NCBI GenBank assembly: GCA_018644665.1 | Contig: JABGQA010000108.1 | Coordinates: forward strand, 67,527-131,526 | Direction: 5' to 3' | DNA length: 64,000 nucleotides | From: Candidatus Poribacteria bacterium | GTDB taxonomy: Bacteria > Poribacteria > WGA-4E > GCA-2687025 | Shown: positions 1 to 64,000 of the stretch, piece by piece | Position numbering within the stretch: the stretch's first letter is position 1 | Layout of the letters: every line of letters begins with the position of its first letter | Made by a program: the position numbers and the translations under genes | The notes under the pieces: model-generated | Databases searched by the model: none | The model's input: the letters and a program-made list of their open reading frames with translations, nothing else | What the model was told of the DNA's origin: nothing

Positions 1-43
1 GGCGCCTCCGACGACGCTTCGTGTCGGTGGCTCAGGCCTACGG

Positions 44-2077
44 CTATGGTGTGTGGGAGGCTGGCGTGACACCGGCGCCGCGCGTCTCGAGGTCAGTGGC
101 GCGGTCGCGTATCCAGTCGAGGAGCGACCCAAGGGATGAGTCCGTGAACTCTGGGAACTCGTAGCGCACCCAGCGCGCCTGGATTGGGCTGCTCTCGGCG
201 TGATTCAGCGCCATGCGCGTCGCGTCCGTGGCATTGTCGAGGTCGCCGAGTTCCTCGTAGACGCGGCTCAGGTAGAGCCACGCCGCCGCGAGTCTCGGGG
301 AACGCTCTCGGCTGCGGACGAAGTCACGCAGCGCCTCGACGCAGTCCAGGCATTCGTCCTGATCCTCGAACATCACCCGCGCTATACGGAAGGCCGCGAG
401 GTCGGCGGTGCTGTCTTCCTGGCCGTCGTCTAGCACGACGACGCGACTCGACACCTGCAACGCGAGCTGGAACGCGCGGATAGCCTGCGCGGGCGCGTCC
501 TTCGCGCGGTACACCTCTCCCATGCGGAAGTACGCGTCGGCGGCCTCCTGACCTTCGGGGGTCCGCGCTACGAGGCTCTCCAGCGCGTCGAGACCTCGCC
601 GCTCGTCGCCCAGGTGCGAGAGATACAGCACGCCGAGGCGGTAGAGCGCGCGGCCCGTCCACGGTTCGGCGGCCGGCGCCATCTCGGCGACACGACGGTA
701 CAGGAGGACCGCGTTTCCATAGTCCTGAAGCGTCTCGTCGAGCAGCCGCGCGGCGTTGAGCTGAGCGCGCGCGCGCGTTGCGCCGTCGGCAGCCTTCCCC
801 GCTTCCGCGAGGTACCACTCGATGTGGGACCGGGTTTCGTACTCCGGCAGCAGCGCGACGGCTTCCGTTGCCTCAGACGTGTCCCCGTGCTTCTCGGTCA
901 GGCTCCTAAGCGCCCCTACAGCTTCGCGGTGTTCGCCGGTGGCGGCGTGGCGCTTCGCCGTGGCCAGAAGATCTCCGGGCGTATCCGCCTTGAGCGCCGC
1001 CATCTTCTCGCGCACGGATGCACGCAGCGCCTCCCGATCCGACGCGTAGCCTATGTCCGTCATCGAAACGGACGCGCCGGCTTCGAGTACGCCGCGCAGG
1101 AACAGCCCGTAGGCGCCGAGGGCGTCGTCGGCCTTGCCCATGCTCTCCAGGCACTGAGCCCGGAGGTAATACACCTCGGAGCGCTTGAAGAACGCCGGCC
1201 GTTCCTCGAGGATGCGGTCAAACGCCGCCAACGCCTTATCCGGTTCCTCGCGGGCAAGATACAGACGCCCAAGTTGGAACAGCGCGATCGAGTCAAACCG
1301 GCTCGCCGGGTACGAATCGACGACGGTCTGCATCGCCGCCATGGCCTCTACGTGCATACCTTTGCGAGCGTACGCCTGCCCGATTCGGTACTGAGCCTCC
1401 GGCGCCAATTCGTGGCCGCGATGCTGGTCGATGAACCGCTCATATTCCGCGACCGCGGCGCCGGTATCGTTGATCTTCTCGTACAGGTCGGCAGCGTCGA
1501 ACATGATCCGCGCGCGGGCAGCGGGGTCCGCCTCGTCGGCGAGGCGGCTGGCGTAGGATTCGAGGCGACGGATGCGCGCGACGCGTCCTGTCGCTATCTG
1601 CGCGTATTGGCCGTCGGCGCTCGCGCGCCCCGCGATCTCCCCGTATGTCTTGATCGCCTCGGCGTATTTCCCCCACTGACCGTAGACTTCGGCCTGGTAG
1701 AAGCGCGCCTGCATGGCGTCGATGTCGTCCGTGTCGGGCGTGAGGGTGAGGATGTCGTCGTAGGATTTCAGGGCGTCGGAGAAATCGCCGAGCTTGGTCG
1801 CCAGGTCGCCCTTCCGATAGAGCAGGTTAATGCGTCGATCCCGATCGCGCTCGAACCGTAGCGAGTATTCGATGTCCGCCAGGTCTTGCCGATAGACGCC
1901 TGCGCTCAGGACACGATCCTCGACCTGCGCGATCCCGCCGCCGCCAACGGCTCCGAGCACGGAGCGCGACATCATCGAGCCCGCGACGAGGGCGAGCATG
2001 CACGACACGAAGAGCACATCCCGACGCGGCCCCACATGGCGCGCAACCCCGGGCGTCGCCCCTCCGTTCGCGTGCAT
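44..2077 (-). CDS. exported TPR-repeat protein
   Basis: A 677-residue protein with an N-terminal hydrophobic segment (about residues 20-43) that looks like a signal peptide or anchor. The rest is helical tetratricopeptide-like repeats, for example the AEVYGQWGKYAEAIKTYGEI, AQYRIGQAYARKGMHVEAMA and ALFQLGRLYLAREEPDKALA stretches. TPR arrays bind other proteins; the envelope location follows from the leader. The start is supported by a GAGGGGATAAGA stretch just before the ATG at 2077. It is the last gene of a minus-strand set after an ECF sigma factor (2892-3572) and an anti-sigma-like protein (2161-2850), with an 83-base gap to the latter. I infer that it is part of, or controlled by, that regulon. 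No enzymatic domain is visible. The exact partner is unknown. Confidence 0.85.
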   Translation of the reverse strand: MHANGGATPGVARHVGPRRDVLFVSCMLALVAGSMMSRSVLGAVGGGGIAQVEDRVLSAGVYRQDLADIEYSLRFERDRDRRINLLYRKGDLATKLGDFSDALKSYDDILTLTPDTDDIDAMQARFYQAEVYGQWGKYAEAIKTYGEIAGRASADGQYAQIATGRVARIRRLESYASRLADEADPAARARIMFDAADLYEKINDTGAAVAEYERFIDQHRGHELAPEAQYRIGQAYARKGMHVEAMAAMQTVVDSYPASRFDSIALFQLGRLYLAREEPDKALAAFDRILEERPAFFKRSEVYYLRAQCLESMGKADDALGAYGLFLRGVLEAGASVSMTDIGYASDREALRASVREKMAALKADTPGDLLATAKRHAATGEHREAVGALRSLTEKHGDTSEATEAVALLPEYETRSHIEWYLAEAGKAADGATRARAQLNAARLLDETLQDYGNAVLLYRRVAEMAPAAEPWTGRALYRLGVLYLSHLGDERRGLDALESLVARTPEGQEAADAYFRMGEVYRAKDAPAQAIRAFQLALQVSSRVVVLDDGQEDSTADLAAFRIARVMFEDQDECLDCVEALRDFVRSRERSPRLAAAWLYLSRVYEELGDLDNATDATRMALNHAESSPIQARWVRYEFPEFTDSSLGSLLDWIRDRATDLETRGAGVTPASHTP

Positions 2078-2160
2078 TCTTATCCCCTCACGTTCGGCCT
2101 TGGAGCATACATCGCGCGCTCCACGTGCTCAAACGCTTGCCGACGGATAGGGTTGACGTT

Positions 2161-2850
2161 CTAGGGCTGTGCGACTTCGAGGAATACCGGCTGTGCGGCA
2201 TATCCGTTCATCGGTAGCGCGGTGGTGCGGAGAATCTCCGCACGGCCGGCGTCCGCGACGGTCCTCGCCCACGCGTCGGGTTCGTCGCGCAGGATGTCGT
2301 CATAGAGAGAAAGAGCGGCGACGCTGTCGCCTCGGACGTGCTGGATCAACTGCGCCTCGTCCAAGCGTTCGATGATCTGTACCGCGATGTAGTCCTGTCG
2401 ACGTACGTCCGCGGACTCCGGCCTGTCGGCCGTCGGAGTCATCTCCGCGACGGGAGAGAAGGCGATGGGGGCAGTGACGTATCGGAATCCGGCTACGGAC
2501 AGGAACAGGCACGCCGCCACGGCTCCGGCCGTGGCCCAGACGGGCACGACCAAACGGGCTATGGGAGCGGGAGCGTATTTGCGCCAGGGAGATCGGGCGC
2601 CGCGCGCGTCTCGGGCGGCCACTTCGCGATAAAGGTCATCCAGGACGTTGTCGAGGTCGATCTCAGGTTCCTCGGCGGCCTCGTCTTCGCCCTCGAAGAA
2701 CGACAGCGTCGTCCGGAACTCCTCGACGAGCTTCGCGAACTCAGGCTCGGTGGCTATCTGTAGCTCAACCCGCTGGCAATCCGCGTCATCCAATTCGTCG
2801 GAGAGGTACGGCAGTATCAGTAACTCGAGTTCGCCCGGTTCTCGCATCAT
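2161..2850 (-). CDS. anti-sigma factor-like membrane protein
   Basis: A 229-residue protein. The N-terminal part (ELLILPYLSDELDDADCQRV, residues 8-27) resembles the cytoplasmic domain of anti-sigma factors of the zf-HC2 type, but the zinc-binding H-x3-C-x2-C pattern is missing. An acidic linker follows, then one transmembrane segment at about residues 100-121. The C-terminal region would lie outside the membrane. The gene follows the ECF sigma gene by 41 bases, the standard order for a sigma/anti-sigma pair, and I infer that it sequesters that sigma factor. A GAGGAG ribosome site precedes two adjacent ATG codons (2850 and 2847), either of which could be the start. Confidence 0.75.
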   Translation of the reverse strand: MMREPGELELLILPYLSDELDDADCQRVELQIATEPEFAKLVEEFRTTLSFFEGEDEAAEEPEIDLDNVLDDLYREVAARDARGARSPWRKYAPAPIARLVVPVWATAGAVAACLFLSVAGFRYVTAPIAFSPVAEMTPTADRPESADVRRQDYIAVQIIERLDEAQLIQHVRGDSVAALSLYDDILRDEPDAWARTVADAGRAEILRTTALPMNGYAAQPVFLEVAQP

Positions 2851-2891
2851 CGCTCCTCGCTGACCGTTACGGGGAGACGGACATCTCTGTT

Positions 2892-3572
2892 TCAGATGTC
2901 GTCCCGCGCTCGCATCGGCCCTAGGATCTCGCGCAGCTTCGCCACAGCCCGGAACAGATGTATCTTAGCCGTTCCCTCGGCGATGTCTAGCGTATCCGCC
3001 ACTTCCTTCACCTGCAACCCGCCGTAGTGGTGCAGGACGAACACCTCGCGCTGTCGCGTTGACAGCGTCTCGACCGCTTCGTGGATGATGCCGGAGAGTT
3101 CGCTCTCCTGCGTCGTGCGGCCGGGGTCGCTCATCAGGTCGGTCGTCGTGGGTTCCGGGACGGTGGATTCGGGCTCGTCCAGGGAGTCCGTGCGACGCCG
3201 GTTGCGCGAGCGGTGGAAGTCGATGCAGAGGTTCCGCGCGATCTTGTAGAGCCACGTGAACCAGCTCGCCTTGGGCTGCCACTTGGGCAGCGCCTTGTAC
3301 GCGCGGATGAAGGCTTCCTGAGTAATGTCGAGCGCGTCCTCGTGGCTCTTCGTCTGATGGTATGCCAGGAGGTACACACGGCCGCGGTAGCGCTTCACGA
3401 GCACGTCAAAAGCGCGCGTGTTGCCGGACTGCGCCATCGCGATCAGATCGGCGTCCGGGGCGTCCGCGGTGAGGGCCGGGGCTCCGGCGGCCGCGATGGC
3501 CTGTTCGATCGCGCCGGCCGGGGCTGTGGCATTCGCCTGGTCCCAGGCGAATGTCGTAGCGGTGCTTGGCAT
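2892..3572 (-). CDS. RNA polymerase ECF sigma factor
   Basis: A 226-residue sigma-70 family protein of the ECF type. Region 2 is clear (DALDITQEAFIRAYKALPKW, then FTWLYKIARNLCIDFHR), and region 4 carries the helix-turn-helix (LSTRQREVFVLHHYGGLQVK and the following EVADTLDIAEGTAKIHLFRA). There is no sigma 1.1 or region 3. It would direct RNA polymerase to a small regulon, probably including its own operon with the downstream anti-sigma-like and TPR genes. The first 50 residues are a low-complexity Ala/Thr-rich extension that is not part of the sigma fold. The ribosome site before the ATG is weak (GGGGGCAAG). A perfect 10-bp hairpin lies over codons 7-14. Confidence 0.93.
   Translation of the reverse strand: MPSTATTFAWDQANATAPAGAIEQAIAAAGAPALTADAPDADLIAMAQSGNTRAFDVLVKRYRGRVYLLAYHQTKSHEDALDITQEAFIRAYKALPKWQPKASWFTWLYKIARNLCIDFHRSRNRRRTDSLDEPESTVPEPTTTDLMSDPGRTTQESELSGIIHEAVETLSTRQREVFVLHHYGGLQVKEVADTLDIAEGTAKIHLFRAVAKLREILGPMRARDDI
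3531..3552. repeat. perfect 10-bp inverted repeat inside the sigma-factor 5' end
   Basis: ATTCGCCTGG (3531-3540), a two-base spacer, then CCAGGCGAAT (3543-3552). The arms are exact reverse complements. They fall about 20-40 bases into the sigma coding sequence. As RNA this would form a stable hairpin close to the ribosome entry region, and as DNA a near-perfect palindrome. Function is inferred only. Confidence 0.6.
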
Positions 3573-3751
3573 GGGCTTGCCCCCGTTCGGGAACCTTGAC
3601 GACGCAACGCGTCAGCACACGACGCCCTGTCACAATGTACCGTATAACGCGAACGGCCGCCAATCGGTTTACCCCTACGCGGCATGTTGCCGCCGCCCTA
3701 TTGGTAGCCTAGAATCGCGCGACGGTGAATGGGCGACATGGGGAGATGCAC

Positions 3752-4096
3752 ATGGCCCGCGCGATCGTGAAGCGGCTGTCCGAGACGCCGGCCGTGCCGT
3801 GTCCCTGCGGAGCTGCCGCGCGCATCCTCACCGGCGAGGACAACGACGCGCTCAGCGTACACGTGGTGCGCATCTCCGAGGAGTCGGAAACCCACTACCA
3901 CACCCGCCTTACCGAGACCTACTACGTGCTCGAAGGGGCGGGCGTGATGGAACTCGACGACGAGCGGGTAGACATCACCCCCGGAGACGTGATCCACATC
4001 CCGCCAGGCGTGCGACACCGGGCCGTCGGTGAACTCGTGATCCTGAACATCGTCACGCCGCCGTTCGACCCCGCCGACGAGCATGTCGTGACGTGA
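3752..4096 (+). CDS. small cupin-domain protein
   Basis: A 114-residue single-domain cupin. Both cupin motifs are visible: metal-ligand motif 1 (THYHTRLTETYYVLEG, with the H-x-H and E) and motif 2 (GDVIHIPPGVRHRAVG, with the second His). Such proteins bind a metal and act as small dioxygenases, isomerases or sugar-binding proteins, and the substrate cannot be read from sequence. I start it at ATG 3752 because GGGGAG lies six bases upstream; a GTG at 3725 would add nine residues without a good ribosome site. It lies 52 bases before the sulfatase gene on the same strand and is probably cotranscribed with it. Confidence 0.85.
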   Translation: MARAIVKRLSETPAVPCPCGAAARILTGEDNDALSVHVVRISEESETHYHTRLTETYYVLEGAGVMELDDERVDITPGDVIHIPPGVRHRAVGELVILNIVTPPFDPADEHVVT

Positions 4097-4148
4097 GGCG
4101 ACGCCCGGGCCCGCGTCATCTTCCCCGCCCGCACACACGGAGAGTCTG

Positions 4149-5429
4149 ATGCCACGCTCGCCCAACATCGTGCTGATCCTCGCCGACGATCACGGCTACG
4201 GCGACGTCTCCATGCACGACGGCCCCCACATCCGCACGCCCAACATCGACCGGATCGCGCAAGACGGGATGCGCTTCTCTCAGTTCTACGCCAACTCGTC
4301 GGTGTGCTCGCCGAGTCGCGCCGCGCTGATGACGGGAAGGTACCCGGATCGCGTCGGTGTGCCGGGTGTGATCCGCACGCACCCCGAGAACAACTGGGGC
4401 TACTTCGCTCAGGAGGCCGTGACCCTACCGGCGATACTGAAGCGCAAGGAGTACCACACGGCGCTGATCGGGAAGTGGCATCTGGGGCTGGAGCCGGAGA
4501 ATCACCCGTGCAGGAGGGGCTTCGACCACTTCCACGGCTTCCTCGGCGACATGATGGACGACTACTACACCCATCTGCGCCACAACCAGAACTACATGCG
4601 GCATGACACGGAGACGATCGATCCGCGCGGGCACGCGACGGACCTCTTCTCGGACTGGTCGGCGGAGTTCATCCGATCGCGGCAGGGCGCGTCCGACCCC
4701 TTCTACCTGTACCTCGCGTACAACGCCCCCCACACACCGATCCAGCCGCCCGAGGAGTGGGTCGACCGCATACGAGAGCGCGAGCCGGACGCTTCGCCGG
4801 AGCGCGTGAAGTACCTGGCGTTGGTCGAGCACATGGACCATGGCATCGGCCGGGTGCTAGACGCCCTCGACGAGACTGGGCAAGCGTCGAATACGATTGT
4901 CGTGTACACGTCGGACAACGGCGGGCAGTTGAACGTCGGCGCCCACAACGGCTCCTGGCGCGGGCAGAAAGGTCAGATGTACGAGGGCGGCATCCGTGTC
5001 CCCGCCTGCGTCCGGTGGCCGGACGAGATGGCGCCCGGAACCGTCGACGATACCGCGGCCATGCTGATGGACATCTACCCGACGCTGTGCGAAGCGGTCG
5101 GCGTCGCTGTCGACCATGAGATCGAAGGGCAGTCGATCCTGCCCACACTGCGCGGCGAGGCGCAGGACTTCTCGGAGCGGGTGTACTACTGGCTTCGGAA
5201 AGAGGGCGGGCGGCAGTTCCTCGGCCTGAACCAGCACGCGGTGCGTCGCGGCGATGTGAAGCTCTTGCACAACGACCCGTCCTCGCCGTTGGAGCTGTAC
5301 CACCTGGGGAACGACCCAACGGAGAGCACCGACCTACGAGACGGGAACGGGGCGTCGTTCGCTGAAATCGGCCAACTACTGCAGACCGAGATGCAGAAGG
5401 CGGGCAGCGTGCCCTGGCAGCGACGATAG
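4149..5429 (+). CDS. Cys-type sulfatase (arylsulfatase family)
   Basis: A 426-residue type I sulfatase. The formylglycine signature is CSPSRAALMTGRYP, with Cys53 as the residue converted to formylglycine by FGE or anSME; neither enzyme is in this window. Metal ligands are seen in ADDHGYGD (Asp13, Asp14) and in YTSDNGG. HWGLEPE-like and NAPHTPIQPP segments are also typical. It hydrolyses sulfate esters of carbohydrates or aryl compounds. There is no signal peptide, so a cytoplasmic site is likely, acting on imported sulfated sugars. A GGAGAG ribosome site precedes the ATG. A degraded copy of its 3' region lies about 1 kb downstream (6293-6376). The fucosidase and heparinase in the window suggest use of sulfated polysaccharide. 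Confidence 0.93.
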   Translation: MPRSPNIVLILADDHGYGDVSMHDGPHIRTPNIDRIAQDGMRFSQFYANSSVCSPSRAALMTGRYPDRVGVPGVIRTHPENNWGYFAQEAVTLPAILKRKEYHTALIGKWHLGLEPENHPCRRGFDHFHGFLGDMMDDYYTHLRHNQNYMRHDTETIDPRGHATDLFSDWSAEFIRSRQGASDPFYLYLAYNAPHTPIQPPEEWVDRIREREPDASPERVKYLALVEHMDHGIGRVLDALDETGQASNTIVVYTSDNGGQLNVGAHNGSWRGQKGQMYEGGIRVPACVRWPDEMAPGTVDDTAAMLMDIYPTLCEAVGVAVDHEIEGQSILPTLRGEAQDFSERVYYWLRKEGGRQFLGLNQHAVRRGDVKLLHNDPSSPLELYHLGNDPTESTDLRDGNGASFAEIGQLLQTEMQKAGSVPWQRR

Positions 5430-5855
5430 CGGCCGACCCGCTCACCGCGGCGATCTGGGCGCATGTGAGTCCTCCCGGCGGCCGCTTCGCGGGCCGTTCC
5501 ATATTCGCAACATGTTGCAGGGATGGCTTACTACCGTGTGGACGGGCAGCCAACCCAGTTTCCGCCGTCCCGCGGGCCTGCGTTGCATGCATGGAACGCC
5601 CACCTGCCGCGCGGCATCGCCGTGAACGCCGTATTCGGGGGGACGACGCGACTCTGAGCGAGTGGTGCCGCTCTTGCGCTCGTAGGTGCAGCGGTGCCCA
5701 CGGCGGGGAGTCGAGGATCTCCCCTGGGGACGGGCCCCGCTACGAGGGCACACTGGGCGGGGATTGGGTCGCGACCTGGCGGTGTCCGTGGCACTGAGGC
5801 GCTACGGCATGCACATCGCCGACGCTCTGCGCGCGACGGCATAGGAGGCATCTCG
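5430..5855. other. intergenic region between sulfatase and VOC gene
   Basis: No recognised gene. It contains one small coding-like reading frame (5523-5657, listed separately). No convincing promoter or terminator was seen. Confidence 0.5.
5523..5657 (+). CDS. possible 44-residue small ORF or gene fragment
   Basis: ATG to TGA frame of 44 codons, starting MAYYRVDGQPTQF and ending VFGGTTRL, with mostly G/C third positions. A GGG lies directly before the ATG, so the ribosome site is poor. It has no recognised domain and may be chance or the remnant of a longer gene. Low confidence. Confidence 0.2.
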   Translation: MAYYRVDGQPTQFPPSRGPALHAWNAHLPRGIAVNAVFGGTTRL

Positions 5856-6269
5856 ATGGGCGGTCATATCGAGCACGCGAACATCAGCGTCAGCGACCTG
5901 GACGCGGGGGTCCGGTTCTTCCAGACGGCGTTCCCCGAATGGCGCATCCGCGGCAGCGCCTCGGGTGATACGGTTCGCTGGGCGCACCTCGGTACGGACG
6001 ACGCGTACGTGTGCATCAACGGCCCGGTCGATCCCGCGTCGGTGAAAGCCGACCGGCAGTCGGGCTACGGCTTCAACCACATCGGATTCATCGCAGACGA
6101 TGTGAAGGGCCTGCGGCAGCGGATGCTCGACGCGGGCTACAGGGACGGCTACAGCCCGGAATACCACGAGTTCCGCACGCGCGTATACATCCTCGACAAC
6201 GACGGGATCGAGTATGAGTTCGTCGAGTACCACTCGGACGATCCGGCAGAGCGGAACCAGCATTCGTGA
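5856..6269 (+). CDS. VOC (glyoxalase/dioxygenase-fold) protein
   Basis: A 137-residue protein of the vicinal oxygen chelate superfamily. Paired beta-alpha-beta-beta-beta modules are visible: IEHANISVSDLDAGVRFFQT at the N-terminus, then GFNHIGFIADDV and GIEYEFVEY. His and Glu residues at the expected metal positions are present. Members include glyoxalase I, extradiol dioxygenases and resistance proteins; the reaction here cannot be assigned. The start at 5856 is chosen because AGGAGG lies seven bases upstream; the frame is open further upstream but that extension is not protein-like. A second VOC protein lies at 8939-9319. Confidence 0.85.
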   Translation: MGGHIEHANISVSDLDAGVRFFQTAFPEWRIRGSASGDTVRWAHLGTDDAYVCINGPVDPASVKADRQSGYGFNHIGFIADDVKGLRQRMLDAGYRDGYSPEYHEFRTRVYILDNDGIEYEFVEYHSDDPAERNQHS

Positions 6270-6409
6270 GCGAGGCGAGGGTCGCAACGAAGGGCATCTC
6301 GGGGCGGGTGCACTACTCGCTTCGGAAGGAGGGCGCGGGTCAGTTTCTAGGCCTGGACCGGCACGCGGCTCGTCGCACGCCGAACGGCCTACGCGCCTTG
6401 GGGCACTGA
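6266..6409 (+). pseudogene. relic of a second sulfatase (3' fragment)
   Basis: A 47-codon frame overlapping the stop of the VOC gene. Its central 28 codons (6293-6376) match the intact sulfatase at 5166-5249: 18 of 28 residues are identical and, by my count, 69 of 84 bases. Shared words include LRKEG, QFLGL and the final RR. Outside this stretch the similarity ends and a stop codon follows. This is a remnant of a duplicated or recombined sulfatase gene and unlikely to make a functional protein. Confidence 0.75.
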
Positions 6410-6656
6410 CCCTCTGGGAGGCCACCTGTGACGCAATTCCGAGGGTGGGGTGCGCAGCTTGTCTCACGCACCCAACGCGCTCGCACCGGACGCCGGGCCG
6501 TTGCGCTCCCAACACCCCATGCCGAGGAACCGGGATCCTGTTCGTGACTTCGCGGCCGTTGCCCCCGGCGCCGCCATCCGGTATATCTAGCCCTGCCCCG
6601 ACGGCGCAACGTCATCGCCTGCCGGCCCGCTGGATATCAACCGCTGGAAGCGACGC
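6410..6656. other. intergenic region before HAD gene
   Basis: No recognisable coding sequence, RNA or repeat. It may be further decayed sequence from the sulfatase relic, but I could not align it. Confidence 0.4.
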
Positions 6657-7727
6657 ATGAGACCTGTCGAGCCGCATTACGTCACTGAATTTGGGGACTA
6701 TTCCCCGTCCGAATGCCACGTCGACGGGAAGAAGATCGGGTTCGGCGTGGACCTCGACGGCTGCGTGGACATGGGCATGGAGAAGCACCTCCTCGCCTTT
6801 GGCGTGGCGTCCATCATCCACTACGGCTTTCAGCCCATCCAGAGCCTCGCGATGAAGGCGTGGATGTACGCGAACTACTACTCGTTGGATCGCGGCGTGT
6901 CCCGGTTCATCGCGCTGTTCCGCTGGGCGGACATCGTGAGGGGTACGCGGGCCGCGCAGGGCCTTGGTCTGCCCGTTGCTGACTTCCGGTACCTGCGGCG
7001 GTGGTGCGATGTCACCTCGGCGTATTCGCCAGAGGCGCTCGCCACTTTCATCGACGCAGGCGACTTCACGGCGATTCTCGAAGGTGGCGACTCCCAGGAA
7101 GCCGCGAGCGAAGAACTCGCAGACGTGCTCGACTGGTCGGGAAAGGTGAACGCCCTCGTCCCTGACTCGACGGCGAACATGGCGGCTTTCCCGAACGCCG
7201 TGAAGATGATCCACGACGGCTATCAGCGCGGCGCCGACTACGCCATCGTCTCCGGCACGCCACAGGCGCATATCGAGGCACAGGTGGGGAAATACGGCAT
7301 CGCTGGATGCCTGGAAGGGCTGTGGGGACAGCAGGCTGGCCGGAAGAGCCAGGGCCTCGTCACGATGATGGTCGGGCCGGTCGAGCGGGACAAGCTACAG
7401 AGCGCCATCGACGACGGCAAGCCGCTCCTCGAATCGCGAGAGGCGGTATACGACGCGCTCGTCATGATCGGCGACGCGCCCAAAGACAACGAAGAGCGTG
7501 AGAAGGCCAACCTCGCCCTTTCGGGCCGTAAGGACGGGCCGATACGCATGCACCTCGTGCCGGTCGAAAGCGAGAACGACTCGTGGGCTATCCTCCACGG
7601 CAACCTCGACAAGATCATCGCGGGGACGTGGTCGGCCGACGAAGAAGCAGCGATGATCGCCGACGGGCTCGCGAACCTGTCCGTCGAGTGGGACGAGTCG
7701 CCCGTATACAACTTCCGTCGCGCGTAG
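6657..7727 (+). CDS. HAD-superfamily hydrolase-like protein
   Basis: A 356-residue protein with haloacid dehalogenase motifs. Motif I is FGVDLDGCVD (Asp32 nucleophile, Asp34 acid/base), a motif II-like IVSGTP is near residue 200, and a motif IV-like VMIGDAPKDNEE is near residue 272. A long helical cap is inserted between motifs I and II. It is expected to be a phosphatase or phosphotransferase on a small molecule; I do not recognise the subfamily. It lies 41 bases before a PfkB-type sugar kinase on the same strand, suggesting a shared sugar-phosphate pathway. The ribosome site is a modest GGAAG upstream of ATG 6657. Confidence 0.8.
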   Translation: MRPVEPHYVTEFGDYSPSECHVDGKKIGFGVDLDGCVDMGMEKHLLAFGVASIIHYGFQPIQSLAMKAWMYANYYSLDRGVSRFIALFRWADIVRGTRAAQGLGLPVADFRYLRRWCDVTSAYSPEALATFIDAGDFTAILEGGDSQEAASEELADVLDWSGKVNALVPDSTANMAAFPNAVKMIHDGYQRGADYAIVSGTPQAHIEAQVGKYGIAGCLEGLWGQQAGRKSQGLVTMMVGPVERDKLQSAIDDGKPLLESREAVYDALVMIGDAPKDNEEREKANLALSGRKDGPIRMHLVPVESENDSWAILHGNLDKIIAGTWSADEEAAMIADGLANLSVEWDESPVYNFRRA

Positions 7728-7768
7728 CGGTGGCCAGCAACAGCGGCCCGCAGAAGTAGGATGTAGCC

Positions 7769-8911
7769 ATGCCTGAGGTAGTGAAGTACACGGACATCAA
7801 GAAGGAGGGCCGGTACGACGGCGTCTCGCTCGGCGAGGTGATGCTGCGCATCGACCCGCGAGACATTCCCACGGCGAAAGCGCGGGACAACATCCGCCTG
7901 TCGCAGGGCGGAGGCGAGACGAACGTCTCCTGCGGCATGTCGTACACGTTCGGTCTACGGACTGCGGTGCTCACGGCGCTGCTCGACGACCCCGTCGGCG
8001 AGAACATCCGCAACCAGTTGCGCGAAGCCGGCGTGGACACGTCCAAGGTCATTTGGTGGGACCAGAAGGACGACGGCTCGAAGTACTCCGCAGACGGCAA
8101 AGGCACGCTGCACAACGGCATCAACTTCACGTACGTTGGCGCGGGCATCCTGCCGTCGGACACGACGTACTACCGCGCAAACTCCGTTGCGACGCGCTTA
8201 GCGCCCGGCGACTTCGATTTCGACGCTCTGTTCGGCGACGAGGGCGTGCGCGTGTTCAACACGGGCGGCATCCTGACGCTCATCGGTCCGAACACCGCAG
8301 ACCTCGCCATACAGGCCGCGCAGAAAGCCGCCGAACACGGCACGTTCGTCTCGGCGGACCTGAACTACCGGTCGAAGGTGGAGCCGAACAAGGATCGCGC
8401 GCAGGCGATCAACCGCCGACTCGCGCCGTACCTTGGGATGCTGGTCGGTAACGACTCCGACCTGTCCGACGCCCTCGGATACGAGACGCATGGGGCCAAG
8501 GGCGCGTCGTTCGACGAATGGCTAGACGGCTACAGGGAGACGATCAAGGAGGTCGCGCGCGACTTCCCGAACCTCAGCCTGATCGGCACGCAGTGGCGCG
8601 GCGCACACAACGCCGACGTCATCGGTTGGGGCGCCGCCCTATACGACACGCTCAACGATGCGTGGCACGTCGCCGCCTTGCGCGAGGATATCCCGATCCG
8701 CGACCGCACGGGGGGGGGCGACTCGTTCGCGTCAGGTACGCTGTCGGCGATTATGAAGGGCCACGACCTCGACACGGCCGTGAACTGGGGCGCCGCGCAC
8801 GGCATCCTGGTGCAGGAGACGGCGGGCGACACGACGATGGTGAACCAGTCGACGGTCGAGAAGGAAGTCGCTAGGGCGCTCGCCGGGGGAGGCGTGAAGG
8901 CGACGCGATAG
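7769..8911 (+). CDS. PfkB-family carbohydrate kinase
   Basis: A 380-residue ribokinase/PfkB protein. The N-terminal GVSLGEVMLRIDPRD, the LSQGGGETNVSCGMS substrate motif and the C-terminal DRTGGGDSFASG (catalytic Asp of the G-x-G-D anion hole) are all present. The pattern is closest to 2-keto-3-deoxygluconate kinases, which phosphorylate KDG in hexuronate degradation, but the substrate is not certain. KDG would fit the nearby heparinase-type polysaccharide breakdown. The coding sequence for the GGGD motif contains a run of nine G residues (8710-8718). Neighbours are the HAD protein upstream and a VOC protein 27 bases downstream, so one transcript is likely. Confidence 0.88.
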   Translation: MPEVVKYTDIKKEGRYDGVSLGEVMLRIDPRDIPTAKARDNIRLSQGGGETNVSCGMSYTFGLRTAVLTALLDDPVGENIRNQLREAGVDTSKVIWWDQKDDGSKYSADGKGTLHNGINFTYVGAGILPSDTTYYRANSVATRLAPGDFDFDALFGDEGVRVFNTGGILTLIGPNTADLAIQAAQKAAEHGTFVSADLNYRSKVEPNKDRAQAINRRLAPYLGMLVGNDSDLSDALGYETHGAKGASFDEWLDGYRETIKEVARDFPNLSLIGTQWRGAHNADVIGWGAALYDTLNDAWHVAALREDIPIRDRTGGGDSFASGTLSAIMKGHDLDTAVNWGAAHGILVQETAGDTTMVNQSTVEKEVARALAGGGVKATR

Positions 8912-8938
8912 AGCGCGAACACTGCGAGGAGGTAAGCG

Positions 8939-9319
8939 ATGAGTATCGAGATTCAGGGCATCCACCACGTGTCGATACTGAGCACGGACCTGGACAGGTC
9001 GCGCGCGTTCTACGGGGGCGTCCTCGGACTCGAGGAGATCAAGAAGCCGTCCACGTTCGAATTCACGGTGGTCTGGTTCGCGATCGGCGACGGGCATATC
9101 CATCTCATCCCGACCGATGAGGCGGACACGATCAGCGCCCGCCACTTCGCGATACACGTCGACGACGCGAAGGCCGCGCGCACGCACCTCAAGGCGAACG
9201 GCTTCGAGGTGTCCGAAACCGCGCCGATACCCGGCGCAGATCGGTTTTTCACGCACGACCCGGACGGGAACCGTCTCGAGCTGATCCAGTGGTCCGAGGA
9301 GTACGGCTCCGGGAAGTAG
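8939..9319 (+). CDS. VOC (glyoxalase-like) protein
   Basis: A 126-residue vicinal-oxygen-chelate protein. It shows the HHVSILSTDLDRSRAFYG opening, a central ARHFAIHVDD repeat start, and the FFTHDPDGNRLELIQW ending whose Glu is a common metal ligand. This is the compact glyoxalase/bleomycin-resistance fold. An excellent GAGGAGGT ribosome site precedes the ATG. It sits at the end of the HAD-kinase-VOC run, so a role in the same sugar or aldehyde metabolism is possible (inference). A short hairpin follows the stop codon. Confidence 0.9.
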   Translation: MSIEIQGIHHVSILSTDLDRSRAFYGGVLGLEEIKKPSTFEFTVVWFAIGDGHIHLIPTDEADTISARHFAIHVDDAKAARTHLKANGFEVSETAPIPGADRFFTHDPDGNRLELIQWSEEYGSGK

Positions 9320-9320
9320 A

Positions 9321-9341
9321 CCCGCGATATCGCGTCGCGGG
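9321..9341. terminator. possible weak hairpin terminator after VOC gene
   Basis: CCCGCGA (9321-9327) pairs exactly with TCGCGGG (9335-9341) across a seven-base loop, one base after the VOC stop codon. There is no T tract, so termination is uncertain. Confidence 0.3.
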
Positions 9342-9396
9342 CCCCATGGATGGGTCCGCTGAGTGCGCGATGGTCGCGACAGCAAGAGACCGCGCC

Positions 9397-10236
9397 ATGC
9401 CTCTCGACAAGTCCACGCTGATCTCCTCATCGGGAGCCAACGCAGACGTCTACGCTTACGGCGACGGACGCGCGCTGAAGCTCTTTCGCGAACGTGACCC
9501 CCGACATGCGTATGAACTCGTCGCCGCTCGGGCCGCCGCCGATGCAGGACTCCCGACGCCGGGCGTGTGGGGCGATGACCTCGTCGAGGTGGACGGTCGC
9601 GAGGGCATCGTCTTCGACCGCGTGGACGGCGCTACGATGCACCAACACGTGTCGGAGCATCCCAATGAGGCGGAGGCCGCCGGCCGCGCCATGGCGGAGA
9701 TCCAGGCGCGCATACACGCCTGCGAGCCGCCGGATCTCACCGATCTGCGCGCGGTGCTGGCCATCAGCATCGCGACGGCCAACGCCCTCGACACGCCCAG
9801 GAAGGACGCTGCCACGGATGCGCTCTTCTCGTTGGCGTCCGGGCGGGCGCTGTGCCATAACGACATCCACCCCCTCAACCTGCTTCTCACGTCCGACGGC
9901 TGGGTGATTATCGACTGGGAGGCGGCGTGCAGAGGGAACCGTCTCGCCGGCCACGCCCGCACGTGGTTGGTCTTAAGTAGCTTCTGGCCGGACTCGAAGG
10001 CCGACCCGGAGTCTGCGGTCGCGAAGACGTGGAAGAGCTTCCAAACCGCGTACATCCAAACCTACCGCGACCTGCTGCCGACCCCGATAGCAGAACTGCG
10101 CCAATGGCAGACCGTCGTTGCCGCCGTCGGTCTTGCCTGGGATCGGACGGCCCTGCCCGGCCCACGCTTGGAGGTGATCGACGCCTTATTGGCAGGCAAG
10201 TCGCACCCCTGGCTGTCCGACGACCGACCCGAGTAG
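9397..10236 (+). CDS. APH-like kinase (aminoglycoside/choline kinase fold)
   Basis: A 279-residue protein kinase-like fold enzyme of the APH family. The Brenner-type catalytic loop is HNDIHPLN (His154 to Asn161, catalytic Asp156) and the metal motif is IIDWE (Asp173), the DFG equivalent. The N-lobe Lys is in ALKLFRER. Members phosphorylate small molecules such as choline, homoserine, fructosamine or antibiotics; the substrate is unknown and there is no specific reason to call it a resistance gene. I start it at ATG 9397; in-frame upstream codons at 9289 and 9370 are possible but would run through non-conserved sequence. It may be cotranscribed with the VOC gene. Confidence 0.85.
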   Translation: MPLDKSTLISSSGANADVYAYGDGRALKLFRERDPRHAYELVAARAAADAGLPTPGVWGDDLVEVDGREGIVFDRVDGATMHQHVSEHPNEAEAAGRAMAEIQARIHACEPPDLTDLRAVLAISIATANALDTPRKDAATDALFSLASGRALCHNDIHPLNLLLTSDGWVIIDWEAACRGNRLAGHARTWLVLSSFWPDSKADPESAVAKTWKSFQTAYIQTYRDLLPTPIAELRQWQTVVAAVGLAWDRTALPGPRLEVIDALLAGKSHPWLSDDRPE

Positions 10237-10378
10237 CCACGATGCGGCGTCCCCTCACGAGCCTCAGCGCGGTAGCGAATCTTCCGCGATCATCCTCCGC
10301 TTGCTGGTCTCGACGAAGAAGGTCGGGCGCGCCTGTAGATAGGAAGGCAGCGCTCTCATGCCTGGAAGAAGTGCTCCG

Positions 10379-10831
10379 GCCCCTGATCCTATGGGTGGAC
10401 CCGGCACGGGTCACGCGCGGCTTGCCCCTCCGCATGGCGACGTAGTTGGCGGGCCTGATGGCGACATCTCCCATCAACATGGGAGCTTCGGCGTCCTGGA
10501 ACAGGTCGAGTTCCTTCTGCAGTCCCAGCGAACACTCTCTAATGGTGGCCGTCTTGCTGCACTCGACAGCGGTCGCCAGGTAACCGCCTGACCACATGAT
10601 GCTCCGTATGGAGGCGACCCGCTCCTCGGTGTCGATGGATGCCTGAACCGTCGTCTGCGCGAACAGAAGGTCGCCCGCCGCACAGTGGTAGTCGTCAGGC
10701 TCCCTCGACGCGGCTTCCGTGGTCATCACGATGGGCACGTCCTCACGCGCTACGTCGATCCCGACGATGCAGCTAGCGTCGTGAGCGTCCGCACACGGGA
10801 TCGACGCGCTGCCTACGTCCTCGCTGACTCG
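10379..10831 (-). pseudogene. coding-like fragment, family not recognised
   Basis: On the minus strand about 150 codons read as a plausible protein with mainly G/C third bases. Recognisable stretches are DDYHCAAGDLLFAQTTVQ, IDTEERVASIRSIMWSGGYL, TATIRECSLGLQKELDLF and APMLMGDVAIRPANYVAM. The frame stays open into the APH gene on the other strand, but there it turns into arginine-rich shadow sequence. No good start is seen: the first candidate ATG is at 10726. I do not recognise the family. Since the adjacent minus-strand gene is clearly broken, this is probably a remnant, though a small intact gene is possible. Confidence 0.4.
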
Positions 10832-10986
10832 TAGTCCCGATCTCCTCCAAGTCAGTCCTGTGTCTTCACGGCAGAGCGCGCGGCGCTGGCAGGGCAGAGC
10901 CGTTCTCGCTTTGTGGCGCGCGCCCGTTCGCCACAGTCGGGCTCCGGGTTGGGTCGCCGGATCCCGGGGCAACGGTCTCGGTCACC

Positions 10987-12290
10987 TCATGCTTCGGGGT
11001 AGTCGCCGCCGGGGTAGAGCGTCGCGCGGCTGAGTCGCCTGATCTGCGGCCTAGGCCCCGGAGACTGGCTCGACGACAGGTCCCCGGGAGGGTAGAGAAG
11101 ACGTGCGCTGTCTCGTCCGTGTAGACGACATCTTGCCGACCGCGACCCAACAGGTCGCCGTACACCACGGTCCCGTTAAGCGGGCACGTGACGACGCGCT
11201 CCATCGACCCGTCATACAGAGCGGGTAGCACGCCTCCGCCGCGACGACACGCGATGATGCGGTCCGTCCCCGCGCCATCCCAGCCGGAGATGGTGTTTAT
11301 GATCGTAAGCCAACCGCGCGTCTGACGGTCCTCTTTCCACAGTTCCGTTCCGTCCGCCGAGAGCAGGAACAGGGCGTCCTTACCGTTGGCGCGACCACGG
11401 CGCACACGATCCAGTCCGGCGACCTGGAGCGCTTCGCTTCCAGCGGTGAAGCGCCCGATGGCGCCATGCTGGGACTCGACGGACCCCTCGTATCGCCAAC
11501 GCTCGTCGCCGTCGGCGTCGTACATGCCCGTCACGCTGCCGCCTACGACGATCTGTGGCACGCCATCCGGTCGCTGTTCGACGTTGCCGACCCATATGCA
11601 GTCGGCATGGTCCTCGATCCCGTGACAGGACCACAGCTTCGTCCCGTCGTGGCCCAACAGGGCGTAGCCCGCCATGATCTCGTCACGACCGTCGCTGTCC
11701 ACGTCGGCGGGCCACTGGAAATGGCCGGGAGTCCCCTTGAAGGACCACAGGAGTTCGAAGTCTCTGTCCAGCGCCCATGGCCTGCGACAGCGGTCCTTCA
11801 GGATCACATCCTGCGCGCGTTCCGTGCCGGTCAGGTTCGCGATCACGATGGAGTCGTGCGCGTCTGGGTCGGGCAGTTAGTGCCTCTCCGTGGTCGCGCC
11901 GGTGCGTCCGTCCAGTACACGGAATTCGCCTTCCATCACGCACAGCACTTCGTTGAGGCCATCGCCGCCGATGCCGCGGATCTGGGCGGGTATGTCCGAC
12001 CCACTCCCACGAACGCCCGAGTCCGGCGTCCCCGCCTGCCACAGCATGCGGCCCTCCAAATCGAACGCGGCGAGGCATTGCGCCTCGTGCGGCACGTAGC
12101 GGTCGTCGATCCCACCATCCGGTTGCTTAATGAGGACGTCGAGGCGACCGTCGCCCGTGAGATCGCCTAGCAGCATTCGCGTTCCTGGGCCGGCGACCCT
12201 CAGGTCGACCGTACCGAGCAGTATGGGATGGAGAGCGTCCATCGGTAGTGCCGTCTCGTTGACCTGCGATTGCGGAAGCGCGACCGGCAT
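10987..12290 (-). pseudogene. FG-GAP/VCBS-like beta-propeller gene, broken by a stop and a frameshift
   Basis: Repeats such as LGDLTGDGRLDVLIKQPDGG, DVDSDGRDEIMAGYALLGHD and EDHADCIWVGNV are typical of beta-propeller proteins with calcium-binding D-x-D-x-D-G loops, related to FG-GAP/VCBS proteins and some polysaccharide lyases. The frame from 12290 reaches TAA at 11877-11879 and continues in the same frame (LPDPDAHDSIVIANLTG), so this is a single nonsense codon. A second lesion near 11080, in a short G run, shifts the frame. One added G would restore an ending RRLSRATLYPGGDYPEA and a stop at 10987. About 434 residues would result. It has no signal peptide. It is a pseudogene unless both lesions are sequence errors. 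Confidence 0.78.
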
Positions 12291-12902
12291 GTCGTGTCAA
12301 CGGCCACCGACGTGACCAGTATGTGTGTCTCGGCTGGGCGCCGCAGCCAGAGGAGGTCGGCGCATGCATGCCCACGGGCCGTTCGCCTCGGCGCCGTTGT
12401 CGCAATCGCTGCACGCCCGCCGCGTACCCGCGTGATGTACTCGCGGGTCGGATAAGCGCCGAAAGGCGGGACGCCCAACGTCAGGGAGGGACGATGTCGG
12501 CCCCGTCGCTGAACGCGACACGTGCCGCGCCGACGGGCCGCCGCCGCCGGAATCCCTGACTCCGCTGCCGCGGCTGCCAGGGGTTTCTGCCGATGATCCA
12601 GGGGCATAGCGTGGGCCGAGAGACGTTGACACCCAATACCGACAAGGGACCGACCCAAGGACGTGGCGCATTACGCGACGGCCTCGTCGCAGTGTGCAAT
12701 GCCGACGTCCCCGTCGCCGACGGTACCCCTCTCCGGAGTTGGCGAGCCCAGCCCAGTGGCCAACGCGCAATGGCGCGGCTTGGCGCCTGTTTCGGCTCGC
12801 GGCCGCTGATTTCATACGCATGGCACGGATGCTGCGCAAGCAAAGCGTCGCCGTGTTCGGCTTCGTGCCGACAGGAAACTGGTTCCAAGAGGGGCTATCG
12901 CC
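12291..12902. other. 612-base intergenic region between divergent genes
   Basis: This lies between the start of the propeller pseudogene (minus) and the pentapeptide-repeat gene (plus). Open frames here are arginine-rich, lack recognised domains and look like chance. No clear promoter was identified. Confidence 0.45.
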
Positions 12903-15380
12903 ATGCGTCAGAACCTAGCGCGTCTGCCCAAGGCGGATCTCGTCCAGGCCCTCCACGATGAACCCAACCTCAACGGCTGCAACCTCAAGAACGTCGATCT
13001 GTCCTCTGTGAACCTTGCTCGCGTCAACCTGAGTGGCGCGCGGCTGCACTCCGCCGACCTTTCCGGTTCGTACCTCCATAGCATCCTGGGACGCTACACC
13101 TCGTTTGTCGGAGCCAACATGCGCGGCGTAGCGGCGCCGGCAGCCGCATTGGAGGGCGCTGGCTTCGGTTCTGCGAATCTGCACTCGGCGGATCTTCGCT
13201 GGGCCGATCTCACCGATTCTAGTCTAGTAGGCGCTGACCTGGGTGACGCGCAACTGCTCGAGGCCAAACTCACCGCAGCCGTGCTGACGGACGCCAACCT
13301 GGAGGGCGCCGGACTCGAGTCCGTCGATCTGAACGGGGCGATCCTGCGCGACGCGAAGCTGTCGAACGCCGTCCTACACAGTGCGACGCTGAAGAAGGCG
13401 GACCTGTATGGCGCCGACCTGCGGCGGTGCGACCTACGGGGCGCCGACCTGAGCGGAGCGAACATGTTCGGCGTCCAGATGGAGGGCGCCGTTCACGATG
13501 AGTCCACCGTGTTCCCAGGTAGCTTCGATCCCTCCGGGCTGGGGATGCACTTCCTGGCGCCCGGCGCTGACCTGGCGCGGACGGACCTCAACGGCTTTGA
13601 CTTCCGGGGCGAAGACCTATCGGGCGCCGATCTGTCCCGGTCCAACCTCGTGGGCTCCGACCTTCGCGGAGCCGATCTCGACGGGGCGGACCTGACCGGG
13701 ACACGAATCCGGACCACCCTTTACGACGCGGAGACGCGGTTTCCGCAGGGGTTCGACCCGCCTACGAGCGGCATGTACGCGATTGTGCCACGGACCGTGA
13801 TCCGGTTCGCCAAACTGCAGTGGAAGCGCCTACGGGATGCCGCGCTCAGCGGCTCGCAGTTAGAGGGGGCGGATCTAACCGGCGCGGACCTGACCGGCGC
13901 GCAACTGAACTCCGCCAACCTCGTCGGCGCGACCCTATACAGCGCGAACCTCACCGGGGCGGGACTACACGGGACCACGCTTCGCGGGGCCAACGCGCGA
14001 GGGGCCATCCTGCAAGAGGCCGACCTTCGTCGCGCCGACCTTCGCGACGGCGATTTCTCGTGGGCCGATTTCGCGGAGGCCGACCTTCGAGGCACGCAAC
14101 TCGCTGGGGCATCGCTGGCGGAGGCGCGTCTGCGGGGAGCCCGCTATGACGAACGCACGGCCTTCCCCGCGGGCTTCGATCCTGTCGCGGCTCGGATGAT
14201 GGACGGCGATATCGCGCAGACCCCCAAGCGAGCGGAACGCGGCGGCGAGACCGACCGGCGCCCCGCCTTCGGGATAGCGGCGTTTTCGCCTGGCGAATGG
14301 ATCCGAGCGGCGAAGGCGTTCCGCGCATCGTCGGCGCAGGTGTATGCGCGCGCCGTCCGGGGCCCCCTGGTAATCGTGTCCGGCTCGGTCGGGCTGTTTC
14401 TCGTAGCGGGCTGGTACGCGCTGGGGATTCACCCAACGCCGGAACCGTCCGCACATCCCGCGATGCCAGCGGCCCTCGCGTCTGCGTCTGTGGCCCAGGG
14501 GCGGGAGGAAAGCGCCGGTCCCGTGAGCCTCCTCGCAGCCGGCACGACGATCCGAGGCTCCGCGCCGATCGTCGTGGACTTCGAGCAGATCCAGGCGCCA
14601 GCGACGCGCCCGGCGGGTGACGTGGTGGTGATGGCGCCTATCCCGAGCGTTGCCACCGACATGGTGGATACGCTGGTGGCAGCAGCGCCTGCCCCCGTTG
14701 TCGCGGCGCGGCCCCAGGAATCTGCGGACACAAATAGCCCCGTGCCTACGCCCTCGCCAACCGTAGTGGCGAGGACATCCGAGCAGTCTGCCGCGACGGC
14801 AGATGATGCGTCTGACCCACTTGTCGCCGCGGTACCGCCAGCGCCCCAGATTGCGCCGGAGCCGAAACCTGTGGCGACGAGTGCTTCCGGGCAAACAGCG
14901 CCTGTCGCGGCCATGCCCACTGACGGTGCTGGGCCGGAATCCGCTAGCGAAGTCGACTCAGGCGTAGCGGCCACTGCGTCGGAAATCGTCGCTGCCGTGG
15001 ACCAGTGGCGCAGCGCATGGGAGGCGCGTGACGCTGCGGCGTACGCCGAACTGTATCACCAGCCGGACTCGCTGCGCCGTGCTAGCGTGGGTCGTCGGTC
15101 CATCGGACATCGGCAGTTCACGAAGGCGCGCCTCGCCGCACGCGCCAACGACGTCTTCAGTGCCTACGATCGAGTCAAGGTGGACATCGAGAACCTCCAC
15201 GTAAGCCGTGAAGGCGATCTCGTCGTGTCGAGCTTCGATGAGGACTTCATCGCATGGCGCGCCGATGCCGGGGCAGCGCCCGACTACGTCGATCGCGGTC
15301 GAACCACCCTCGTCTATGTCCGGGATGCGCGAAACGAGTGGCGCATTGTCGCGGAGCAGAGGCGGCCGTCGACTCCGTAG
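12903..15380 (+). CDS. pentapeptide-repeat membrane protein with C-terminal NTF2-like domain
   Basis: An 825-residue protein in three parts. Residues 15-420 are A(D/N)LXX pentapeptide repeats (e.g. GADLSGANM, EGADLTGADLTGAQL) arranged in three blocks. Each block ends with a related motif: TVFPGSFDP, TRFPQGFDP and TAFPAGFDP. A single transmembrane segment lies at about 489-511 (VIVSGSVGLFLVAGWYALGI). A Pro/Ala/Thr-rich linker follows, then a C-terminal SnoaL/NTF2-like domain from about 690 (VDQWRSAWEARDAAAYAELY to WRIVAEQ). Such C-terminal domains occur in exported bacterial proteins. The quadrilateral beta-helix would be cytoplasmic and the NTF2 domain outside. Function is unknown; a scaffold or sensor is my guess. 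ATG 12903 has an AGAGGGG site upstream. Confidence 0.88.
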   Translation: MRQNLARLPKADLVQALHDEPNLNGCNLKNVDLSSVNLARVNLSGARLHSADLSGSYLHSILGRYTSFVGANMRGVAAPAAALEGAGFGSANLHSADLRWADLTDSSLVGADLGDAQLLEAKLTAAVLTDANLEGAGLESVDLNGAILRDAKLSNAVLHSATLKKADLYGADLRRCDLRGADLSGANMFGVQMEGAVHDESTVFPGSFDPSGLGMHFLAPGADLARTDLNGFDFRGEDLSGADLSRSNLVGSDLRGADLDGADLTGTRIRTTLYDAETRFPQGFDPPTSGMYAIVPRTVIRFAKLQWKRLRDAALSGSQLEGADLTGADLTGAQLNSANLVGATLYSANLTGAGLHGTTLRGANARGAILQEADLRRADLRDGDFSWADFAEADLRGTQLAGASLAEARLRGARYDERTAFPAGFDPVAARMMDGDIAQTPKRAERGGETDRRPAFGIAAFSPGEWIRAAKAFRASSAQVYARAVRGPLVIVSGSVGLFLVAGWYALGIHPTPEPSAHPAMPAALASASVAQGREESAGPVSLLAAGTTIRGSAPIVVDFEQIQAPATRPAGDVVVMAPIPSVATDMVDTLVAAAPAPVVAARPQESADTNSPVPTPSPTVVARTSEQSAATADDASDPLVAAVPPAPQIAPEPKPVATSASGQTAPVAAMPTDGAGPESASEVDSGVAATASEIVAAVDQWRSAWEARDAAAYAELYHQPDSLRRASVGRRSIGHRQFTKARLAARANDVFSAYDRVKVDIENLHVSREGDLVVSSFDEDFIAWRADAGAAPDYVDRGRTTLVYVRDARNEWRIVAEQRRPSTP

Positions 15381-15824
15381 CGCGTCGCGCCGCAGCCAAC
15401 CGCCGACAGCACAGAGACGAAGCCGCGCGCGTCACTCGATCTGTGATAGCCCCGCCTGGCCAGGACGTGTCATTCGACGCCGACCTCAGGTCCCCAACGC
15501 CGCCCACATCCTGGCCGACTCCGCATGCCCCGACGCATGTCCTAGAATCCGGGAGATCGGGCCGGAAGAGGACGCCCGCGGCGATCCGGAAGAGTGCTGG
15601 ATGGCGTGGAGCGACCGAGGACCGGTCAAGAGAGTGATCGGGAAACCGAGCGTCTGTCACCGGAGCAGAAGGGCGCGCGAGACGTCTCCCAGGTTACCGC
15701 ATGAACAAACCGGGAATGACCGCCGGCCACCCACGCGTAGCCTTGCCTCTCTCCGGGGCGCGGGGATAAGCTGAGAGCGCATGCAGACTGACGTAGCGGC
15801 CCAGGCCCGAGTTCGGAGCACACC
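15381..15824. other. 444-base intergenic region
   Basis: Frames here are extensions or shadows of neighbours. I see no RNA gene, repeat or convincing promoter. Confidence 0.45.
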
Positions 15825-17258
15825 ATGAGCGACGTGAGCAGCGCCCTGCGCGCGATCGACGCGGTCATCGCCGCCGGCCCGTTCGACGCGACGTGGGAAT
15901 CGCTCGAAGACTACACGATTCCGCGGTGGTACAAGGACGCGAAGTTCGGGATATTCAGCCATTGGGGCGTGTATTCCGTGCCCGGAGTCGGCAACGAGTG
16001 GTACGCGCGCCGCATGTACCTCGCTGAGGACAGCGTCTTTGCCCACCACGTCGACGCGTACGGCCCGCAGACCGAGAACGGCTACAAAGACCTCATCCCG
16101 AAGCTGACCGCCGAGAACTACGATCCCGAGGCGTGGGCCGACCTGTTCGTCGAGGCGGGCGCGCGGTTCGTCATGCCCGTCGCCGAGCACCACGACGGCT
16201 TCCCGATGTACGACTCCGCCTACACGGAATGGTCCGCCGCGAAGATGGGCCCCTGTCGTGACACCATCGGCGAATTGGCCACGGCCGTGCGCGATCGCGG
16301 CATGGTCTTCGCCGCGTCCTCGCACCGCGCAGAGAATTGGTGGTTCTACGATGGCGGCCGCAAGTTCGACTCTGACGTGCAGGACGACCGATGGCGCGCG
16401 CTGTACGGTCCCGCGCAGCCCAAGGAATCCGTGCCGACCGTGGAGTTCATGGACGACTGGCTCGCCCGGTCGTGCGAGATCGTAGACAAGTACCGACCCC
16501 GCATCGTCTGGTTCGACTGGTGGATCGAGGAGGCGTTCTGGGCGCCCTACATCCGACGCTTCGCGGCGTACTACTACAATCGCGGCGCCGAGTGGGGCGA
16601 GGGCGTCGCCATCAACTTCAAGCATCGTGCGTTTGCAGATGGCACGGCGGTGTTCGACGTCGAACGAGGACAGCTCGCTGACGCGCACCCGGTGTTCTGG
16701 CAGACGGATACCTCGGTCTCCAAGAACTCGTGGGGTTACATCGACAACCACGACTACAAGACGGTGGACGCCATCATCGGCGACCTGATCGACATCGTGA
16801 GCAAGAACGGCGCGCTCCTGTTGAACATCGGGCCACGACCCGACGGCACGATCCCCGAACACGAGCAGCAGATGCTCCGAGACATCGGCGCTTGGCTGAA
16901 GGTGAACGGCGAGGCGATCTACGAGACACGTCCGTGGAAGGTCTACGGCGAGGGCCCGACCGAGGTAGTCGGCGGCTCGTTCAACGACGTGAAGCGCGAG
17001 GGTTTCACCGCCGAGGATGTCCGCTTCACCCGCAAGGGCGACACGCTGTACGCAATCGCCATGGGGGAGCCGGCGGACGGCAAGCTGACAATCAAGACGC
17101 TCGCGGCGAAGTCGGTGAATTGTCTGCACACCGTGAGCAGCGTGGAGTTGCTCGGCGCGTCGAACGCCGTCGCATGGACGCGCGACGCCGAAGGCCTCCA
17201 CATCGAACTCAACGGCCCGCCGCCCACCCCGACGGCGTTGGCATTCAGGATTCGCTAG
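15825..17258 (+). CDS. alpha-L-fucosidase, glycoside hydrolase family 29
   Basis: A 477-residue GH29 enzyme. Typical segments are KFGIFSHWGVYSVPG, VMPVAEHHDGFPMYDS, the nucleophile motif RIVWFDWW (Asp231) and SKNGALLLNIGPRPDGTIP. It releases L-fucose from glycans with retention of configuration. There is no obvious signal peptide, so it is likely cytoplasmic, acting on imported oligosaccharides. A C-terminal beta-sandwich is suggested by RFTRKGDTLYAIAMGEPADG. The ATG at 15825 starts directly before the conserved domain. With the sulfatase and heparinase-like genes it suggests use of sulfated fucose-containing or uronic polysaccharides (inference). The next gene follows after 37 bases. Confidence 0.95.
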   Translation: MSDVSSALRAIDAVIAAGPFDATWESLEDYTIPRWYKDAKFGIFSHWGVYSVPGVGNEWYARRMYLAEDSVFAHHVDAYGPQTENGYKDLIPKLTAENYDPEAWADLFVEAGARFVMPVAEHHDGFPMYDSAYTEWSAAKMGPCRDTIGELATAVRDRGMVFAASSHRAENWWFYDGGRKFDSDVQDDRWRALYGPAQPKESVPTVEFMDDWLARSCEIVDKYRPRIVWFDWWIEEAFWAPYIRRFAAYYYNRGAEWGEGVAINFKHRAFADGTAVFDVERGQLADAHPVFWQTDTSVSKNSWGYIDNHDYKTVDAIIGDLIDIVSKNGALLLNIGPRPDGTIPEHEQQMLRDIGAWLKVNGEAIYETRPWKVYGEGPTEVVGGSFNDVKREGFTAEDVRFTRKGDTLYAIAMGEPADGKLTIKTLAAKSVNCLHTVSSVELLGASNAVAWTRDAEGLHIELNGPPPTPTALAFRIR

Positions 17259-17295
17259 TCCCGCATGGGTCGCGCTCGCCCGGAAAGGTAGCTAC

Positions 17296-19128
17296 TTGGC
17301 GACATCATCACGTGTTCGGTCGACCGTCTGCGCTCTCGCGATCGGTATCCTCGTTGCTGGTTGCGGCGCCAAGCCGGCCGCACGCGTCGAGGCCGTTCAG
17401 ACGGAGACCGTCGAGGACTTCGGCCTGCACGACCAGCGTGGCGACTTCCACAGCCTGTACTACTACTCCGATGCGTCCGCGGTAGTCCTGTTTGTCCAGG
17501 GCAACGGCTGCCCCATCGTGCGCAACGGCGTACCCTCGCTCGACGCCATACGCGCCGAATACGCGCCGCAAGGCGTGGTCTTCCTGATGCTCAACGCGAA
17601 TCCGCAGGACGACCGCGACTCGGTTGCCGAGGAGGCGCTCGCCTACGGCATCGACTACCCGATCCTCGTTGATGAGACGCAACTCGTCGCCGCCTCCCTC
17701 GGCGTCACGCGCACGGCCGAGGCCTTCGTGATCCGGCCGTCGGACTGGAGGATCGTATACCGCGGGCCCATCGACGACCGCTTGGACTACGAAGCGCAGA
17801 AGGTCGATCCGGGAGCGACGTACCTTGCAGACGCTCTTGCGGCATCGCTGGACGGTCGCACACCGTCGATTGCCGGAATGCGAGCGCGCGGATGCCTGGT
17901 CGCTCTCGCAGACGCACACGCCGACGCGCCGACATACACAGGACGCGTCGCGGGAATCCTCGACGAGCGCTGCATCACGTGCCATGTCGAAGGTGGGATC
18001 GGGCCGTTCGCGATCGAGAGCTATGAGGATGCCAGGGGATGGGCGCCCATGATACGCGAGGTCCTGCGCACGCGTCGGATGCCTCCGTGGCAGGCGGATC
18101 CGCACGTGGGGACGTTCGCGAACGACATCTCGCTCACCGTCGAGGAAACGCAGGCCATCGTGCGCTGGGTCGAGGCCGGCGCGCCGCGGGGCGAGGGGCC
18201 GGATGCCCTGGCGGCTTCGGCGCGCGTGGCTCCCTCGTGGTCGTTGGGTGAACCGGATCTCATCGTGACCATCGACGAGCAGGAGATGCCCGCGACCGGC
18301 ATCATCGACTACCGGTACCTCGAGATACCAGCGCCCGTGGATCGTGATGTCTGGGTCCGTGGCGTGCAAATCCTCCCGTCGAACTACGCTGCAACGCACC
18401 ACGTGTTGGTGAGCATCGACTACCCCGAGGGGTTCACGGCGCCGTGGGCGAGCGACGAGCGGTGGCTGGACGGCGTCTTCGCAGGCTACGCCCCCGGCGC
18501 GGAAGCCGAAGCGTTCCCGGACGGCTCCGGCCGCATCCTCCCGGCGGGCTCGAAGCTTATCTTCCAGCTGCACTACACCGCGACGGGCCGTCCTGAGACG
18601 GACGCCACGAGGCTGGGAATCTACTTCGCCGACGAGGCGCCGGACACCGAATACATGATGACCGGCCCCGTCAACGGCGACATCGAGCTGCCGCCCGGCG
18701 CAAAGGCGTACACCGCATCGGCTGAGCGCGTGTTCGATGTCGACATGACGCTGCACGGGCTGTTCCCGCACATGCACTTCCGTGGCAAGAGCTTCACGTA
18801 TGAGGCCCACTACCCGGACGGGTCGACCGAACTGCTGCTCTCCACGCCGAACTACAACTTCAACTGGCAGCGGTCGTACATGCTGGCGGAGCCGAAGGTC
18901 CTCCCCGCAGGCACGAAGATCGTGTGTCGCGCGGTGTTCGACAATTCTGCGCAGAACAGGTTCAACCCGGACCCCACGCAGACGGTGACGTGGGGCGATC
19001 AGAGCTTCGACGAGATGCTCATAGGCTACATGACGGTGACATGGCCCCGACGCGCGCCGGCGGCGGCCGGGGTGGCGGCCGCCGGCGCCGCGGCCGGGGT
19101 GGCGGCCGCCGGCGCCGCGGCCGAATAG
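17296..19128 (+). CDS. lipoprotein with redoxin, c-type cytochrome and PHM-like monooxygenase domains
   Basis: A 610-residue protein. The signal peptide ends in a lipobox (LVAGC, Cys23). Residues about 40-190 are an AhpC/TSA redoxin fold (FVQGNGCPIVRNG) with a single active-site Cys rather than CxxC. A CITCH haem motif (Cys226, Cys229, His230) gives a small c-type cytochrome. Residues about 300-600 resemble copper type II ascorbate-dependent monooxygenases (NYAATHHVLVSIDYPEG, IFQLHYTATG, FPHMHFRGKSF supply His ligands). It would sit on the outer face of a membrane and perform copper-dependent hydroxylation with electrons through the haem; this is inference. Translation begins at TTG 17296, with GGAAAGGT upstream; no ATG fits the signal peptide. 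The C-terminus is a low-complexity Ala/Gly/Val tail. Confidence 0.88.
   Translation: MATSSRVRSTVCALAIGILVAGCGAKPAARVEAVQTETVEDFGLHDQRGDFHSLYYYSDASAVVLFVQGNGCPIVRNGVPSLDAIRAEYAPQGVVFLMLNANPQDDRDSVAEEALAYGIDYPILVDETQLVAASLGVTRTAEAFVIRPSDWRIVYRGPIDDRLDYEAQKVDPGATYLADALAASLDGRTPSIAGMRARGCLVALADAHADAPTYTGRVAGILDERCITCHVEGGIGPFAIESYEDARGWAPMIREVLRTRRMPPWQADPHVGTFANDISLTVEETQAIVRWVEAGAPRGEGPDALAASARVAPSWSLGEPDLIVTIDEQEMPATGIIDYRYLEIPAPVDRDVWVRGVQILPSNYAATHHVLVSIDYPEGFTAPWASDERWLDGVFAGYAPGAEAEAFPDGSGRILPAGSKLIFQLHYTATGRPETDATRLGIYFADEAPDTEYMMTGPVNGDIELPPGAKAYTASAERVFDVDMTLHGLFPHMHFRGKSFTYEAHYPDGSTELLLSTPNYNFNWQRSYMLAEPKVLPAGTKIVCRAVFDNSAQNRFNPDPTQTVTWGDQSFDEMLIGYMTVTWPRRAPAAAGVAAAGAAAGVAAAGAAAE
19066..19119 (+). 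repeat. two perfect 27-bp tandem copies at the 3' end of the lipoprotein gene
   Basis: Unit starts at 19066 and 19093, identical over 27 bases, with a partial third unit. Each unit encodes AGVAAAGAA. Being in frame and a multiple of three, copy number can change without loss of frame. Confidence 0.9.
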
Positions 19129-19132
19129 ACGG

Positions 19133-20293
19133 CTAGAAGCGTCGCATGATCTCGGTGTAGATGTCCGTCGCGTCGAGCACCTGTTGGCACTCGACCCACT
19201 CCACGGCGGCGTGCGCCTGATCGATGCACCCCGGGCCAAGCACGATCGACGGTATCCCTATCGCGGTGAACTTGCTCGCGTCCGTGCCGTACGGGACACC
19301 GTCGACGGTCGACGCTCCGACCGTCGCCTCGCACGCCGCGGCGGCTACCCGGATGATCTCCGCGTCCTCCGGCGTCTCCATGGAGGTGTCCAGCAGGAAC
19401 GGCGTCTCCAGTTGCGCGTCCAACTCCGGGTCTTCGCTCGCCAGACGGGCGAGCAACTCGCGGAACGGCCGCACGGTCTCCATCGGGTCTTCACCCGGAA
19501 TGACGCGCCTGTCCACCTCGATTACGCAGTGATCCGGCACGAAGTTGATCTGCACGCCGCCTTTGATCACACCGATATTCAGGCGCGGATGGCCAGTCAA
19601 CGGGTGCCGCAGGTCGGCGTACGAAGCCTCGATCTCGTCCTCGATCGCGGTCACGATGCGGGCCATCTTGCTGATCGCGTTGACGCCGAGTTCCGGCTTC
19701 GAGCTGTGCGCGGCCACGCCGGTCACGTGTATCAGGAACCGCGCAAGGCCGTTGTGCGCTCGGATGGCCGCAAGGTCCGTCGGCTCCGAGACGACGACCG
19801 CGGACGCCTTCGTACTCTGAGCGAGCGCAAGCGCGCCCTTGAACGTGTGCTCCTCGTCCATCGCCCCGGCGAACTGGATCGTGCTCGGCGGCGTCTCGCC
19901 CGATTCGGCGATGCGGCGCATCGCGTGCATCATGGCGATCCCGCCGGCCTTCGTATCGCAAGACCCGCGGCCGTAGAGCAGTCCGTCGCGGATGTGCGGC
20001 GCGAACGGGTCGATCGTCATCCCTTCGGTGGACGCCGTGTCCATGTGGCTCTCGAAGAGCAGCACGCGCTCCGAATCACGTCCCTCCAGGGTGGCGAGGA
20101 CGTTGCGGCGGCCGGGGAGCACTTCCTCGGTCTCGCACGGGATTCCGCACTCGGCGAAGAACGCCTGCGTGAACTCCACCATACCGACCTCGCCCCGCTC
20201 GCCGCCGGGCAACGCCGGGTTGATGCTCTCGATCGCGACGGCTCGTTGCAGGTCGGCCAAGACTGGGTCGTCGCTGCGGCGCCATTCTGCCAC
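19133..20293 (-). CDS. M20-family metallopeptidase (ArgE/DapE-like deacylase)
   Basis: A 386-residue zinc amidohydrolase of the M20/ArgE/DapE family. Metal and catalytic residues are in ESHMDTAS (His83, Asp85), GRGSCDTKAG (Asp113 ligand), GAMDEEHTFKG (Glu147 base, Glu148) and the C-terminal QAHAAVEW. The dimerisation-domain His is in VAAHSSKPE. It removes N-acyl groups from amino acids or dipeptides; the substrate is unknown. I start it at GTG 20293, with GGAG seven bases upstream; the open frame extends 156 codons further but that part is shadow sequence. It is convergent with the lipoprotein gene (4-base gap) and divergent from the CehA-like gene. Confidence 0.9.
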   Translation of the reverse strand: MAEWRRSDDPVLADLQRAVAIESINPALPGGERGEVGMVEFTQAFFAECGIPCETEEVLPGRRNVLATLEGRDSERVLLFESHMDTASTEGMTIDPFAPHIRDGLLYGRGSCDTKAGGIAMMHAMRRIAESGETPPSTIQFAGAMDEEHTFKGALALAQSTKASAVVVSEPTDLAAIRAHNGLARFLIHVTGVAAHSSKPELGVNAISKMARIVTAIEDEIEASYADLRHPLTGHPRLNIGVIKGGVQINFVPDHCVIEVDRRVIPGEDPMETVRPFRELLARLASEDPELDAQLETPFLLDTSMETPEDAEIIRVAAAACEATVGASTVDGVPYGTDASKFTAIGIPSIVLGPGCIDQAHAAVEWVECQQVLDATDIYTEIMRRF

Positions 20294-20425
20294 TGGTACG
20301 CTCCGTTGGGTGATGTCGGGATGACCACGTTCATTGTCGCCACAGGGGAGACCGTCCTGCAAGATCGGGAGCCATCGGCGTGCTAGACTCGCGTCGCGCC
20401 GGTATCGACGAATGGGAGGCATGCC

Positions 20426-21868
20426 ATGGCGACCTTGCACGGCCATATTCGCGACGCCCGTTCCGACGCTCGGATCGAAGCCAAGGTGAAGGTCTTGTCG
20501 GCAAGTGGGCGGTTCACCCACCCGCGCGACGGCATCCTGAAGGTCGGCCCGGGCGAGCCCTCGTTCTACTGCGACGGTGAGTTCCGCGTCGATGTGCCGC
20601 GAGGCGCCACGGAGATAGTCGTCGAGCGTGGGACCGAGTACGAGCCACTGCGGCAGACGGTGTCGATGCCGCAGAAGGGCTCCGCCGAGGTCACGCTGCG
20701 CCTCAAGCGGTGGACGGACTTGCCCGCGGACCATTGGTATCCAGGCAACACGCACCTGCACTACAGCGAGCGCGAGGACCGTCCGGACGACCGACTCCGT
20801 CTAGACCCCCACGTCCACGACCTGAGCGTCACAGTAGTCAGCGTCCTACAGCGGCGCGCGCTGCCGTACGCGAGCAACAATTACCCCATCGGCTTCATGA
20901 CCGACTACTCGACGGCGCACCACGTTGTCGACTGTGGCGAGGAGAGCCGGCATAACGTGCGTCGCGGCGGGTTCGGCTACGGTCACGTCATGTTCCTTCG
21001 CATCCGCAACCTGGTCGATCCGGTCAGCCGCGGCGATCTGGTGAGTGACTTCGATCCCGACTACCCGCCGCTCTCCTTCGCCTGCGACGACGCCCGCGAT
21101 CAGGATGGCATCGTGCTGTGGTGTCACAACGGCCAGGGCATGGAGGCGCCCGTAGCGGCGGCCCTCGGAAAGCTCGACGCGTTCAACCTGTTCGATCCGT
21201 ACTGGTGCGACCCGGAGTACGACATCTGGTATCGCTTGCTCAACTGCGGCATCCGCCTGCCCGCGAGCACCGGGACGGACTGGTTCATCTGCTCGAACAA
21301 CCGCGTGTACGTCCAGACGGACGACGACTTCTCGTATGACGCATGGCTGGACGGTCTCCGCGCGGGACGTACATTCATAACGAACGGTCCCGCTCTGTTC
21401 CTGTCGGCGGATGGCGTCGCGCCGGGCGCCGAACTCGCGTCGCCCGCGGACGGAACGCGCACACCGGTGACCCTGACATGGAGGTCGTTCCATCCGTTGC
21501 GCCGGGTCGAACTGATCCACAACGGGCGGGTGGTTGCATCGGTGAAGCCGGACGCGACCTCGGCCCGCGACGGCGCACACACCGTCGATGTGCCGCTCGA
21601 ACACGACGGATGGGTCGCCGCGCGGACGTATGGCGACGCGCGGGACAGCTTCGGACACGCCGTGTACGCCCACACGAGCCCCGTCTACATCGGCAGCGGA
21701 GTCGCTCCGCGCGCGGCCGAATCGGCGGCATACTTCGTCCACGCGTTGGACGATGCGGTGACGTGGATAGACAGGGTCGGGAAGTTCACGAACGACGCGC
21801 AACGTGAGGAAGTGACCCACCTCTTCCACCGTGGGCGGGAAGCATACACCCGCATCCTCGCCGGCTAG
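20426..21868 (+). CDS. CehA/McbA-type (PHP-like) metallohydrolase
   Basis: A 480-residue protein of the CehA/McbA family, related to PHP phosphoesterases. Metal-binding His clusters are seen in WYPGNTHLHYSE, in ASNNYPIGF and in VLWCHNGQG, and the GTDWFI and RAGRTFITNGP motifs are typical of this group. An N-terminal beta-sandwich (about residues 1-100) precedes it. Characterised relatives hydrolyse carbamate or phosphoester bonds, but most members are of unknown function. The N-terminus lacks a signal peptide. ATG 20426 has GGGAGG upstream. A hairpin with a short T stretch after the stop probably ends the transcript. Confidence 0.85.
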   Translation: MATLHGHIRDARSDARIEAKVKVLSASGRFTHPRDGILKVGPGEPSFYCDGEFRVDVPRGATEIVVERGTEYEPLRQTVSMPQKGSAEVTLRLKRWTDLPADHWYPGNTHLHYSEREDRPDDRLRLDPHVHDLSVTVVSVLQRRALPYASNNYPIGFMTDYSTAHHVVDCGEESRHNVRRGGFGYGHVMFLRIRNLVDPVSRGDLVSDFDPDYPPLSFACDDARDQDGIVLWCHNGQGMEAPVAAALGKLDAFNLFDPYWCDPEYDIWYRLLNCGIRLPASTGTDWFICSNNRVYVQTDDDFSYDAWLDGLRAGRTFITNGPALFLSADGVAPGAELASPADGTRTPVTLTWRSFHPLRRVELIHNGRVVASVKPDATSARDGAHTVDVPLEHDGWVAARTYGDARDSFGHAVYAHTSPVYIGSGVAPRAAESAAYFVHALDDAVTWIDRVGKFTNDAQREEVTHLFHRGREAYTRILAG

Positions 21869-21925
21869 CGCCGTGCCCTTGGGTCTCCATGGAACACGAC
21901 GCGGTCGGCGGCCGCGCAGTCCCGT

Positions 21926-21945
21926 CGCCCCGCGCGGGGCGTTCT
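21926..21945 (+). terminator. rho-independent-like terminator after CehA-like gene
   Basis: CGCCCC (21926-21931), loop GCGC, GGGGCG (21936-21941), followed by TTCT. It lies between the convergent CehA-like and heparinase genes, 57 bases after the plus-strand stop. The palindrome could serve both directions. Confidence 0.6.
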
Positions 21946-24082
21946 ATGGCAAGACCAGATCGGTCAGCGCATGCGTCGTCGCGACGTCAGCATCCCCGGC
22001 CGCGGGGTGAAGCCTCAGCTGCGACGTGAGCGGGCCGGTCTTCGCGAACTGCACTGTGTAAACGCCCTGGTCACAGCGGATGCGCACCGACATCGACGCG
22101 TCGTCCTCTTCCACGCGCGCGTCGAGGATGTCCACGTCCACGCCCAGCACGTGGAGGAAGTAGTCACGCTCGTTCGCGTCGTAGGGTGACACCTCTACGC
22201 GCCACCTGCCCGCTTCGTCCGCGTCGTGCTGCTTCTTCGGCGGGTAGTTCGTCCCGGCGGCTTCGAATTCATTCCCCTCGCCTCCGATCACGGTCGTGTC
22301 GATGAGGCCTGGCGCGAGCGTGTGAACAGCAAGAGTCGACGCGTCATTGCGCACCTCGAACAGTCCCTCGTCGACGACGCGCGGCTCCGTTGCGGAGTGG
22401 AGCAGCCACTTCTTGGTGAAGCTCGCGTCCGTGCTCTCGACACGGTCGAACACGACGAAGACGGACGGGCGAATGAACAAGAACGCCCGCGTGAATTCCT
22501 TGACCTTGTCCGGGGCGTACGAGGCTGTCACATCGCCCACGACATACGTGAAGTCGTCGTGGTTCTGATACGCCACGATTTCACTGCGCGCGTAGGCGCT
22601 GCCAGCCGCCACGTCCCCGATGAGGTCGGACCCGCCGACGTACACCTGCCCGCCGTCATTCGCGCCGCTGCCAGCGCGTCCGCCTCCCCAGGTCGCCCCG
22701 CCGAACGCTTCGCGCGGGTCTGTGACAGTGACGGTGTTGTGGGCGATGGTCCGCGCGTAGTAGTTGCCACGGTGGTCCGTGGCGTCGTACACGCCGCTGT
22801 CCAGGGCTAGCAGACCGTTCTTGTGGATCACGAATGACGCGTTGTCCGCGTGCTGATGTCCGCCGTACCACGTCGGCTGGGCATAGAACATCGCGAAGGT
22901 CGCCTCAGGTGACCAATCACTTCGCATCGACGCGTAGCCGACGCCGCGGAACAGGCGCGCTGGCGGCAGTTCGGCGGGCGGGGTCACGGGCGCGGACGGG
23001 TCGTGCCACAGCACATACGACCACCACGAACTGCCGTCCCGGACGTACTTCCGGCCGGCGTCCTTGCGGCGCTGCGCCTCGTCGCGCAAGTGGTCCACCC
23101 AGTAGCCCGCCACGCCGTCGCGCCGCCGTCGGTGCGTCAGGGTCAGGTACGACGCGTTCGCCTCGCTGAACGAGTCACGCCCGCCGATGTCGGCGACGCC
23201 AATCCACGAACCGTCGTGCGGTAGCGTCGAGTAGAGTTGGAACGCGCCCTCGCCGTCGAGGCCGACGAAGTCGCCCCACAGATCGTCCCCCGTCGCTGTC
23301 TGCCATGCCTCTATCTGATGGGCGAACTCATACGTGAAGAACGCGTGGTACGACATGCTCTCGTGCCACCCGCCATCGCCGCGCCCCGCAAACTCGTGAG
23401 CCGGCATCATGTGGCGCTTCAGGAGATACGCGCCGTCGAGCGCGAACCGCTCGGCCGCCTCGTCGTCAATGCCCTCGCCGTACAGCGCGATGCCGACGTA
23501 CAGCACGGGCCCGTATTCAAGGTACAGATGGTTGTTGAAGTCGGAGTGCCGCCACGTGTCGTAGCACGCCTTGGCGTTCCGCACGGCGGCCTGGCCGTAC
23601 CGTTCTCGCTGGTCGGGCGTCAGGTCGTCGTATAGCCAGTCGTATGCGAACGCGAGACCCTTCGCGATGCGCGGATGGGTCCAACTGTCGCCCTCCGCCT
23701 CGAGAAGGAAGTCAGCGATGCGAAGCGCGAAGGCCAGGTGCTCCGCGTCCCCCGACAGCCGGTAGGCGACGCACGCCCCGATCATCTGGTTCCCGGTGGA
23801 CCACAGGTTCGTGTAGAAGTGATTCGCGTCCGCCCACTCCGTGAGCCACCCGTACGTCTCCGCGATCTTCGGCGATGTGGCGACGCGCTGCGTGACCTCG
23901 TCGATGCCGGCAGCATCCATGAACATGCGGGGATGCGAGCGACGGATGCTGGCCAGCTCAGGACGCATCGCCTCCCAGGCGGCTTCGTCGCGAGCGCGTA
24001 GGTCGGGATACGCCGCCTGGGCCGCGGGCGCCACGATGAGCGCCGCGACCGTGGTGCAGGCAATCACGGCAAGCGCGTGCAT
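21944..24082 (-). CDS. exported heparinase II/III-like protein
   Basis: A 712-residue protein. It starts with a signal peptide (MHALAVIACTTVAALIVAP, ending AQA-A), followed by an alpha/alpha toroid (e.g. RIAKGLAFAYDWLYDDL, HLYLEYGPVLYVGIALYGE) and a C-terminal heparinase II/III beta-sandwich (WYGGHQHADNASFVIHKNG, NYYARTIAHNTVTVTDP). The HQHAD and YYAR-x2-HNT motifs carry the likely catalytic His and Tyr. These enzymes cleave uronate-containing polysaccharides by beta-elimination in the periplasm. I start it at 24082 because the ATG overlaps the stop of the upstream GDPD gene (ATGA) and gives a clean signal peptide. It is third in a PmoA-GDPD-heparinase operon. Confidence 0.9.
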   Translation of the reverse strand: MHALAVIACTTVAALIVAPAAQAAYPDLRARDEAAWEAMRPELASIRRSHPRMFMDAAGIDEVTQRVATSPKIAETYGWLTEWADANHFYTNLWSTGNQMIGACVAYRLSGDAEHLAFALRIADFLLEAEGDSWTHPRIAKGLAFAYDWLYDDLTPDQRERYGQAAVRNAKACYDTWRHSDFNNHLYLEYGPVLYVGIALYGEGIDDEAAERFALDGAYLLKRHMMPAHEFAGRGDGGWHESMSYHAFFTYEFAHQIEAWQTATGDDLWGDFVGLDGEGAFQLYSTLPHDGSWIGVADIGGRDSFSEANASYLTLTHRRRRDGVAGYWVDHLRDEAQRRKDAGRKYVRDGSSWWSYVLWHDPSAPVTPPAELPPARLFRGVGYASMRSDWSPEATFAMFYAQPTWYGGHQHADNASFVIHKNGLLALDSGVYDATDHRGNYYARTIAHNTVTVTDPREAFGGATWGGGRAGSGANDGGQVYVGGSDLIGDVAAGSAYARSEIVAYQNHDDFTYVVGDVTASYAPDKVKEFTRAFLFIRPSVFVVFDRVESTDASFTKKWLLHSATEPRVVDEGLFEVRNDASTLAVHTLAPGLIDTTVIGGEGNEFEAAGTNYPPKKQHDADEAGRWRVEVSPYDANERDYFLHVLGVDVDILDARVEEDDASMSVRIRCDQGVYTVQFAKTGPLTSQLRLHPAAGDADVATTHALTDLVLP

Positions 24083-24783
24083 CAGCGCATCCCCTCGGCT
24101 CGCAGGTGTTCCACGAGGATGTCCGGCCGGTTCGAACTCACGCCACTTACGCCGAGGCCGATCATCGCCTTCATCTCGTCGAGTTCGTCTGGGTTCCACG
24201 CGCGGATGTGCATGCCCAGGTCGAGCGCCTGCTCGACGCGCCGGATGCTCATGTTCTTGTACTGCACCCCAATCGCCGTGGCCCCGAGGTCGTGCGCCAT
24301 GGGGATGTCGTCGTCGGAGGGGTTCGGCAGGATCGCGCCGATCTCCAGCGTGTCGTCGATCTCCTTCACGCGTTTGAGTCGTCCCATGTTAAACGACGTG
24401 AACACCACTTGCGCCGGCAATCCGAGCTGCGTCACCGCGCCGACCGCCGCCTCGACGACGCCCTCTCCCTTGAGTTCGCAGAGCAGACGGATGCGTGTGG
24501 ATGTCGTGCTTAGCACTTCGACAAATGTCGGCACCTGTAGGCCATCACCGGCGTCGAGGGCGCGTATCTCGTCGAACGTCATGTCGCCGATCGCGCCGGA
24601 GCCGTTCGTCGTGCGATCGACGGTGGTGTCGTGCATGACGATCAGGCGACTGTCGCGCGTCAGGTGGACGTCACACTCGGTGTAATCGCACCCGAGGCCG
24701 ATCGCGTATTCGAACCCTCGGACCGTGTTCTCGGGAAGGACGGCGGCGGCGCCTCGGTGTCCTACCGCATAGGGGGTATGCAT
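24082..24783 (-). CDS. glycerophosphodiester phosphodiesterase family protein
   Basis: A 233-residue GDPD-domain protein. The catalytic signature is present: VGHRGAAAVLPENT (HRG and Glu), ECDVHLTRDSRLIVMHDTT (E-x-D and the second His) and LLCELKG (E-x-K). The TIM-barrel ending WNPDELDEM is typical. It would hydrolyse glycerophosphodiesters to glycerol-3-phosphate and an alcohol in the cytoplasm, as no signal peptide is seen. ATG 24783 has AGGAG eight bases upstream. It lies 13 bases after the PmoA gene and overlaps the heparinase start, so the three are translationally linked. A lipid role in a polysaccharide operon is odd; its true substrate may be a sugar phosphodiester (inference). Confidence 0.92.
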   Translation of the reverse strand: MHTPYAVGHRGAAAVLPENTVRGFEYAIGLGCDYTECDVHLTRDSRLIVMHDTTVDRTTNGSGAIGDMTFDEIRALDAGDGLQVPTFVEVLSTTSTRIRLLCELKGEGVVEAAVGAVTQLGLPAQVVFTSFNMGRLKRVKEIDDTLEIGAILPNPSDDDIPMAHDLGATAIGVQYKNMSIRRVEQALDLGMHIRAWNPDELDEMKAMIGLGVSGVSSNRPDILVEHLRAEGMR

Positions 24784-24796
24784 GCGCGTGTGTCTC

Positions 24797-25636
24797 CTAG
24801 TAGCCGAATTCCGCGTGGTAAGCAGCGATGTCGATGTCGTCGCCCCAGCCGTCATGGACGAGAAGCCGGAAGCGCTGCGTGAGCGTCACGCCGGCCGGCA
24901 GCGTGTACGGTTCGTGCAACGTGAAGTTCGAGAGGAACGTGCCGTAGTTCCGCACGAAGAACGGCGACGGTGGATCCGACGGGTGTGTGATGAGCGTGAC
25001 GCCGACGGGTTCCCCCGCGACGAGGCCGCTGTAGTCCACCCAGTCCGCAAACTGTCCCATCACTCCCGCCTCGTCGCGCCGTCCCTCGGAGTCGATGACG
25101 CGCCCGCCGTCCTCGACGTCCATCGAGTCGGCGACGCGCACGCCGATGTAGGCGTGCGTGTCCTTCCCGAAGGTGATGTCGCCCGCGAGTGACGTGAGGG
25201 AGCTGGACACATCGAGCATGTGGGCGACGTCGTCCGGCCGCCACGCGATGTCTCGTTGCTCGGTCAGCATCTCGACACCCGCCTTCGTCACCCACGTGTT
25301 CCGCGACGCGATCCGCGCGACACCGTTCTCTATGGACGTCTCGGCGTCGTCCAGTCGGATGTCTCCAAGGTCGTTGCGGGCGGGGTTGTTGTCGTGGAAG
25401 AAGTTGACCCCGTTGACCTTCGCGTGTCCGACGAACACCGACTTGTGGTGGTCGTACCGGAACGCGCTGCTTGTGGTGACCTGGTGACCACGCGGCGTCA
25501 ACACGGGGTAGAAGTTCGGCCGGGACAGGTAGAAGTCCCCGTAGCCAAGATGACCCTTGTTGTACGCGAGGGGGAATAGGTCCCCGGTGTAGAGCTTGTA
25601 GCGCAGGTCTTCCTCGACGATTCGGACGTCGTTCAT
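24797..25636 (-). CDS. PmoA-family protein (DUF6807)
   Basis: A 279-residue protein resembling the PmoA/DUF6807 family, named for a link with methane oxidation but widespread in polysaccharide-degrading bacteria. Typical words are RPNFYPVLTPRGHQVT, HHKSVFVGHAKVNGVNFF, YIGVRVADSM and GYSGLV-like DYSGLVAGEPVGVTLI. It is a beta-rich cytoplasmic protein without a signal peptide; function is not established. ATG 25636 has GGAG nine bases upstream. It is first in the operon with GDPD and heparinase II/III. Confidence 0.85.
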   Translation of the reverse strand: MNDVRIVEEDLRYKLYTGDLFPLAYNKGHLGYGDFYLSRPNFYPVLTPRGHQVTTSSAFRYDHHKSVFVGHAKVNGVNFFHDNNPARNDLGDIRLDDAETSIENGVARIASRNTWVTKAGVEMLTEQRDIAWRPDDVAHMLDVSSSLTSLAGDITFGKDTHAYIGVRVADSMDVEDGGRVIDSEGRRDEAGVMGQFADWVDYSGLVAGEPVGVTLITHPSDPPSPFFVRNYGTFLSNFTLHEPYTLPAGVTLTQRFRLLVHDGWGDDIDIAAYHAEFGY

Positions 25637-26359
25637 CGCGTCGGCTCCGGGATGTTGCGCGCTGTTACGCCGGAGTCTAGCGCACGCCCCGCGGCCATGT
25701 CTTCGGCCGACGATGGCCCGCATGCCCGCGAACGGGCGGCCGACGGGTGTGCATGCTTGCGCTGCTGTTGGTCGGACGTGCCTGCCAATGGCCCGCCGTT
25801 CGCCGTTCGGGCGGGTACCTGTGCCTGAGCGTTGGCTTGTCGAACGGAGGCTCCTATGAGGCTCCGTGGGTCCGAGGCCCGCGCACACCCTATGGAACCG
25901 GTGTTCTTCGAGGTCCCTCTCACCCACCGCGTGATCACCGGGAATCCCTTCGAGTCGTTGGTCGCCTGGCGACAGACCGAGACCACCCCGCGCACGCGAC
26001 CTACACGATGTAGGTCGGCCTGGGCCGTGATACCGTCCGGTCTTGGTGACGGCGAACGGGGCAACGGGAGCATACCTGCCCCGCTGGGTGTCCCGCCTGA
26101 CTGCGGGGACGGACAATCGAGCACAGCTTCTCGCATCCCCTCCTCCCGCGGGCATCCCCGAGGAACCCACGGACGCTCCCAGGATGCATGGCGGAGATGG
26201 GCCCAGTGGCGTCGCACGCCGTAGGCGCTTGGTCGTCTTCGTCGATCAACCGTCCGTGACCGCTTCGCTTGGGAACGGTCGACGTACGCTGCGCATGTCG
26301 GGACCGGGCCCAGAATGAGCTTGTCCTCGGTCATACCACGGATTCCGCCGGGAGCATCC
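25637..26359. other. 723-base intergenic region between divergent genes
   Basis: No supported gene. It holds a 9-bp inverted repeat (25997-26017). The region separates the PmoA operon (minus) from the DNA methyltransferase (plus), so promoters for both should be here, but I could not pick them with confidence. Confidence 0.5.
25997..26017. repeat. 9-bp inverted repeat with 3-base loop
   Basis: CGACCTACA (25997-26005), CGA, TGTAGGTCG (26009-26017); the arms are exact reverse complements. It lies in the divergent promoter region and may be an operator. There is no T tract, so a terminator is less likely. Confidence 0.5.
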
Positions 26360-27340
26360 ATGCCGCCCTCCGGGCTCGCCAACGACACGATCCTCTGCGG
26401 CGACGCATACGAGCTGATCCGTGACGTCCCCGACGACAGCGTGCACCTCGTGATCACGTCGCCGCCTTACTTCCGCCAGCGCGACTACGGAGCGGGCATC
26501 GGCGGCGAGGAGCGCGTCGAGGAGTACGTGGACGCGCTCCTCCGTCTCTTCCGCGAGTGCGTGCGCGTCGTACGGCCGGACGGGAGCATTGTCTTCAACG
26601 TTGGCGACAAGTACCTACGCGGCAGCCTGTCGCTCACCCCGTATCGGTTCGCGATCGCGGCGTCGGATGTCGAGGGCGTCAAGCTCGTGAACGAGGTGAC
26701 GTGGGTGAAGCGCAACCCGACGCCGCGTCAGTTCCGGCGACGTCTCGTGAGCAGCACGGAGCCGTTCTTCCACTTCGTCACATCCGACGATTACTACTAC
26801 GACATGGGCGCCTTCCTCGCCGACGCCGCCAAGCCGCGCAGCCCGAAGAACGGGCGCAACGTCGGCCAGAGCTACTTCGGCAAGATAGACGCCTCGGAGC
26901 TGACGGACGCGCAGAAGGCGAAGGCCCGCGCCGACCTCTCCGCAGCGATCCAGGAAGTCCACGACGGGAAGATCACCGACCTTCGTATGAAGATCCGAGG
27001 TGTTCACGCGGAGGCGTTCGGCGGGCAGGAGGGCGGACGAGCCGCGCAACTCGCGCGGAACGGCTTCACGATCATCCGCTTGAAGGGCGAGAAGCTGAAG
27101 CGGGACGTCATCGAGACGCCCGTCGAGACGGTGCGCAACTCCATCCACCCCGCGATCTACCCTGTGCGTGTGGTGCGCGAGTTCGTGCGCTTGCTGACCC
27201 CGCCTGACGCCCTCGTGCTCGACCCGTTCATGGGGTCGGGGACGACCGCGGTCGCCTGCGTGGCGGAAGGCCGGCGGTATGTCGGGTTTGAGCTGAACCC
27301 GGACTACTGCCGCGAGGCGGAGGCCCGCCTGCAAGGCTAG
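26360..27340 (+). CDS. DNA methyltransferase, N4-cytosine/N6-adenine type
   Basis: A 326-residue beta-class DNA amino-methyltransferase. The catalytic motif IV is VITSPPYF (residues 31-38), and the SAM-binding motif DPFMGSGTT lies near the C-terminus, the order expected for the beta group. TSPPY favours N4-methylcytosine, although N6-adenine enzymes with the same motif exist. No restriction endonuclease is next to it, so it appears to be an orphan. The internal segment with conserved KNGRNVGQSYFGK and KPRSP probably forms the target-recognition part. I start it at ATG 26360, with GGAG five bases upstream; ATG 26315 is possible. Confidence 0.92.
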   Translation: MPPSGLANDTILCGDAYELIRDVPDDSVHLVITSPPYFRQRDYGAGIGGEERVEEYVDALLRLFRECVRVVRPDGSIVFNVGDKYLRGSLSLTPYRFAIAASDVEGVKLVNEVTWVKRNPTPRQFRRRLVSSTEPFFHFVTSDDYYYDMGAFLADAAKPRSPKNGRNVGQSYFGKIDASELTDAQKAKARADLSAAIQEVHDGKITDLRMKIRGVHAEAFGGQEGGRAAQLARNGFTIIRLKGEKLKRDVIETPVETVRNSIHPAIYPVRVVREFVRLLTPPDALVLDPFMGSGTTAVACVAEGRRYVGFELNPDYCREAEARLQG

Positions 27341-27527
27341 TGTGTGCCCAGGAGCTGACGCTGCCGCCCAGCCGCCACCGACGGGTCCTCATGCTGAAAC
27401 GGAGGCGCAGGTTCTGATCTGGGAACCCGGTTCACGTCGCGCTGCCGTCCCGCGAATTACGGCGACACAGGCCCAGCAGCGGGCTCGGCGACCCGTCGCC
27501 AGAGGGCGTCCCTCAACGGGACAGGAC

Positions 27528-29459
27528 TCAGTCCTCGTAGAAGCCGTACGATTCCCGGCCCAGTACAACACCCAGAAGCGCCCACAGCGACCCGACCACG
27601 ACCTCGCCGACCACGAACCCGACGAACAGCGGGGCCAGCCGCCTGTACGCGCGTATCCCGCCCGTCTTCATCACGCACATCTTCACGGCCCACGTCACGA
27701 AGAACGAGAACCACAGGTAGTTGATGATCCATCCGCTCGTGGAGAGGACGTACCCGACGGGATGCAGTGGCCACCAGAGATAGCGCGACCGGGCGCCCAT
27801 CATGAGGGCGCTGGCGACGATGCCGCCCACCATCCCGACGATCGGCAGAGGCTCCGGCCCCTGTAGGTGACGAAGTCGACCCGCCGCGCGTCCGAACGAC
27901 TCGTAAGGAATGGCCGTGTACGCCAGGAAACGCGCCTCCACGCCCCAGCGGTACCCCGCGAACAGCAGGGCCGCCGCCGCAGATACCAGGCCGACGACGA
28001 CCGCGGCGAACATCGCGCCGATCAGGCGCCTCTGCCGACGTGGTGGCGTGTCTGTCATCTGCGCGAGCTTGAACGCCTCCAGCACGTGCGGGGACGGGTG
28101 GCTGCCCAGCGTGCGGTTCCACCAATACAGGAGCGGCATCAGAGCCACGGACCGATGCCCCATGCTCAGGGGCCCGGCCGTTGTGACGAGGATGGGCTCG
28201 GCGCTCACGTAGTAGAACTCGTGCTGCGGGTGGCCGAGTTCCGCTCGAATCTTGCTGATCGTCAGGTTCGTGGCCAGCACGATGAGGACGAACGCGACAG
28301 CGACCCACGGGCGGAACCCCATCGCCATCAGGAATGCCACCAACGCGAGCACGCCCGCGAGCAACCCCCACCACGCGAGTCGGTACCCTATCGGCGAGTC
28401 ACTGGATTCATGCCCTCGCGCAGGGGGCCGGAACGTCTCGCGCAGATGGCCCCTCGCCAGCCAAAGCACGGCCCCGAACAGCCCCAACCAGCCGCCGGCC
28501 GTCTGCTCATATCCCCACGGGTAGCCCCGAAGACGGGTCAGCCCGACCGCCGCACCGAATACGCGCTGCGTCTTAGCCAGGGCGTAGAAGAACCAGCACG
28601 AGAACGACAACTCCAGCGGGATGAAGTAGACGATACCCACCACCCACAGGTAGAGGGCCAGGGGCGTCCAGCCGATCGCGTTCCACGGCGGAGTCGTTAC
28701 GAACGGCGAGATGTCCTCGATGCGCAGCCCCACGATCGGCACGGACGGTAGGTAGTAGTTGGCGCCGTTGATGAGATGGGCGACCGCCGCAACAGCGAAC
28801 CCCAGCTGGAACCCCCGCGATTTGAGCGTCTCGCCCCCGGGCTCGGTGAGCGCGTACGGCGCCTGGATGATGGGGTACGACAACCGTTCGACGGAGGTCC
28901 ACTGCCGGAGGAACAGCACGTTCAGGCAGACCAGGACCGCGACAAACACGAGGATGAACGCGAACCACCACGCCAACGGGGCCACCCATGCCGTCAAATA
29001 CGCGCGCACGAGGATGGACGAGTCGCCCTCGTAGAACGCCCGCGCCGCCTCGGGGTCGTCTACCGTCAGCCAACTTGGGAAGTGCGGACCCAGCAACGCC
29101 ATCCACTCGTTCTCGGGCGTCGCGTGATGCGGAAGGAAGGCGAGATGGTAGATGAGATTGGCGAGCATGTTGTTGCCCGCGACAGTGCAGCCGATCGACA
29201 GCACGCTGAACACGGTCAGCAGCTCGCCGCGCGAGAGCCCGGTCGCGCCCAACCTGCGCGCGAGGTGGTTCAGCAGCACGAGCACGAAGAGCGTCGTGAC
29301 CACGTTGAAGAAGAGCGCGACGATCGTGAGGTAGGTAATGCCCCAGACGACCTCGCTGTGCACGACCCACACGGCGTTGGGCGGTATCAGCACCAGCGCG
29401 AGGGCGATCGCGCGCCACGAGACGGTCGGGCGACGGGGCGCTGTGGGGGCGGGCGTCAT
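27528..29459 (-). CDS. polytopic membrane protein (DUF6785/DUF6784 type)
   Basis: A 643-residue integral membrane protein with about 12-14 hydrophobic segments, starting with WRAIALALVLIPPNAVWVVH. Words such as SRGELLTVFSVLSIGCTVAG, ERLSYPIIQAPYALTEP and RAELGHPQHEFYYV match the DUF6785 family common in Poribacteria, Armatimonadetes and Planctomycetes. Function is unknown; a transporter is a reasonable inference from topology. I start it at ATG 29459, the first Met before the first membrane helix. It is convergent with the methyltransferase gene, with 187 bases between that show no clear hairpin. Confidence 0.85.
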   Translation of the reverse strand: MTPAPTAPRRPTVSWRAIALALVLIPPNAVWVVHSEVVWGITYLTIVALFFNVVTTLFVLVLLNHLARRLGATGLSRGELLTVFSVLSIGCTVAGNNMLANLIYHLAFLPHHATPENEWMALLGPHFPSWLTVDDPEAARAFYEGDSSILVRAYLTAWVAPLAWWFAFILVFVAVLVCLNVLFLRQWTSVERLSYPIIQAPYALTEPGGETLKSRGFQLGFAVAAVAHLINGANYYLPSVPIVGLRIEDISPFVTTPPWNAIGWTPLALYLWVVGIVYFIPLELSFSCWFFYALAKTQRVFGAAVGLTRLRGYPWGYEQTAGGWLGLFGAVLWLARGHLRETFRPPARGHESSDSPIGYRLAWWGLLAGVLALVAFLMAMGFRPWVAVAFVLIVLATNLTISKIRAELGHPQHEFYYVSAEPILVTTAGPLSMGHRSVALMPLLYWWNRTLGSHPSPHVLEAFKLAQMTDTPPRRQRRLIGAMFAAVVVGLVSAAAALLFAGYRWGVEARFLAYTAIPYESFGRAAGRLRHLQGPEPLPIVGMVGGIVASALMMGARSRYLWWPLHPVGYVLSTSGWIINYLWFSFFVTWAVKMCVMKTGGIRAYRRLAPLFVGFVVGEVVVGSLWALLGVVLGRESYGFYED

Positions 29460-29911
29460 TGGGCGCCGCCGAGGCGCGCCGGTATCACGGTCGGCGAGAA
29501 TCGAGCCGGCGGCTGCGTCTGCCCCGGCGGCTCGCACATATCGGGTCCCTCCCTCCCGGCGGCCGGGCAGCGTCTCCCTCCGACGAATGCACGAAGGTAC
29601 CGCGTCGACACCACGCGCGCAATCCGAACCACTTCACCCAAACTCCCGTGGCTCGCTCGGGCCCACGCCACAGGCACCGCCGCCCGGCCTGTCGGTGGCG
29701 TCATTCTGCGCGCAGCGGGGCGCATTTCCGCCTTCGCGGCGCCATCGTTTGCCATCCCACACGCATCAAGGCCATGCCCGCCGTGAGCGGCTGGCGCACG
29801 GCCCACACACCGCCCCTGCCCGCAGCCAGGCCCGATTGACAGTCCTTGGGTCGCGTGCTAGCTTACGTCAGCCAGACGCGACGGGAGCGCGATGCCCAGA
29901 AGGTGATTCCT
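29460..29911. other. 452-base intergenic region between divergent genes
   Basis: Arginine/proline-rich chance frames only. No RNA gene or repeat seen. Confidence 0.45.
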
Positions 29912-30472
29912 ATGCCAAACCGTGACGGCGCGCGGAAGCGAACACGGTTCCGTGATGGCAGGCCCCCGTTGACGATCGGGGTGGCTCCGACGATACGCCT
30001 CAGCGAGGAATACGGCGCCGTAGAGAGCCCTGCCGCATGGGCGGCGGGCCGAGCCGCGCCGGACATAGGCCGTGCCCGCCTGCCGAAACCTGTCGCGCGT
30101 CGGCCGTCAGCGGTGCAGGTGTCCTACCTGTCCGCCACGCAGAGCATCGTGCCGTACATGACCCGCGGAGGCCCACTGGTCGCCCCACTGGCCGGCGGCC
30201 CGACGTTCCGTCGTAGGCTGAGACGTCGATGCCTACTGCTCCTCATCGCGGCCTGCGTGTGTTTCGCACTGACCTTCTACAGCCCGGTGGCGCTCGTTGC
30301 GGCCGTTGTCTGCGCCGCCGTCGCCACGCTGGAGTTGCGTTCCGGCTGGGCGCGCCTGTCCCCGAGCGCGCACGGTATGGCCGCCGCCGCGTTCGCCCTG
30401 TCCGCGGCAGCCGTCGTGATGTGGGCGGCGGAGTGGCTACTGCGGAATGGCCGTATGTGGCCGTGGCGCTGA
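29912..30472 (+). CDS. small membrane protein, unknown function
   Basis: A 186-residue protein. The first 110 residues are hydrophilic and low complexity, and the rest has three hydrophobic segments (CLLLLIAACVCFALTFYS, VALVAAVVCAAVATLEL, HGMAAAAFALSAAAVVMW). I do not recognise a family. ATG 29912 is favoured by AGAAGGTGA about six bases upstream; a start at 30159, just before the membrane part, is an alternative. It lies 106 bases before the VWA gene on the same strand and may be in the same transcription unit. Confidence 0.5.
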   Translation: MPNRDGARKRTRFRDGRPPLTIGVAPTIRLSEEYGAVESPAAWAAGRAAPDIGRARLPKPVARRPSAVQVSYLSATQSIVPYMTRGGPLVAPLAGGPTFRRRLRRRCLLLLIAACVCFALTFYSPVALVAAVVCAAVATLELRSGWARLSPSAHGMAAAAFALSAAAVVMWAAEWLLRNGRMWPWR

Positions 30473-30578
30473 CTCGCCTTTGCTCGACGAATCCAGCTAA
30501 ACTCTCAACGAGCGGCACGCGTTCATAGGGTGTGGTGATACCCCGCGCGCAGGCAGCCGCACAGATCGGGAACCTCAC

Positions 30579-31781
30579 ATGCGGACCATCGGTGACACAT
30601 CGACGCGCAGGAGCCGCTCGCGCGCTGCGGCCGTAGTCTCACTGGTTCTGCACGTGGCCCTCGGCATTGTCGTGAGCGTCCTGCTGCTGATGGAAACGGA
30701 TGTCTACCAGATACTCGACTCCATGGACATCGTGTGGATGGACGAGCTCAGCGAACCGCAGCAGGTCAAGCGGCGGCTGAAGGTCAAGCTGGAGCAGCGT
30801 CTAAACGACCCGGACAAGCCGATCGCGCTGAAGGATCCCGACAAGCTGATGAAGGAGGCCCGCAACCAACTGACTGAAGTTGCGGAACTCTCCGAGCGCA
30901 TCGTCGTCCAGGACGTGCAGAAGAACGACATGCAGCGCATCGACCAGCTCGAGGAGATGATGACTGCCGCCGACTTGCAGACGGACGTCACGTCGCTGAC
31001 GCGTCTGCGGTCCATGCCGGGCCGGACGGACGGACAGGGCGAGGTGACCGGCAGAACGCGCACTCAAGGCTCAGGCCTCGGCTCGATGCTGTTCGGGAAC
31101 GACGGCAAGGGTGGCCTCCTTGGCGGCGGCGGAAACTCCGGCGACGGCGACCCACTCGGCATCATCGACTTCCTGCGCAACCGCGGTGACGGTGGGCGCA
31201 TCGTCTATGTCTTGGACGTGTCCGCCAGCATGGGAGCTGCGGGTCTACACAAGCTCGGCCTCGCCAAGGAGTCGCTGATTGACCACATGTACCTGCTCAG
31301 CGAGCAGGACGAGTTCAGCATCGTCACCTTCGCCAGCAGCATTTCGCGCATGGGCACGAGCGCGGTCCCGGCGACGGCAGAGAATCTCGGCAAGGCGGAG
31401 GGGTACCTCGGGCGATTCACGCAGGAGTCCATCACGGGTAACCTGGGCACGAACACGCTCGGCGCCATACAGACAGCCTTCGACATGGGGCCTGACGTCG
31501 TCGTGCTGCTCACCGACGGCGTTCCCACCAGCGCGGGGGGACAGGTCGTAGAGACCGATCCCGACAAGATCATCCGTGCCGCCCACGCCAGCAACCGCAC
31601 GGAGGCGGCGCTGTTCATCGTCGGGCTGGAGATCGACAATCTCGGCGGCCCTGGCGAATTGCTCCTCAAGCAGTTGGCCGAGAACACCGGCGGCAAGGTG
31701 AAGTTCGTCGGGAGAAGCGATCTGCTGCTATACAAGGACAAGCTGGCCGCGGCGCGTCCCGAGCCGACGCAGCCGAACTAG
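30579..31781 (+). CDS. membrane-anchored von Willebrand A-domain protein
   Basis: A 400-residue protein with one N-terminal membrane segment (residues about 16-38), a charged helical region (to about 130), a Gly-rich linker and a C-terminal VWA domain. The MIDAS motif is DVSASMG, with the later Thr and Asp in TNTLGAIQ and LLTDGVPTS, so metal binding is likely intact. VWA domains mediate protein-protein contact; here it would face the periplasm. The N-terminal anchor and charged stretch recall TonB/TolA-like proteins. The 120-residue hypothetical gene follows after 10 bases, so the two are probably cotranscribed. Confidence 0.88.
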   Translation: MRTIGDTSTRRSRSRAAAVVSLVLHVALGIVVSVLLLMETDVYQILDSMDIVWMDELSEPQQVKRRLKVKLEQRLNDPDKPIALKDPDKLMKEARNQLTEVAELSERIVVQDVQKNDMQRIDQLEEMMTAADLQTDVTSLTRLRSMPGRTDGQGEVTGRTRTQGSGLGSMLFGNDGKGGLLGGGGNSGDGDPLGIIDFLRNRGDGGRIVYVLDVSASMGAAGLHKLGLAKESLIDHMYLLSEQDEFSIVTFASSISRMGTSAVPATAENLGKAEGYLGRFTQESITGNLGTNTLGAIQTAFDMGPDVVVLLTDGVPTSAGGQVVETDPDKIIRAAHASNRTEAALFIVGLEIDNLGGPGELLLKQLAENTGGKVKFVGRSDLLLYKDKLAAARPEPTQPN

Positions 31782-31791
31782 GCGGCCGGCC

Positions 31792-32154
31792 ATGCGCATC
31801 CTCCCCTACATCACCGACCGCGACCTATCCCTGTCACAGGCTGATATTACCGAAGTACAGCGCCTGGATCTGGACATCCTCGACCGCTATGGCGCGGCGT
31901 TCCTCGCAAGCGCGAACGGGGCCGCAGAGGAGTTAGGCGTACGTCCAGTCATCATGTGCAACGCCGCGACGGAGGAAGTCCGGCCGGCGCCGCTCGACTG
32001 GGACGGTCAGCCGAACGCTCTACGCATCCATCCCGAAGTCTACCGGGCGGCGAGCACGGCCCTCGCGTCCTCCGACCACGCCGCCGAGGTCGTCGTCCTG
32101 ATGTACCGCCCTGACCGGGATGTTCTTGCCGTGTACACCGTGATGCCCGAGTAG
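31792..32154 (+). CDS. hypothetical protein downstream of VWA gene
   Basis: A 120-residue soluble protein with no signal peptide or membrane segment and no family I recognise. It has an alternating alpha/beta look: DITEVQRLDLDILDRYGAAF helix, RPVIMCNAATEEVRP strand region, EVVVLMYRPDRDVLAVYTVM strands. It is placed 10 bases after the VWA gene and 64 bases before the YyaL-like gene, suggesting a shared transcript. Codon use matches its neighbours, which supports it as a real gene. Confidence 0.65.
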   Translation: MRILPYITDRDLSLSQADITEVQRLDLDILDRYGAAFLASANGAAEELGVRPVIMCNAATEEVRPAPLDWDGQPNALRIHPEVYRAASTALASSDHAAEVVVLMYRPDRDVLAVYTVMPE

Positions 32155-32218
32155 GCGCGACGGCCCCGCGGACGTTGGCGTATAACTGTACCGAGCGCAG
32201 ACCCCAGGAGAAACGCCG

Positions 32219-34282
32219 GTGACAGAAGCGCGCGCGAACCGCCTGATACACGAGACGAGTCCCTACCTCCTACAGCACGCGCACAACCCGGTCGACTGGT
32301 ACCCGTGGGGTGACGAAGCGACCTCGACGGCCAAGCGGGACGACCGACCGATCCTGCTCAGCGTGGGCTACAGCGCGTGCCACTGGTGCCACGTGATGGA
32401 GCACGAGTCGTTCGCCGACGACGACATTGCCCAGGTGATGAACGACCACTTCGTCTGCGTGAAGGTCGACCGCGAGGAGCGCCCGGACATCGACTCGCTG
32501 TACATGATGGCGGTGCAACTGATGACGGGGCAGGGCGGCTGGCCGATGACGGTCTTCCTAACGCCGGACCTCGAGCCGTTCTACGCGGGCACGTACTTCC
32601 CGCCGACCGACCGTTTCGGGCGCCCTGGCTTTGGGCGGTTGGTGAAAACGATGGCTGACTATTATCACTCGTCGAAAGACGACCTCACCACACGGACGGC
32701 TCAGGCCACCGAAGCCTTACGCAAGGCGGCCGAAGCGACCTCGGACAGCGCAGAGCTGGGTGAAGCCACGCTGAAGCAGGCGTACAATCAGCTTGCCGGC
32801 CAATACGACAGGCGCTACGGCGGATTCGGCACGGCTCCCAAGTTCCCGCAGCCGAGCATGCTCGACTACCTGCTTCGGTACCACGCGCGAACCGGCGACG
32901 AGACCGCCCTACGCATGGCGACGACGACCGTCCGCCAGATGGCAATGGGAGGCCTGTACGACCATGTTGGCGGGGGGTTCCACCGGTACTCCACCGATGA
33001 GCGCTGGCTTGTGCCCCACTTCGAGAAGATGCTGTACGACAATGGGCTGATTCCGCCCATACTTCTGGCAAGTTACGCGCTCACCGGCGATGAATTCCAC
33101 GCAAACGCAGCTCGCGGCACGCTCGATTACCTACTCCGCGACATGCAGGCTCCTGACGGCGGGATCTACTCGACCGAGGACGCGGACTCCGAAGGCGTCG
33201 AGGGCAAGTACTACGTCTGGTCGGCCGAGGAGATTCGCCGGATTCTCGGCGAAGAAGACGCGACCGTGTTCTCCGCCCATTTCGGGGTGCAGGAGCACGG
33301 CAACTGGGAGGGAGCCAACATCCTCCACCTGACGCGCGAGCCGTCCGAGACCGCCGCTGCCGTCGATGTCCCTGAGGACACCGTGACGACGGTTGTGGAG
33401 CGCGGGCTCGCCGCGCTGTATGCCGAGAGGCAAGGGCGCATACGTCCGGCGCTGGACGACAAGGTCCTCACCGGGTGGGACGGGCTCGCGATCTCGGCCC
33501 TCGCGCAGGGCGGCGCGACGCTCGACGACGCGCGGTACACCGACGCGGCGAGTAGGGCGGCCGACTTCGTGCTGACATCCATGGACACCGAGGGTCGACT
33601 CCTGCGCGCCTACCGTCATGCCGAGGCGAAGATCGAGGGCTTCCTCGAGGACTACGCGTACTTCATCCGCGGCCTCCTCGACCTGCGGCAGGCGAGCCAG
33701 GAAGGTCGCTGGGCCACCGAAGCGGCACGACTCGCCCGCGTGATGATCTCGCTATTCTGGGACGAGGACGACGGGGCGTTCTACACCACCGGCGATCGGC
33801 ACGAACGACTGATCGCGCGGCTCAAGGACTCGCACGACGGAGCCACGCCCAGTGCCAACGCAGTCGCCGTCGCGGTGCTGCATCGACTCAGCGCGCTTAC
33901 GGGCGATGCGGACTTCGCGGACCATGCCGAGCGCACGCTGGCGGCGTTTTCCGGCCAGATCGCCGCGCACCCGTCGGCTTTCACCGAGATGCTCGTCGGC
34001 GTGGAATGGGCCATCGCGCCACCACGGCAGATCGTGATCGTGGGTGATGCCGCGGACGAGACTCTATGCCGTGGTGTCCGGGCCGTCCACGAACGCTACC
34101 TGCCTGGGGTCACGCTCGTCGTGCACGACCCTTCGGCTCCAGACGAGGCCGTGGCGGGCTCGCCTCTGCTTGCGGGTAAGGTCGCGGCGGACGGGCGGAC
34201 GACGTTCTACGTCTGCGAGAACTTCGTGTGCGCGTCCCCGACGACGGACATCGACGAATTCACGGCAATGCTCGACAGCTAG
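32219..34282 (+). CDS. YyaL/SSP411-family protein with thioredoxin domain
   Basis: A 687-residue protein of the YyaL family (DUF255). The N-terminal thioredoxin-like domain has [20 protein letters not shown] and the redox motif CHWC (Cys54, Cys57). The remainder is an alpha/alpha-barrel similar to sugar epimerases ([39 protein letters not shown]). Relatives are called thioredoxin domain-containing or spermatogenesis-associated protein 20; the reaction is not established. It is full length. Translation starts at GTG 32219 with AGGAG about nine bases upstream. A TATAAC hexamer about 30 bases upstream might be a -10 element. Confidence 0.95.
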
Positions 34283-34334
34283 TGCCACGTCCTTAGCGCC
34301 TGCGCGCGGTTCGCGCGGCCATTACTGCGCTGCC

Positions 34335-35585
34335 CTAGCCGTCGGCGGCCGCCTCCCGTGCGGCAACGTCGTCGCGGTAGCGCTGTTCGCTGAAGAGCAT
34401 GATGAACGCGGCGGCCGCCACGACCGTCACGCCGATAGGCACCATGAAGATCCTCGCCCAGTCGTGGCCACCGTCGGCCAACGCGAAGTGCCCGTGGACC
34501 CACCCCGACACGAAGTGACCGACGAGCATGCCCACGCCGTTTGTCGCGAAGACAAGAAGCCCCTGGGAGCTGGCGCGTATGTCCTTGGGGCTCAGTCGCT
34601 CGACTGCGACCATGCCTCCCACGAAGAAGAACGCGTAGCAGATGCCGTGCAACGACTGGGCCGCCACTACTAGCCACGATGGGGGACCGATCGCGAAGAT
34701 GATGTACCGGACAGGCCACGCAAGGATCCCCAGGAACACGGTCGTCCTCATGCCGATGTAGCGGATGGCCGGGAACAGCAGCAGCATGAGTAGGATCTCG
34801 GCCACCTGGCCGAGGCTCATCGCGAAGTTAGCGGCGCTGGGCGCCAGACCTACGCCGTGTCCCGGTTCAGTCAGGAAGAGGAACGTCAGGTTGTAATAGA
34901 ACGGCAACTCGATGGCGACGACGAAGGAGACCAGCAGGAGCACCGCGAAGTTGCGGTTCGCCATCAACGACAGCGCCTCGAGGAAGGCATAGGGGTTGCG
35001 CGCTTCCTTGCTCGGGGGCGTGTTCGGGAGCGTTAGGCAGTAGAGTCCCATGACGAAGCTCAGGGCGCCGGCTAAGAGCAGGCTGTCGCCTACGTGTGGC
35101 GTGTCGGACCGGGCCTCCCAGAAGCGGAGATACGCCGAGAGGCCCCAGTTGACGGCGATCCACGACACCGTGCCCCAGACGCGGATGTTCCCGAACTTGT
35201 CGGAGTCGCCCATGTGCCGGAAGGCGATGGCGTTCGTAAGCGCGATGGTGGGCATGTACAGAAGCGCGTGCAGGAGTATGGCCAGCCACATGCCGCCGAA
35301 GGACGTTTGCCTGTAGGCGATGATCATCAGAGCGCCGCCCGCGAAATGCGATATGGCGGCGAAGGTCTGGGCGGGCATGAAACGGTCGGCGACCCAGCCG
35401 GCGACCAACGGCGACAGGATGGCGCCGAACGCCGTGGTTCCGAACACCAGACTGATCTGGAACTCTGTGAAGGCCAGGTCGTTCATGTGACCGCCGATGA
35501 GCACGGCCCAGGAGCCCCAGATCGACAGCTGCAGGAACATCATTAGGGAGAGGCGCGGGTACGCGGCCCGGGTGGGTTCGTTCAT
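34335..35585 (-). CDS. MFS transporter, nucleoside:H+ symporter-like
   Basis: A 416-residue protein with about 12 transmembrane helices. The sequence resembles the nucleoside:proton symporter branch of the major facilitator superfamily (NupG/XapB-like): LMMFLQLSIWGSWAVLIGGH at the start, LSPLVAGWVADRFMPAQ after helix 2 and KFGNIRVWGTVSWIAVNW in the middle. Expected role: uptake of nucleosides or related sugars at the inner membrane. Substrate assignment is by resemblance only. ATG 35585 has AAGGAGG upstream. It is convergent with the YyaL gene. Confidence 0.85.
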   Translation of the reverse strand: MNEPTRAAYPRLSLMMFLQLSIWGSWAVLIGGHMNDLAFTEFQISLVFGTTAFGAILSPLVAGWVADRFMPAQTFAAISHFAGGALMIIAYRQTSFGGMWLAILLHALLYMPTIALTNAIAFRHMGDSDKFGNIRVWGTVSWIAVNWGLSAYLRFWEARSDTPHVGDSLLLAGALSFVMGLYCLTLPNTPPSKEARNPYAFLEALSLMANRNFAVLLLVSFVVAIELPFYYNLTFLFLTEPGHGVGLAPSAANFAMSLGQVAEILLMLLLFPAIRYIGMRTTVFLGILAWPVRYIIFAIGPPSWLVVAAQSLHGICYAFFFVGGMVAVERLSPKDIRASSQGLLVFATNGVGMLVGHFVSGWVHGHFALADGGHDWARIFMVPIGVTVVAAAAFIMLFSEQRYRDDVAAREAAADG

Positions 35586-35909
35586 GGGCGTACGTCCTCC
35601 TTGGCGAGACTACAACGTGCCGCGGATTGTGCTGCTCGGTACTGGCGACCGCAACGTAGGGTTGAGGCGGGCCACCATGGTGGCTCGTCGGCTGGCGTGG
35701 TCGACAGAACGCCGCCCGCGCCAGGCAACGCGCGGATCGAATCGCACAGCGACCTCGCCCGGTCGTTCCGTGCGAGCGGACAGCGCCGCTGCGCGCGCCA
35801 CCGTCCGGTCGGCGCCTACACGGGACGATGGGCGTCGCGCACCGGCGGGCATGGAAACGGGGAGGCCACCATACGGGCCTCCCCGGGGAATCCTGACGCC
35901 TATGCTGTG
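35586..35909. other. 324-base intergenic region
   Basis: It holds the terminator of the M23 gene (35859-35884). The remainder is upstream of the MFS gene and should contain its promoter. No other gene is seen. Confidence 0.5.
35859..35884 (-). terminator. hairpin terminator after M23 peptidase gene
   Basis: GGGGAGGCC (35859-35867) and GGCCTCCCC (35876-35884) are perfect reverse complements around an eight-base loop, 25 bases past the M23 stop codon. On the minus-strand transcript the stem is followed by GTTTCC, a short U-rich run. Confidence 0.65.
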
Positions 35910-36902
35910 CTAGCGCTCGACCCGATCGAGCAGGAATCGGTAGGGGTTCACGCGCTCGCCGTTGTCGCGCACCTCGTAATGGAGGTGGTCGCCGGTCGTG
36001 CGCCCGGTGCGGCCGACGTAGCCGATGACCTGGTTCCGAGTGACTTGTGCGCCAACCTCGAGGCCCGCCGCGAACGGGTTGTTCTTGTTGAGATGACCGA
36101 AGACCGTTTCGTAGCGCTGCCCGTGCTTAATCTTGATGGCGTTCCCCAGCAGCCCGCCCTGCTTGACGTTCCACACCTCGGTGACGACGCCGTCTGCGGG
36201 CGCTATCACGGGCGTGCCGGCCTTTGCGGAAAGGTCGAGACCGCCATGGAACTGCCTGCGCTGCGTGAAGGGGCTATTGCGCATGCCGAAGCCCGACGCG
36301 AGCCAGTAGGGCTCGCCTTCCCCGATAGGCGTGACCGTGGGCGTCGTGGCGAGATCCTGAATCTCGTTGACGGTCAGCATCTCGATCCGTTCGAGGCTCT
36401 TGAGGAGCCGAGTCGCGCGTCCCACCGACTCGTCGGATATCGGGATGCCGTCGGAAAGCTCGTTGTCGTCGGTGACCCGGGTGATGTCCGCAGCCTGGCT
36501 GGAGTCGCTGAGCGACAGTTCAGCTGGCTCTCCCGGAGCCGAGTCCGCATTGCCGCCACCCCGGTGCAACGTCCCGGAGTCCGCGCCTTCGTCCGCTGGG
36601 CCGGGCAGTCCCAGCACATGGCGGACGTTCTCCTCGAGGGCCTCGAGCGTCGCGAGTTGGGTCTCGAGCGCCGCATAACTGACCTGCATTTGCGCGTGTT
36701 CGGTCACGAGGGCCGCATACTCTTCGTGGAACTGCTGCGCGCCTGTGTACGTTTGGTACACCCGCGTCACGCCCCAGACGCCCGCTCCGAACACTGCGAT
36801 GAGCGCCACGGCGCCCAGCCAGAGCGCAACCGCGCTGATTTCCAGCTTGCGCACGCCTCTTGACCCGGATGTCATCAGCATCAGCGTTATGGATTTGTTC
36901 AT
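35910..36902 (-). CDS. M23 (LytM-type) peptidoglycan endopeptidase
   Basis: A 330-residue protein with one N-terminal transmembrane segment (about 25-45), a coiled-coil region (EEYAALVTEHAQMQVSYAAL, about 58-96), a low-complexity acidic linker and a C-terminal M23 domain. All zinc and catalytic residues are seen: HGGLD (His219, Asp223), VFGHLN (His270) and GDHLHYEV (His306, His308). It therefore looks enzymatically active and would cut peptide crosslinks in peptidoglycan in the periplasm, or activate amidases. The coiled coil suggests dimerisation or contact with division factors. ATG 36902 directly precedes the membrane anchor; the frame upstream runs into tRNA antisense sequence and is not coding. 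Confidence 0.92.
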   Translation of the reverse strand: MNKSITLMLMTSGSRGVRKLEISAVALWLGAVALIAVFGAGVWGVTRVYQTYTGAQQFHEEYAALVTEHAQMQVSYAALETQLATLEALEENVRHVLGLPGPADEGADSGTLHRGGGNADSAPGEPAELSLSDSSQAADITRVTDDNELSDGIPISDESVGRATRLLKSLERIEMLTVNEIQDLATTPTVTPIGEGEPYWLASGFGMRNSPFTQRRQFHGGLDLSAKAGTPVIAPADGVVTEVWNVKQGGLLGNAIKIKHGQRYETVFGHLNKNNPFAAGLEVGAQVTRNQVIGYVGRTGRTTGDHLHYEVRDNGERVNPYRFLLDRVER

Positions 36903-37189
36903 CACACTCACTCGTCGGCTACAGACTGAGGATGTTGGCTCACAGCCCGCGATCCCTGTGATCGGCCGCCCGGCATAGAAAAGCGCCCCCACGTAACAGA
37001 GTGTGAGCACTTCCTCCCATGCACATATCGTCCGGCGGCAGACCGACGTTTCAGCGATATTCACACGTTCCCGCCGAAAGGGACGATAGCACGGAAGACC
37101 CAACGCGACAAGGAAATCCCCGGGATCGGGGCCGTAGATCGGGCGGTCGCGCGGCTCCGCGCTGGTCCCGGGGCGACCGACACTCGACG

Positions 37190-37219
37190 TTGACTTTGCC
37201 TCGGGGCCGTCACTACAAT
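37190..37219 (+). promoter_or_regulatory. sigma-70-type promoter of tRNA-Leu
   Basis: TTGACT (37190-37195), an 18-base spacer, then TACAAT (37214-37219). Each hexamer matches five of six consensus bases. Transcription would begin near 37226, about 20 bases before the mature tRNA. Confidence 0.75.
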
Positions 37220-37245
37220 TTCCCTGCTCGTTTCCTGTCTCCCGT

Positions 37246-37332
37246 GCCGAGATGGCGGAATTGGTAGACGCGCTAGCCTCAGGAGCTAGTGGGCGCAAGC
37301 CCATGGGGGTTCGAGTCCCCCTCTCGGCACCA
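37246..37332 (+). tRNA. tRNA-Leu (anticodon CAG)
   Basis: Acceptor arms GCCGAGA (37246-37252) and TCTCGGC (37322-37328) pair perfectly, followed by an encoded ACCA. The D arm GGCGGAATTGGTAGACGC, anticodon stem CTAGC/GCTAG with loop CTCAGGA (anticodon CAG), a long class II variable arm (TGGGC/GCCCA) and the T arm GGGGGTTCGAGTCCCCC are all seen. It decodes CUG. Confidence 0.98.
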
Positions 37333-37410
37333 ACGCTTCCCGTTTGCTCGCCCGACGGCTTCCCTGCCCGCGACGCTCGCCCACTTCGACCGCATGATCG
37401 GGCCGGCCGA

Positions 37411-38757
37411 GTGAATTACTGCGACGCTCGCCGATACCTCGACACCTACATCAATCACGAGAACTCGCCCATGAACGCGGGCGTGTTGCGCGGGTTCAAT
37501 CTGCAACGCGTCGAGCGCGTGCTGCGCGCGATCGGCGACCCGCACAAGCGCGTCCCAGCAGTCCACATCGCGGGCACGAAGGGGAAGGGTTCCACGGCGA
37601 CCTTCATCTATCGCGTGCTACTGGCGGCGGGCCACGCGGCGGGGTTATACACGCAGCCGCATCTGGTGTCCCCGCGTGAGCGGTTCCAGGCCCGGGGCGC
37701 GTGCATCACGAAGCCGGAGATGGCGCGCATCCTCGGCGATCTCCTCCCCGTGTTCGAGGAGCATCGCGAGAGCGACCTCGGCCGCCTGACGTTCTACGAG
37801 GTGTACACGGTGATGGTGTTCGCGTACTTCGCGCAGGCGGAACTGGACATCGCCGTGCTCGAAGTGGGGCTGGGCGGCCGTCTGGACGCCACAAACGTGG
37901 TGGACCCGTTGGTCTCGGTCATAACAACCGTCGATTTCGACCATGTCGAAGTCCTGGGCTCCACACTTGCGGAAATCGCAGGTGAAAAAGCGGGTATCAT
38001 AAAGCCCGCGAGACCGGTCGTAATGGGGTATCAGAGAACTGCCGCCGAGAAGGTGATCCGCGGCGTTGCCCGGTCCGTCGGGGCTCCGTTGGTGGACGCG
38101 CGCGCAGACGTAGGCACGGCGCGCGCCGGCCCGGTGTCCGGCCGCGAAGCGTGTCACCTCGCCGGGCGCTCTGTCCGCCTCGAAGACGTCCGGCTGCGGC
38201 TAATCGGCTCCCATCAGGTCGAGAACGCGGCTATTGCTCTAGCGGTGGTCGAATGCCTCCGAGATCGGGGGTGGGCCATCGGCGACGCTGAGATCCGCAG
38301 GGGCCTGGAACAGGCACGGATCCACGGTCGCTTCCAAGCAATCGATCTGCCGGACGGCAGGGCGTGCGTTCTCGACGCCGCACACACGCCCGGATCCGCG
38401 GCAGTCCTAGCGCGCGCGCTGGGCGAAGCGTACAACGGGGAACACATCACCTTGATCGTCGGGATGTCCTCAGACAAAGACGCCGAGGGGTTCGCGCAAG
38501 CCCTGGCCTCCTCGGCATCACACGTTGTTCTCACCCGCGCGGGATCGACCCCGCGCGCTTCCGCTCCCGAAGACCTTGCCGTCGTTTTCCGACGTCACTT
38601 CAGGTCCGTATCCGTCGAGCGCTCGACGCCGGTCGCCGTTGCGAAGGCCCCGGGGGAAACGCTCTGCGTCACGGGCTCCGTCTATGTAGTGGGCGACGCT
38701 CTGCGCGCGGTTGCGCCGGACGCGTACGCCGAATTCCGTCGTGAGGTTGGTCTATGA
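37411..38757 (+). CDS. folC: bifunctional folylpolyglutamate/dihydrofolate synthase
   Basis: A 448-residue Mur-ligase-fold enzyme. The P-loop is AGTKGKGSTAT, followed by YTQPHLVSPRERFQ, the VLEVGLGGRLDATNVV motif, TTVDFDHVEVLG and AGEKAGIIKP, all characteristic of FolC. It adds glutamate to dihydropteroate and to reduced folates in the cytoplasm. GTG 37411 is the first in-frame start after the tRNA and gives the usual N-terminus (YLDTYINHE). The stop overlaps the start of hppA (ATGA), so the two are translationally coupled. It may be read from the tRNA promoter. Confidence 0.95.
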   Translation: MNYCDARRYLDTYINHENSPMNAGVLRGFNLQRVERVLRAIGDPHKRVPAVHIAGTKGKGSTATFIYRVLLAAGHAAGLYTQPHLVSPRERFQARGACITKPEMARILGDLLPVFEEHRESDLGRLTFYEVYTVMVFAYFAQAELDIAVLEVGLGGRLDATNVVDPLVSVITTVDFDHVEVLGSTLAEIAGEKAGIIKPARPVVMGYQRTAAEKVIRGVARSVGAPLVDARADVGTARAGPVSGREACHLAGRSVRLEDVRLRLIGSHQVENAAIALAVVECLRDRGWAIGDAEIRRGLEQARIHGRFQAIDLPDGRACVLDAAHTPGSAAVLARALGEAYNGEHITLIVGMSSDKDAEGFAQALASSASHVVLTRAGSTPRASAPEDLAVVFRRHFRSVSVERSTPVAVAKAPGETLCVTGSVYVVGDALRAVAPDAYAEFRREVGL

Positions 38758-41180
38758 GAAGTCTCTTCGGCGCGCCCATTTGGGGCCGCCTGCGTAAGTC
38801 GAAGCTGCCGCGCGTGGAACTGGCGATTGTCGCCGTGGTTCTGCTGCTGAACACGTGGGCGACAGTGATCGCGCACGCGGCCGAGGCCGTCGTCGACGAT
38901 CGTCCACCTATGCCGATGATCTGGTGGATAGCTCCTATCGGCTCGCTCGTCGCGCTGGTGTTTGCGGTTATCTTCTATCGCTCGGTCGTGTCCAAGGACG
39001 AAGGTACGCCGGAGATGATCGAGATCGCGCAGGCCGTGCGCGAGGGCGCGATGGCGTATCTGAAGCGTCAGTACAAGGTCGTCTCTGTCATATTCGCGGT
39101 GCTGTTCGTGGTCTTCCTAGTGATGGCCTTCGGCCTCAAGGCGCAGAACACGGTCGTGCCGTTTGCCTTCCTTACGGGCGGCCTGTTCTCGGGTCTGTGC
39201 GGGTTCTTCGGTATGAAGACGGCGACGCAGGCGTCGGCTAGGACCACGCATGCCGCCCGGGCCAGTCTGAATGGCGGCCTCCAGGTAGCGTTCCGCGCTG
39301 GCGCGGTCATGGGTCTCGTCGTCGTCGGGTTCGCCCTGCTGGACATCACCGGATGGTTCCTCGCGCTCTACTACCTCTTCCCGGCGAGCTTCTTTAGCGG
39401 CAACCCATTGCCTCAGATCACGGTCATCATGCTCAGCTTCGGCATGGGGGCGTCCACCCAGGCGCTGTTCGCTCGCGTCGGTGGTGGCATCTACACCAAG
39501 GCGGCTGACGTCGGCGCGGACATCGTCGGCAAGGTGGAAGCGGGGCTGCCCGAGGACGACCCACGCAACGCCGCCACTATCGCCGACAACGTGGGCGACA
39601 ACGTCGGCGACGTCGCGGGCATGGGCGCCGACCTCTACGAGTCGTACGCCGGCTCGATCCTGGCGACGGCGGCCCTCGGCGTCGCCGCGGTTTCCGTGCA
39701 GGCTCGAAAGGCCCCCGCCTTCCTCGGCGGTCTGACCGAGATGCAGATGCAACTCAAGTACCTCGCTGCGCCGATGGTGCTGGCTGGGATCGGTATCTTC
39801 ATCTCGATACTGGGCGTCTACAGCGTGCGCGCGGCCGAGAACGCGAGCATGCGCAGCCTCCTCAACGCGCTGTCGCGCAGCATCAACCTCAGTTCCATCG
39901 CCATTGCTGCTGCGGCCATCGGCGTGCTGCACCTGTTGGGCCTACCCGACATGTGGAACGTGTGGGGCGCCATCGTTGTCGGCCTTGTCGCTGGAATCAT
40001 CATCGGCAAGGCGACCGAGTACTACACGTCCCACGAATACAAGCCTACGCAGAAGCTCGCTGAGCAGGCGCTGACCGGCGCCGGGACGACCATCATCGAT
40101 GGGATCGCTGTGGGGATGATGTCCACGGGAATCCCCGTGGTCACGATCGTCATCGCCATCATCCTCAGCTACTACCTGCCGGGTGGCGGCCAGAGCCCGC
40201 TGTTGGGTCTGTACGGCATCGGGATCGCAGCCGTGGGGATGCTCTCCACGCTGGGCCTGACGTTGGCTACGGACGCCTACGGCCCCATCGCGGACAACGC
40301 GGGTGGCAACGCCGAGATGGCGGGCCTGCCGCCGGAAGTGCGACAGCGCACAGATCAGTTGGACGCTCTGGGCAACACCACGGCCGCGACGGGCAAGGGC
40401 TTCGCGATCGGTTCGGCGGCGTTGACCGCCATGGCTCTCCTCGCGGCGTATATCGAGGAGATCCGGTACGGGCTCATGCACCTCGCCCACATTACCGTCC
40501 TCGACATCGAGACGTTCACCGGCGAGATCGTGCAAGTGCCCATCGCCGAGGCGAGCATCGCGGACTTCATGGCGTACTACGACGTCACGCTCATGAACCC
40601 GAACGTCCTCGTCGGCCTGTTCTTGGGGTCGGTGATGGCGTTCTTCTTCTGCGCGCTGACGATGAAAGCCGTCGGCCGTGCGGCGGGGGCAATGGTCGAC
40701 GAGGTGCGCCGGCAGATCCGCGAGATACCGGGCATCATGGAAGGCGAGACGAAGCCGGACTACGCGCGTTGCGTCGAGATCTCCACGGTCGGCGCGCAGC
40801 GTGAGATGGTCCTGCCGTCGCTACTGGCGATTGCGGCGCCGATCCTCGTGGGCATCCTGTTCAGCGTACCCGGCGTCCTCGGCTTGCTGGCCGGGGGGTT
40901 GGCCGCGGGCTTCGTCCTGGCCGTGATGATGGCGAACGCGGGCGGCGCCTGGGACAACGCGAAGAAGTACATCGAAGAGGGTCACCACGGCGGGAAGGGC
41001 TCCGAAGCTCACAAGGCCGCCGTCGTTGGAGACACCGTCGGCGATCCGTTCAAGGACACGTCCGGCCCCTCGCTGAACATCCTCATCAAGCTGATGGCGA
41101 TGGTCTCGATCGTCTTCGCGGGCTTCATTGCGAAGTACGCGGGAACGGCCGGGATACTGGAGAGCCTCCTCGGCGGCTAG
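38754..41180 (+). CDS. hppA: membrane-bound proton (or sodium) translocating pyrophosphatase
   Basis: An 808-residue integral membrane enzyme with about 16 helices. The substrate-binding motif DVGADIVGKVEAGLPEDDPR and the second acidic motif (DNVGDNVGDVAGMGADLYES) are intact, as is the C-terminal HKAAVVGDTVGDPFKDTSGP. It couples pyrophosphate hydrolysis to ion pumping. The sequence GNTTAATGKG has Ala where K+-independent enzymes carry Lys, so it is probably a K+-dependent type; proton versus sodium pumping cannot be told by eye. It overlaps folC by four bases and is followed by a strong hairpin terminator. Confidence 0.97.
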   Translation: MRSLFGAPIWGRLRKSKLPRVELAIVAVVLLLNTWATVIAHAAEAVVDDRPPMPMIWWIAPIGSLVALVFAVIFYRSVVSKDEGTPEMIEIAQAVREGAMAYLKRQYKVVSVIFAVLFVVFLVMAFGLKAQNTVVPFAFLTGGLFSGLCGFFGMKTATQASARTTHAARASLNGGLQVAFRAGAVMGLVVVGFALLDITGWFLALYYLFPASFFSGNPLPQITVIMLSFGMGASTQALFARVGGGIYTKAADVGADIVGKVEAGLPEDDPRNAATIADNVGDNVGDVAGMGADLYESYAGSILATAALGVAAVSVQARKAPAFLGGLTEMQMQLKYLAAPMVLAGIGIFISILGVYSVRAAENASMRSLLNALSRSINLSSIAIAAAAIGVLHLLGLPDMWNVWGAIVVGLVAGIIIGKATEYYTSHEYKPTQKLAEQALTGAGTTIIDGIAVGMMSTGIPVVTIVIAIILSYYLPGGGQSPLLGLYGIGIAAVGMLSTLGLTLATDAYGPIADNAGGNAEMAGLPPEVRQRTDQLDALGNTTAATGKGFAIGSAALTAMALLAAYIEEIRYGLMHLAHITVLDIETFTGEIVQVPIAEASIADFMAYYDVTLMNPNVLVGLFLGSVMAFFFCALTMKAVGRAAGAMVDEVRRQIREIPGIMEGETKPDYARCVEISTVGAQREMVLPSLLAIAAPILVGILFSVPGVLGLLAGGLAAGFVLAVMMANAGGAWDNAKKYIEEGHHGGKGSEAHKAAVVGDTVGDPFKDTSGPSLNILIKLMAMVSIVFAGFIAKYAGTAGILESLLGG

Positions 41181-41206
41181 GCCTCCGATCGAGCCGCTTA
41201 CGGATG

Positions 41207-41227
41207 CGGGGCGAGCGCTGCTCGCCC
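41207..41227 (+). terminator. hairpin terminator after hppA
   Basis: GGGGCGAGC (41207-41215), loop GCT, GCTCGCCCC (41219-41227): a perfect 9-bp stem beginning 27 bases after the stop codon, followed by GTCTCC. No long T run. Confidence 0.65.
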
Positions 41228-41373
41228 CGTCTCCGTGCCCGGGTGGCACGTTTCGGCCCGCGCCGAGCCTGGGAACTGCGGGACACAGAGCCGTTGCGCC
41301 GCGACACCCGATGGCCTAGTTTGGGTGCGGATTCAGCGGGAGCGTTCGGCCCTGTCGTATACGGAAGTGCCAG

Positions 41374-44070
41374 ATGACGAAGAGTACGTTCGTGGTGTTG
41401 GCATTGCTGGTCTGGGTCGTCGGTTGCGCCACGGCGCCAGCGACGCTCCAGACGGATGGTGGGCAGCTCGGGCTCAGCGCGGAAGCGCCGGAGACTGCGG
41501 CGACCACGAACGCGTCAGCGGCAACCGCAGCGCCAGCTCTGACCGCCGCCAGCCTGGACGGCGCCCCAATCCGACTCGATGGCCGCCTAGACGAGGGTGC
41601 CTGGCAGGACGCCGCCGTGGCAACCGGCTTCGTGCAGATCCGGCCTGACGAGGGCGCCGCAGCCACCGAGCGCTCCGAGGTGCGCGTGATATATGGCGAC
41701 GATGCCCTACACGTTGGCTTCCGCGCCTTCGACTCAGATCCCGAGGCAATCGAGGGCCAGCTCACGCGACGCGACCAGGATTCCTTCTCCGACTGGGTCT
41801 ACGTCGCCGTCGACTCGTACAGCGACAAGCGCACGGCTTACCAATTCGGCGTCAACCCACTCGGGGTGAAGCGGGACATCTACCGCTACGACGACACGAG
41901 GGCCGACCCCGACTGGGACGCCGTGTGGGATGTCGAGACGTCGGTCGACGACGACGGATGGGCGGCGGAGTTCCGCATCCCCTACTCGCAGCTCCGCTTC
42001 GCGGCGGCCGAGCGGCAGGAGCGGGGTCTCCAGCTTACGCGCAACATCGCCCGCAAGAGCGAGACGTCGTACTGGGCTCCACGTTCCTTCGAGGACAGCG
42101 GGATGGTCTCGACGTTCGGACACCTCCAAGGGCTGGAGGGAGTCGAGTCGGGCGGTCGGATGGAGATTGCGCCCTACTCGTTGGGCAGGCTCGCGCGCGT
42201 TCAGGGTGACGCCGCCAACCCCTTCTACGCCGAGAACGCCACCTGGGCCACCGGCGGCATGGACGTGAAGTACGGCCTAACGGGCAACTTCACTCTAGAT
42301 GCGACGGTGAACCCGGACTTCGGACAGGTGGACGCCGACCCGGCGCGCGTGAACCTGAGCGAATTCGAGACCTTCTTCCCAGAGCGCCGACCGTTCTTCC
42401 TGGAGAGTGCGAACATCTTCGAGTTCGGGATAGGCGACGAGGACCAACTCTTCCACTCACGTCGCATCGGCCGCGCGCCGCGCAGGAGCGCCGACCCGCG
42501 GGGCGGCTATGTGGACGCGCCGGATGTCACGACGATCCAGGTGGCCGAGAAGCTCTCGGGCAAGACGCCGTCGGGGTGGACGATCGGCCTCTTGCACGCC
42601 TCTACGGCGAGGGAAACCGCGCACGTCATGCCCGGCGAAGGCGCCGATGTCGAGGAGATGGTCGAGCCGTCGACCCAGTACGGCCTGGCGCGCGCGCAGA
42701 AGGACTTCCGAGAGGGCCAGAGCGCGGTAGGGGTTGTCGCCACAGGCGTCCTCCGGCCGAGCGACCAAGCCGCCCAACTCGAAGCACACTCCAACGCGAT
42801 CACCGGCGGCTTCGACTTTCGCCACCGCTTTGGCGGAGAGGACTACAGCGTGAACGGCTACGTCCTGGGATCACGCGTGGCCGGGTCCGAGGACGCCATC
42901 GCGCGGACGCAGCGCGCTCCCAGCCGATACATGGACCGGCCGGACGCTGACCACCTGACGTACGATCCTACGCGCACATCGCTCGACGGCCTGAGCGCTT
43001 CGGCAAACTTCAGCAAAGTCGGCGGCAGCTACTCCCGCTATTGGGCGGGGTTTCGCACGAGAACGGCGGAGTTCGAGACGAACGACATCGGGTTCATGAG
43101 CCGTGGGGACTTCCTGGTGGCCTGGGGCGGCATCGGCTATGAACACTCGCTCCCGGGGAAGCGCCTGCGTCGCTGGGACGTGCGGTGGCACAACTGGACA
43201 TGGCGAACGTACCAGGGAGTGCGCACCAGCCTCGGAACGCGTCTGAGCGGCAGCGTCCAGTTCCTCAACTACTGGAGCGCGTCGGGCGGCGCGAGCTACG
43301 GGCTGGGCGGCTTCAACACCGGAATGCTACGCGGCGGGCCGGCGGTTCGCACGGACGATAGCGTCGATGGGTTCGGGCGCATCTCCAGCGACGGTCGCAA
43401 GAAGGTGCAGTTCAGCGTCAATGCCAACGCACGGCGCCAGGCTGCGACCGACTCCTGGTCGCTAAGCCTCAGACCCAACCTTGGGTGGCGTCCTGCAGGC
43501 CGTGCGCGAGCGAATGTCGGCCTGTCGTACAGCAGAAACGAGAGCGACACGCAGTGGGTGAACCTGAGCGAAGCGATACCGGGGCGCTACGTGTTCGGCC
43601 GCATCGCGCGGCAGACGGTAGGCGTCACCGGGCGGTTCGACGTCTCGTTCACGCCGGAGCTATCGCTGCAGCTCTACGCGCAGCCGTTCGTTTCGTCCGG
43701 GCGCTATCGGGACTTCAAGCAGATCGCGGATCGGCTCGCCCGTGACTATGCCGACCGCTTCGACGACCTGAGCGTACAAGCCGTCGACGGAGGCTACGAG
43801 GCCGATGTGGATGGTGATGGCACGGCGGAATCTATCGCCAACCCGGACTTCAACTTCAAGCAGTTCCGCTCTAACGCAGTACTCCGGTGGGAGTATCGGC
43901 CGGGGTCGACGCTCTTCGCGGTGTGGTCGCACGGCCGCCAGCACTCGTCGTCGACGGGAGAGTTTGACTTCGGGAGCGACATCGAGACGCTGTTCGACGC
44001 TCCGGCGGACAACGTGTTCATGCTAAAGCTCAGCCACTGGCTGAACCCGTACGCGCTGCTCGGCGGATAG
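41374..44070 (+). CDS. DUF5916 outer-membrane-type lipoprotein with CBM9-like domain
   Basis: An 898-residue protein. It has a lipobox (VVGC, Cys18), a Thr/Ala-rich linker, then a carbohydrate-binding family 9-like domain (PIRLDGRLDEGAWQDAAVAT, RVIYGDDALHVGFRAFDSDP, WAAEFRIPYSQLRF). From about residue 250 it is DUF5916: VNPDFGQVDADPARVNLSEF, FFPERRPFFLESANIF, then many amphipathic strands consistent with an outer-membrane barrel. Function is unknown; sugar binding or surface display is likely from the domain (inference). The final residue pattern is hydrophilic rather than the aromatic C-terminus typical of barrels. It is convergent with uvrA at 15 bases. Confidence 0.87.
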   Translation: MTKSTFVVLALLVWVVGCATAPATLQTDGGQLGLSAEAPETAATTNASAATAAPALTAASLDGAPIRLDGRLDEGAWQDAAVATGFVQIRPDEGAAATERSEVRVIYGDDALHVGFRAFDSDPEAIEGQLTRRDQDSFSDWVYVAVDSYSDKRTAYQFGVNPLGVKRDIYRYDDTRADPDWDAVWDVETSVDDDGWAAEFRIPYSQLRFAAAERQERGLQLTRNIARKSETSYWAPRSFEDSGMVSTFGHLQGLEGVESGGRMEIAPYSLGRLARVQGDAANPFYAENATWATGGMDVKYGLTGNFTLDATVNPDFGQVDADPARVNLSEFETFFPERRPFFLESANIFEFGIGDEDQLFHSRRIGRAPRRSADPRGGYVDAPDVTTIQVAEKLSGKTPSGWTIGLLHASTARETAHVMPGEGADVEEMVEPSTQYGLARAQKDFREGQSAVGVVATGVLRPSDQAAQLEAHSNAITGGFDFRHRFGGEDYSVNGYVLGSRVAGSEDAIARTQRAPSRYMDRPDADHLTYDPTRTSLDGLSASANFSKVGGSYSRYWAGFRTRTAEFETNDIGFMSRGDFLVAWGGIGYEHSLPGKRLRRWDVRWHNWTWRTYQGVRTSLGTRLSGSVQFLNYWSASGGASYGLGGFNTGMLRGGPAVRTDDSVDGFGRISSDGRKKVQFSVNANARRQAATDSWSLSLRPNLGWRPAGRARANVGLSYSRNESDTQWVNLSEAIPGRYVFGRIARQTVGVTGRFDVSFTPELSLQLYAQPFVSSGRYRDFKQIADRLARDYADRFDDLSVQAVDGGYEADVDGDGTAESIANPDFNFKQFRSNAVLRWEYRPGSTLFAVWSHGRQHSSSTGEFDFGSDIETLFDAPADNVFMLKLSHWLNPYALLGG

Positions 44071-44085
44071 AACTCGGGCCGGGCG

Positions 44086-47000
44086 TCAGACGCCCAGCAT
44101 CGGCCGCAGGAACCTGCCGGTGTGCGACTCGTCCACGGTAGCGACGTGCTCGGGCGTGCCTTCCGCGACGATATATCCGCCCGCCTCTCCGCCGTCGGGT
44201 CCGAGGTCGATCACGTGATCCGCGGAGGCGACCACCGACAGGTTGTGCTCGATCACGACGACCGTGCTGCCCTGGTCTGCGAGGCGGTGGATGACGTCGA
44301 GCAGCTTACGGATGTCGTCGAAGTGGAGGCCGGTCGTCGGTTCATCCATGAGGTAGATTGTGCCGCTCGTGGAGCGCCGCGCGAGTTCCTTCGCGAGCTT
44401 GACGCGTTGCGCCTCGCCGCCACTCAGCGTCGTCGCCGACTGCCCTAGATGGATGTACCCCAGGCCGACGTCACGGAGCGTCTCTAGCTTGCGCCGGATA
44501 CGCGGGACGTTCATGAAGTGCTCGAGCGCCTCCGCGACGGTCATGTGCAGCACGTCGGCGACGTTCTTGCCCGCGTAGCGGATGTCGAGCGTCTCGCGGT
44601 TGTACCCCGTGCCGCCGCACGTCTCGCACTCGATCCACACGTCGGGCAGGAACTGCATCTCGATGCGTGTGAAGCCGTGTCCGTAGCACGTCTCGCACTG
44701 GCCGGACTTGAGGTTGGAGCTGAACCGACGGGAATCGAACCCGCGCGCCTTCGCCTCGGGTAGCTCCGCGAACAGCTTGCGGATGTCGGTGAAGACGTCG
44801 GTGTACGTCGCCGGGTTCGAGCGCGGCGTCTCGCCGATGGGCTTCTGGTCGATGTTGATCACCTTGTCGAGGAACTGGAGGCCATCGACTTCGGTGTGCG
44901 GTCCTGCCTGTCGCGATTGCGCAGCGTTCAACTTGCGCGCGAGGATCGGGTAGAGAGTCTCCTCAATGAGCGACGACTTGCCTGACCCCGACACGCCCGT
45001 GACCGCGGTGAACGTCCCCAGTGGGATGGCCAGCTCGACGTCCTTCAGGTTGTTCAGGCTTGCTCCCGACAACCGCAGGGCGACTCCCTTGCCCTCGCGA
45101 CGCTTGGGTGGCCTCGGGATCGCCTCGGCGCCGGCGAGGAACCTTCCGGTCAGCGAGTCGTCGATCTCGATGAGCCGATCTGCCGAGCCCTCGGCGACGA
45201 TCTCGCCACCGTGACGCCCCGCTCGCGGCCCGAAGTCCACGACGTGATCCGCCATGCGGATGGTCGCCTCGTCATGTTCTACAACGATGACTGTGTTCCC
45301 GAGGTCTCGGAGCCGGGCAAGCGCCTTGAGGAGGCGGTCGTTGTCCCGCGCGTGGAGGCCGATCGTTGGCTCGTCGAGGACGTACAGCACGCCGGTCAGC
45401 CCTGACCCCAACTGCGACGCGAGGCGAATCCGCTGCGCCTCGCCGCCCGAGAGCGACGGAGCCGGCCGCGCCATCGTCAGGTACTCGAGTCCCACATCCA
45501 GCAGGAACTCCAGGCGGTTGCCGATCTCCATGAGAAGCTCGCGCGCGATCTCCGCCCGCTGTCCCTCTAGCCGTACGGAGCGGAAGAAGGTGAACGCGTC
45601 GCGGATGGTCATCCGCGTGACGTCGATGATGTTCCTCTCGCCGATGCGGACGTTCAGCGCCAGCGGCATGAGCCGCGTGCCATGGCATGCGGGGCAGTCA
45701 ACTTGCCGCAGGAACGGACGCACCTCGCGGGTAAACGCGCCACGGACATGCAGCCAGTCCGTCGTGCCGACGGCCCCTCGGAAACGCACGCGCCCGTCGC
45801 CGAAGTCGTACCGCTTGCGCGAGCCGTAGAGGATGACGTCCTTCGCCTCATCGGAGATCTTCGCGAACGGCGTCGAGAGCGAGAAACCGTGCTCCCTACC
45901 GAGCCCTGCGAGGAACTTCGCCAGGGGATGCTTCGCCGTCACCGGCCCCCACACGACGACCGCGCCCGTGCGGATCGAACGCTTGGGGTTTGGGACGACG
46001 AGCTTCTCGTCGGCGCCTGTGACCCGGCCGATGCCCTCGCACCGAGGACACATGCCAAGGGAGCTGTTGAACGAGAAGTTCTGCGGCGTAACGGGCTTGA
46101 AGCTAAGACCGCACGGAACGCACGCGAAGTGCTCGCTGTACGACGCGGACAGGGTCTGATCTTCACCGTCCTCGTCGCGATGCACGCCCTCGACACGCAC
46201 GACGCCCTTGCCCTCGCGCAGGGCGACCTCGACCGCCTCCGCGAGCCGCGACCGGTCGTCCTCGCGCAGGACAAGACGGTCTGCGACGATGGCGACGTCA
46301 TGCTTGATGCGCCGGTCGAGCTCGATCTTCTCGTCGAGTTCCCGGACCTCGCCGTTCACCCACGCTCGGGCGAAGCCGGACTTGCGCGCCCTCTCGAACT
46401 GCTCCTCGTACTCCTCGCCCCGCACCAGGGCGACCGGCGCGAGCACGTGCAGGCGGCTCTCCGGCGGGAGCTGGAAGATGCTGTCCACGACCTGCTGAGA
46501 TGTCTGGCTACCGACCGGCTCGTGGCAGCTCGGGCAGTGCGCCGTCCCCGCGCGGGCGTAGAGTATGCGCAGGTAGTCGTAGATCTCGGTGACGGTGCCG
46601 ACCGTGGACCTCGGGCTCTTGCTCGGCGCCTTCTGGTCGATGGCTATGGCCGGCGAGAGCCCCTCGATGTGCTCGACGTGTGGCTTCTCGACGCGGCCCA
46701 GGAACTGACGGGCATACGCGGACAACGACTCGACGTAGCGCCGCTGTCCCTCCGCGTAGATCGTGTCGAGCGCGAGCGACGTCTTGCCCGACCCGGACAC
46801 TCCGGTGAAGGCGACCATCTGGCGCTGCGGGATGTCCACGTCTACGGACTTGAGGTTGTGCTCCGTCGCTCCACGCACTCTGATAGTGTCCATCGCCTTG
46901 CTGCGTGGCGGCAGGGGCGCATCGTCGAGGGGCTCGGGGCCGTCCCCCGTCGCGGCATGGAGCGCCGCGCGTAGGAATCTGCCTGTCTCTGTCGCCGGCT

Positions 47001-49821
47001 CCTCGTCGGGAGAGTCCGTCTCCGCGATCAATTCCGGCGCTCCCACGCCGATCAGGTAGCCGCCCTCTTCGCCGCCCTCGGGGCCGAGATCGATGATGTG
47101 GTCGGCGGTCTTGATGACCTCCATGTTGTGCTCGATCACGACGACCGTGTTGCCGCGGTCCGCGAGTTCGTGGAGCACTTCCAGGAGCTTCCGCACGTCC
47201 TCGAAGTGCAGACCTGTCGTGGGTTCGTCGAGGACGTACAGCGTCTGCCCCGTGGCGACGCGACTGAGTTCCTTGGAGAGCTTCACACGCTGCGCTTCGC
47301 CGCCGGAGAGCGTCGGAGCGGGCTGGCCGAGCTTGATGTAGTCGAGCCCGACATCGTGCAGCGTCTTCAGCTTGCGCGCGATCTTGGGGATGTCGCCGAA
47401 GTGTTCGAGCGCCTGCGAGATGTCCATGTCGAGGGCGTCGGCGATGCTCTTGCCCTTGTACCGGATGTCTAGCGTCTCGTCGTTGAAGCGGGTGCCGTTG
47501 CAGACCTCGCACTTCACCCAGACGTCCGCCAGCAACTGCATCTCGATCTTCTTGTACCCGTGGCCCTGACACGCCTCGCACCGGCCGGCTTTCACGTTGA
47601 AGCTGAACCTACCGGGCTTGTATCCGCGCACGCGCGACTCGGGCATCTGCGAGTACAGCTCGCGAATCTGGTCCCATACCTTCACGTACGTCGCGGGATT
47701 CGAGCGCGGCGTGCGTCCGATTGGCGACTGGTCGATCGTGATGATCTTGTTGAGGTGTTCGATGCCCTCGATGCCATCGTGCGCCCCGGGCGCCTCCTCG
47801 GCGCGCATGAGGTCGCGCGCGAGCGCCTTGCACACGATGTCGTTGACGAGCGAGGACTTGCCGGAGCCAGACACGCCGGTGACGCACGTAAACAGACCGA
47901 TCGGGATCTCTACATCGAGTCCCTTGAGGTTGTTCTGTCGAGCGCCCTTGACGGACAGCCAACTACCGTTCGGCGCGCGGCGCTCGTCGGGTATGGGTAT
48001 CTGCATCTCGTGCGACAGGTAGCGGCCGGTGATGGAGGCGTCCTCGTCCATCACCTTGCCGGGCGCGCCGGCGACGACGACCTCGCCGCCCTGGATTCCG
48101 GCGCCGGGACCGAAATCCACGATGTAGTCGGACTCGCGCATCGTCTCTTCGTCGTGTTCGACGATGATGATCGTGTTGCCGATGTCTCGGAGATGCTTGA
48201 GCGTGTCGAGCAGCTTCTTGTTGTCGCGGGCGTGGAGGCCGATGCTGGGCTCGTCGAGGATGTAGACGACGCCCACGAGGCCGGTGCCGATTTGGCTTGC
48301 TAGGCGTATGCGCTGCGACTCGCCGCCCGAGAGCGTCGGCGCGGTGCGGTTGAGCGACAGATAGTGCAAGCCCACGTTACGGAGGAACCACAGGCGGGCG
48401 CGGACCTCCTTGAGCACCTGTTCTGCGATGGTCGCTTGACGAGGCGTGAGGTCGATGGCCTCGAAGAACTCCTGCGCGTCGCCAACGCTCATGCCGGTGA
48501 CGTCGAAGATGGTCCTGTCGGCGACTTTGACGGCGTGCGCCTCACGGCGGAGCCGGGTGCCCTCGCAGTCGGGGCATTCGAGCGTGTCCATGAACTTCGC
48601 GTAGTTGCGCCGGACGGCGTCGGAACTCGTCTCCCGCCACCGGTATTCGATGTTGCGCAGCACGCCGCCGAAGCGCCATCGCCGCTGGCGTGGCTTCCCA
48701 TCGCGGTAGACGGTGACGGGTATGCGCTTGTCTCCCAACCCGTCCATGAGCTTCTCGCGGACCTTCTTGGTCAGGTCCTTCCACGGCGTGTCGAGAGAGA
48801 ACTCCAGATGCGCGGCGATGCCCTCGGCCACGGGGTTGTACTCTTTGAGTTCGCCCCAGGTGGCGATGGCGCCCTCGCGGATCGACTTGCTCGGGTCGGG
48901 AACGACTTTGTCCAACGATCCCTGTGTCGTCCCGCCGATGCCGTTGCACTCGGGGCAGGCGCCCTTCGGGCTGTTGAACGAGAACAGCTGGGGCGACGGT
49001 TCCTCGTAGCTCGTAGCGCACGTGGGACACGAGTAGTGCTGGCTGAACAGCATCTCCTCGCCGTCCATCGTGTCCGCGATGATGAGGCCGCCGGAGAGCT
49101 TGACTGCCGTCTCGACGGACTCGGCTATCCTGTCGCGGATGCCGTCCTTGATGACGATACGATCGACGACGATCTCGATGTCGTGGCGCAACTGGCGGTC
49201 GAGGTGGATCGTCTCGGTGAGTTCGTGCAACTGACCGTCGACGCGAGCGCGGGCAAAGCCGGCCTTGAGGGCGTCTTCGAGTTCTTCGCGGTACTCACCC
49301 TTGCGGCCACGGACGACAGGCGCCAGGAGTTGCAGCCTCTGCCCCTCGGGCAGCGCGAGCAACTGATCCACGATCTCGTCGCGCGTCTGCGCACCCACTT
49401 CTGTGCCGCACTCGAGGCAGTGCATCGTCCCGACGCGGGCGAAGAGCAGGCGCAGGTAGTCGTATATCTCCGTGATCGTCGCCACCGTAGAGCGCGGATT
49501 GTACCCGGTGGACTTCTGGTCGATGGAGATGGTCGGAGAGAGACCGCCGATGAAGTCCACGTCCGGCTTTTGCATCTGCCCGAGGAACTGGCGAGCGTAC
49601 GCGGACAGGGACTCCACGTAGCGCCTCTGGCCCTCGGCGTAGAGCGTGTCGAAGGCGAGTGACGACTTGCCCGAGCCACTCACGCCCGTGAAGCAGATGA
49701 GGTGGTTCTTGGGTAACTCTAGCTGGATGTCCTGGAGGTTGTGCTCTCGCGCGCCCCTGACGGTGATGGTCTCGAATGCCGGCGCAGAATGCTCCGGAGG
49801 CGTGCGATCAGGGTCGTTCAT
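44086..49821 (-). CDS. uvrA: double-length UvrA excinuclease ATPase (two fused copies)
   Basis: A 1911-residue protein, twice the usual UvrA length. Copy 1 covers about residues 1-976; copy 2 starts at Met977 (AMDTIRVRGATEHNLKSV). Each copy has two ABC ATPase domains with intact motifs. Walker A is GVSGSGKSS at 46-54, again in copy 1 (GVSGSGKSSLVNDIV), and in copy 2 as GVSGSGKTSLALDT and GVSGSGKSSLIEET. All four signatures LSGGE and DEP-x2-GLH Walker B regions are intact. Both zinc fingers are kept in each copy (e.g. CEACQGHG/CEVCNG, CETCYGHG/CETCGG). UvrA detects DNA damage and loads UvrB. Fused double UvrA is known from chlamydiae and some planctomycetes. It would act as a single-chain version of the UvrA dimer (inference). 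Confidence 0.96.
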   Translation of the reverse strand: MNDPDRTPPEHSAPAFETITVRGAREHNLQDIQLELPKNHLICFTGVSGSGKSSLAFDTLYAEGQRRYVESLSAYARQFLGQMQKPDVDFIGGLSPTISIDQKSTGYNPRSTVATITEIYDYLRLLFARVGTMHCLECGTEVGAQTRDEIVDQLLALPEGQRLQLLAPVVRGRKGEYREELEDALKAGFARARVDGQLHELTETIHLDRQLRHDIEIVVDRIVIKDGIRDRIAESVETAVKLSGGLIIADTMDGEEMLFSQHYSCPTCATSYEEPSPQLFSFNSPKGACPECNGIGGTTQGSLDKVVPDPSKSIREGAIATWGELKEYNPVAEGIAAHLEFSLDTPWKDLTKKVREKLMDGLGDKRIPVTVYRDGKPRQRRWRFGGVLRNIEYRWRETSSDAVRRNYAKFMDTLECPDCEGTRLRREAHAVKVADRTIFDVTGMSVGDAQEFFEAIDLTPRQATIAEQVLKEVRARLWFLRNVGLHYLSLNRTAPTLSGGESQRIRLASQIGTGLVGVVYILDEPSIGLHARDNKKLLDTLKHLRDIGNTIIIVEHDEETMRESDYIVDFGPGAGIQGGEVVVAGAPGKVMDEDASITGRYLSHEMQIPIPDERRAPNGSWLSVKGARQNNLKGLDVEIPIGLFTCVTGVSGSGKSSLVNDIVCKALARDLMRAEEAPGAHDGIEGIEHLNKIITIDQSPIGRTPRSNPATYVKVWDQIRELYSQMPESRVRGYKPGRFSFNVKAGRCEACQGHGYKKIEMQLLADVWVKCEVCNGTRFNDETLDIRYKGKSIADALDMDISQALEHFGDIPKIARKLKTLHDVGLDYIKLGQPAPTLSGGEAQRVKLSKELSRVATGQTLYVLDEPTTGLHFEDVRKLLEVLHELADRGNTVVVIEHNMEVIKTADHIIDLGPEGGEEGGYLIGVGAPELIAETDSPDEEPATETGRFLRAALHAATGDGPEPLDDAPLPPRSKAMDTIRVRGATEHNLKSVDVDIPQRQMVAFTGVSGSGKTSLALDTIYAEGQRRYVESLSAYARQFLGRVEKPHVEHIEGLSPAIAIDQKAPSKSPRSTVGTVTEIYDYLRILYARAGTAHCPSCHEPVGSQTSQQVVDSIFQLPPESRLHVLAPVALVRGEEYEEQFERARKSGFARAWVNGEVRELDEKIELDRRIKHDVAIVADRLVLREDDRSRLAEAVEVALREGKGVVRVEGVHRDEDGEDQTLSASYSEHFACVPCGLSFKPVTPQNFSFNSSLGMCPRCEGIGRVTGADEKLVVPNPKRSIRTGAVVVWGPVTAKHPLAKFLAGLGREHGFSLSTPFAKISDEAKDVILYGSRKRYDFGDGRVRFRGAVGTTDWLHVRGAFTREVRPFLRQVDCPACHGTRLMPLALNVRIGERNIIDVTRMTIRDAFTFFRSVRLEGQRAEIARELLMEIGNRLEFLLDVGLEYLTMARPAPSLSGGEAQRIRLASQLGSGLTGVLYVLDEPTIGLHARDNDRLLKALARLRDLGNTVIVVEHDEATIRMADHVVDFGPRAGRHGGEIVAEGSADRLIEIDDSLTGRFLAGAEAIPRPPKRREGKGVALRLSGASLNNLKDVELAIPLGTFTAVTGVSGSGKSSLIEETLYPILARKLNAAQSRQAGPHTEVDGLQFLDKVINIDQKPIGETPRSNPATYTDVFTDIRKLFAELPEAKARGFDSRRFSSNLKSGQCETCYGHGFTRIEMQFLPDVWIECETCGGTGYNRETLDIRYAGKNVADVLHMTVAEALEHFMNVPRIRRKLETLRDVGLGYIHLGQSATTLSGGEAQRVKLAKELARRSTSGTIYLMDEPTTGLHFDDIRKLLDVIHRLADQGSTVVVIEHNLSVVASADHVIDLGPDGGEAGGYIVAEGTPEHVATVDESHTGRFLRPMLGV

Positions 49822-50327
49822 GGGTCTCTTTCACGAATACACGGATGCGTAGATTCCTGTGACGCAACCCATCCTGGAACGGGGCGAGGTGGATGCGTTC
49901 GGCGCCTATGTCGCGCGCTGGGGCGCGATTCTTGAGGTGGTGAACCACACACGCCGGGCGTGCGCCCGGTAGCCCCTCAAGAATACCACCGTACCCACGA
50001 CCAAGACATGGGACGTTGCAGCGATTCGTCAAGCCGCCTGCGACATTCCGCGCAATTACTGACTACGCCCGCGCGGCGCAGTCCGTTTCGGCCGCATGGC
50101 AGGCTGGGCAAGGGCGCCGTCGGCCGGCGGGTGTGGGTCAGCGACCGCGCGGGGCTCTTTCGCTCGCCACCGCGCGGGCGCAGAATACCTGATGTGGGTC
50201 CCAACCACGGGTCCGACGCCCCATTGATAACGAAGGACGCCGGCCGTGTCCTCGGCTCGGCGCCTGCTGCATTGAGCGGCGCCCTTAACCGGTTTCTGCC
50301 GCGTGCAGAATCCACAAGGAGACCAGT
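49822..50327. other. 506-base intergenic region between divergent uvrA and haemoglobin genes
   Basis: It contains the nested inverted repeat at 49928-49984. No gene is supported; a 75-codon minus frame overlapping the uvrA start lacks any family signature. Confidence 0.5.
49928..49984. repeat. nested inverted repeats upstream of uvrA
   Basis: Outer arms ATTCTTGAGG (49928-49937) and CCTCAAGAAT (49975-49984) are perfect 10-bp reverse complements. Inside are two smaller hairpins, TGGT-GA-ACCA and CCGGGC-GTGC-GCCCGG (49954-49969). Together they could fold as a three-way junction in RNA or act as a palindromic protein-binding site. It is about 107 bases upstream of the uvrA start, so on the minus strand it may lie in the 5' leader. 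Function unknown. Confidence 0.6.
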
Positions 50328-50834
50328 ATGAAGACCTCAGGGACGCGAGGACGGCGGAGCGCGTCGGTCCTTCTCGGCGCGTGCGCCCTCGCCGCCGCAG
50401 TCGGCATTGTCGCTTTGCAGCGGACGGCGAATGCGGAACACCACGAGGAAGCCGTCGCGGAGTCGCTGTACGACCGTCTGGGCGGCACGTACGCCATCGC
50501 CACGGTCGTGGACGACTTCATCGACCGCGTCTCCGTCAACGACACGCTGAACGCGAATCCGGCGATCGACGCGGCTCGCGAGCGCGTCCCGGCCCCTGGT
50601 CTGAAGTTCCAGGTCACGGCGTTCATGATCCAGGCGGCCGGTGGGCCGTACGTGTACCACGGGCGGAACATGGTCGACTCGCACACACATCTGCACATCA
50701 CCGAGGGCGAGTGGCAAGCCCTGGCCGCGGACTTCAAGGCGTCCCTCGACCACTTCGAAGTGCCTGAGAAGGAACAGGGCGAACTGTTCGCGCTCGTCGG
50801 CACGACTCACGACGACATCGTCACGGCGGAATAG
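50328..50834 (+). CDS. exported group I truncated haemoglobin
   Basis: A 168-residue protein. The first 36 residues form a signal peptide or anchor (SASVLLGACALAAAVGIVAL, then TANA). The rest is a 2-on-2 globin of group I: SLYDRLGGTYAIATVVDDFI, FQVTAFMIQAAGGP-YVYHGRNM, and the proximal His region SHTHLHITEGEWQAL. Haem iron would be bound by one of these His residues. Truncated globins handle O2, NO or peroxide; most are cytoplasmic, so an exported one is less common. AAGGAG precedes the ATG. It stands 100 bases before the methyltransferase gene on the same strand. Confidence 0.9.
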   Translation: MKTSGTRGRRSASVLLGACALAAAVGIVALQRTANAEHHEEAVAESLYDRLGGTYAIATVVDDFIDRVSVNDTLNANPAIDAARERVPAPGLKFQVTAFMIQAAGGPYVYHGRNMVDSHTHLHITEGEWQALAADFKASLDHFEVPEKEQGELFALVGTTHDDIVTAE

Positions 50835-50934
50835 CGGGTCGCTGAGCGACCACGGCCGGCGCCGCTCGTGCCCTTAGGGTGGGAGCGGATGTCCGGCCTT
50901 CGCCGGCTGGGCAGGGCAGAGAGGGACCAACGGC

Positions 50935-52359
50935 ATGGACGCTAAAAGTGTCGTCTTAGCCATCGCGGACATCAGCGGCTACACGGAATTCATGCTGTCG
51001 CACGAGAAGTCTCTCGCGCATAGCCAGATGATCGTCAGCGAGGTCCTTGGCGTCCTCGTCGAGGAGATCCGGCCCCCGCTCGAGCTGGTCGAGCTTGAGG
51101 GCGACGCAGTTTTCATGTACGCGCCCAAGGACGACACCGCGGACACTTGGCCGGCCACGCGAAAGGCGATCGGGGAGCAGCTGCTGCGCATCGCCGAGGT
51201 CTTTGCCAGCAAGGTAAGGGAGCTCCAAGCGTACAGCATATGTCTGTGCGGCGCGTGCGCGAACATCGAGGGGCTTCGGCTGAAGACCGTGATCCACAGT
51301 GGCGAGGTCGTATTCCCACAGATCGGGCGCTTCCACCGGCTGTCCGGCGTCGACGTCATCACCGCGCACCGGTTGCTTAAGAACTCCGTGGATGAGGATG
51401 AGTACATCCTGATGACAGAGGCGGCGTATGGCGACGTGGAATTCCCTCAACCGCTCGAGACGTTCGAGGGCGAGGAGGTATATGGTGTCGGCTCCATGCG
51501 AACGTATGTCTGCCTCCCGCCAAGCTCTGACGCCACGGTAGACGACTTTGCGCCGGGCGAATTCGCTCTGTCCGGCATGGGCGTCGAGATTCTCCGCCAC
51601 GACATACGCCACGAGTACACCGAGGTCGCCAATACGCCCGACAAGGGTTTCCACTTCCACACGGGCGCCCCGTTGGCGGCGATGCTCGGCTATCCCGATG
51701 ACGTCGTGGCCAACACTCCGGCATCATGCATGGAGTCGTTCGCCGGGACAGGCAATCCGTTTTCGTTGGGGGAGATCGCGGCAGGATCGAACGTCGTGGA
51801 CATCGGTTCGGGCGCTGGGTTCGATTCGCTGATCGCGGCGGGGATCGTTGGGCCCGCGGGGGCCGTCGTCGGCGTGGAGATGACCCCTGGCATGTTGCAC
51901 AAAGCGCGGCAGTCGGCCGCGGAGGCGGGCATCGGTCAGGTGGAGTTCCGCGAGGGCTATGCGGAGGAGTTGCCCGTCCCAGACGAGTGGGCGGATGTCG
52001 TGATCTCGAATGGCGTGGTCAACCTGTGTCCCGACAAGGCTGCGGTCTACGGTGAGATGTACAGGGTGCTGAAGCCCGGGGGCCGCTTGCAGCTCGCGGA
52101 CATCATCGTGCAGAAGGAGATCCCCGACGAGGCGAAGAGGGACATTGATCTTTGGACCGGCTGAATAGCAGGCGCTCTGCTGGAAGCAGAGCTAGCAGCC
52201 GTGGTCACTGAGGCAGGCTTCGAGGGGTTCGAACTCACGTGGCGCAAGGATGTCTTCCAGGACACGCCCCAGGAGACCGCCGCGGTGAAGTTCGGGACGC
52301 TAGGTGTAAACTTCAGGGCCAGGAAGCCGCTATCGCCGTCGACGGCGCGTAGCCACTGA
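50935..52359 (+). CDS. probable selenoprotein: DUF2652-like cyclase-type domain fused to ArsM-like methyltransferase
   Basis: A fusion. Residues 1 to about 190 resemble DUF2652 and class III cyclase-like domains (VLAIADISGYTEFMLSHEKS, VELEGDAVFMY, LKTVIHSGEVVFPQ). From about residue 230 it is a SAM methyltransferase of the ArsM/UbiE type (ESFAGTGNPFSLGE, NVVDIGSGAGFDS at 287-298, ADVVISNGVVNLCPDK, VLKPGGRLQLADIIV). The frame reaches TGA at 52162-52164 (codon 410) right after DLWTG and continues IAGALLEAELAAVVTEAGFE to a TGA at 52357-52359. ArsM relatives usually have Cys in a C-I-A/S-G-A motif at this site. The 64 downstream codons keep G/C third bases and family-like sequence. With the SECIS-like hairpin this indicates Sec410. 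The alternative is a nonsense mutation. AGAGAGGGA precedes the ATG. The enzyme may methylate arsenic or a related metalloid (inference). Confidence 0.8.
52174..52192 (+). promoter_or_regulatory. putative bacterial SECIS element
   Basis: GCTCTGCT (52174-52181), loop GGA (52182-52184), AGCAGAGC (52185-52192): a perfect 8-bp stem. Seventeen bases separate the in-frame TGA from the loop, and the loop begins with GG. Both match the general bacterial SECIS rules (loop with G in the first two positions, about 16-37 bases from UGA). It lies within coding sequence, as bacterial SECIS elements do. Confidence 0.7.
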
Positions 52360-52378
52360 CGGTTGACTGTCACGTCCC

Positions 52379-53266
52379 CTAGCGTGCGGAACGGCGCAGA
52401 TTCGCCCATGTGGTGGCCACCGCGCCAACAGGTGAGACGGGCAGGACATCAAGCGGCGAACTGAGCGACGCCTCTACGATTCTCCATCGGTCTCGGCGTT
52501 CCAGTTGCAGTGAGACCCGCTTGCCGTCGATCTCCTGAAAGGCGATCGCGCGACCGAGCCCGGCCCCTACAAACAGCGTCATTTCCTCGCGGGAGATGCC
52601 GTCAGGCACACCGCCGAGCGCCGCGGTGAACCCGGCCATGAGGATGCCGTCGATGCCCGGCCAGCGTACGCCGTCCTCGGTGATAAAGAGGAAGTCGTCC
52701 TGCTCCTCGACGATCAGCGACTCGATCGCTTCCTGATCGCCTTCGGCGAAGGCGGCGGCGCCGTTCTCCATCATCCCAACGGGCCCGTCGAGGGCGTCGG
52801 TCGCCGACGAAGCGTCGAAGGCGCCGACCGGCCCGTCGGCGCTGTCGCCATCGAAATCCAGGGCGTCGAGGCGCCACACGCCGCCGTCGCGCCTGGCCCG
52901 TGCGATATGACGGCCGGTAGCGCCGTCCCACTCCCACTCGACCACGATCCACCCGATCGCTGCTTCGACTAGGATTCGCGGAGCCGTGGCGACCAGCGCG
53001 CCCTTGGGCAGGCCGGCAAGCCGTGCGGTGAGCGCCGCCAGGGTCGCGTCGCGCCCGACGTGCTCGTCCGCGCCCTCGTAGTAGGCGATATCGTTGTGCT
53101 CCGCGAACAGGTCGACCGCCGCGTCGGGGTCAGCGGAGTTCTCGGCGTGCACGAGCTGGCTCGCGAGCGCGGCGAGGGCCACGCCCCGGTCGAAGAGCGG
53201 GTCGGCCCGCGCGGCCGATGTCACGACGACGAGAGCTAGGGCCAACGCGTAGAGCCATCGTCTCAT
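52379..53266 (-). CDS. exported protein with two SnoaL/NTF2-like domains
   Basis: A 295-residue protein with a signal peptide (WLYALALALVVVTSAARA). Two NTF2-like domains follow: about 30-145 (VHAENSADPDAAVDLFAEHN to WRLDALDFDG) and about 165-285 (FAEGDQEAIESLIVEEQDDF to RWRIVEASL). No catalytic residues can be assigned; such domains bind small ligands or act as enzymes. Its start overlaps the stop of the upstream flavoprotein gene (ATGA), tying it to the molybdenum-enzyme operon. It may be a periplasmic accessory (inference). It is convergent with the Sec methyltransferase at 19 bases. Confidence 0.75.
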   Translation of the reverse strand: MRRWLYALALALVVVTSAARADPLFDRGVALAALASQLVHAENSADPDAAVDLFAEHNDIAYYEGADEHVGRDATLAALTARLAGLPKGALVATAPRILVEAAIGWIVVEWEWDGATGRHIARARRDGGVWRLDALDFDGDSADGPVGAFDASSATDALDGPVGMMENGAAAFAEGDQEAIESLIVEEQDDFLFITEDGVRWPGIDGILMAGFTAALGGVPDGISREEMTLFVGAGLGRAIAFQEIDGKRVSLQLERRDRWRIVEASLSSPLDVLPVSPVGAVATTWANLRRSAR

Positions 53267-54339
53267 TCGGGGTATCGCCAGGCGCGTAGAGAGTCGGAAG
53301 CGCTCAGGCCTGCGTTCTGCCCCATCGCGAGGGCAGCCGTGATGAGCTTGCGCTCGCCAGCGACGATGTCGCCGGCGGCGTACAGGCCGGGGATCGGTTC
53401 GCCCGTCGCGTCCAGGACCTGATTGTCCTCATCTACGACGAGGAGTCCGTCCGCGTCCGTCTTCGCGTCCCAGCCCATGAGAAAGCGCGTGTTCGGATCG
53501 AGCCCTTCGTCCACGAAGCATCCGTGGAAGAACACCTCCTCGCCGTCCTCCATCTCAAATCCCAGGAGGTCGGTCTTCTCCCCGATGTGCCTGACGATCT
53601 TGCGCTCATCGATCTCGACGCCTTGGGCCTTCGCCTGGTCGAGGACCGGCTTGGACATCCCGTGGGGGCGTCCGTCGGTGAGGATGGTGAGTTTGTCCGT
53701 GAAGTCTTGCGCCCCCACGACCATCTCGTAGATGTAGTCGCCCACGCCGTAGAACGCCATTCGCTCGTCCACGTGCAGATGGCCGTCGCAGCGGATGCAG
53801 GTGTGCCATCCGCGGCGGTTCCCCGCGTACCTGAAGACGATCCTGTACTGATCGAACATGCGCTCCACGGACTCGTCGACTTCGATGTTCGGCCACCGGT
53901 CCTCGAAGCCGGCCGCGACGATCACGCGACGCGCGCGGAACGTCTCCACCGACTGCACGTTCCCGTCGCGGTCGAGCTTGTCGACGGACGTGTCGAGCAA
54001 GAGCACGTCGTCCTCGCCTCGACTCAGCTTCAGGAGGACCGCGCTCTGGATGTCGATCCCAAACTTCCGGTCCTCGCCGCTGATGACGACGTCCTGGACC
54101 GGCCGACCATCCATCCACTCGCGCAGGGACTTCTTGAACTGCGGCCCTGTGATGCCCTTGAAGACGGGCACGTCCTCGAACTGGACTGTCTTGGACCAGT
54201 ACGCACGCCCCTCGCGGCGGCTGATCCGCCCGGCGTCTAGAACAAGGACGTGGCGCATCTGATGGCTGCCGGATATCGCCGCCTGCGCGCCCGCCGGGCC
54301 GGCTCCGATCACGGCGATGTCGTACACCGTCTCGCTCAT
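53263..54339 (-). CDS. thioredoxin reductase-like flavoprotein
   Basis: A 358-residue FAD-dependent pyridine nucleotide-disulfide oxidoreductase of the low-molecular-weight thioredoxin reductase type. The FAD site is AVIGAGPAGAQAA (from residue 9), the disulfide is CIRCDGH (Cys181, Cys184), matching the C-x2-C-D of TrxR, and LYAAGDIVAGERKLITAALA is the second FAD motif. The NADPH-binding Rossmann motif (FYGVGDYIYEMV) departs from the usual GGGDSA. Cytoplasmic. It lies between the sulfite-oxidase-like gene (25-base gap) and the SnoaL-like gene (overlap), so it is part of the same operon and may reduce a partner of that system (inference). Confidence 0.88.
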   Translation of the reverse strand: MSETVYDIAVIGAGPAGAQAAISGSHQMRHVLVLDAGRISRREGRAYWSKTVQFEDVPVFKGITGPQFKKSLREWMDGRPVQDVVISGEDRKFGIDIQSAVLLKLSRGEDDVLLLDTSVDKLDRDGNVQSVETFRARRVIVAAGFEDRWPNIEVDESVERMFDQYRIVFRYAGNRRGWHTCIRCDGHLHVDERMAFYGVGDYIYEMVVGAQDFTDKLTILTDGRPHGMSKPVLDQAKAQGVEIDERKIVRHIGEKTDLLGFEMEDGEEVFFHGCFVDEGLDPNTRFLMGWDAKTDADGLLVVDEDNQVLDATGEPIPGLYAAGDIVAGERKLITAALAMGQNAGLSASDSLRAWRYPE

Positions 54340-54364
54340 CGGTTATCCATTCCGCTGCATAGGT

Positions 54365-55381
54365 CTACGCGCTGATGTCGACTTCGAGGGTGTGGTAGCC
54401 ACTGGCGCCCCGCGGGTGGCCGTCCTCGGGCTTCGACGTCTGCACCTCGCGGTCCGCGCCGATCGAGCGCGCGAGAATCTTCGCCGTGCGCTCGCCACCA
54501 GGGACGGTCCACTCGTACTCCCACAGGTACCACGAACGGACGGAGCCCGACCCCCAGATGCTCGCGTTGTCCCAGGTGTCGCCGCCATCGGTGCTCACCT
54601 CGACGTGCGCGATGCCGCCGTGGTTGCCGCCGTCGTAGGCCGATCCACTGATGCGATACGTTCCAGACGGGAGGGCGTCGCCGGCCTCGGGGATGTTGAT
54701 CCGCGTCGCCATTCGCACGGCCGCGGTGTCATCCCACCCGCGTCCCTCCCAGTAGCCGAGGTACTCCTTGGCCACGAGTTCCATGTTGATGATCCACTTC
54801 GGGCACTTCTGGCCGTACTTCCCGGGATTCAGGAAGCGCAACGGGAAGCCGTGCGCCTGCGGGAGCGGCTCGCCGTTCATCTCGTAGGCGAGGACCGCGT
54901 CCTCGTGCAACGCGTCCTCGATCGGGACGCCCGTGTGATAGCCGTCGGCGCACTTGAAGACCACGCGCGATGCCTGTTCACGGACCTGCGGCGCCTCCAG
55001 CAGCGTGCTGACGCGTACGCCCTTCCACACCGCGTTGCCTATCTGTTCGCCGCCGACGGGGTCGCCGATGCAGGAAAGGGTGCGCTCCGTCATCACCGAT
55101 GGCGCTTCGAGTATGTCCGAGTACTTCAGCAGCTTCGGCTTCTTCACCAGGCCGTTGACGATGAGTTTCCACTTCGCGATGTCCACGTCTGGCCGCTCGC
55201 CCGCCGTGATGTCCTGGACGTAGAACTTGTCGTTGGGCGTGAGCCAGGAAGAAGGCTTGACGTCGTCGCGCGGCTCAGCAGACGCGCCCTCTTCGCTGGG
55301 GGCGGTCTTGCCGTCCTTGACCGGGAGCCACAGGCCTGCCGCGCTGAGGGCCGAAACCCGTATGAAGGTGCGTCGGTCCAT
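54365..55381 (-). CDS. exported molybdopterin oxidoreductase, sulfite oxidase-like
   Basis: A 338-residue protein of the sulfite oxidase family. It starts with a twin-arginine signal (MDRRTFIRVSALSAAGLW), so the folded cofactor-loaded enzyme is exported by Tat. The molybdenum ligand is Cys104 in RTLSCIGDPVGG. Other conserved segments are GNAVWKGVRVSTLL, GYHTGVPIEDAL, PLRFLNPGKYGQKCPKWI and the C-terminal dimerisation beta-domain (HVEVSTDGGDTWDNA, WEYEW). It has no haem domain, so an external electron acceptor is needed. It probably oxidises sulfite or a similar oxyanion in the periplasm. moeA lies just upstream. Confidence 0.92.
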   Translation of the reverse strand: MDRRTFIRVSALSAAGLWLPVKDGKTAPSEEGASAEPRDDVKPSSWLTPNDKFYVQDITAGERPDVDIAKWKLIVNGLVKKPKLLKYSDILEAPSVMTERTLSCIGDPVGGEQIGNAVWKGVRVSTLLEAPQVREQASRVVFKCADGYHTGVPIEDALHEDAVLAYEMNGEPLPQAHGFPLRFLNPGKYGQKCPKWIINMELVAKEYLGYWEGRGWDDTAAVRMATRINIPEAGDALPSGTYRISGSAYDGGNHGGIAHVEVSTDGGDTWDNASIWGSGSVRSWYLWEYEWTVPGGERTAKILARSIGADREVQTSKPEDGHPRGASGYHTLEVDISA

Positions 55382-55412
55382 TAGTGTACCTTTCGCTTCC
55401 GGCCGCCGCGAC

Positions 55413-56642
55413 TCAGTGGGACCGCGGTGCGGCCGACGTCAGGACTACGTCCACCTCGCCGCCGACAGGCGCGCCTTCGTCGCCGATGATAGCCAGCCCG
55501 TCGGCCAGAACCAACGACCGCAGCACCCCCGACCCCTGCGTTCCCGTCGTGCGGGCGTGGAGTCGCCCGTCCCGTCGCTCCAGTGTAACGCGCATGTAGT
55601 TCACGCGCCCACGGGAGTCGTTGGCGACCGCCTCATCCATCAACGCGCGCACAACCTGTCGCTGCAGGCGCGCGTGGCCGCCCATCTTCAGCAGAGCGGG
55701 ACGCGCAAACAGCTCGAAGACGACCATCGACGACACCGGGTTGCCCGGCAGGGCGAAGACGGGCTTCCCCTGGATCTGCCCAAACGCCTGCGGCTTGCCC
55801 GGCTTCATGGCCACGCGCCAGAAATCAAGAGTGCCGAGCTTCAGCAGCACGTCCTTAACGACGTCGTAGTCGCCGACGCTGACGCCTCCGCTGGTGACCA
55901 AGGCGTCCGCCTCGTCGACGGCGCGACGCAGCCGGTTTTCGACGTCTGCCGCGTCGTCCGAGACGATGCCCAGGTCGACGGGTTCCGCTCCCGCTTCCAC
56001 GATCTGACCGTAGAGCCCGTAGCGGTTGCTGTCGCGTATCTTGCCGGGCTCCAGCGGCTCGCCAGGTGGCGTCAGTTCATCGCCGGTGGAGATGACGGCC
56101 ACGCGTGGTCGGCGGTACACAGACGGCGCGGAGATGTTGAGGGAGGCGAGCATCGCCATCTCCGCAGGCTGGATCATGGTGCCTGCTTCGAGGACCACGT
56201 CGCCCGCCCGCACGCTCTCGCCGGTGGGGCGGATGTGCTGCCGGAGGCGGGGGGCTTCCATGAGCGCGACATTGTCGCCGTCGGCCCGCGTGCTCTCGAC
56301 CATCACGACCGCGTCGGCGCCTTCGGGCAGCATCGCGCCCGTCATGATGCGCGAGACCGTCCCGGCGCCCACCACCTGCGTAGGCGCGATTCCAGCCGGG
56401 ATGTCTTCGATCACCGGCAGCGTGACAGGGTTCTGTTCGCTCGCGTCCGTGAGATCGCTTGCTCGGACGGCGAACCCGTCCATCGCGGAGTTGTCGAACG
56501 GCGGGTTGTCCTCGGTGGCGACCGCGTCCTCCGCGAGCACGCGCCCGAGACACTCCAGCACAGGTGCCCTCTCGACCGTGGCCGTCGTGATGGTCGCGAG
56601 CATTCGGGCCAGCGCCTCATCGACGCTGAGCATGTCGGCCAT
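55413..56642 (-). CDS. moeA: molybdopterin molybdenumtransferase
   Basis: A 409-residue MoeA. Family segments are all present: PPFDNSAMDGFAVRASDL, the IPAGIAP region with MTGAMLPEGADAVVMVE, AVISTGDELTPPGE, RDSNRYGL, VTSGGVSVGDYDVVKDVL and FALPGNPVSSMVVFELF. It inserts molybdate into molybdopterin-AMP to form the active cofactor in the cytoplasm. The gene starts eight bases after mobA ends and lies 31 bases before the molybdoenzyme gene, giving a cofactor-enzyme operon. Confidence 0.96.
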   Translation of the reverse strand: MADMLSVDEALARMLATITTATVERAPVLECLGRVLAEDAVATEDNPPFDNSAMDGFAVRASDLTDASEQNPVTLPVIEDIPAGIAPTQVVGAGTVSRIMTGAMLPEGADAVVMVESTRADGDNVALMEAPRLRQHIRPTGESVRAGDVVLEAGTMIQPAEMAMLASLNISAPSVYRRPRVAVISTGDELTPPGEPLEPGKIRDSNRYGLYGQIVEAGAEPVDLGIVSDDAADVENRLRRAVDEADALVTSGGVSVGDYDVVKDVLLKLGTLDFWRVAMKPGKPQAFGQIQGKPVFALPGNPVSSMVVFELFARPALLKMGGHARLQRQVVRALMDEAVANDSRGRVNYMRVTLERRDGRLHARTTGTQGSGVLRSLVLADGLAIIGDEGAPVGGEVDVVLTSAAPRSH

Positions 56643-56650
56643 AGTGGTTC

Positions 56651-57247
56651 CTATCCCAGAATCAGCGCGAGTTTGCGGGCGTCTTCGAGATCGTCCGGGG
56701 TGTTCATGTTGAATAGACGCCGAGGGTCGAGGCCCGAGGCCACGAGGTCCGCCTCATCCACCGTCGTCAGGTCCATGCGTCGGGCAATCGCCTGCGCGGC
56801 CAGCTCACTGTCCCGGATCATCTCTTGTACGCCGGGGAGTATCTCGGCGCGATACGCGGCGCAGAGCGGCTCGTAGCCGTGGGGCGTCTGAACGATCGCC
56901 CCGGCTGCCGATCCCACCGCGTCGACGAGATGCTGCATGAGGCCCGCGTCTACGAACGGCATGTCGCAGGCCACGCACACTACGATACCTTCCCCCGCCG
57001 CGCGGAGGCCCGTTGCGATGCCTCCAATGGCTCCCAGGCCAGGGATGTCGTCCGGCAGAACGCGAACGCCGAGATCGGTGAAGCGCTCGGGGCGGTCACC
57101 GACGATATATGTCTCGTCCGCGCATTTGCGAAGTTGGCGGAGGATTCGGGAGATGACGCTCTCGCCGACAAGATCAATCAGGGCCTTGTCTACCCCCATC
57201 CTGCGGCTGCGGCCGCCGGCCGGGAGTATGCCCGTGACGCGTTCCAT
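56651..57247 (-). CDS. mobA: molybdenum cofactor guanylyltransferase
   Basis: A 198-residue nucleotidyltransferase. The GTP-binding signature is ILPAGGRSRRMGVDKAL (residues 7-23), with DDIPGLGAIGGIATGL and VCVACDMPFVD for the metal Asp. It attaches GMP to the molybdenum cofactor. Sulfite-oxidase enzymes normally use the plain cofactor without GMP, so MobA here may serve another enzyme elsewhere. ATG 57247 is preferred; the open frame upstream adds 23 residues without conservation. First gene of the operon. Confidence 0.92.
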   Translation of the reverse strand: MERVTGILPAGGRSRRMGVDKALIDLVGESVISRILRQLRKCADETYIVGDRPERFTDLGVRVLPDDIPGLGAIGGIATGLRAAGEGIVVCVACDMPFVDAGLMQHLVDAVGSAAGAIVQTPHGYEPLCAAYRAEILPGVQEMIRDSELAAQAIARRMDLTTVDEADLVASGLDPRRLFNMNTPDDLEDARKLALILG

Positions 57248-57366
57248 CAAGTGTCCCGGGGTGTCCCGTTCGTAGAGAATAGCTCGCCCGAACGAGGAGA
57301 ACCTACCACCCGGCACACGCTCCTACAAGGCGGCGTCCGTCGGTGACATGAGCGCAAGGGATGCGG

Positions 57367-58932
57367 CTAGAGGACACGCTCGAAGGCGTCGGGTTCCAGC
57401 TTCCACACAGGCACACCGCAGAACCGGTCGCCCTCGGGACAGTAGGGCGTCTGCGGCGTCTCCATCCGGAACCAGCAGGGAGCGTGGAGGTACTTCCCGA
57501 TGGTCGGGTGGACCTCGCGAACCTGCGTCACCTCGTCGACCGAGGCGTGGAATATCTCCTCCTGCGCCGTGTAGCACAGGCGCGTTCGCCACTTGTGGTG
57601 CAGGTCCATCAGCGAGCCCGACTCGACCATGCGGATCGAGTACGCGTTCGGCAACAGGTAGAAGGCGTACTCGTCCGGCACGCCCGCGTCGAGAAGTCGG
57701 TTGATGTTCTCGAAGGCGAGCGCGTTCACGTCGTCGTACGCCTCCCGGGCCGCTTCGTTCAGCATGACGAGCTTGGGCGTCACCGTGTCGGACGCGCCGG
57801 AATACACAGCGCTCAGGACGGGCCGGGACGCCGGTACCATCCGATGCCGTTGGTCCTGCGAGTCCGCGGTGTGGCTGAGCTTCTTGGCGAACGTGTAGTT
57901 CACGTGGTTCATCGCCCGCGAGATCTTCGTGAGCGTGTGGACGTTCATCGTCTCGGTGTAGTACGCGTTACGTGACGGGTCCAGCAGCAACGCCAGCGCC
58001 TCGCCGTCGGGGAGGACTGTTTCCGGCGCGCCGAGGACGCCGCGCACCGCGTCCGCGAGCGTGCGTTCGGCGTTGTCCGCGTGCCCGATCATGATCGACG
58101 TGTGACCGTCCAACCGAGCGTCGAAGTCGCGGTTGTATTCCGTTGCGCGCGCTCGCCGCGTCGGCGCGTCCGTACCTGCGAGGAACGCGTACTCTGGCGT
58201 CTGCTCCAGGGGGATCGGGTCGTCCAGCTCGCGGGGAAACAGCTCGTCCCGCTCGGTGACGGCGGCGAGCATGGCATCGATGAGCGCGCGCTGCTCCGTC
58301 GGGGCGTCGAAGAACGACGCGAGACGCGCATAGCGCATGAGCGTAAGCGCGCTGACCGTGTGGTACAGGTAGGTGTACGTCGCGACGGGCAGGACATACC
58401 TCGCGACCTCGTAGGCCTTGCGTTCGAGGTACCGCCCCCAGGGCTCAGGCCGCTTGGCGCGCGCCGGGAACAGCGCGTGGAACTCGTCGCGGATAGTCGG
58501 TTCGAGTAGCTTGATGAGACGCCGATACGCTTCCGTCTGCATCCGCACCGTGGCCTCGTAGATCTCGAGCGCCTTCGGCGCTATGTTCGGCACGGCGTAC
58601 GTGCCCGGCTGCACTTCTACGTAACGCTGGCTCACCTGCTCGGAGTTGTAGAACGGGTGGCTGTGGAGGAATGACCAGACAGCGGCGCGGGAGACCTTGT
58701 CGATGCCGAAGATGAACGTCGCGTGCTGGCGCGTCGTGAGGTGGCCCGCCGTCAGGGTGCTCGACGCGATGCGGTCGCGCAGCGCGCGCGCCTTCCGCGT
58801 GCCGGACACCTGGTCGGGCAGGATCAGGCCGCGCGAGGAGTAGCAGGTTCTCGCCGCGCCTACGGCCGTCTCATAGGGCCGGTCGGTCGCGTCGATGAGC
58901 GTCACCTCGGGCGCGCCGGATACGAAGTCCAT
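57367..58932 (-). CDS. double-length ThyX-like flavin-dependent thymidylate synthase
   Basis: A 521-residue protein, about twice the length of usual ThyX (220-260 residues). The N-terminal half has STLTAGHLTTRQHATFIFGI and SHPFYNSEQVSQRYVE, a degenerate form of the ThyX RHR-x7-S signature. The C-terminal half has LSHTADSQDQRHRMVPASRP (an RHR) and NAYSIRMVESGSLMDLHHKW plus RLCYTAQEEI, resembling the end of ThyX. This looks like two ThyX-type domains in one chain. If active, it makes dTMP using FAD and methylenetetrahydrofolate. AGAGGA precedes ATG 58932. Gene 119 bases upstream of mobA. Confidence 0.82.
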   Translation of the reverse strand: MDFVSGAPEVTLIDATDRPYETAVGAARTCYSSRGLILPDQVSGTRKARALRDRIASSTLTAGHLTTRQHATFIFGIDKVSRAAVWSFLHSHPFYNSEQVSQRYVEVQPGTYAVPNIAPKALEIYEATVRMQTEAYRRLIKLLEPTIRDEFHALFPARAKRPEPWGRYLERKAYEVARYVLPVATYTYLYHTVSALTLMRYARLASFFDAPTEQRALIDAMLAAVTERDELFPRELDDPIPLEQTPEYAFLAGTDAPTRRARATEYNRDFDARLDGHTSIMIGHADNAERTLADAVRGVLGAPETVLPDGEALALLLDPSRNAYYTETMNVHTLTKISRAMNHVNYTFAKKLSHTADSQDQRHRMVPASRPVLSAVYSGASDTVTPKLVMLNEAAREAYDDVNALAFENINRLLDAGVPDEYAFYLLPNAYSIRMVESGSLMDLHHKWRTRLCYTAQEEIFHASVDEVTQVREVHPTIGKYLHAPCWFRMETPQTPYCPEGDRFCGVPVWKLEPDAFERVL

Positions 58933-59226
58933 CGGGGTTCCTCTTGGGTTCAACCGGGTCGTGTCCGGCCATACGTCAGACTCGCGCGCGACGTTGCATC
59001 GGCCACGCCCTACATTCGCTGTCGGCCGCGCATGTTCCGATGGTAGGCCCTTCGCGCGACCGGCCGCTTCGATACGCGCCGTGTCGAGCCCGTGCTGAGG
59101 CCGACCACGATTCGGCCGCGCAGAAGCCGCGTTGTGTGGGTGAGGTTCGAGTCGGCTATTGTCAAGATGTGTCTTGGGCGGTCGGGCGCGCCGTGAAGGC
59201 GCAATACGCTGCGAAGGAGACGCGGG

Positions 59227-59982
59227 ATGCGAAGTTGGAAATGGGCGATCGGCGCCGTGCTGATGGTCTGCGCGAGCGGCTTAGTGCGCGCGGCGATCGA
59301 TCCTGACCTAGTCGTCGGCGCGTGGCTGCTCAATGACGGGGACGGCGTCGATGTCGTCGACATTTCGGCGAACGGCCGTATCGGTCAGCTACAAGGCGGC
59401 GACTGGGTGGACGGCGAGTTTGACGGCGCGATCGAATTCGCCAAGGGCGACACGGTCGAGATCCCGCTTCCCGCCGAATCCATCCAGGACAAGCTGACAG
59501 TGATGATGTGGGTGCAGTTCACCGACATCGCCGGTCAGCAGAACTACTTCGCCATCTGGGACGGCGGCGACCAACGCATCGTGCCGTACAAGACGGACGG
59601 GCAGATCCTGCACCTGTGGAGCAATTCCTGGAACGTCCCGAGCGGATTCCAGGTGGACGAGAACACGTGGTACCACGTCGCGAACGTCCTCGACGGTTCC
59701 AACGTGCGTATCTACGTCGACGGCCAACTGCAGGTCGAGCAGGCGGCCGCCGGCATGTCGCTCGGCGCCGGCGCCCAGTCCGCGTGGATCGCGACCGACA
59801 AGGGCGGCTGGCACACGGCCTGCATCGTCGACGACGTCTTGCTGCTGAACGACGCGATCGACGCGAAGACGGTCTCCGACGCGATGGCCAACGGCGTGGA
59901 GTTCGTCCTCGGCCTGAAGGCGGTGGGCGCGCGCGGCAAGGCGGCCACCACTTGGGCGGCGATCAGGGAGAGCCGAGACTGA
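59227..59982 (+). CDS. exported LamG/concanavalin A-like lectin-domain protein
   Basis: A 251-residue protein with a signal peptide (WAIGAVLMVCASGLVRA). A LamG/ConA-like jelly roll follows: LVVGAWLLNDGDGVDVVDIS, SIQDKLTVMMWVQFTDI, NTWYHVANVLDGSNVRIYVD, DDVLLLNDAIDAKTVSDAMA. These domains bind carbohydrates or proteins outside the cell. AAGGAGA precedes the ATG. No catalytic residues are recognised. It is monocistronic as far as can be seen. Confidence 0.85.
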   Translation: MRSWKWAIGAVLMVCASGLVRAAIDPDLVVGAWLLNDGDGVDVVDISANGRIGQLQGGDWVDGEFDGAIEFAKGDTVEIPLPAESIQDKLTVMMWVQFTDIAGQQNYFAIWDGGDQRIVPYKTDGQILHLWSNSWNVPSGFQVDENTWYHVANVLDGSNVRIYVDGQLQVEQAAAGMSLGAGAQSAWIATDKGGWHTACIVDDVLLLNDAIDAKTVSDAMANGVEFVLGLKAVGARGKAATTWAAIRESRD

Positions 59983-60159
59983 CCGGCTGAGCCGCGGTTG
60001 ACATCGGCTCCTGCACAGCGCATAAAGAGGCCGAGCTCGCAAGGGAGCCGTCAGTCCGCGTAAAGGGCTTAGCCCACCTTCGTTCGACGGTGATACGACG
60101 CAACCTTCTTTCTGCCCGCATATGCGGACAACGGGCGCCACGATGAGAGAGGGTTGACT

Positions 60160-61455
60160 ATGCCTGCCGTGCGTCAACTTCCGCCGACTCCCAGCCTCGA
60201 ACACCTCAGGAACGAAGCGAAGGCGCTACTGAAGGCGTACCACGCCAACGACGCGGATGCCGCCGCGCGCCTCGATCGCCATCCTCGGGCCGGCGACGGG
60301 ACGAAGGACGAGATGCAACTCGCCGACGCGCAACACGTTCTCGCGCTGGAGTACGGGTTCCACACATGGCGCGCGCTGAAGGACTACGTCGCGTCGGACC
60401 GCGCCGCGGTTGAGGCTGCCGTTTTGGGCGGGGACGCCGAAGCCTTGGACCGGATTGTCGCAGCCGACCCGGGGTGGCGCCGGAGACGCGAGCACTGGCG
60501 TGGGTACCCACGATACGGCGAGGCGCCGGAGCTGCTCACCTACGCGGCCGTGTGCGGGTCGGTCGCGCTGGTGGATGTGCTGCTCGCACACGGCAGCCAG
60601 AGTCAGGTGGACATGCCGGCCGTGTTCTTCCACTGCCTGCGCACCGGGAGATTCCACGCGGCGGACCACCTGCTCGAGCAGTGCGACGTCGAGATCCACC
60701 ATCTCCAGGAGCACCTATACCAACTCACCGAAGACCTGAACGTCGGCGGCGTGCGGTGGCTGATCGAGAACGGCGCGAATCCCGACTACCGACGCGCGGG
60801 GACCAAGTGGACGCCGCTCCACAACGGCATTCACACGTACCCCTGCCTGAACCCGAACCGGCAGCAGGTCGCGCGCATCCTCGTCGAGGCGGGAGCCAAC
60901 CACGACGACAACGCCCTCTATGACCTGCTCACCGGGCGGCTCGACCGCCTGACGGAGCGGCTAGATACGGACCCGTCGCTCGTCCACGCGCACTTCGACT
61001 TACGTGGCGGGCGCGACACCGACCTGGAGTTCGGCGCGATCTACGGTGGCGCCCCTTTGGCAGACACGACGTTGCTGCACCACTGCGCAGAATACGGTTG
61101 GACGGAGGAGGCCCGGTTCCTGCTAGAGCGCGGCGCCGACCCTAACGCACGTGCCATGCCCGCTCCCGACGGCTTCAACACGCACACGGCCATGTTCCAC
61201 GCGGTGACGACGAACTGCAACGTGAGCTGGGACGTCCTCACACTGCTCGTGGAGTCCGGCGCGGACGTGAACGCGCGCGCCAACGTGCGGGTCGGAGAGG
61301 AACTTCGGGACGTGACGCCGTTGGGCTACATCGACCGGTTTCCCAACGGCTACCACAAGTCGGACACACCTGGCGATTGGGGCGCGACGCGCGATCTCGG
61401 CCCGGCGGCACACCCTGAGGTCGTCGAGCTACTCCGTCAACACGGAGCGAACTAG
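60160..61455 (+). CDS. ankyrin-repeat protein
   Basis: A 431-residue protein with ankyrin repeats. Clear copies include PELLTYAAVCGSVALVDVLL, VGGVRWLIENGANPDYRRAG, QVARILVEAGANHDDNALYD, TLLHHCAEYGWTEEARFLLE and VLTLLVESGADVNARANVRV. It has no signal peptide or membrane segment, so it is probably a cytoplasmic scaffold. The N-terminal 80 residues (SLEHLRNEAKALLKAYHAND, GFHTWRALKDYV) resemble a repeat seen in bacterial ankyrin proteins. I start it at ATG 60160 with a GAGAGAGGG site; TTG 60154 would add two residues. The stop overlaps the convergent racemase-like gene. Confidence 0.9.
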   Translation: MPAVRQLPPTPSLEHLRNEAKALLKAYHANDADAAARLDRHPRAGDGTKDEMQLADAQHVLALEYGFHTWRALKDYVASDRAAVEAAVLGGDAEALDRIVAADPGWRRRREHWRGYPRYGEAPELLTYAAVCGSVALVDVLLAHGSQSQVDMPAVFFHCLRTGRFHAADHLLEQCDVEIHHLQEHLYQLTEDLNVGGVRWLIENGANPDYRRAGTKWTPLHNGIHTYPCLNPNRQQVARILVEAGANHDDNALYDLLTGRLDRLTERLDTDPSLVHAHFDLRGGRDTDLEFGAIYGGAPLADTTLLHHCAEYGWTEEARFLLERGADPNARAMPAPDGFNTHTAMFHAVTTNCNVSWDVLTLLVESGADVNARANVRVGEELRDVTPLGYIDRFPNGYHKSDTPGDWGATRDLGPAAHPEVVELLRQHGAN

Positions 61456-62114
61456 CCGGACGCGCGGAACGCCGCGACGGCGGCCTCGACGCCGAGGCGA
61501 GGACTGCTGAGCACAGGAGCGGCGACGCCGTCGCACAGCCCCGCGGCGGCGGCCATGGACCCCTGCGCGAGCACCACGGCGTCCACGTCCCCCGCGCCGG
61601 CCTTCACGGCCGTTGCGATCGCGGCGTGATAGCCGTCCGCGTCGCCGGCCTCGAACTTCGCCCATGCGGCGTCCGCGAGCAGCGTTGAGATCTCGACATC
61701 GCGGCCTGCCTTCGCTGCGGCGTCGCGTATGAGGTCGGTCGTAGGGCCCAAAGTGCTCTCGAGGGTCGCGACCACGAGGATACGCGACCCGGCCTCGACG
61801 GCGCGCTCCGCCATCGGCCTGTCCACGCGCATCACGGTCCTTCTGGCGTCGGACGCGGTGCGTTCTGCCGGGTCTCCGATCGTCGAGCACGTGCACAGGA
61901 CGACGCGTGCGCCTCCGGCGACGGCGTGGAGCACCGCGTCGCGGACCTGAGCGCGAGCTGCGACGGAGTCCGGCCCCTCGGCCCTGGCCGTGTCCAGCAG
62001 GTCTCCGGCGATGAGATGTCGCACCGGCACGTCAGGCGCGATCTCGGTGACCAGTTCATCGAACGAAGGCGCCAAAGGGGCAGCCGTGTGCAGGAAAGTC
62101 AGAGACGTTGGCAT
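61452..62114 (-). CDS. Asp/Glu racemase superfamily protein
   Basis: A 220-residue protein with the two-lobed racemase fold. The first catalytic Cys is in LCTCSTIGDP, and LTFLHTAAPLAPSFDELV and HLIAGDLLD are typical of the family. The second Cys, normally in LGCT, is replaced here by VVLAQGSMAAA, so the usual two-base racemase mechanism is doubtful. It may act as a decarboxylase or isomerase, or be inactive. GGAGGT before ATG 62114 supports the start. It sits 35 bases after the dehydrogenase gene and is probably in the same transcript. Confidence 0.82.
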   Translation of the reverse strand: MPTSLTFLHTAAPLAPSFDELVTEIAPDVPVRHLIAGDLLDTARAEGPDSVAARAQVRDAVLHAVAGGARVVLCTCSTIGDPAERTASDARRTVMRVDRPMAERAVEAGSRILVVATLESTLGPTTDLIRDAAAKAGRDVEISTLLADAAWAKFEAGDADGYHAAIATAVKAGAGDVDAVVLAQGSMAAAAGLCDGVAAPVLSSPRLGVEAAVAAFRASG

Positions 62115-62149
62115 AGCACCTCCAGGGCGTCGCTCGTGGGATCGGCGGA

Positions 62150-63121
62150 CTAGAACCGCACGCCGGTCTTGATGCTCTTCTCGGGGTGGTTGTCGATGTC
62201 CTGATACGCCTCGACGACATCGGCGAAGTTGACGACGGGGGCGATGATGCCCTCGCATCGGAACTTCTGCGACGACAGCCAGTCCCAGCACGTGTCCTCG
62301 ATGCGCTTGAAGTCCCAGCGCGGATGGTCGCGGTTCGGCTCGCTGCACGCGCGCGAGAAGATGATGTCCGGGACCTCGACATGCGCCCGGTCGCCGAGGT
62401 CGAGCCCCGCCGGGAACGCCTTCGCCCACCCGAGATACGCCAAGGTGCCGCCGTACGCGAGCCCGGTCAGGGCGGTGTTGAGGGCCGCCATGTTGGCGCT
62501 CGTCTCGATGATAACGTCCACTCCCCGGCCGGCGGAGACTTCCCGTAGTGCCGCCTCGACATCGTCCGTGGTGGGATCTATGCCACCGTCGGCGCCGGCG
62601 TCCAGCGCGACCTTCCGACGCGCCGCGATGGGGTCGATGACCGTCACCGTCGCCGCGCCGGACACAGCGGCGAACTGTGCCGACATCTGTCCGAGCGCGC
62701 CGAGCCCGAACACGGCGACGTGATCGCCCGCGCGGACCTTTGCGTCGCGCACGCCCGCCAGCGCGAAGTGCGCGGGATCGTAGCAGACGGCCTCTTTCCA
62801 CGTCATCACGTCCGACATGACAAGCACGTTCTGCGCGCGCCACGTGTGCGTCTCACGCAATGAGCCGTATCCGGCGACCCTTTGGCCGACGCTGAGCCCT
62901 TCCACACCCCCGCCAATCTCGGTGATGCGGCCGACGCACATGTTGCCGAGGCCCATCGGGAAGTTCGCGCCGCGAGTAGCGCGGTACATGGTCATTTCCG
63001 TGCCGTGCTTGGGCGCGCCGAACTCGGTCTCGACGCGCACGGAACCCTCAGGCACGGGCCCGTCCTCGTACTCTCGGAGAGTCGGCGTCCGTGGCGCGGT
63101 GGCGATGAGTTCCCTGGGCAT
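62150..63121 (-). CDS. MDR-family dehydrogenase, apparently lacking zinc ligands
   Basis: A 323-residue medium-chain dehydrogenase. The NAD(P) Rossmann fold is clear (AVFGLGALGQMSAQFAAVSG, VTVIDPIAARRKVALDAGAD). The usual catalytic-zinc motifs are not found: the GHE region reads GLGNMCVG, and the position of the first Cys ligand reads GAPKHGTE. The four-Cys structural zinc lobe is also absent. It therefore looks like a zinc-independent member. Substrate unknown. ATG 63121 has GGAGA upstream. It precedes the racemase-like gene. Confidence 0.85.
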   Translation of the reverse strand: MPRELIATAPRTPTLREYEDGPVPEGSVRVETEFGAPKHGTEMTMYRATRGANFPMGLGNMCVGRITEIGGGVEGLSVGQRVAGYGSLRETHTWRAQNVLVMSDVMTWKEAVCYDPAHFALAGVRDAKVRAGDHVAVFGLGALGQMSAQFAAVSGAATVTVIDPIAARRKVALDAGADGGIDPTTDDVEAALREVSAGRGVDVIIETSANMAALNTALTGLAYGGTLAYLGWAKAFPAGLDLGDRAHVEVPDIIFSRACSEPNRDHPRWDFKRIEDTCWDWLSSQKFRCEGIIAPVVNFADVVEAYQDIDNHPEKSIKTGVRF

Positions 63122-63209
63122 GATGTCTCCGCGCTGAGCGGTGTCGGGACGTCGTGACTCGGTGCCGCGGACGATACCGCACGGCTTCGGGGTCGGGCAA
63201 CGGCGGGCG

Positions 63210-63238
63210 TTACGCGCGTCCGCTCCCGTCGCTATACT
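63210..63238 (+). promoter_or_regulatory. possible promoter for the enolase-superfamily gene
   Basis: TTACGC (63210-63215), a 17-base spacer, TATACT (63233-63238). The -10 element is good and the -35 is weak. The gene starts 40 bases downstream of the -10. Confidence 0.4.
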
Positions 63239-63278
63239 TGCGGTGACCGTCGGCTGCCAGGAGAGGAAGCCACATCCG

Positions 63279-64000
63279 ATGAAGATCACGAAGCTAGAAA
63301 CAGTGTGCCTGTCGCGGATGCACGAACCGGAGCGGCAGTGGGTCACCGCGCGCTACCGGACCGTGAAGGCGGACTGCGCGGTCGTCGTCGTGCACACGGA
63401 CGAGGGGCTCACGGGCATCGGCGAGGCGAGCGCGTACGGTGGACCTCTGCTGATCCGCGACATGGTCGAGTGGCTGGCTCCCGAGCTAGTGGGACTGCGT
63501 CCCGACGACGCGGCCACGATGCTCAGTCCGAACGGCCGAGGCCGTCAGTACGACGCCGCTGTCGCGGGTATCGACTGCGCCCTGTGGGATTTGCGCGGGA
63601 AGATCGCAGGGAAGCCCGTGGCGAAGCTCCTCGCGGAGGACGCCGACGATCGCGTCCGGCTGTACGCGTCGAGCGGCTGCCGTTACGACTGGCGGGATAG
63701 ACCTGAGCAACTCATCGACGAGGCGCTGGAGTACATCGCCCTCGGCTACACGGCGATGAAGTTCCGCATAGGCACGGAGTGGTCCTGGGACGGCGTGACC
63801 GTCGCGCGGTTCCTCGATCTCGTCCGCGCGCTGCACTCAGCCGTCGACGGGCGCATGGAGCTGATGCTCGACGGAAACTGCCGGCTCACGGAGGCGCAGG
63901 CGCTCGAGGTCGCGCTGGAACTCGACCGGCTCGACTTCGCGTGGTTTGAGGAGCCGATCCCCCACGCCGATATCGACGCGTACGCGCGCATCAACGCGGC
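63279..64000 (+). CDS. enolase-superfamily enzyme (mandelate racemase/muconate lactonising type), cut by window end
   Basis: The first 240 codons of a gene that runs off the window. The N-terminal capping domain shows VVVVHTDEGLTGIGEASAYG and AVAGIDCALWDLRGKIAGKP. The barrel begins with YTAMKFRIGTEWS (catalytic Lys region), then LMLDGNCRLTEAQ (first metal ligand Asp) and FAWFEEPIPHADIDAY (second ligand Glu). It abstracts a proton alpha to a carboxylate, often as a sugar-acid dehydratase or epimerase. AGGAGAGGAAG precedes the ATG. A sugar-acid role would suit the nearby genes (inference). Confidence 0.92.
   Translation, partial: MKITKLETVCLSRMHEPERQWVTARYRTVKADCAVVVVHTDEGLTGIGEASAYGGPLLIRDMVEWLAPELVGLRPDDAATMLSPNGRGRQYDAAVAGIDCALWDLRGKIAGKPVAKLLAEDADDRVRLYASSGCRYDWRDRPEQLIDEALEYIALGYTAMKFRIGTEWSWDGVTVARFLDLVRALHSAVDGRMELMLDGNCRLTEAQALEVALELDRLDFAWFEEPIPHADIDAYARINA

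What the first reader, a model, noticed from the sequence alone, without database searches (positions are those of the whole stretch)
50935..52359. Probable new selenoprotein: in-frame TGA with a SECIS-like hairpin in an ArsM-like methyltransferase
The reading frame passes a TGA at codon 410 and continues for 64 codons with the same third-position G/C bias and family-like sequence (IAGALLEAEL, then FGTLGVNFRARKP). In related methyltransferases the residue before I-A/S-G-A is usually Cys, so Sec replaces Cys. A perfect 8-bp stem with loop GGA starts 9 bases after the TGA, with 17 bases between TGA and loop, fitting the bacterial SECIS rules. Stop, spacing, stem, loop and downstream homology all agree.
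Basis: partly seen in the sequence, partly recalled or inferred. Interest (0 to 1): 0.92.

Follow-up and report, generated by a model that had tools for sequence, protein, structure and literature searches.

The report
Selenium methyltransferase fused to cyclase-like domain
This gene very probably reads an internal "stop" signal as the rare amino acid selenocysteine, placing selenium in the presumed active site of an enzyme that resembles arsenic-methylating enzymes but lacks two of their three arsenic-holding cysteines, and it is joined to a domain resembling the enzymes that make cyclic AMP or GMP, a combination met here in only three other genomes.

Summary
ORF 50935-52359 passes TGA 52162-52164 (codon 410) and continues 64 codons; an 8-bp stem with GGA loop lies at 52174-52192, 17 nt after the TGA. 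Selenocysteine is strongly supported. The genome has selA, selB, tRNA-Sec(UCA) and a selD with its own in-frame TGA. Among 118 deduplicated homologous loci the site is TGA in 60, Cys in 57, Arg in 1; the best stem is >=7 bp at spacing 16-18 at 42 of 60 TGA sites and 0 of 57 Cys sites. But the Sec site is not new: it aligns with CmArsM Cys224 and fits the UxxG motif catalogued for arsenite-methyltransferase selenoproteins. New here: (1) fusion to an N-terminal DUF2652, cyclase-like domain, also in three other genomes; (2) loss of the Cys72/Cys174 equivalents: Sec in 60 of 80 loci lacking them, 0 of 38 having both, so ordinary arsenite methylation is unlikely; (3) sulfur genes (DsrE, rhodanese) near some relatives, not near the window gene. 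Verdict: real selenoprotein, new variant of a known kind, substrate unknown.

The parts
50935..52359 (+). Whole gene: DUF2652 - Sec-methyltransferase fusion, 474 residues with Sec410
   Evidence: Translation with TGA=U; three full-length homologues at 51-52% identity with the same TGA
50919..50926 (+). Shine-Dalgarno-like GAGAGGGA before ATG 50935
   Evidence: Sequence; inference
50935..51546 (+). N-terminal DUF2652 (class III nucleotide cyclase-like) domain, residues about 1-204
   Evidence: Pfam PF10851 E 1.3e-27 over residues 34-157; 48% identity to the DUF2652 protein L069 over residues 2-204; AlphaFold model (mean pLDDT 65) best hits are guanylate and adenylate cyclases, best E 1.9e-6
51241..51258 (+). 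CxCxxC motif, residues 103-108
   Evidence: Conserved in L069 and in all four fusion proteins
51580..52356 (+). ArsM-like SAM methyltransferase domain, residues about 216-474
   Evidence: Pfam Methyltransf_31 E 1.3e-29; model mean pLDDT 87, best PDB hit 4fr0 (CmArsM) E 5e-19
51748..51750 (+). Thr272, in place of the first arsenic-binding Cys (CmArsM Cys72)
   Evidence: phmmer alignment to 4fr0 and 5evj, table of 118 loci
52012..52014 (+). Gly360, in place of the second arsenic-binding Cys (CmArsM Cys174)
52162..52164 (+). TGA codon 410 read as selenocysteine; aligns with CmArsM Cys224; UxxG motif
   Evidence: family motif from PMC13188914
52174..52192 (+). bacterial SECIS hairpin: 8-bp stem, GGA loop
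52357..52359 (+). True stop codon (TGA)
   Evidence: Homology ends just before it; codon-position GC pattern ends after it; the three fusion homologues stop with TAG near the same place

Best explanation
The gene encodes a selenoprotein of 474 residues. UGA 52162 is decoded as Sec by SelB and tRNA-Sec(UCA), directed by the hairpin at 52174-52192 (supported by comparison, not by experiment). The C-terminal half is an ArsM-fold SAM-dependent methyltransferase in which Sec410 sits at the place of the third arsenic-ligand Cys, while the first two are Thr and Gly; Sec410 is therefore probably the only soft nucleophile of the site. Inferred mechanism: the selenolate captures a soft, monodentate substrate (most likely a sulfane-sulfur, thiol or selenium species, less likely an arsenical that needs one protein ligand) and places it in line with the SAM methyl group for S-, Se- or As-methylation. 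The N-terminal DUF2652 domain, cyclase-like with a conserved CxCxxC, probably senses or regulates (nucleotide or thiol/metal state); it need not be an active cyclase. Likelihoods: Sec insertion 0.97; not a normal arsenite methyltransferase 0.75; sulfur or selenium substrate 0.4. The confidence below is for the Sec decoding and the domain anatomy.
For: Sec machinery in the same assembly: selB 343 bits and selA 564 bits (both over cut-off, side by side on C144), tRNA-Sec 74 bits with anticodon TCA on the same contig, selD over cut-off with an in-frame TGA; selA over cut-off in 15 of the 19 other genomes of the nearest 20, so contamination is not needed to explain it. The 6 methyltransferase relatives in named genomes all carry TGA at the site; their 6 genomes, and that of the DUF2652 relative L069, have selA over cut-off (7 of 7). 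118 loci: 60 TGA, 57 Cys, 1 Arg. Best stem >=7 bp at spacing 16-18: 42 of 60 TGA sites against 0 of 57 Cys sites. Stem on 8 aligned sites: 92.2% of cells paired, covariation score above all 500 shuffles and all slid versions. Tree: the 38 loci with both Cys72 and Cys174 form one side of a branch (support 93); at least 5 changes of the Sec label are forced (quick tree). Sec in 60 of 80 loci without both Cys, 0 of 38 with both. CmArsM C174A and C224A are inactive on arsenite and methylarsenite (PMC3877260, passages). Neighbours within 1.5 kb, L037 set aside: DsrE-like 14 of 79 against 0 of 38; hits to an MBL/rhodanese seed 10 of 79 against 0 of 38.
Against: No protein data. The hairpin alone is not exceptional (3.1% of TGAs here; z-scores near 0). 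15 of 60 TGA sites lack a >=7-bp stem by my contiguous-stem rule. In one search two measures do not exceed shuffles: pairs with two-sided changes (245 of 500 reach it) and further pair types (401 of 500). pN/pS after the TGA rises to 0.71 and 0.83 against L064 and L067. The window gene itself has none of the tested sulfur neighbours within 1.5 kb, and the neighbour comparison is confounded by phylum. Without the loci that gave the seeds the DsrE difference is p=0.008 and the MBL/rhodanese difference p=0.05. The DUF2652 model is weak.
Confidence: 0.9

Rival explanations
1. A Sec form of an ordinary arsenite methyltransferase (ArsM): Sec simply replaces Cys224 and the enzyme detoxifies arsenic.
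For: Fold and best PDB matches are ArsM/AS3MT; ArsM selenoproteins are catalogued.
Against: Cys72 and Cys174 equivalents are Thr and Gly; C174A kills CmArsM (PMC3877260, passage); 222 bits against the 263-bit cut-off of NCBIfam NF008823, whereas L091, which has all three Cys, scores 336; the same genome has a separate ArsM-like protein with all three Cys, L062. None of the five neighbouring genes tested with Pfam is an arsenic gene.
Confidence: 0.15
2. The TGA is a true stop; the 409-residue protein is the product and the downstream stretch is a decaying remnant, or the TGA is an assembly error.
For: The hairpin alone could be chance; assembly with 5.32% estimated contamination.
Against: The same TGA in 59 other loci, conserved downstream protein, pN/pS about 0.4 against L063 and L079, Sec machinery, covarying stem; the three fusion homologues carry the TGA internally and stop with TAG.
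Confidence: 0.02
3. The fusion is cosmetic: the two halves are made as separate proteins from an internal start, or the join is an assembly artefact.
For: Separate forms of both halves exist.
Against: Three other genomes show the same in-frame fusion at 51-52% identity with an alignable linker; no evident ribosome-binding site before Met215 (by eye).
Confidence: 0.05
4. DUF2652 is an active cyclase and the protein is a signalling enzyme whose methyltransferase half modulates cNMP output.
For: DUF2652 has been proposed as nucleotide cyclase-like with metal-binding Asp pairs (PMC4886424, passages); Asp12 and Asp57 are conserved with L069 and in the fusions.
Against: No measured activity of a DUF2652 protein is told in the passages I read; equivalence of the residues is by eye.
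Confidence: 0.15

Closest known systems
Arsenite methyltransferase selenoprotein (PRK11873/NF008823, UxxG; Fomenko et al. 2007 as cited in PMC9312934 and PMC13188914, itself not seen)
   Same: ArsM fold, Sec at the CmArsM Cys224 place, UxxG motif
   Different: Scores under the NF008823 cut-off (222 against 263); lacks Cys72 and Cys174 equivalents; N-terminal DUF2652 fusion. I could not see the catalogued sequence WP_011987699.1, so whether it keeps those Cys is not known to me.
NCBIfam NF041537, NF041536, NF047649 (ArsM/AhpD, ArsM/DUF2284, methyltransferase/UXPK-star selenoproteins; Haft and Tolstoy 2025, cited in PMC13188914, paper not held)
   Same: Best NCBIfam match is NF041537 (238 bits, 1e-70); same UxxG methyltransferase part
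   Different: Matches only their methyltransferase part; under all three cut-offs (510, 575, 460); partner domain is N-terminal DUF2652
DUF2652 (PF10851), nucleotide cyclase-like
   Same: The N-terminal part belongs to it by Pfam
   Different: In the 53-protein survey of PMC4886424 all were single-domain except one with a polyketide cyclase domain (passage); here fused to a Sec methyltransferase

Membership tests
Bacterial selenoproteins (SelB/bSECIS type) | In-frame UGA with conserved downstream homology | tested here: met
   60 of 118 homologous loci have TGA at the site
Bacterial selenoproteins (SelB/bSECIS type) | Cys in non-Sec homologues | tested here: met
   57 of the other 58
Bacterial selenoproteins (SelB/bSECIS type) | bSECIS within stated limits | tested here: met
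Bacterial selenoproteins (SelB/bSECIS type) | selA, selB, selC, selD in genome | tested here: met
Bacterial selenoproteins (SelB/bSECIS type) | Selenium in the protein | not testable with these tools
   needs 75Se labelling or mass spectrometry
ArsM arsenite methyltransferase | ArsM-like fold and methyltransferase domain | tested here: met
ArsM arsenite methyltransferase | At least 3 of 4 conserved Cys (44, 72, 174, 224), the rule used in PMC5552862 (passage) | tested here: not met
   72 is Thr, 174 is Gly, 224 is Sec; no Cys lies between residues 194 and 264, where the Cys44 equivalent would fall (list of Cys positions)
ArsM arsenite methyltransferase | NF008823 curated cut-off (263 bits) | tested here: not met
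   222.4 bits
ArsM arsenite methyltransferase | Arsenite methylation | not testable with these tools
   biochemistry needed
NF041537/NF041536/NF047649 selenoproteins | Curated cut-offs (510/575/460), which take in their extra parts | tested here: not met
   238, 215 and 217 bits, methyltransferase part only
DUF2652 | Pfam gathering score 22.1 | tested here: met
   96.6 bits
Class III nucleotide cyclase | Fold and two metal-binding Asp | tested here: inconclusive
   Weak model (mean pLDDT 65) hits cyclases; Asp12 and Asp57 conserved in 4 fusions and L069, equivalence by eye
Class III nucleotide cyclase | cNMP synthesis | not testable with these tools
   biochemistry needed

The most novel reading that the evidence does not exclude
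There is a widespread clade of ArsM-like methyltransferases that have given up two of the three arsenic thiolates and rely on one selenolate (or thiolate) to methylate sulfur or selenium species such as persulfide-derived thiols, linked in part of its members to DsrE, rhodanese and metallo-beta-lactamase genes; in a few lineages, including the window's, it is fused to a cyclase-like CxCxxC domain, giving a single-chain redox or chalcogen sensor with a Sec methyltransferase output.
Probability: 0.3. Interest if true: 0.75.

Novelty: new variant of a known kind. Interest (0 to 1): 0.52.

Why it matters
Most selenoproteins with known function are oxidoreductases (PMC2398784, passage). Here Sec sits in the presumed active site of a methyltransferase and, in the 118 loci examined, never occurs together with the other two arsenic-ligand Cys. 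That split separates arsenic methylation from another, unknown chemistry and makes the question what Sec does in these enzymes directly testable, also with Cys versions in named haloarchaea and a Chelatococcus. Genes of this type are probably cut short at the TGA, or named arsenite methyltransferase, by routine annotation (inference).

Tried and rejected
Hairpin energy as proof: z-scores near zero, rejected as decisive. A second Sec at the terminal TGA 52357: the codon-position GC pattern is lost beyond it, rejected. A MAFFT alignment of all seven proteins misplaced the DUF2652-only L069; replaced by two separate alignments. Viral contigs: no relative. Plasmids: 11 records with a match, none covering 80% of the query, so no fusion there. 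Papers: DUF2652 occurs in 2 held papers, the second seen in one passage only; 'methyltransferase' occurs 0 times in the text of PMC4886424. A search for NCBIfam plus selenoprotein terms gave 0 papers; searches for MduS/TsoA and for the Haft title gave only the review. Haft and Tolstoy 2025 is not held, so it may describe parts of this clade. The careful tree did not finish; the quick tree is used. Not among the 118: matches beyond the 30 loci kept per search, L038-L052 (weak or DUF2652-only matches), L069 (DUF2652 only), L070 (weak), and the duplicates L080, L131 and L162. L037 (Ile, Ala, Arg at the three places) is counted among the 118 but set aside in the neighbour counts. The query protein P0001 holds the terminal stop as a 475th residue.

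Full report
What was checked. The frame 50935-52359 is open except for TGA 52162-52164, codon 410, followed by 64 codons to TGA 52357. It satisfies the bSECIS limits given in PMC13188914 (section 5 read). By itself it is only modest evidence: 43 of 1376 TGAs of the window have a stem of at least 8 bp, and its folding energy is ordinary for this sequence.

Selenocysteine machinery. The window lies in assembly G000 (7.47 Mb, 175 contigs, estimated contamination 5.32%). It holds selB (343 bits), selA (564 bits) next to it, a tRNA-Sec of 74 bits with anticodon TCA on the same contig, and selD with an in-frame TGA at YAG-U-ASK and a 6-bp hairpin with GGT loop at spacing 20. Of the 20 nearest genomes, the own one included, 16 have selA over the cut-off, so the trait is native to the group.

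Homologues. A scan of named genomes gave 8 loci: six carry the methyltransferase with TGA at the homologous site (Candidatus Magnetominusculus, two Ilumatobacteraceae, Nitriliruptoraceae, a Chloroflexota and an Alphaproteobacteria MAG; 49-61% identity), one is DUF2652 only (L069), one is a weak match (L070). L065 (Chloroflexota) also has one internal TAG in this stretch. The genomes of L063-L069, 7 of 7, have selA over cut-off. In the window's own phylum sample 23 of 84 genomes (own included) match at E <= 1e-40, and of the 24 places listed only the window's has a TGA. Wider searches of 395, 395 and 400 genomes brought the set to 118 deduplicated loci: TGA 60, Cys 57 (36 TGT, 21 TGC), CGA 1; a last search of 138 genomes added none. 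The set was gathered by similarity to this protein and is not a census.

RNA structure. For each site I took the longest contiguous stem with G in the first two loop positions and spacing 16-37. It is >=7 bp and at spacing 16-18 at 42 of 60 TGA sites and 0 of 57 Cys sites; at any allowed spacing it is >=7 bp at 45 of 60 and 6 of 57 (Fisher p 6e-13 for the latter, relatedness not corrected). The GGA loop at spacing 17 with a stem of at least 7 bp occurs in 14 TGA loci, all four fusions among them. On 8 aligned sites the stem is paired in 92.2% of cells, with two-sided changes at 3 of 8 pairs; the covariation score exceeds all 500 shuffles and all slid controls, but the number of pairs with two-sided changes and the number of further pair types do not exceed shuffles.

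Domains. Residues 1-204 are DUF2652 (96.6 bits), a family proposed to be class III nucleotide cyclase-like (PMC4886424, passages). A low-confidence model finds cyclases first. Residues 216-474 are an ArsM-like methyltransferase; a good model (mean pLDDT 87) finds CmArsM first. The fusion is real: three other genomes (3 of the 138 of one order) encode the same fusion at 51-52% identity, each with TGA at the site, a 10-bp stem, and TAG as final stop. The Cys/Sec positions conserved in all four fusions are 103, 105, 108 and 410. L110 and L111 are nearly identical in the methyltransferase part, so with the window this is about three independent sequences. No other match listed or 92 spans both domains, and the relatives whose upstream sequence I read have the methyltransferase without DUF2652.

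Not an ordinary ArsM. In the phmmer alignment to CmArsM, Sec410 aligns with Cys224, while Cys72 and Cys174 align with Thr272 and Gly360 (numbering counted by hand from the chain positions printed there). In 118 loci the two classes do not mix: 38 with both Cys all have Cys at 410; of 80 without them, 60 have Sec, 19 Cys and one Arg. In the quick tree the 38 form one side of a branch (support 93), the Arg row L037 falling with them on a very long branch; among the others the Sec label changed at least five times. CmArsM C174A and C224A are inactive on arsenite and methylarsenite (PMC3877260, passages). The window protein scores 222 bits against the 263 cut-off of NF008823, while L091 with all three Cys scores 336. 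The same genome also encodes an ArsM-like protein with all three Cys (L062).

Likely chemistry. Within 1.5 kb of the match, where the contig reaches that far, and with L037 set aside, DsrE-like genes (two seeds) occur beside 14 of 79 loci lacking Cys72/174 and 0 of 38 others; hits to the ArsR-rhodanese seed of L064 beside 16 of 79 and 3 of 38, to that of L178 beside 19 of 79 and 0 of 38; hits to the MBL/rhodanese seed of L064 beside 10 of 79 and 0 of 38. Pfam finds DsrE in both DsrE seeds, HTH_5 plus rhodanese in both regulators, Lactamase_B in L178:3442-4194 and, for L064:2831-4174, rhodanese only. L178 shows MFS, metallo-beta-lactamase, ArsR-rhodanese and a Cys-type methyltransferase in a row on one strand. 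Cys-type relatives on plasmids lie beside OsmC in 3 of the 4 records I opened (of 11 with a match); all 4 have Val and Gly at the two Cys places. The seeds come from loci of the set, and phyla differ between classes, so this is suggestive only. The window gene has a globin-like gene upstream and SnoaL-like, pyridine nucleotide-disulphide oxidoreductase, sulfite-oxidase-like and MoeA genes downstream on the other strand, and no hit to any of the seeds.

Known or new. ArsM with Sec is listed as experimentally verified in PMC9312934 (table passages) and PMC13188914 (UxxG, table passage), both citing Fomenko et al. 2007, which I did not see. Sec methyltransferases have also been found in algal genomes by computation (PMC2375036, passages). 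Three NCBIfam selenoprotein models share the methyltransferase part. New, as far as the held papers show, are the DUF2652 fusion and the strict split between Sec and the other two arsenic cysteines; Haft and Tolstoy 2025 was not readable and may bear on this.

Noticed in passing
L089:1381-2238, L090:1345-2226, L093:1390-2229, also L092 and L097: Sec methyltransferases of the Nitrospirota-centred search have a second in-frame TGA in an N-terminal extension: PS-U-PPSGGxGGC in three of the five (L090, L092, L093), variants in L097 (SS-U-PPSGSTRGC) and L089 (AT-U-APGGGIGGC), with an ATG in frame before the TGA in four of the five: putative double selenoproteins with an N-terminal Sec peptide. L090 and L093 match the NCBIfam double-Sec models only over the methyltransferase part.
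   Followed up: partly
L011 (own genome, C129): SelD of this genome is itself a putative selenoprotein: TGA at YAG-U-ASK with a bSECIS-like hairpin.
   Followed up: yes
L062 (own genome, C169:409941-410492): The same genome carries an ArsM-like protein with all three arsenic-ligand Cys.
   Followed up: partly
L178:2141-5700: Row of MFS transporter, metallo-beta-lactamase, ArsR-rhodanese regulator and Cys-type methyltransferase on one strand, resembling a sulfane-sulfur operon.
   Followed up: partly
window 44086-49821: A 1911-residue ORF that looks like two UvrA-type excinuclease units in tandem in one reading frame (by eye).
   Followed up: no
L038 and L039: DUF2652 proteins of about 370 residues with a different C-terminal half, not identified.
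   Followed up: no
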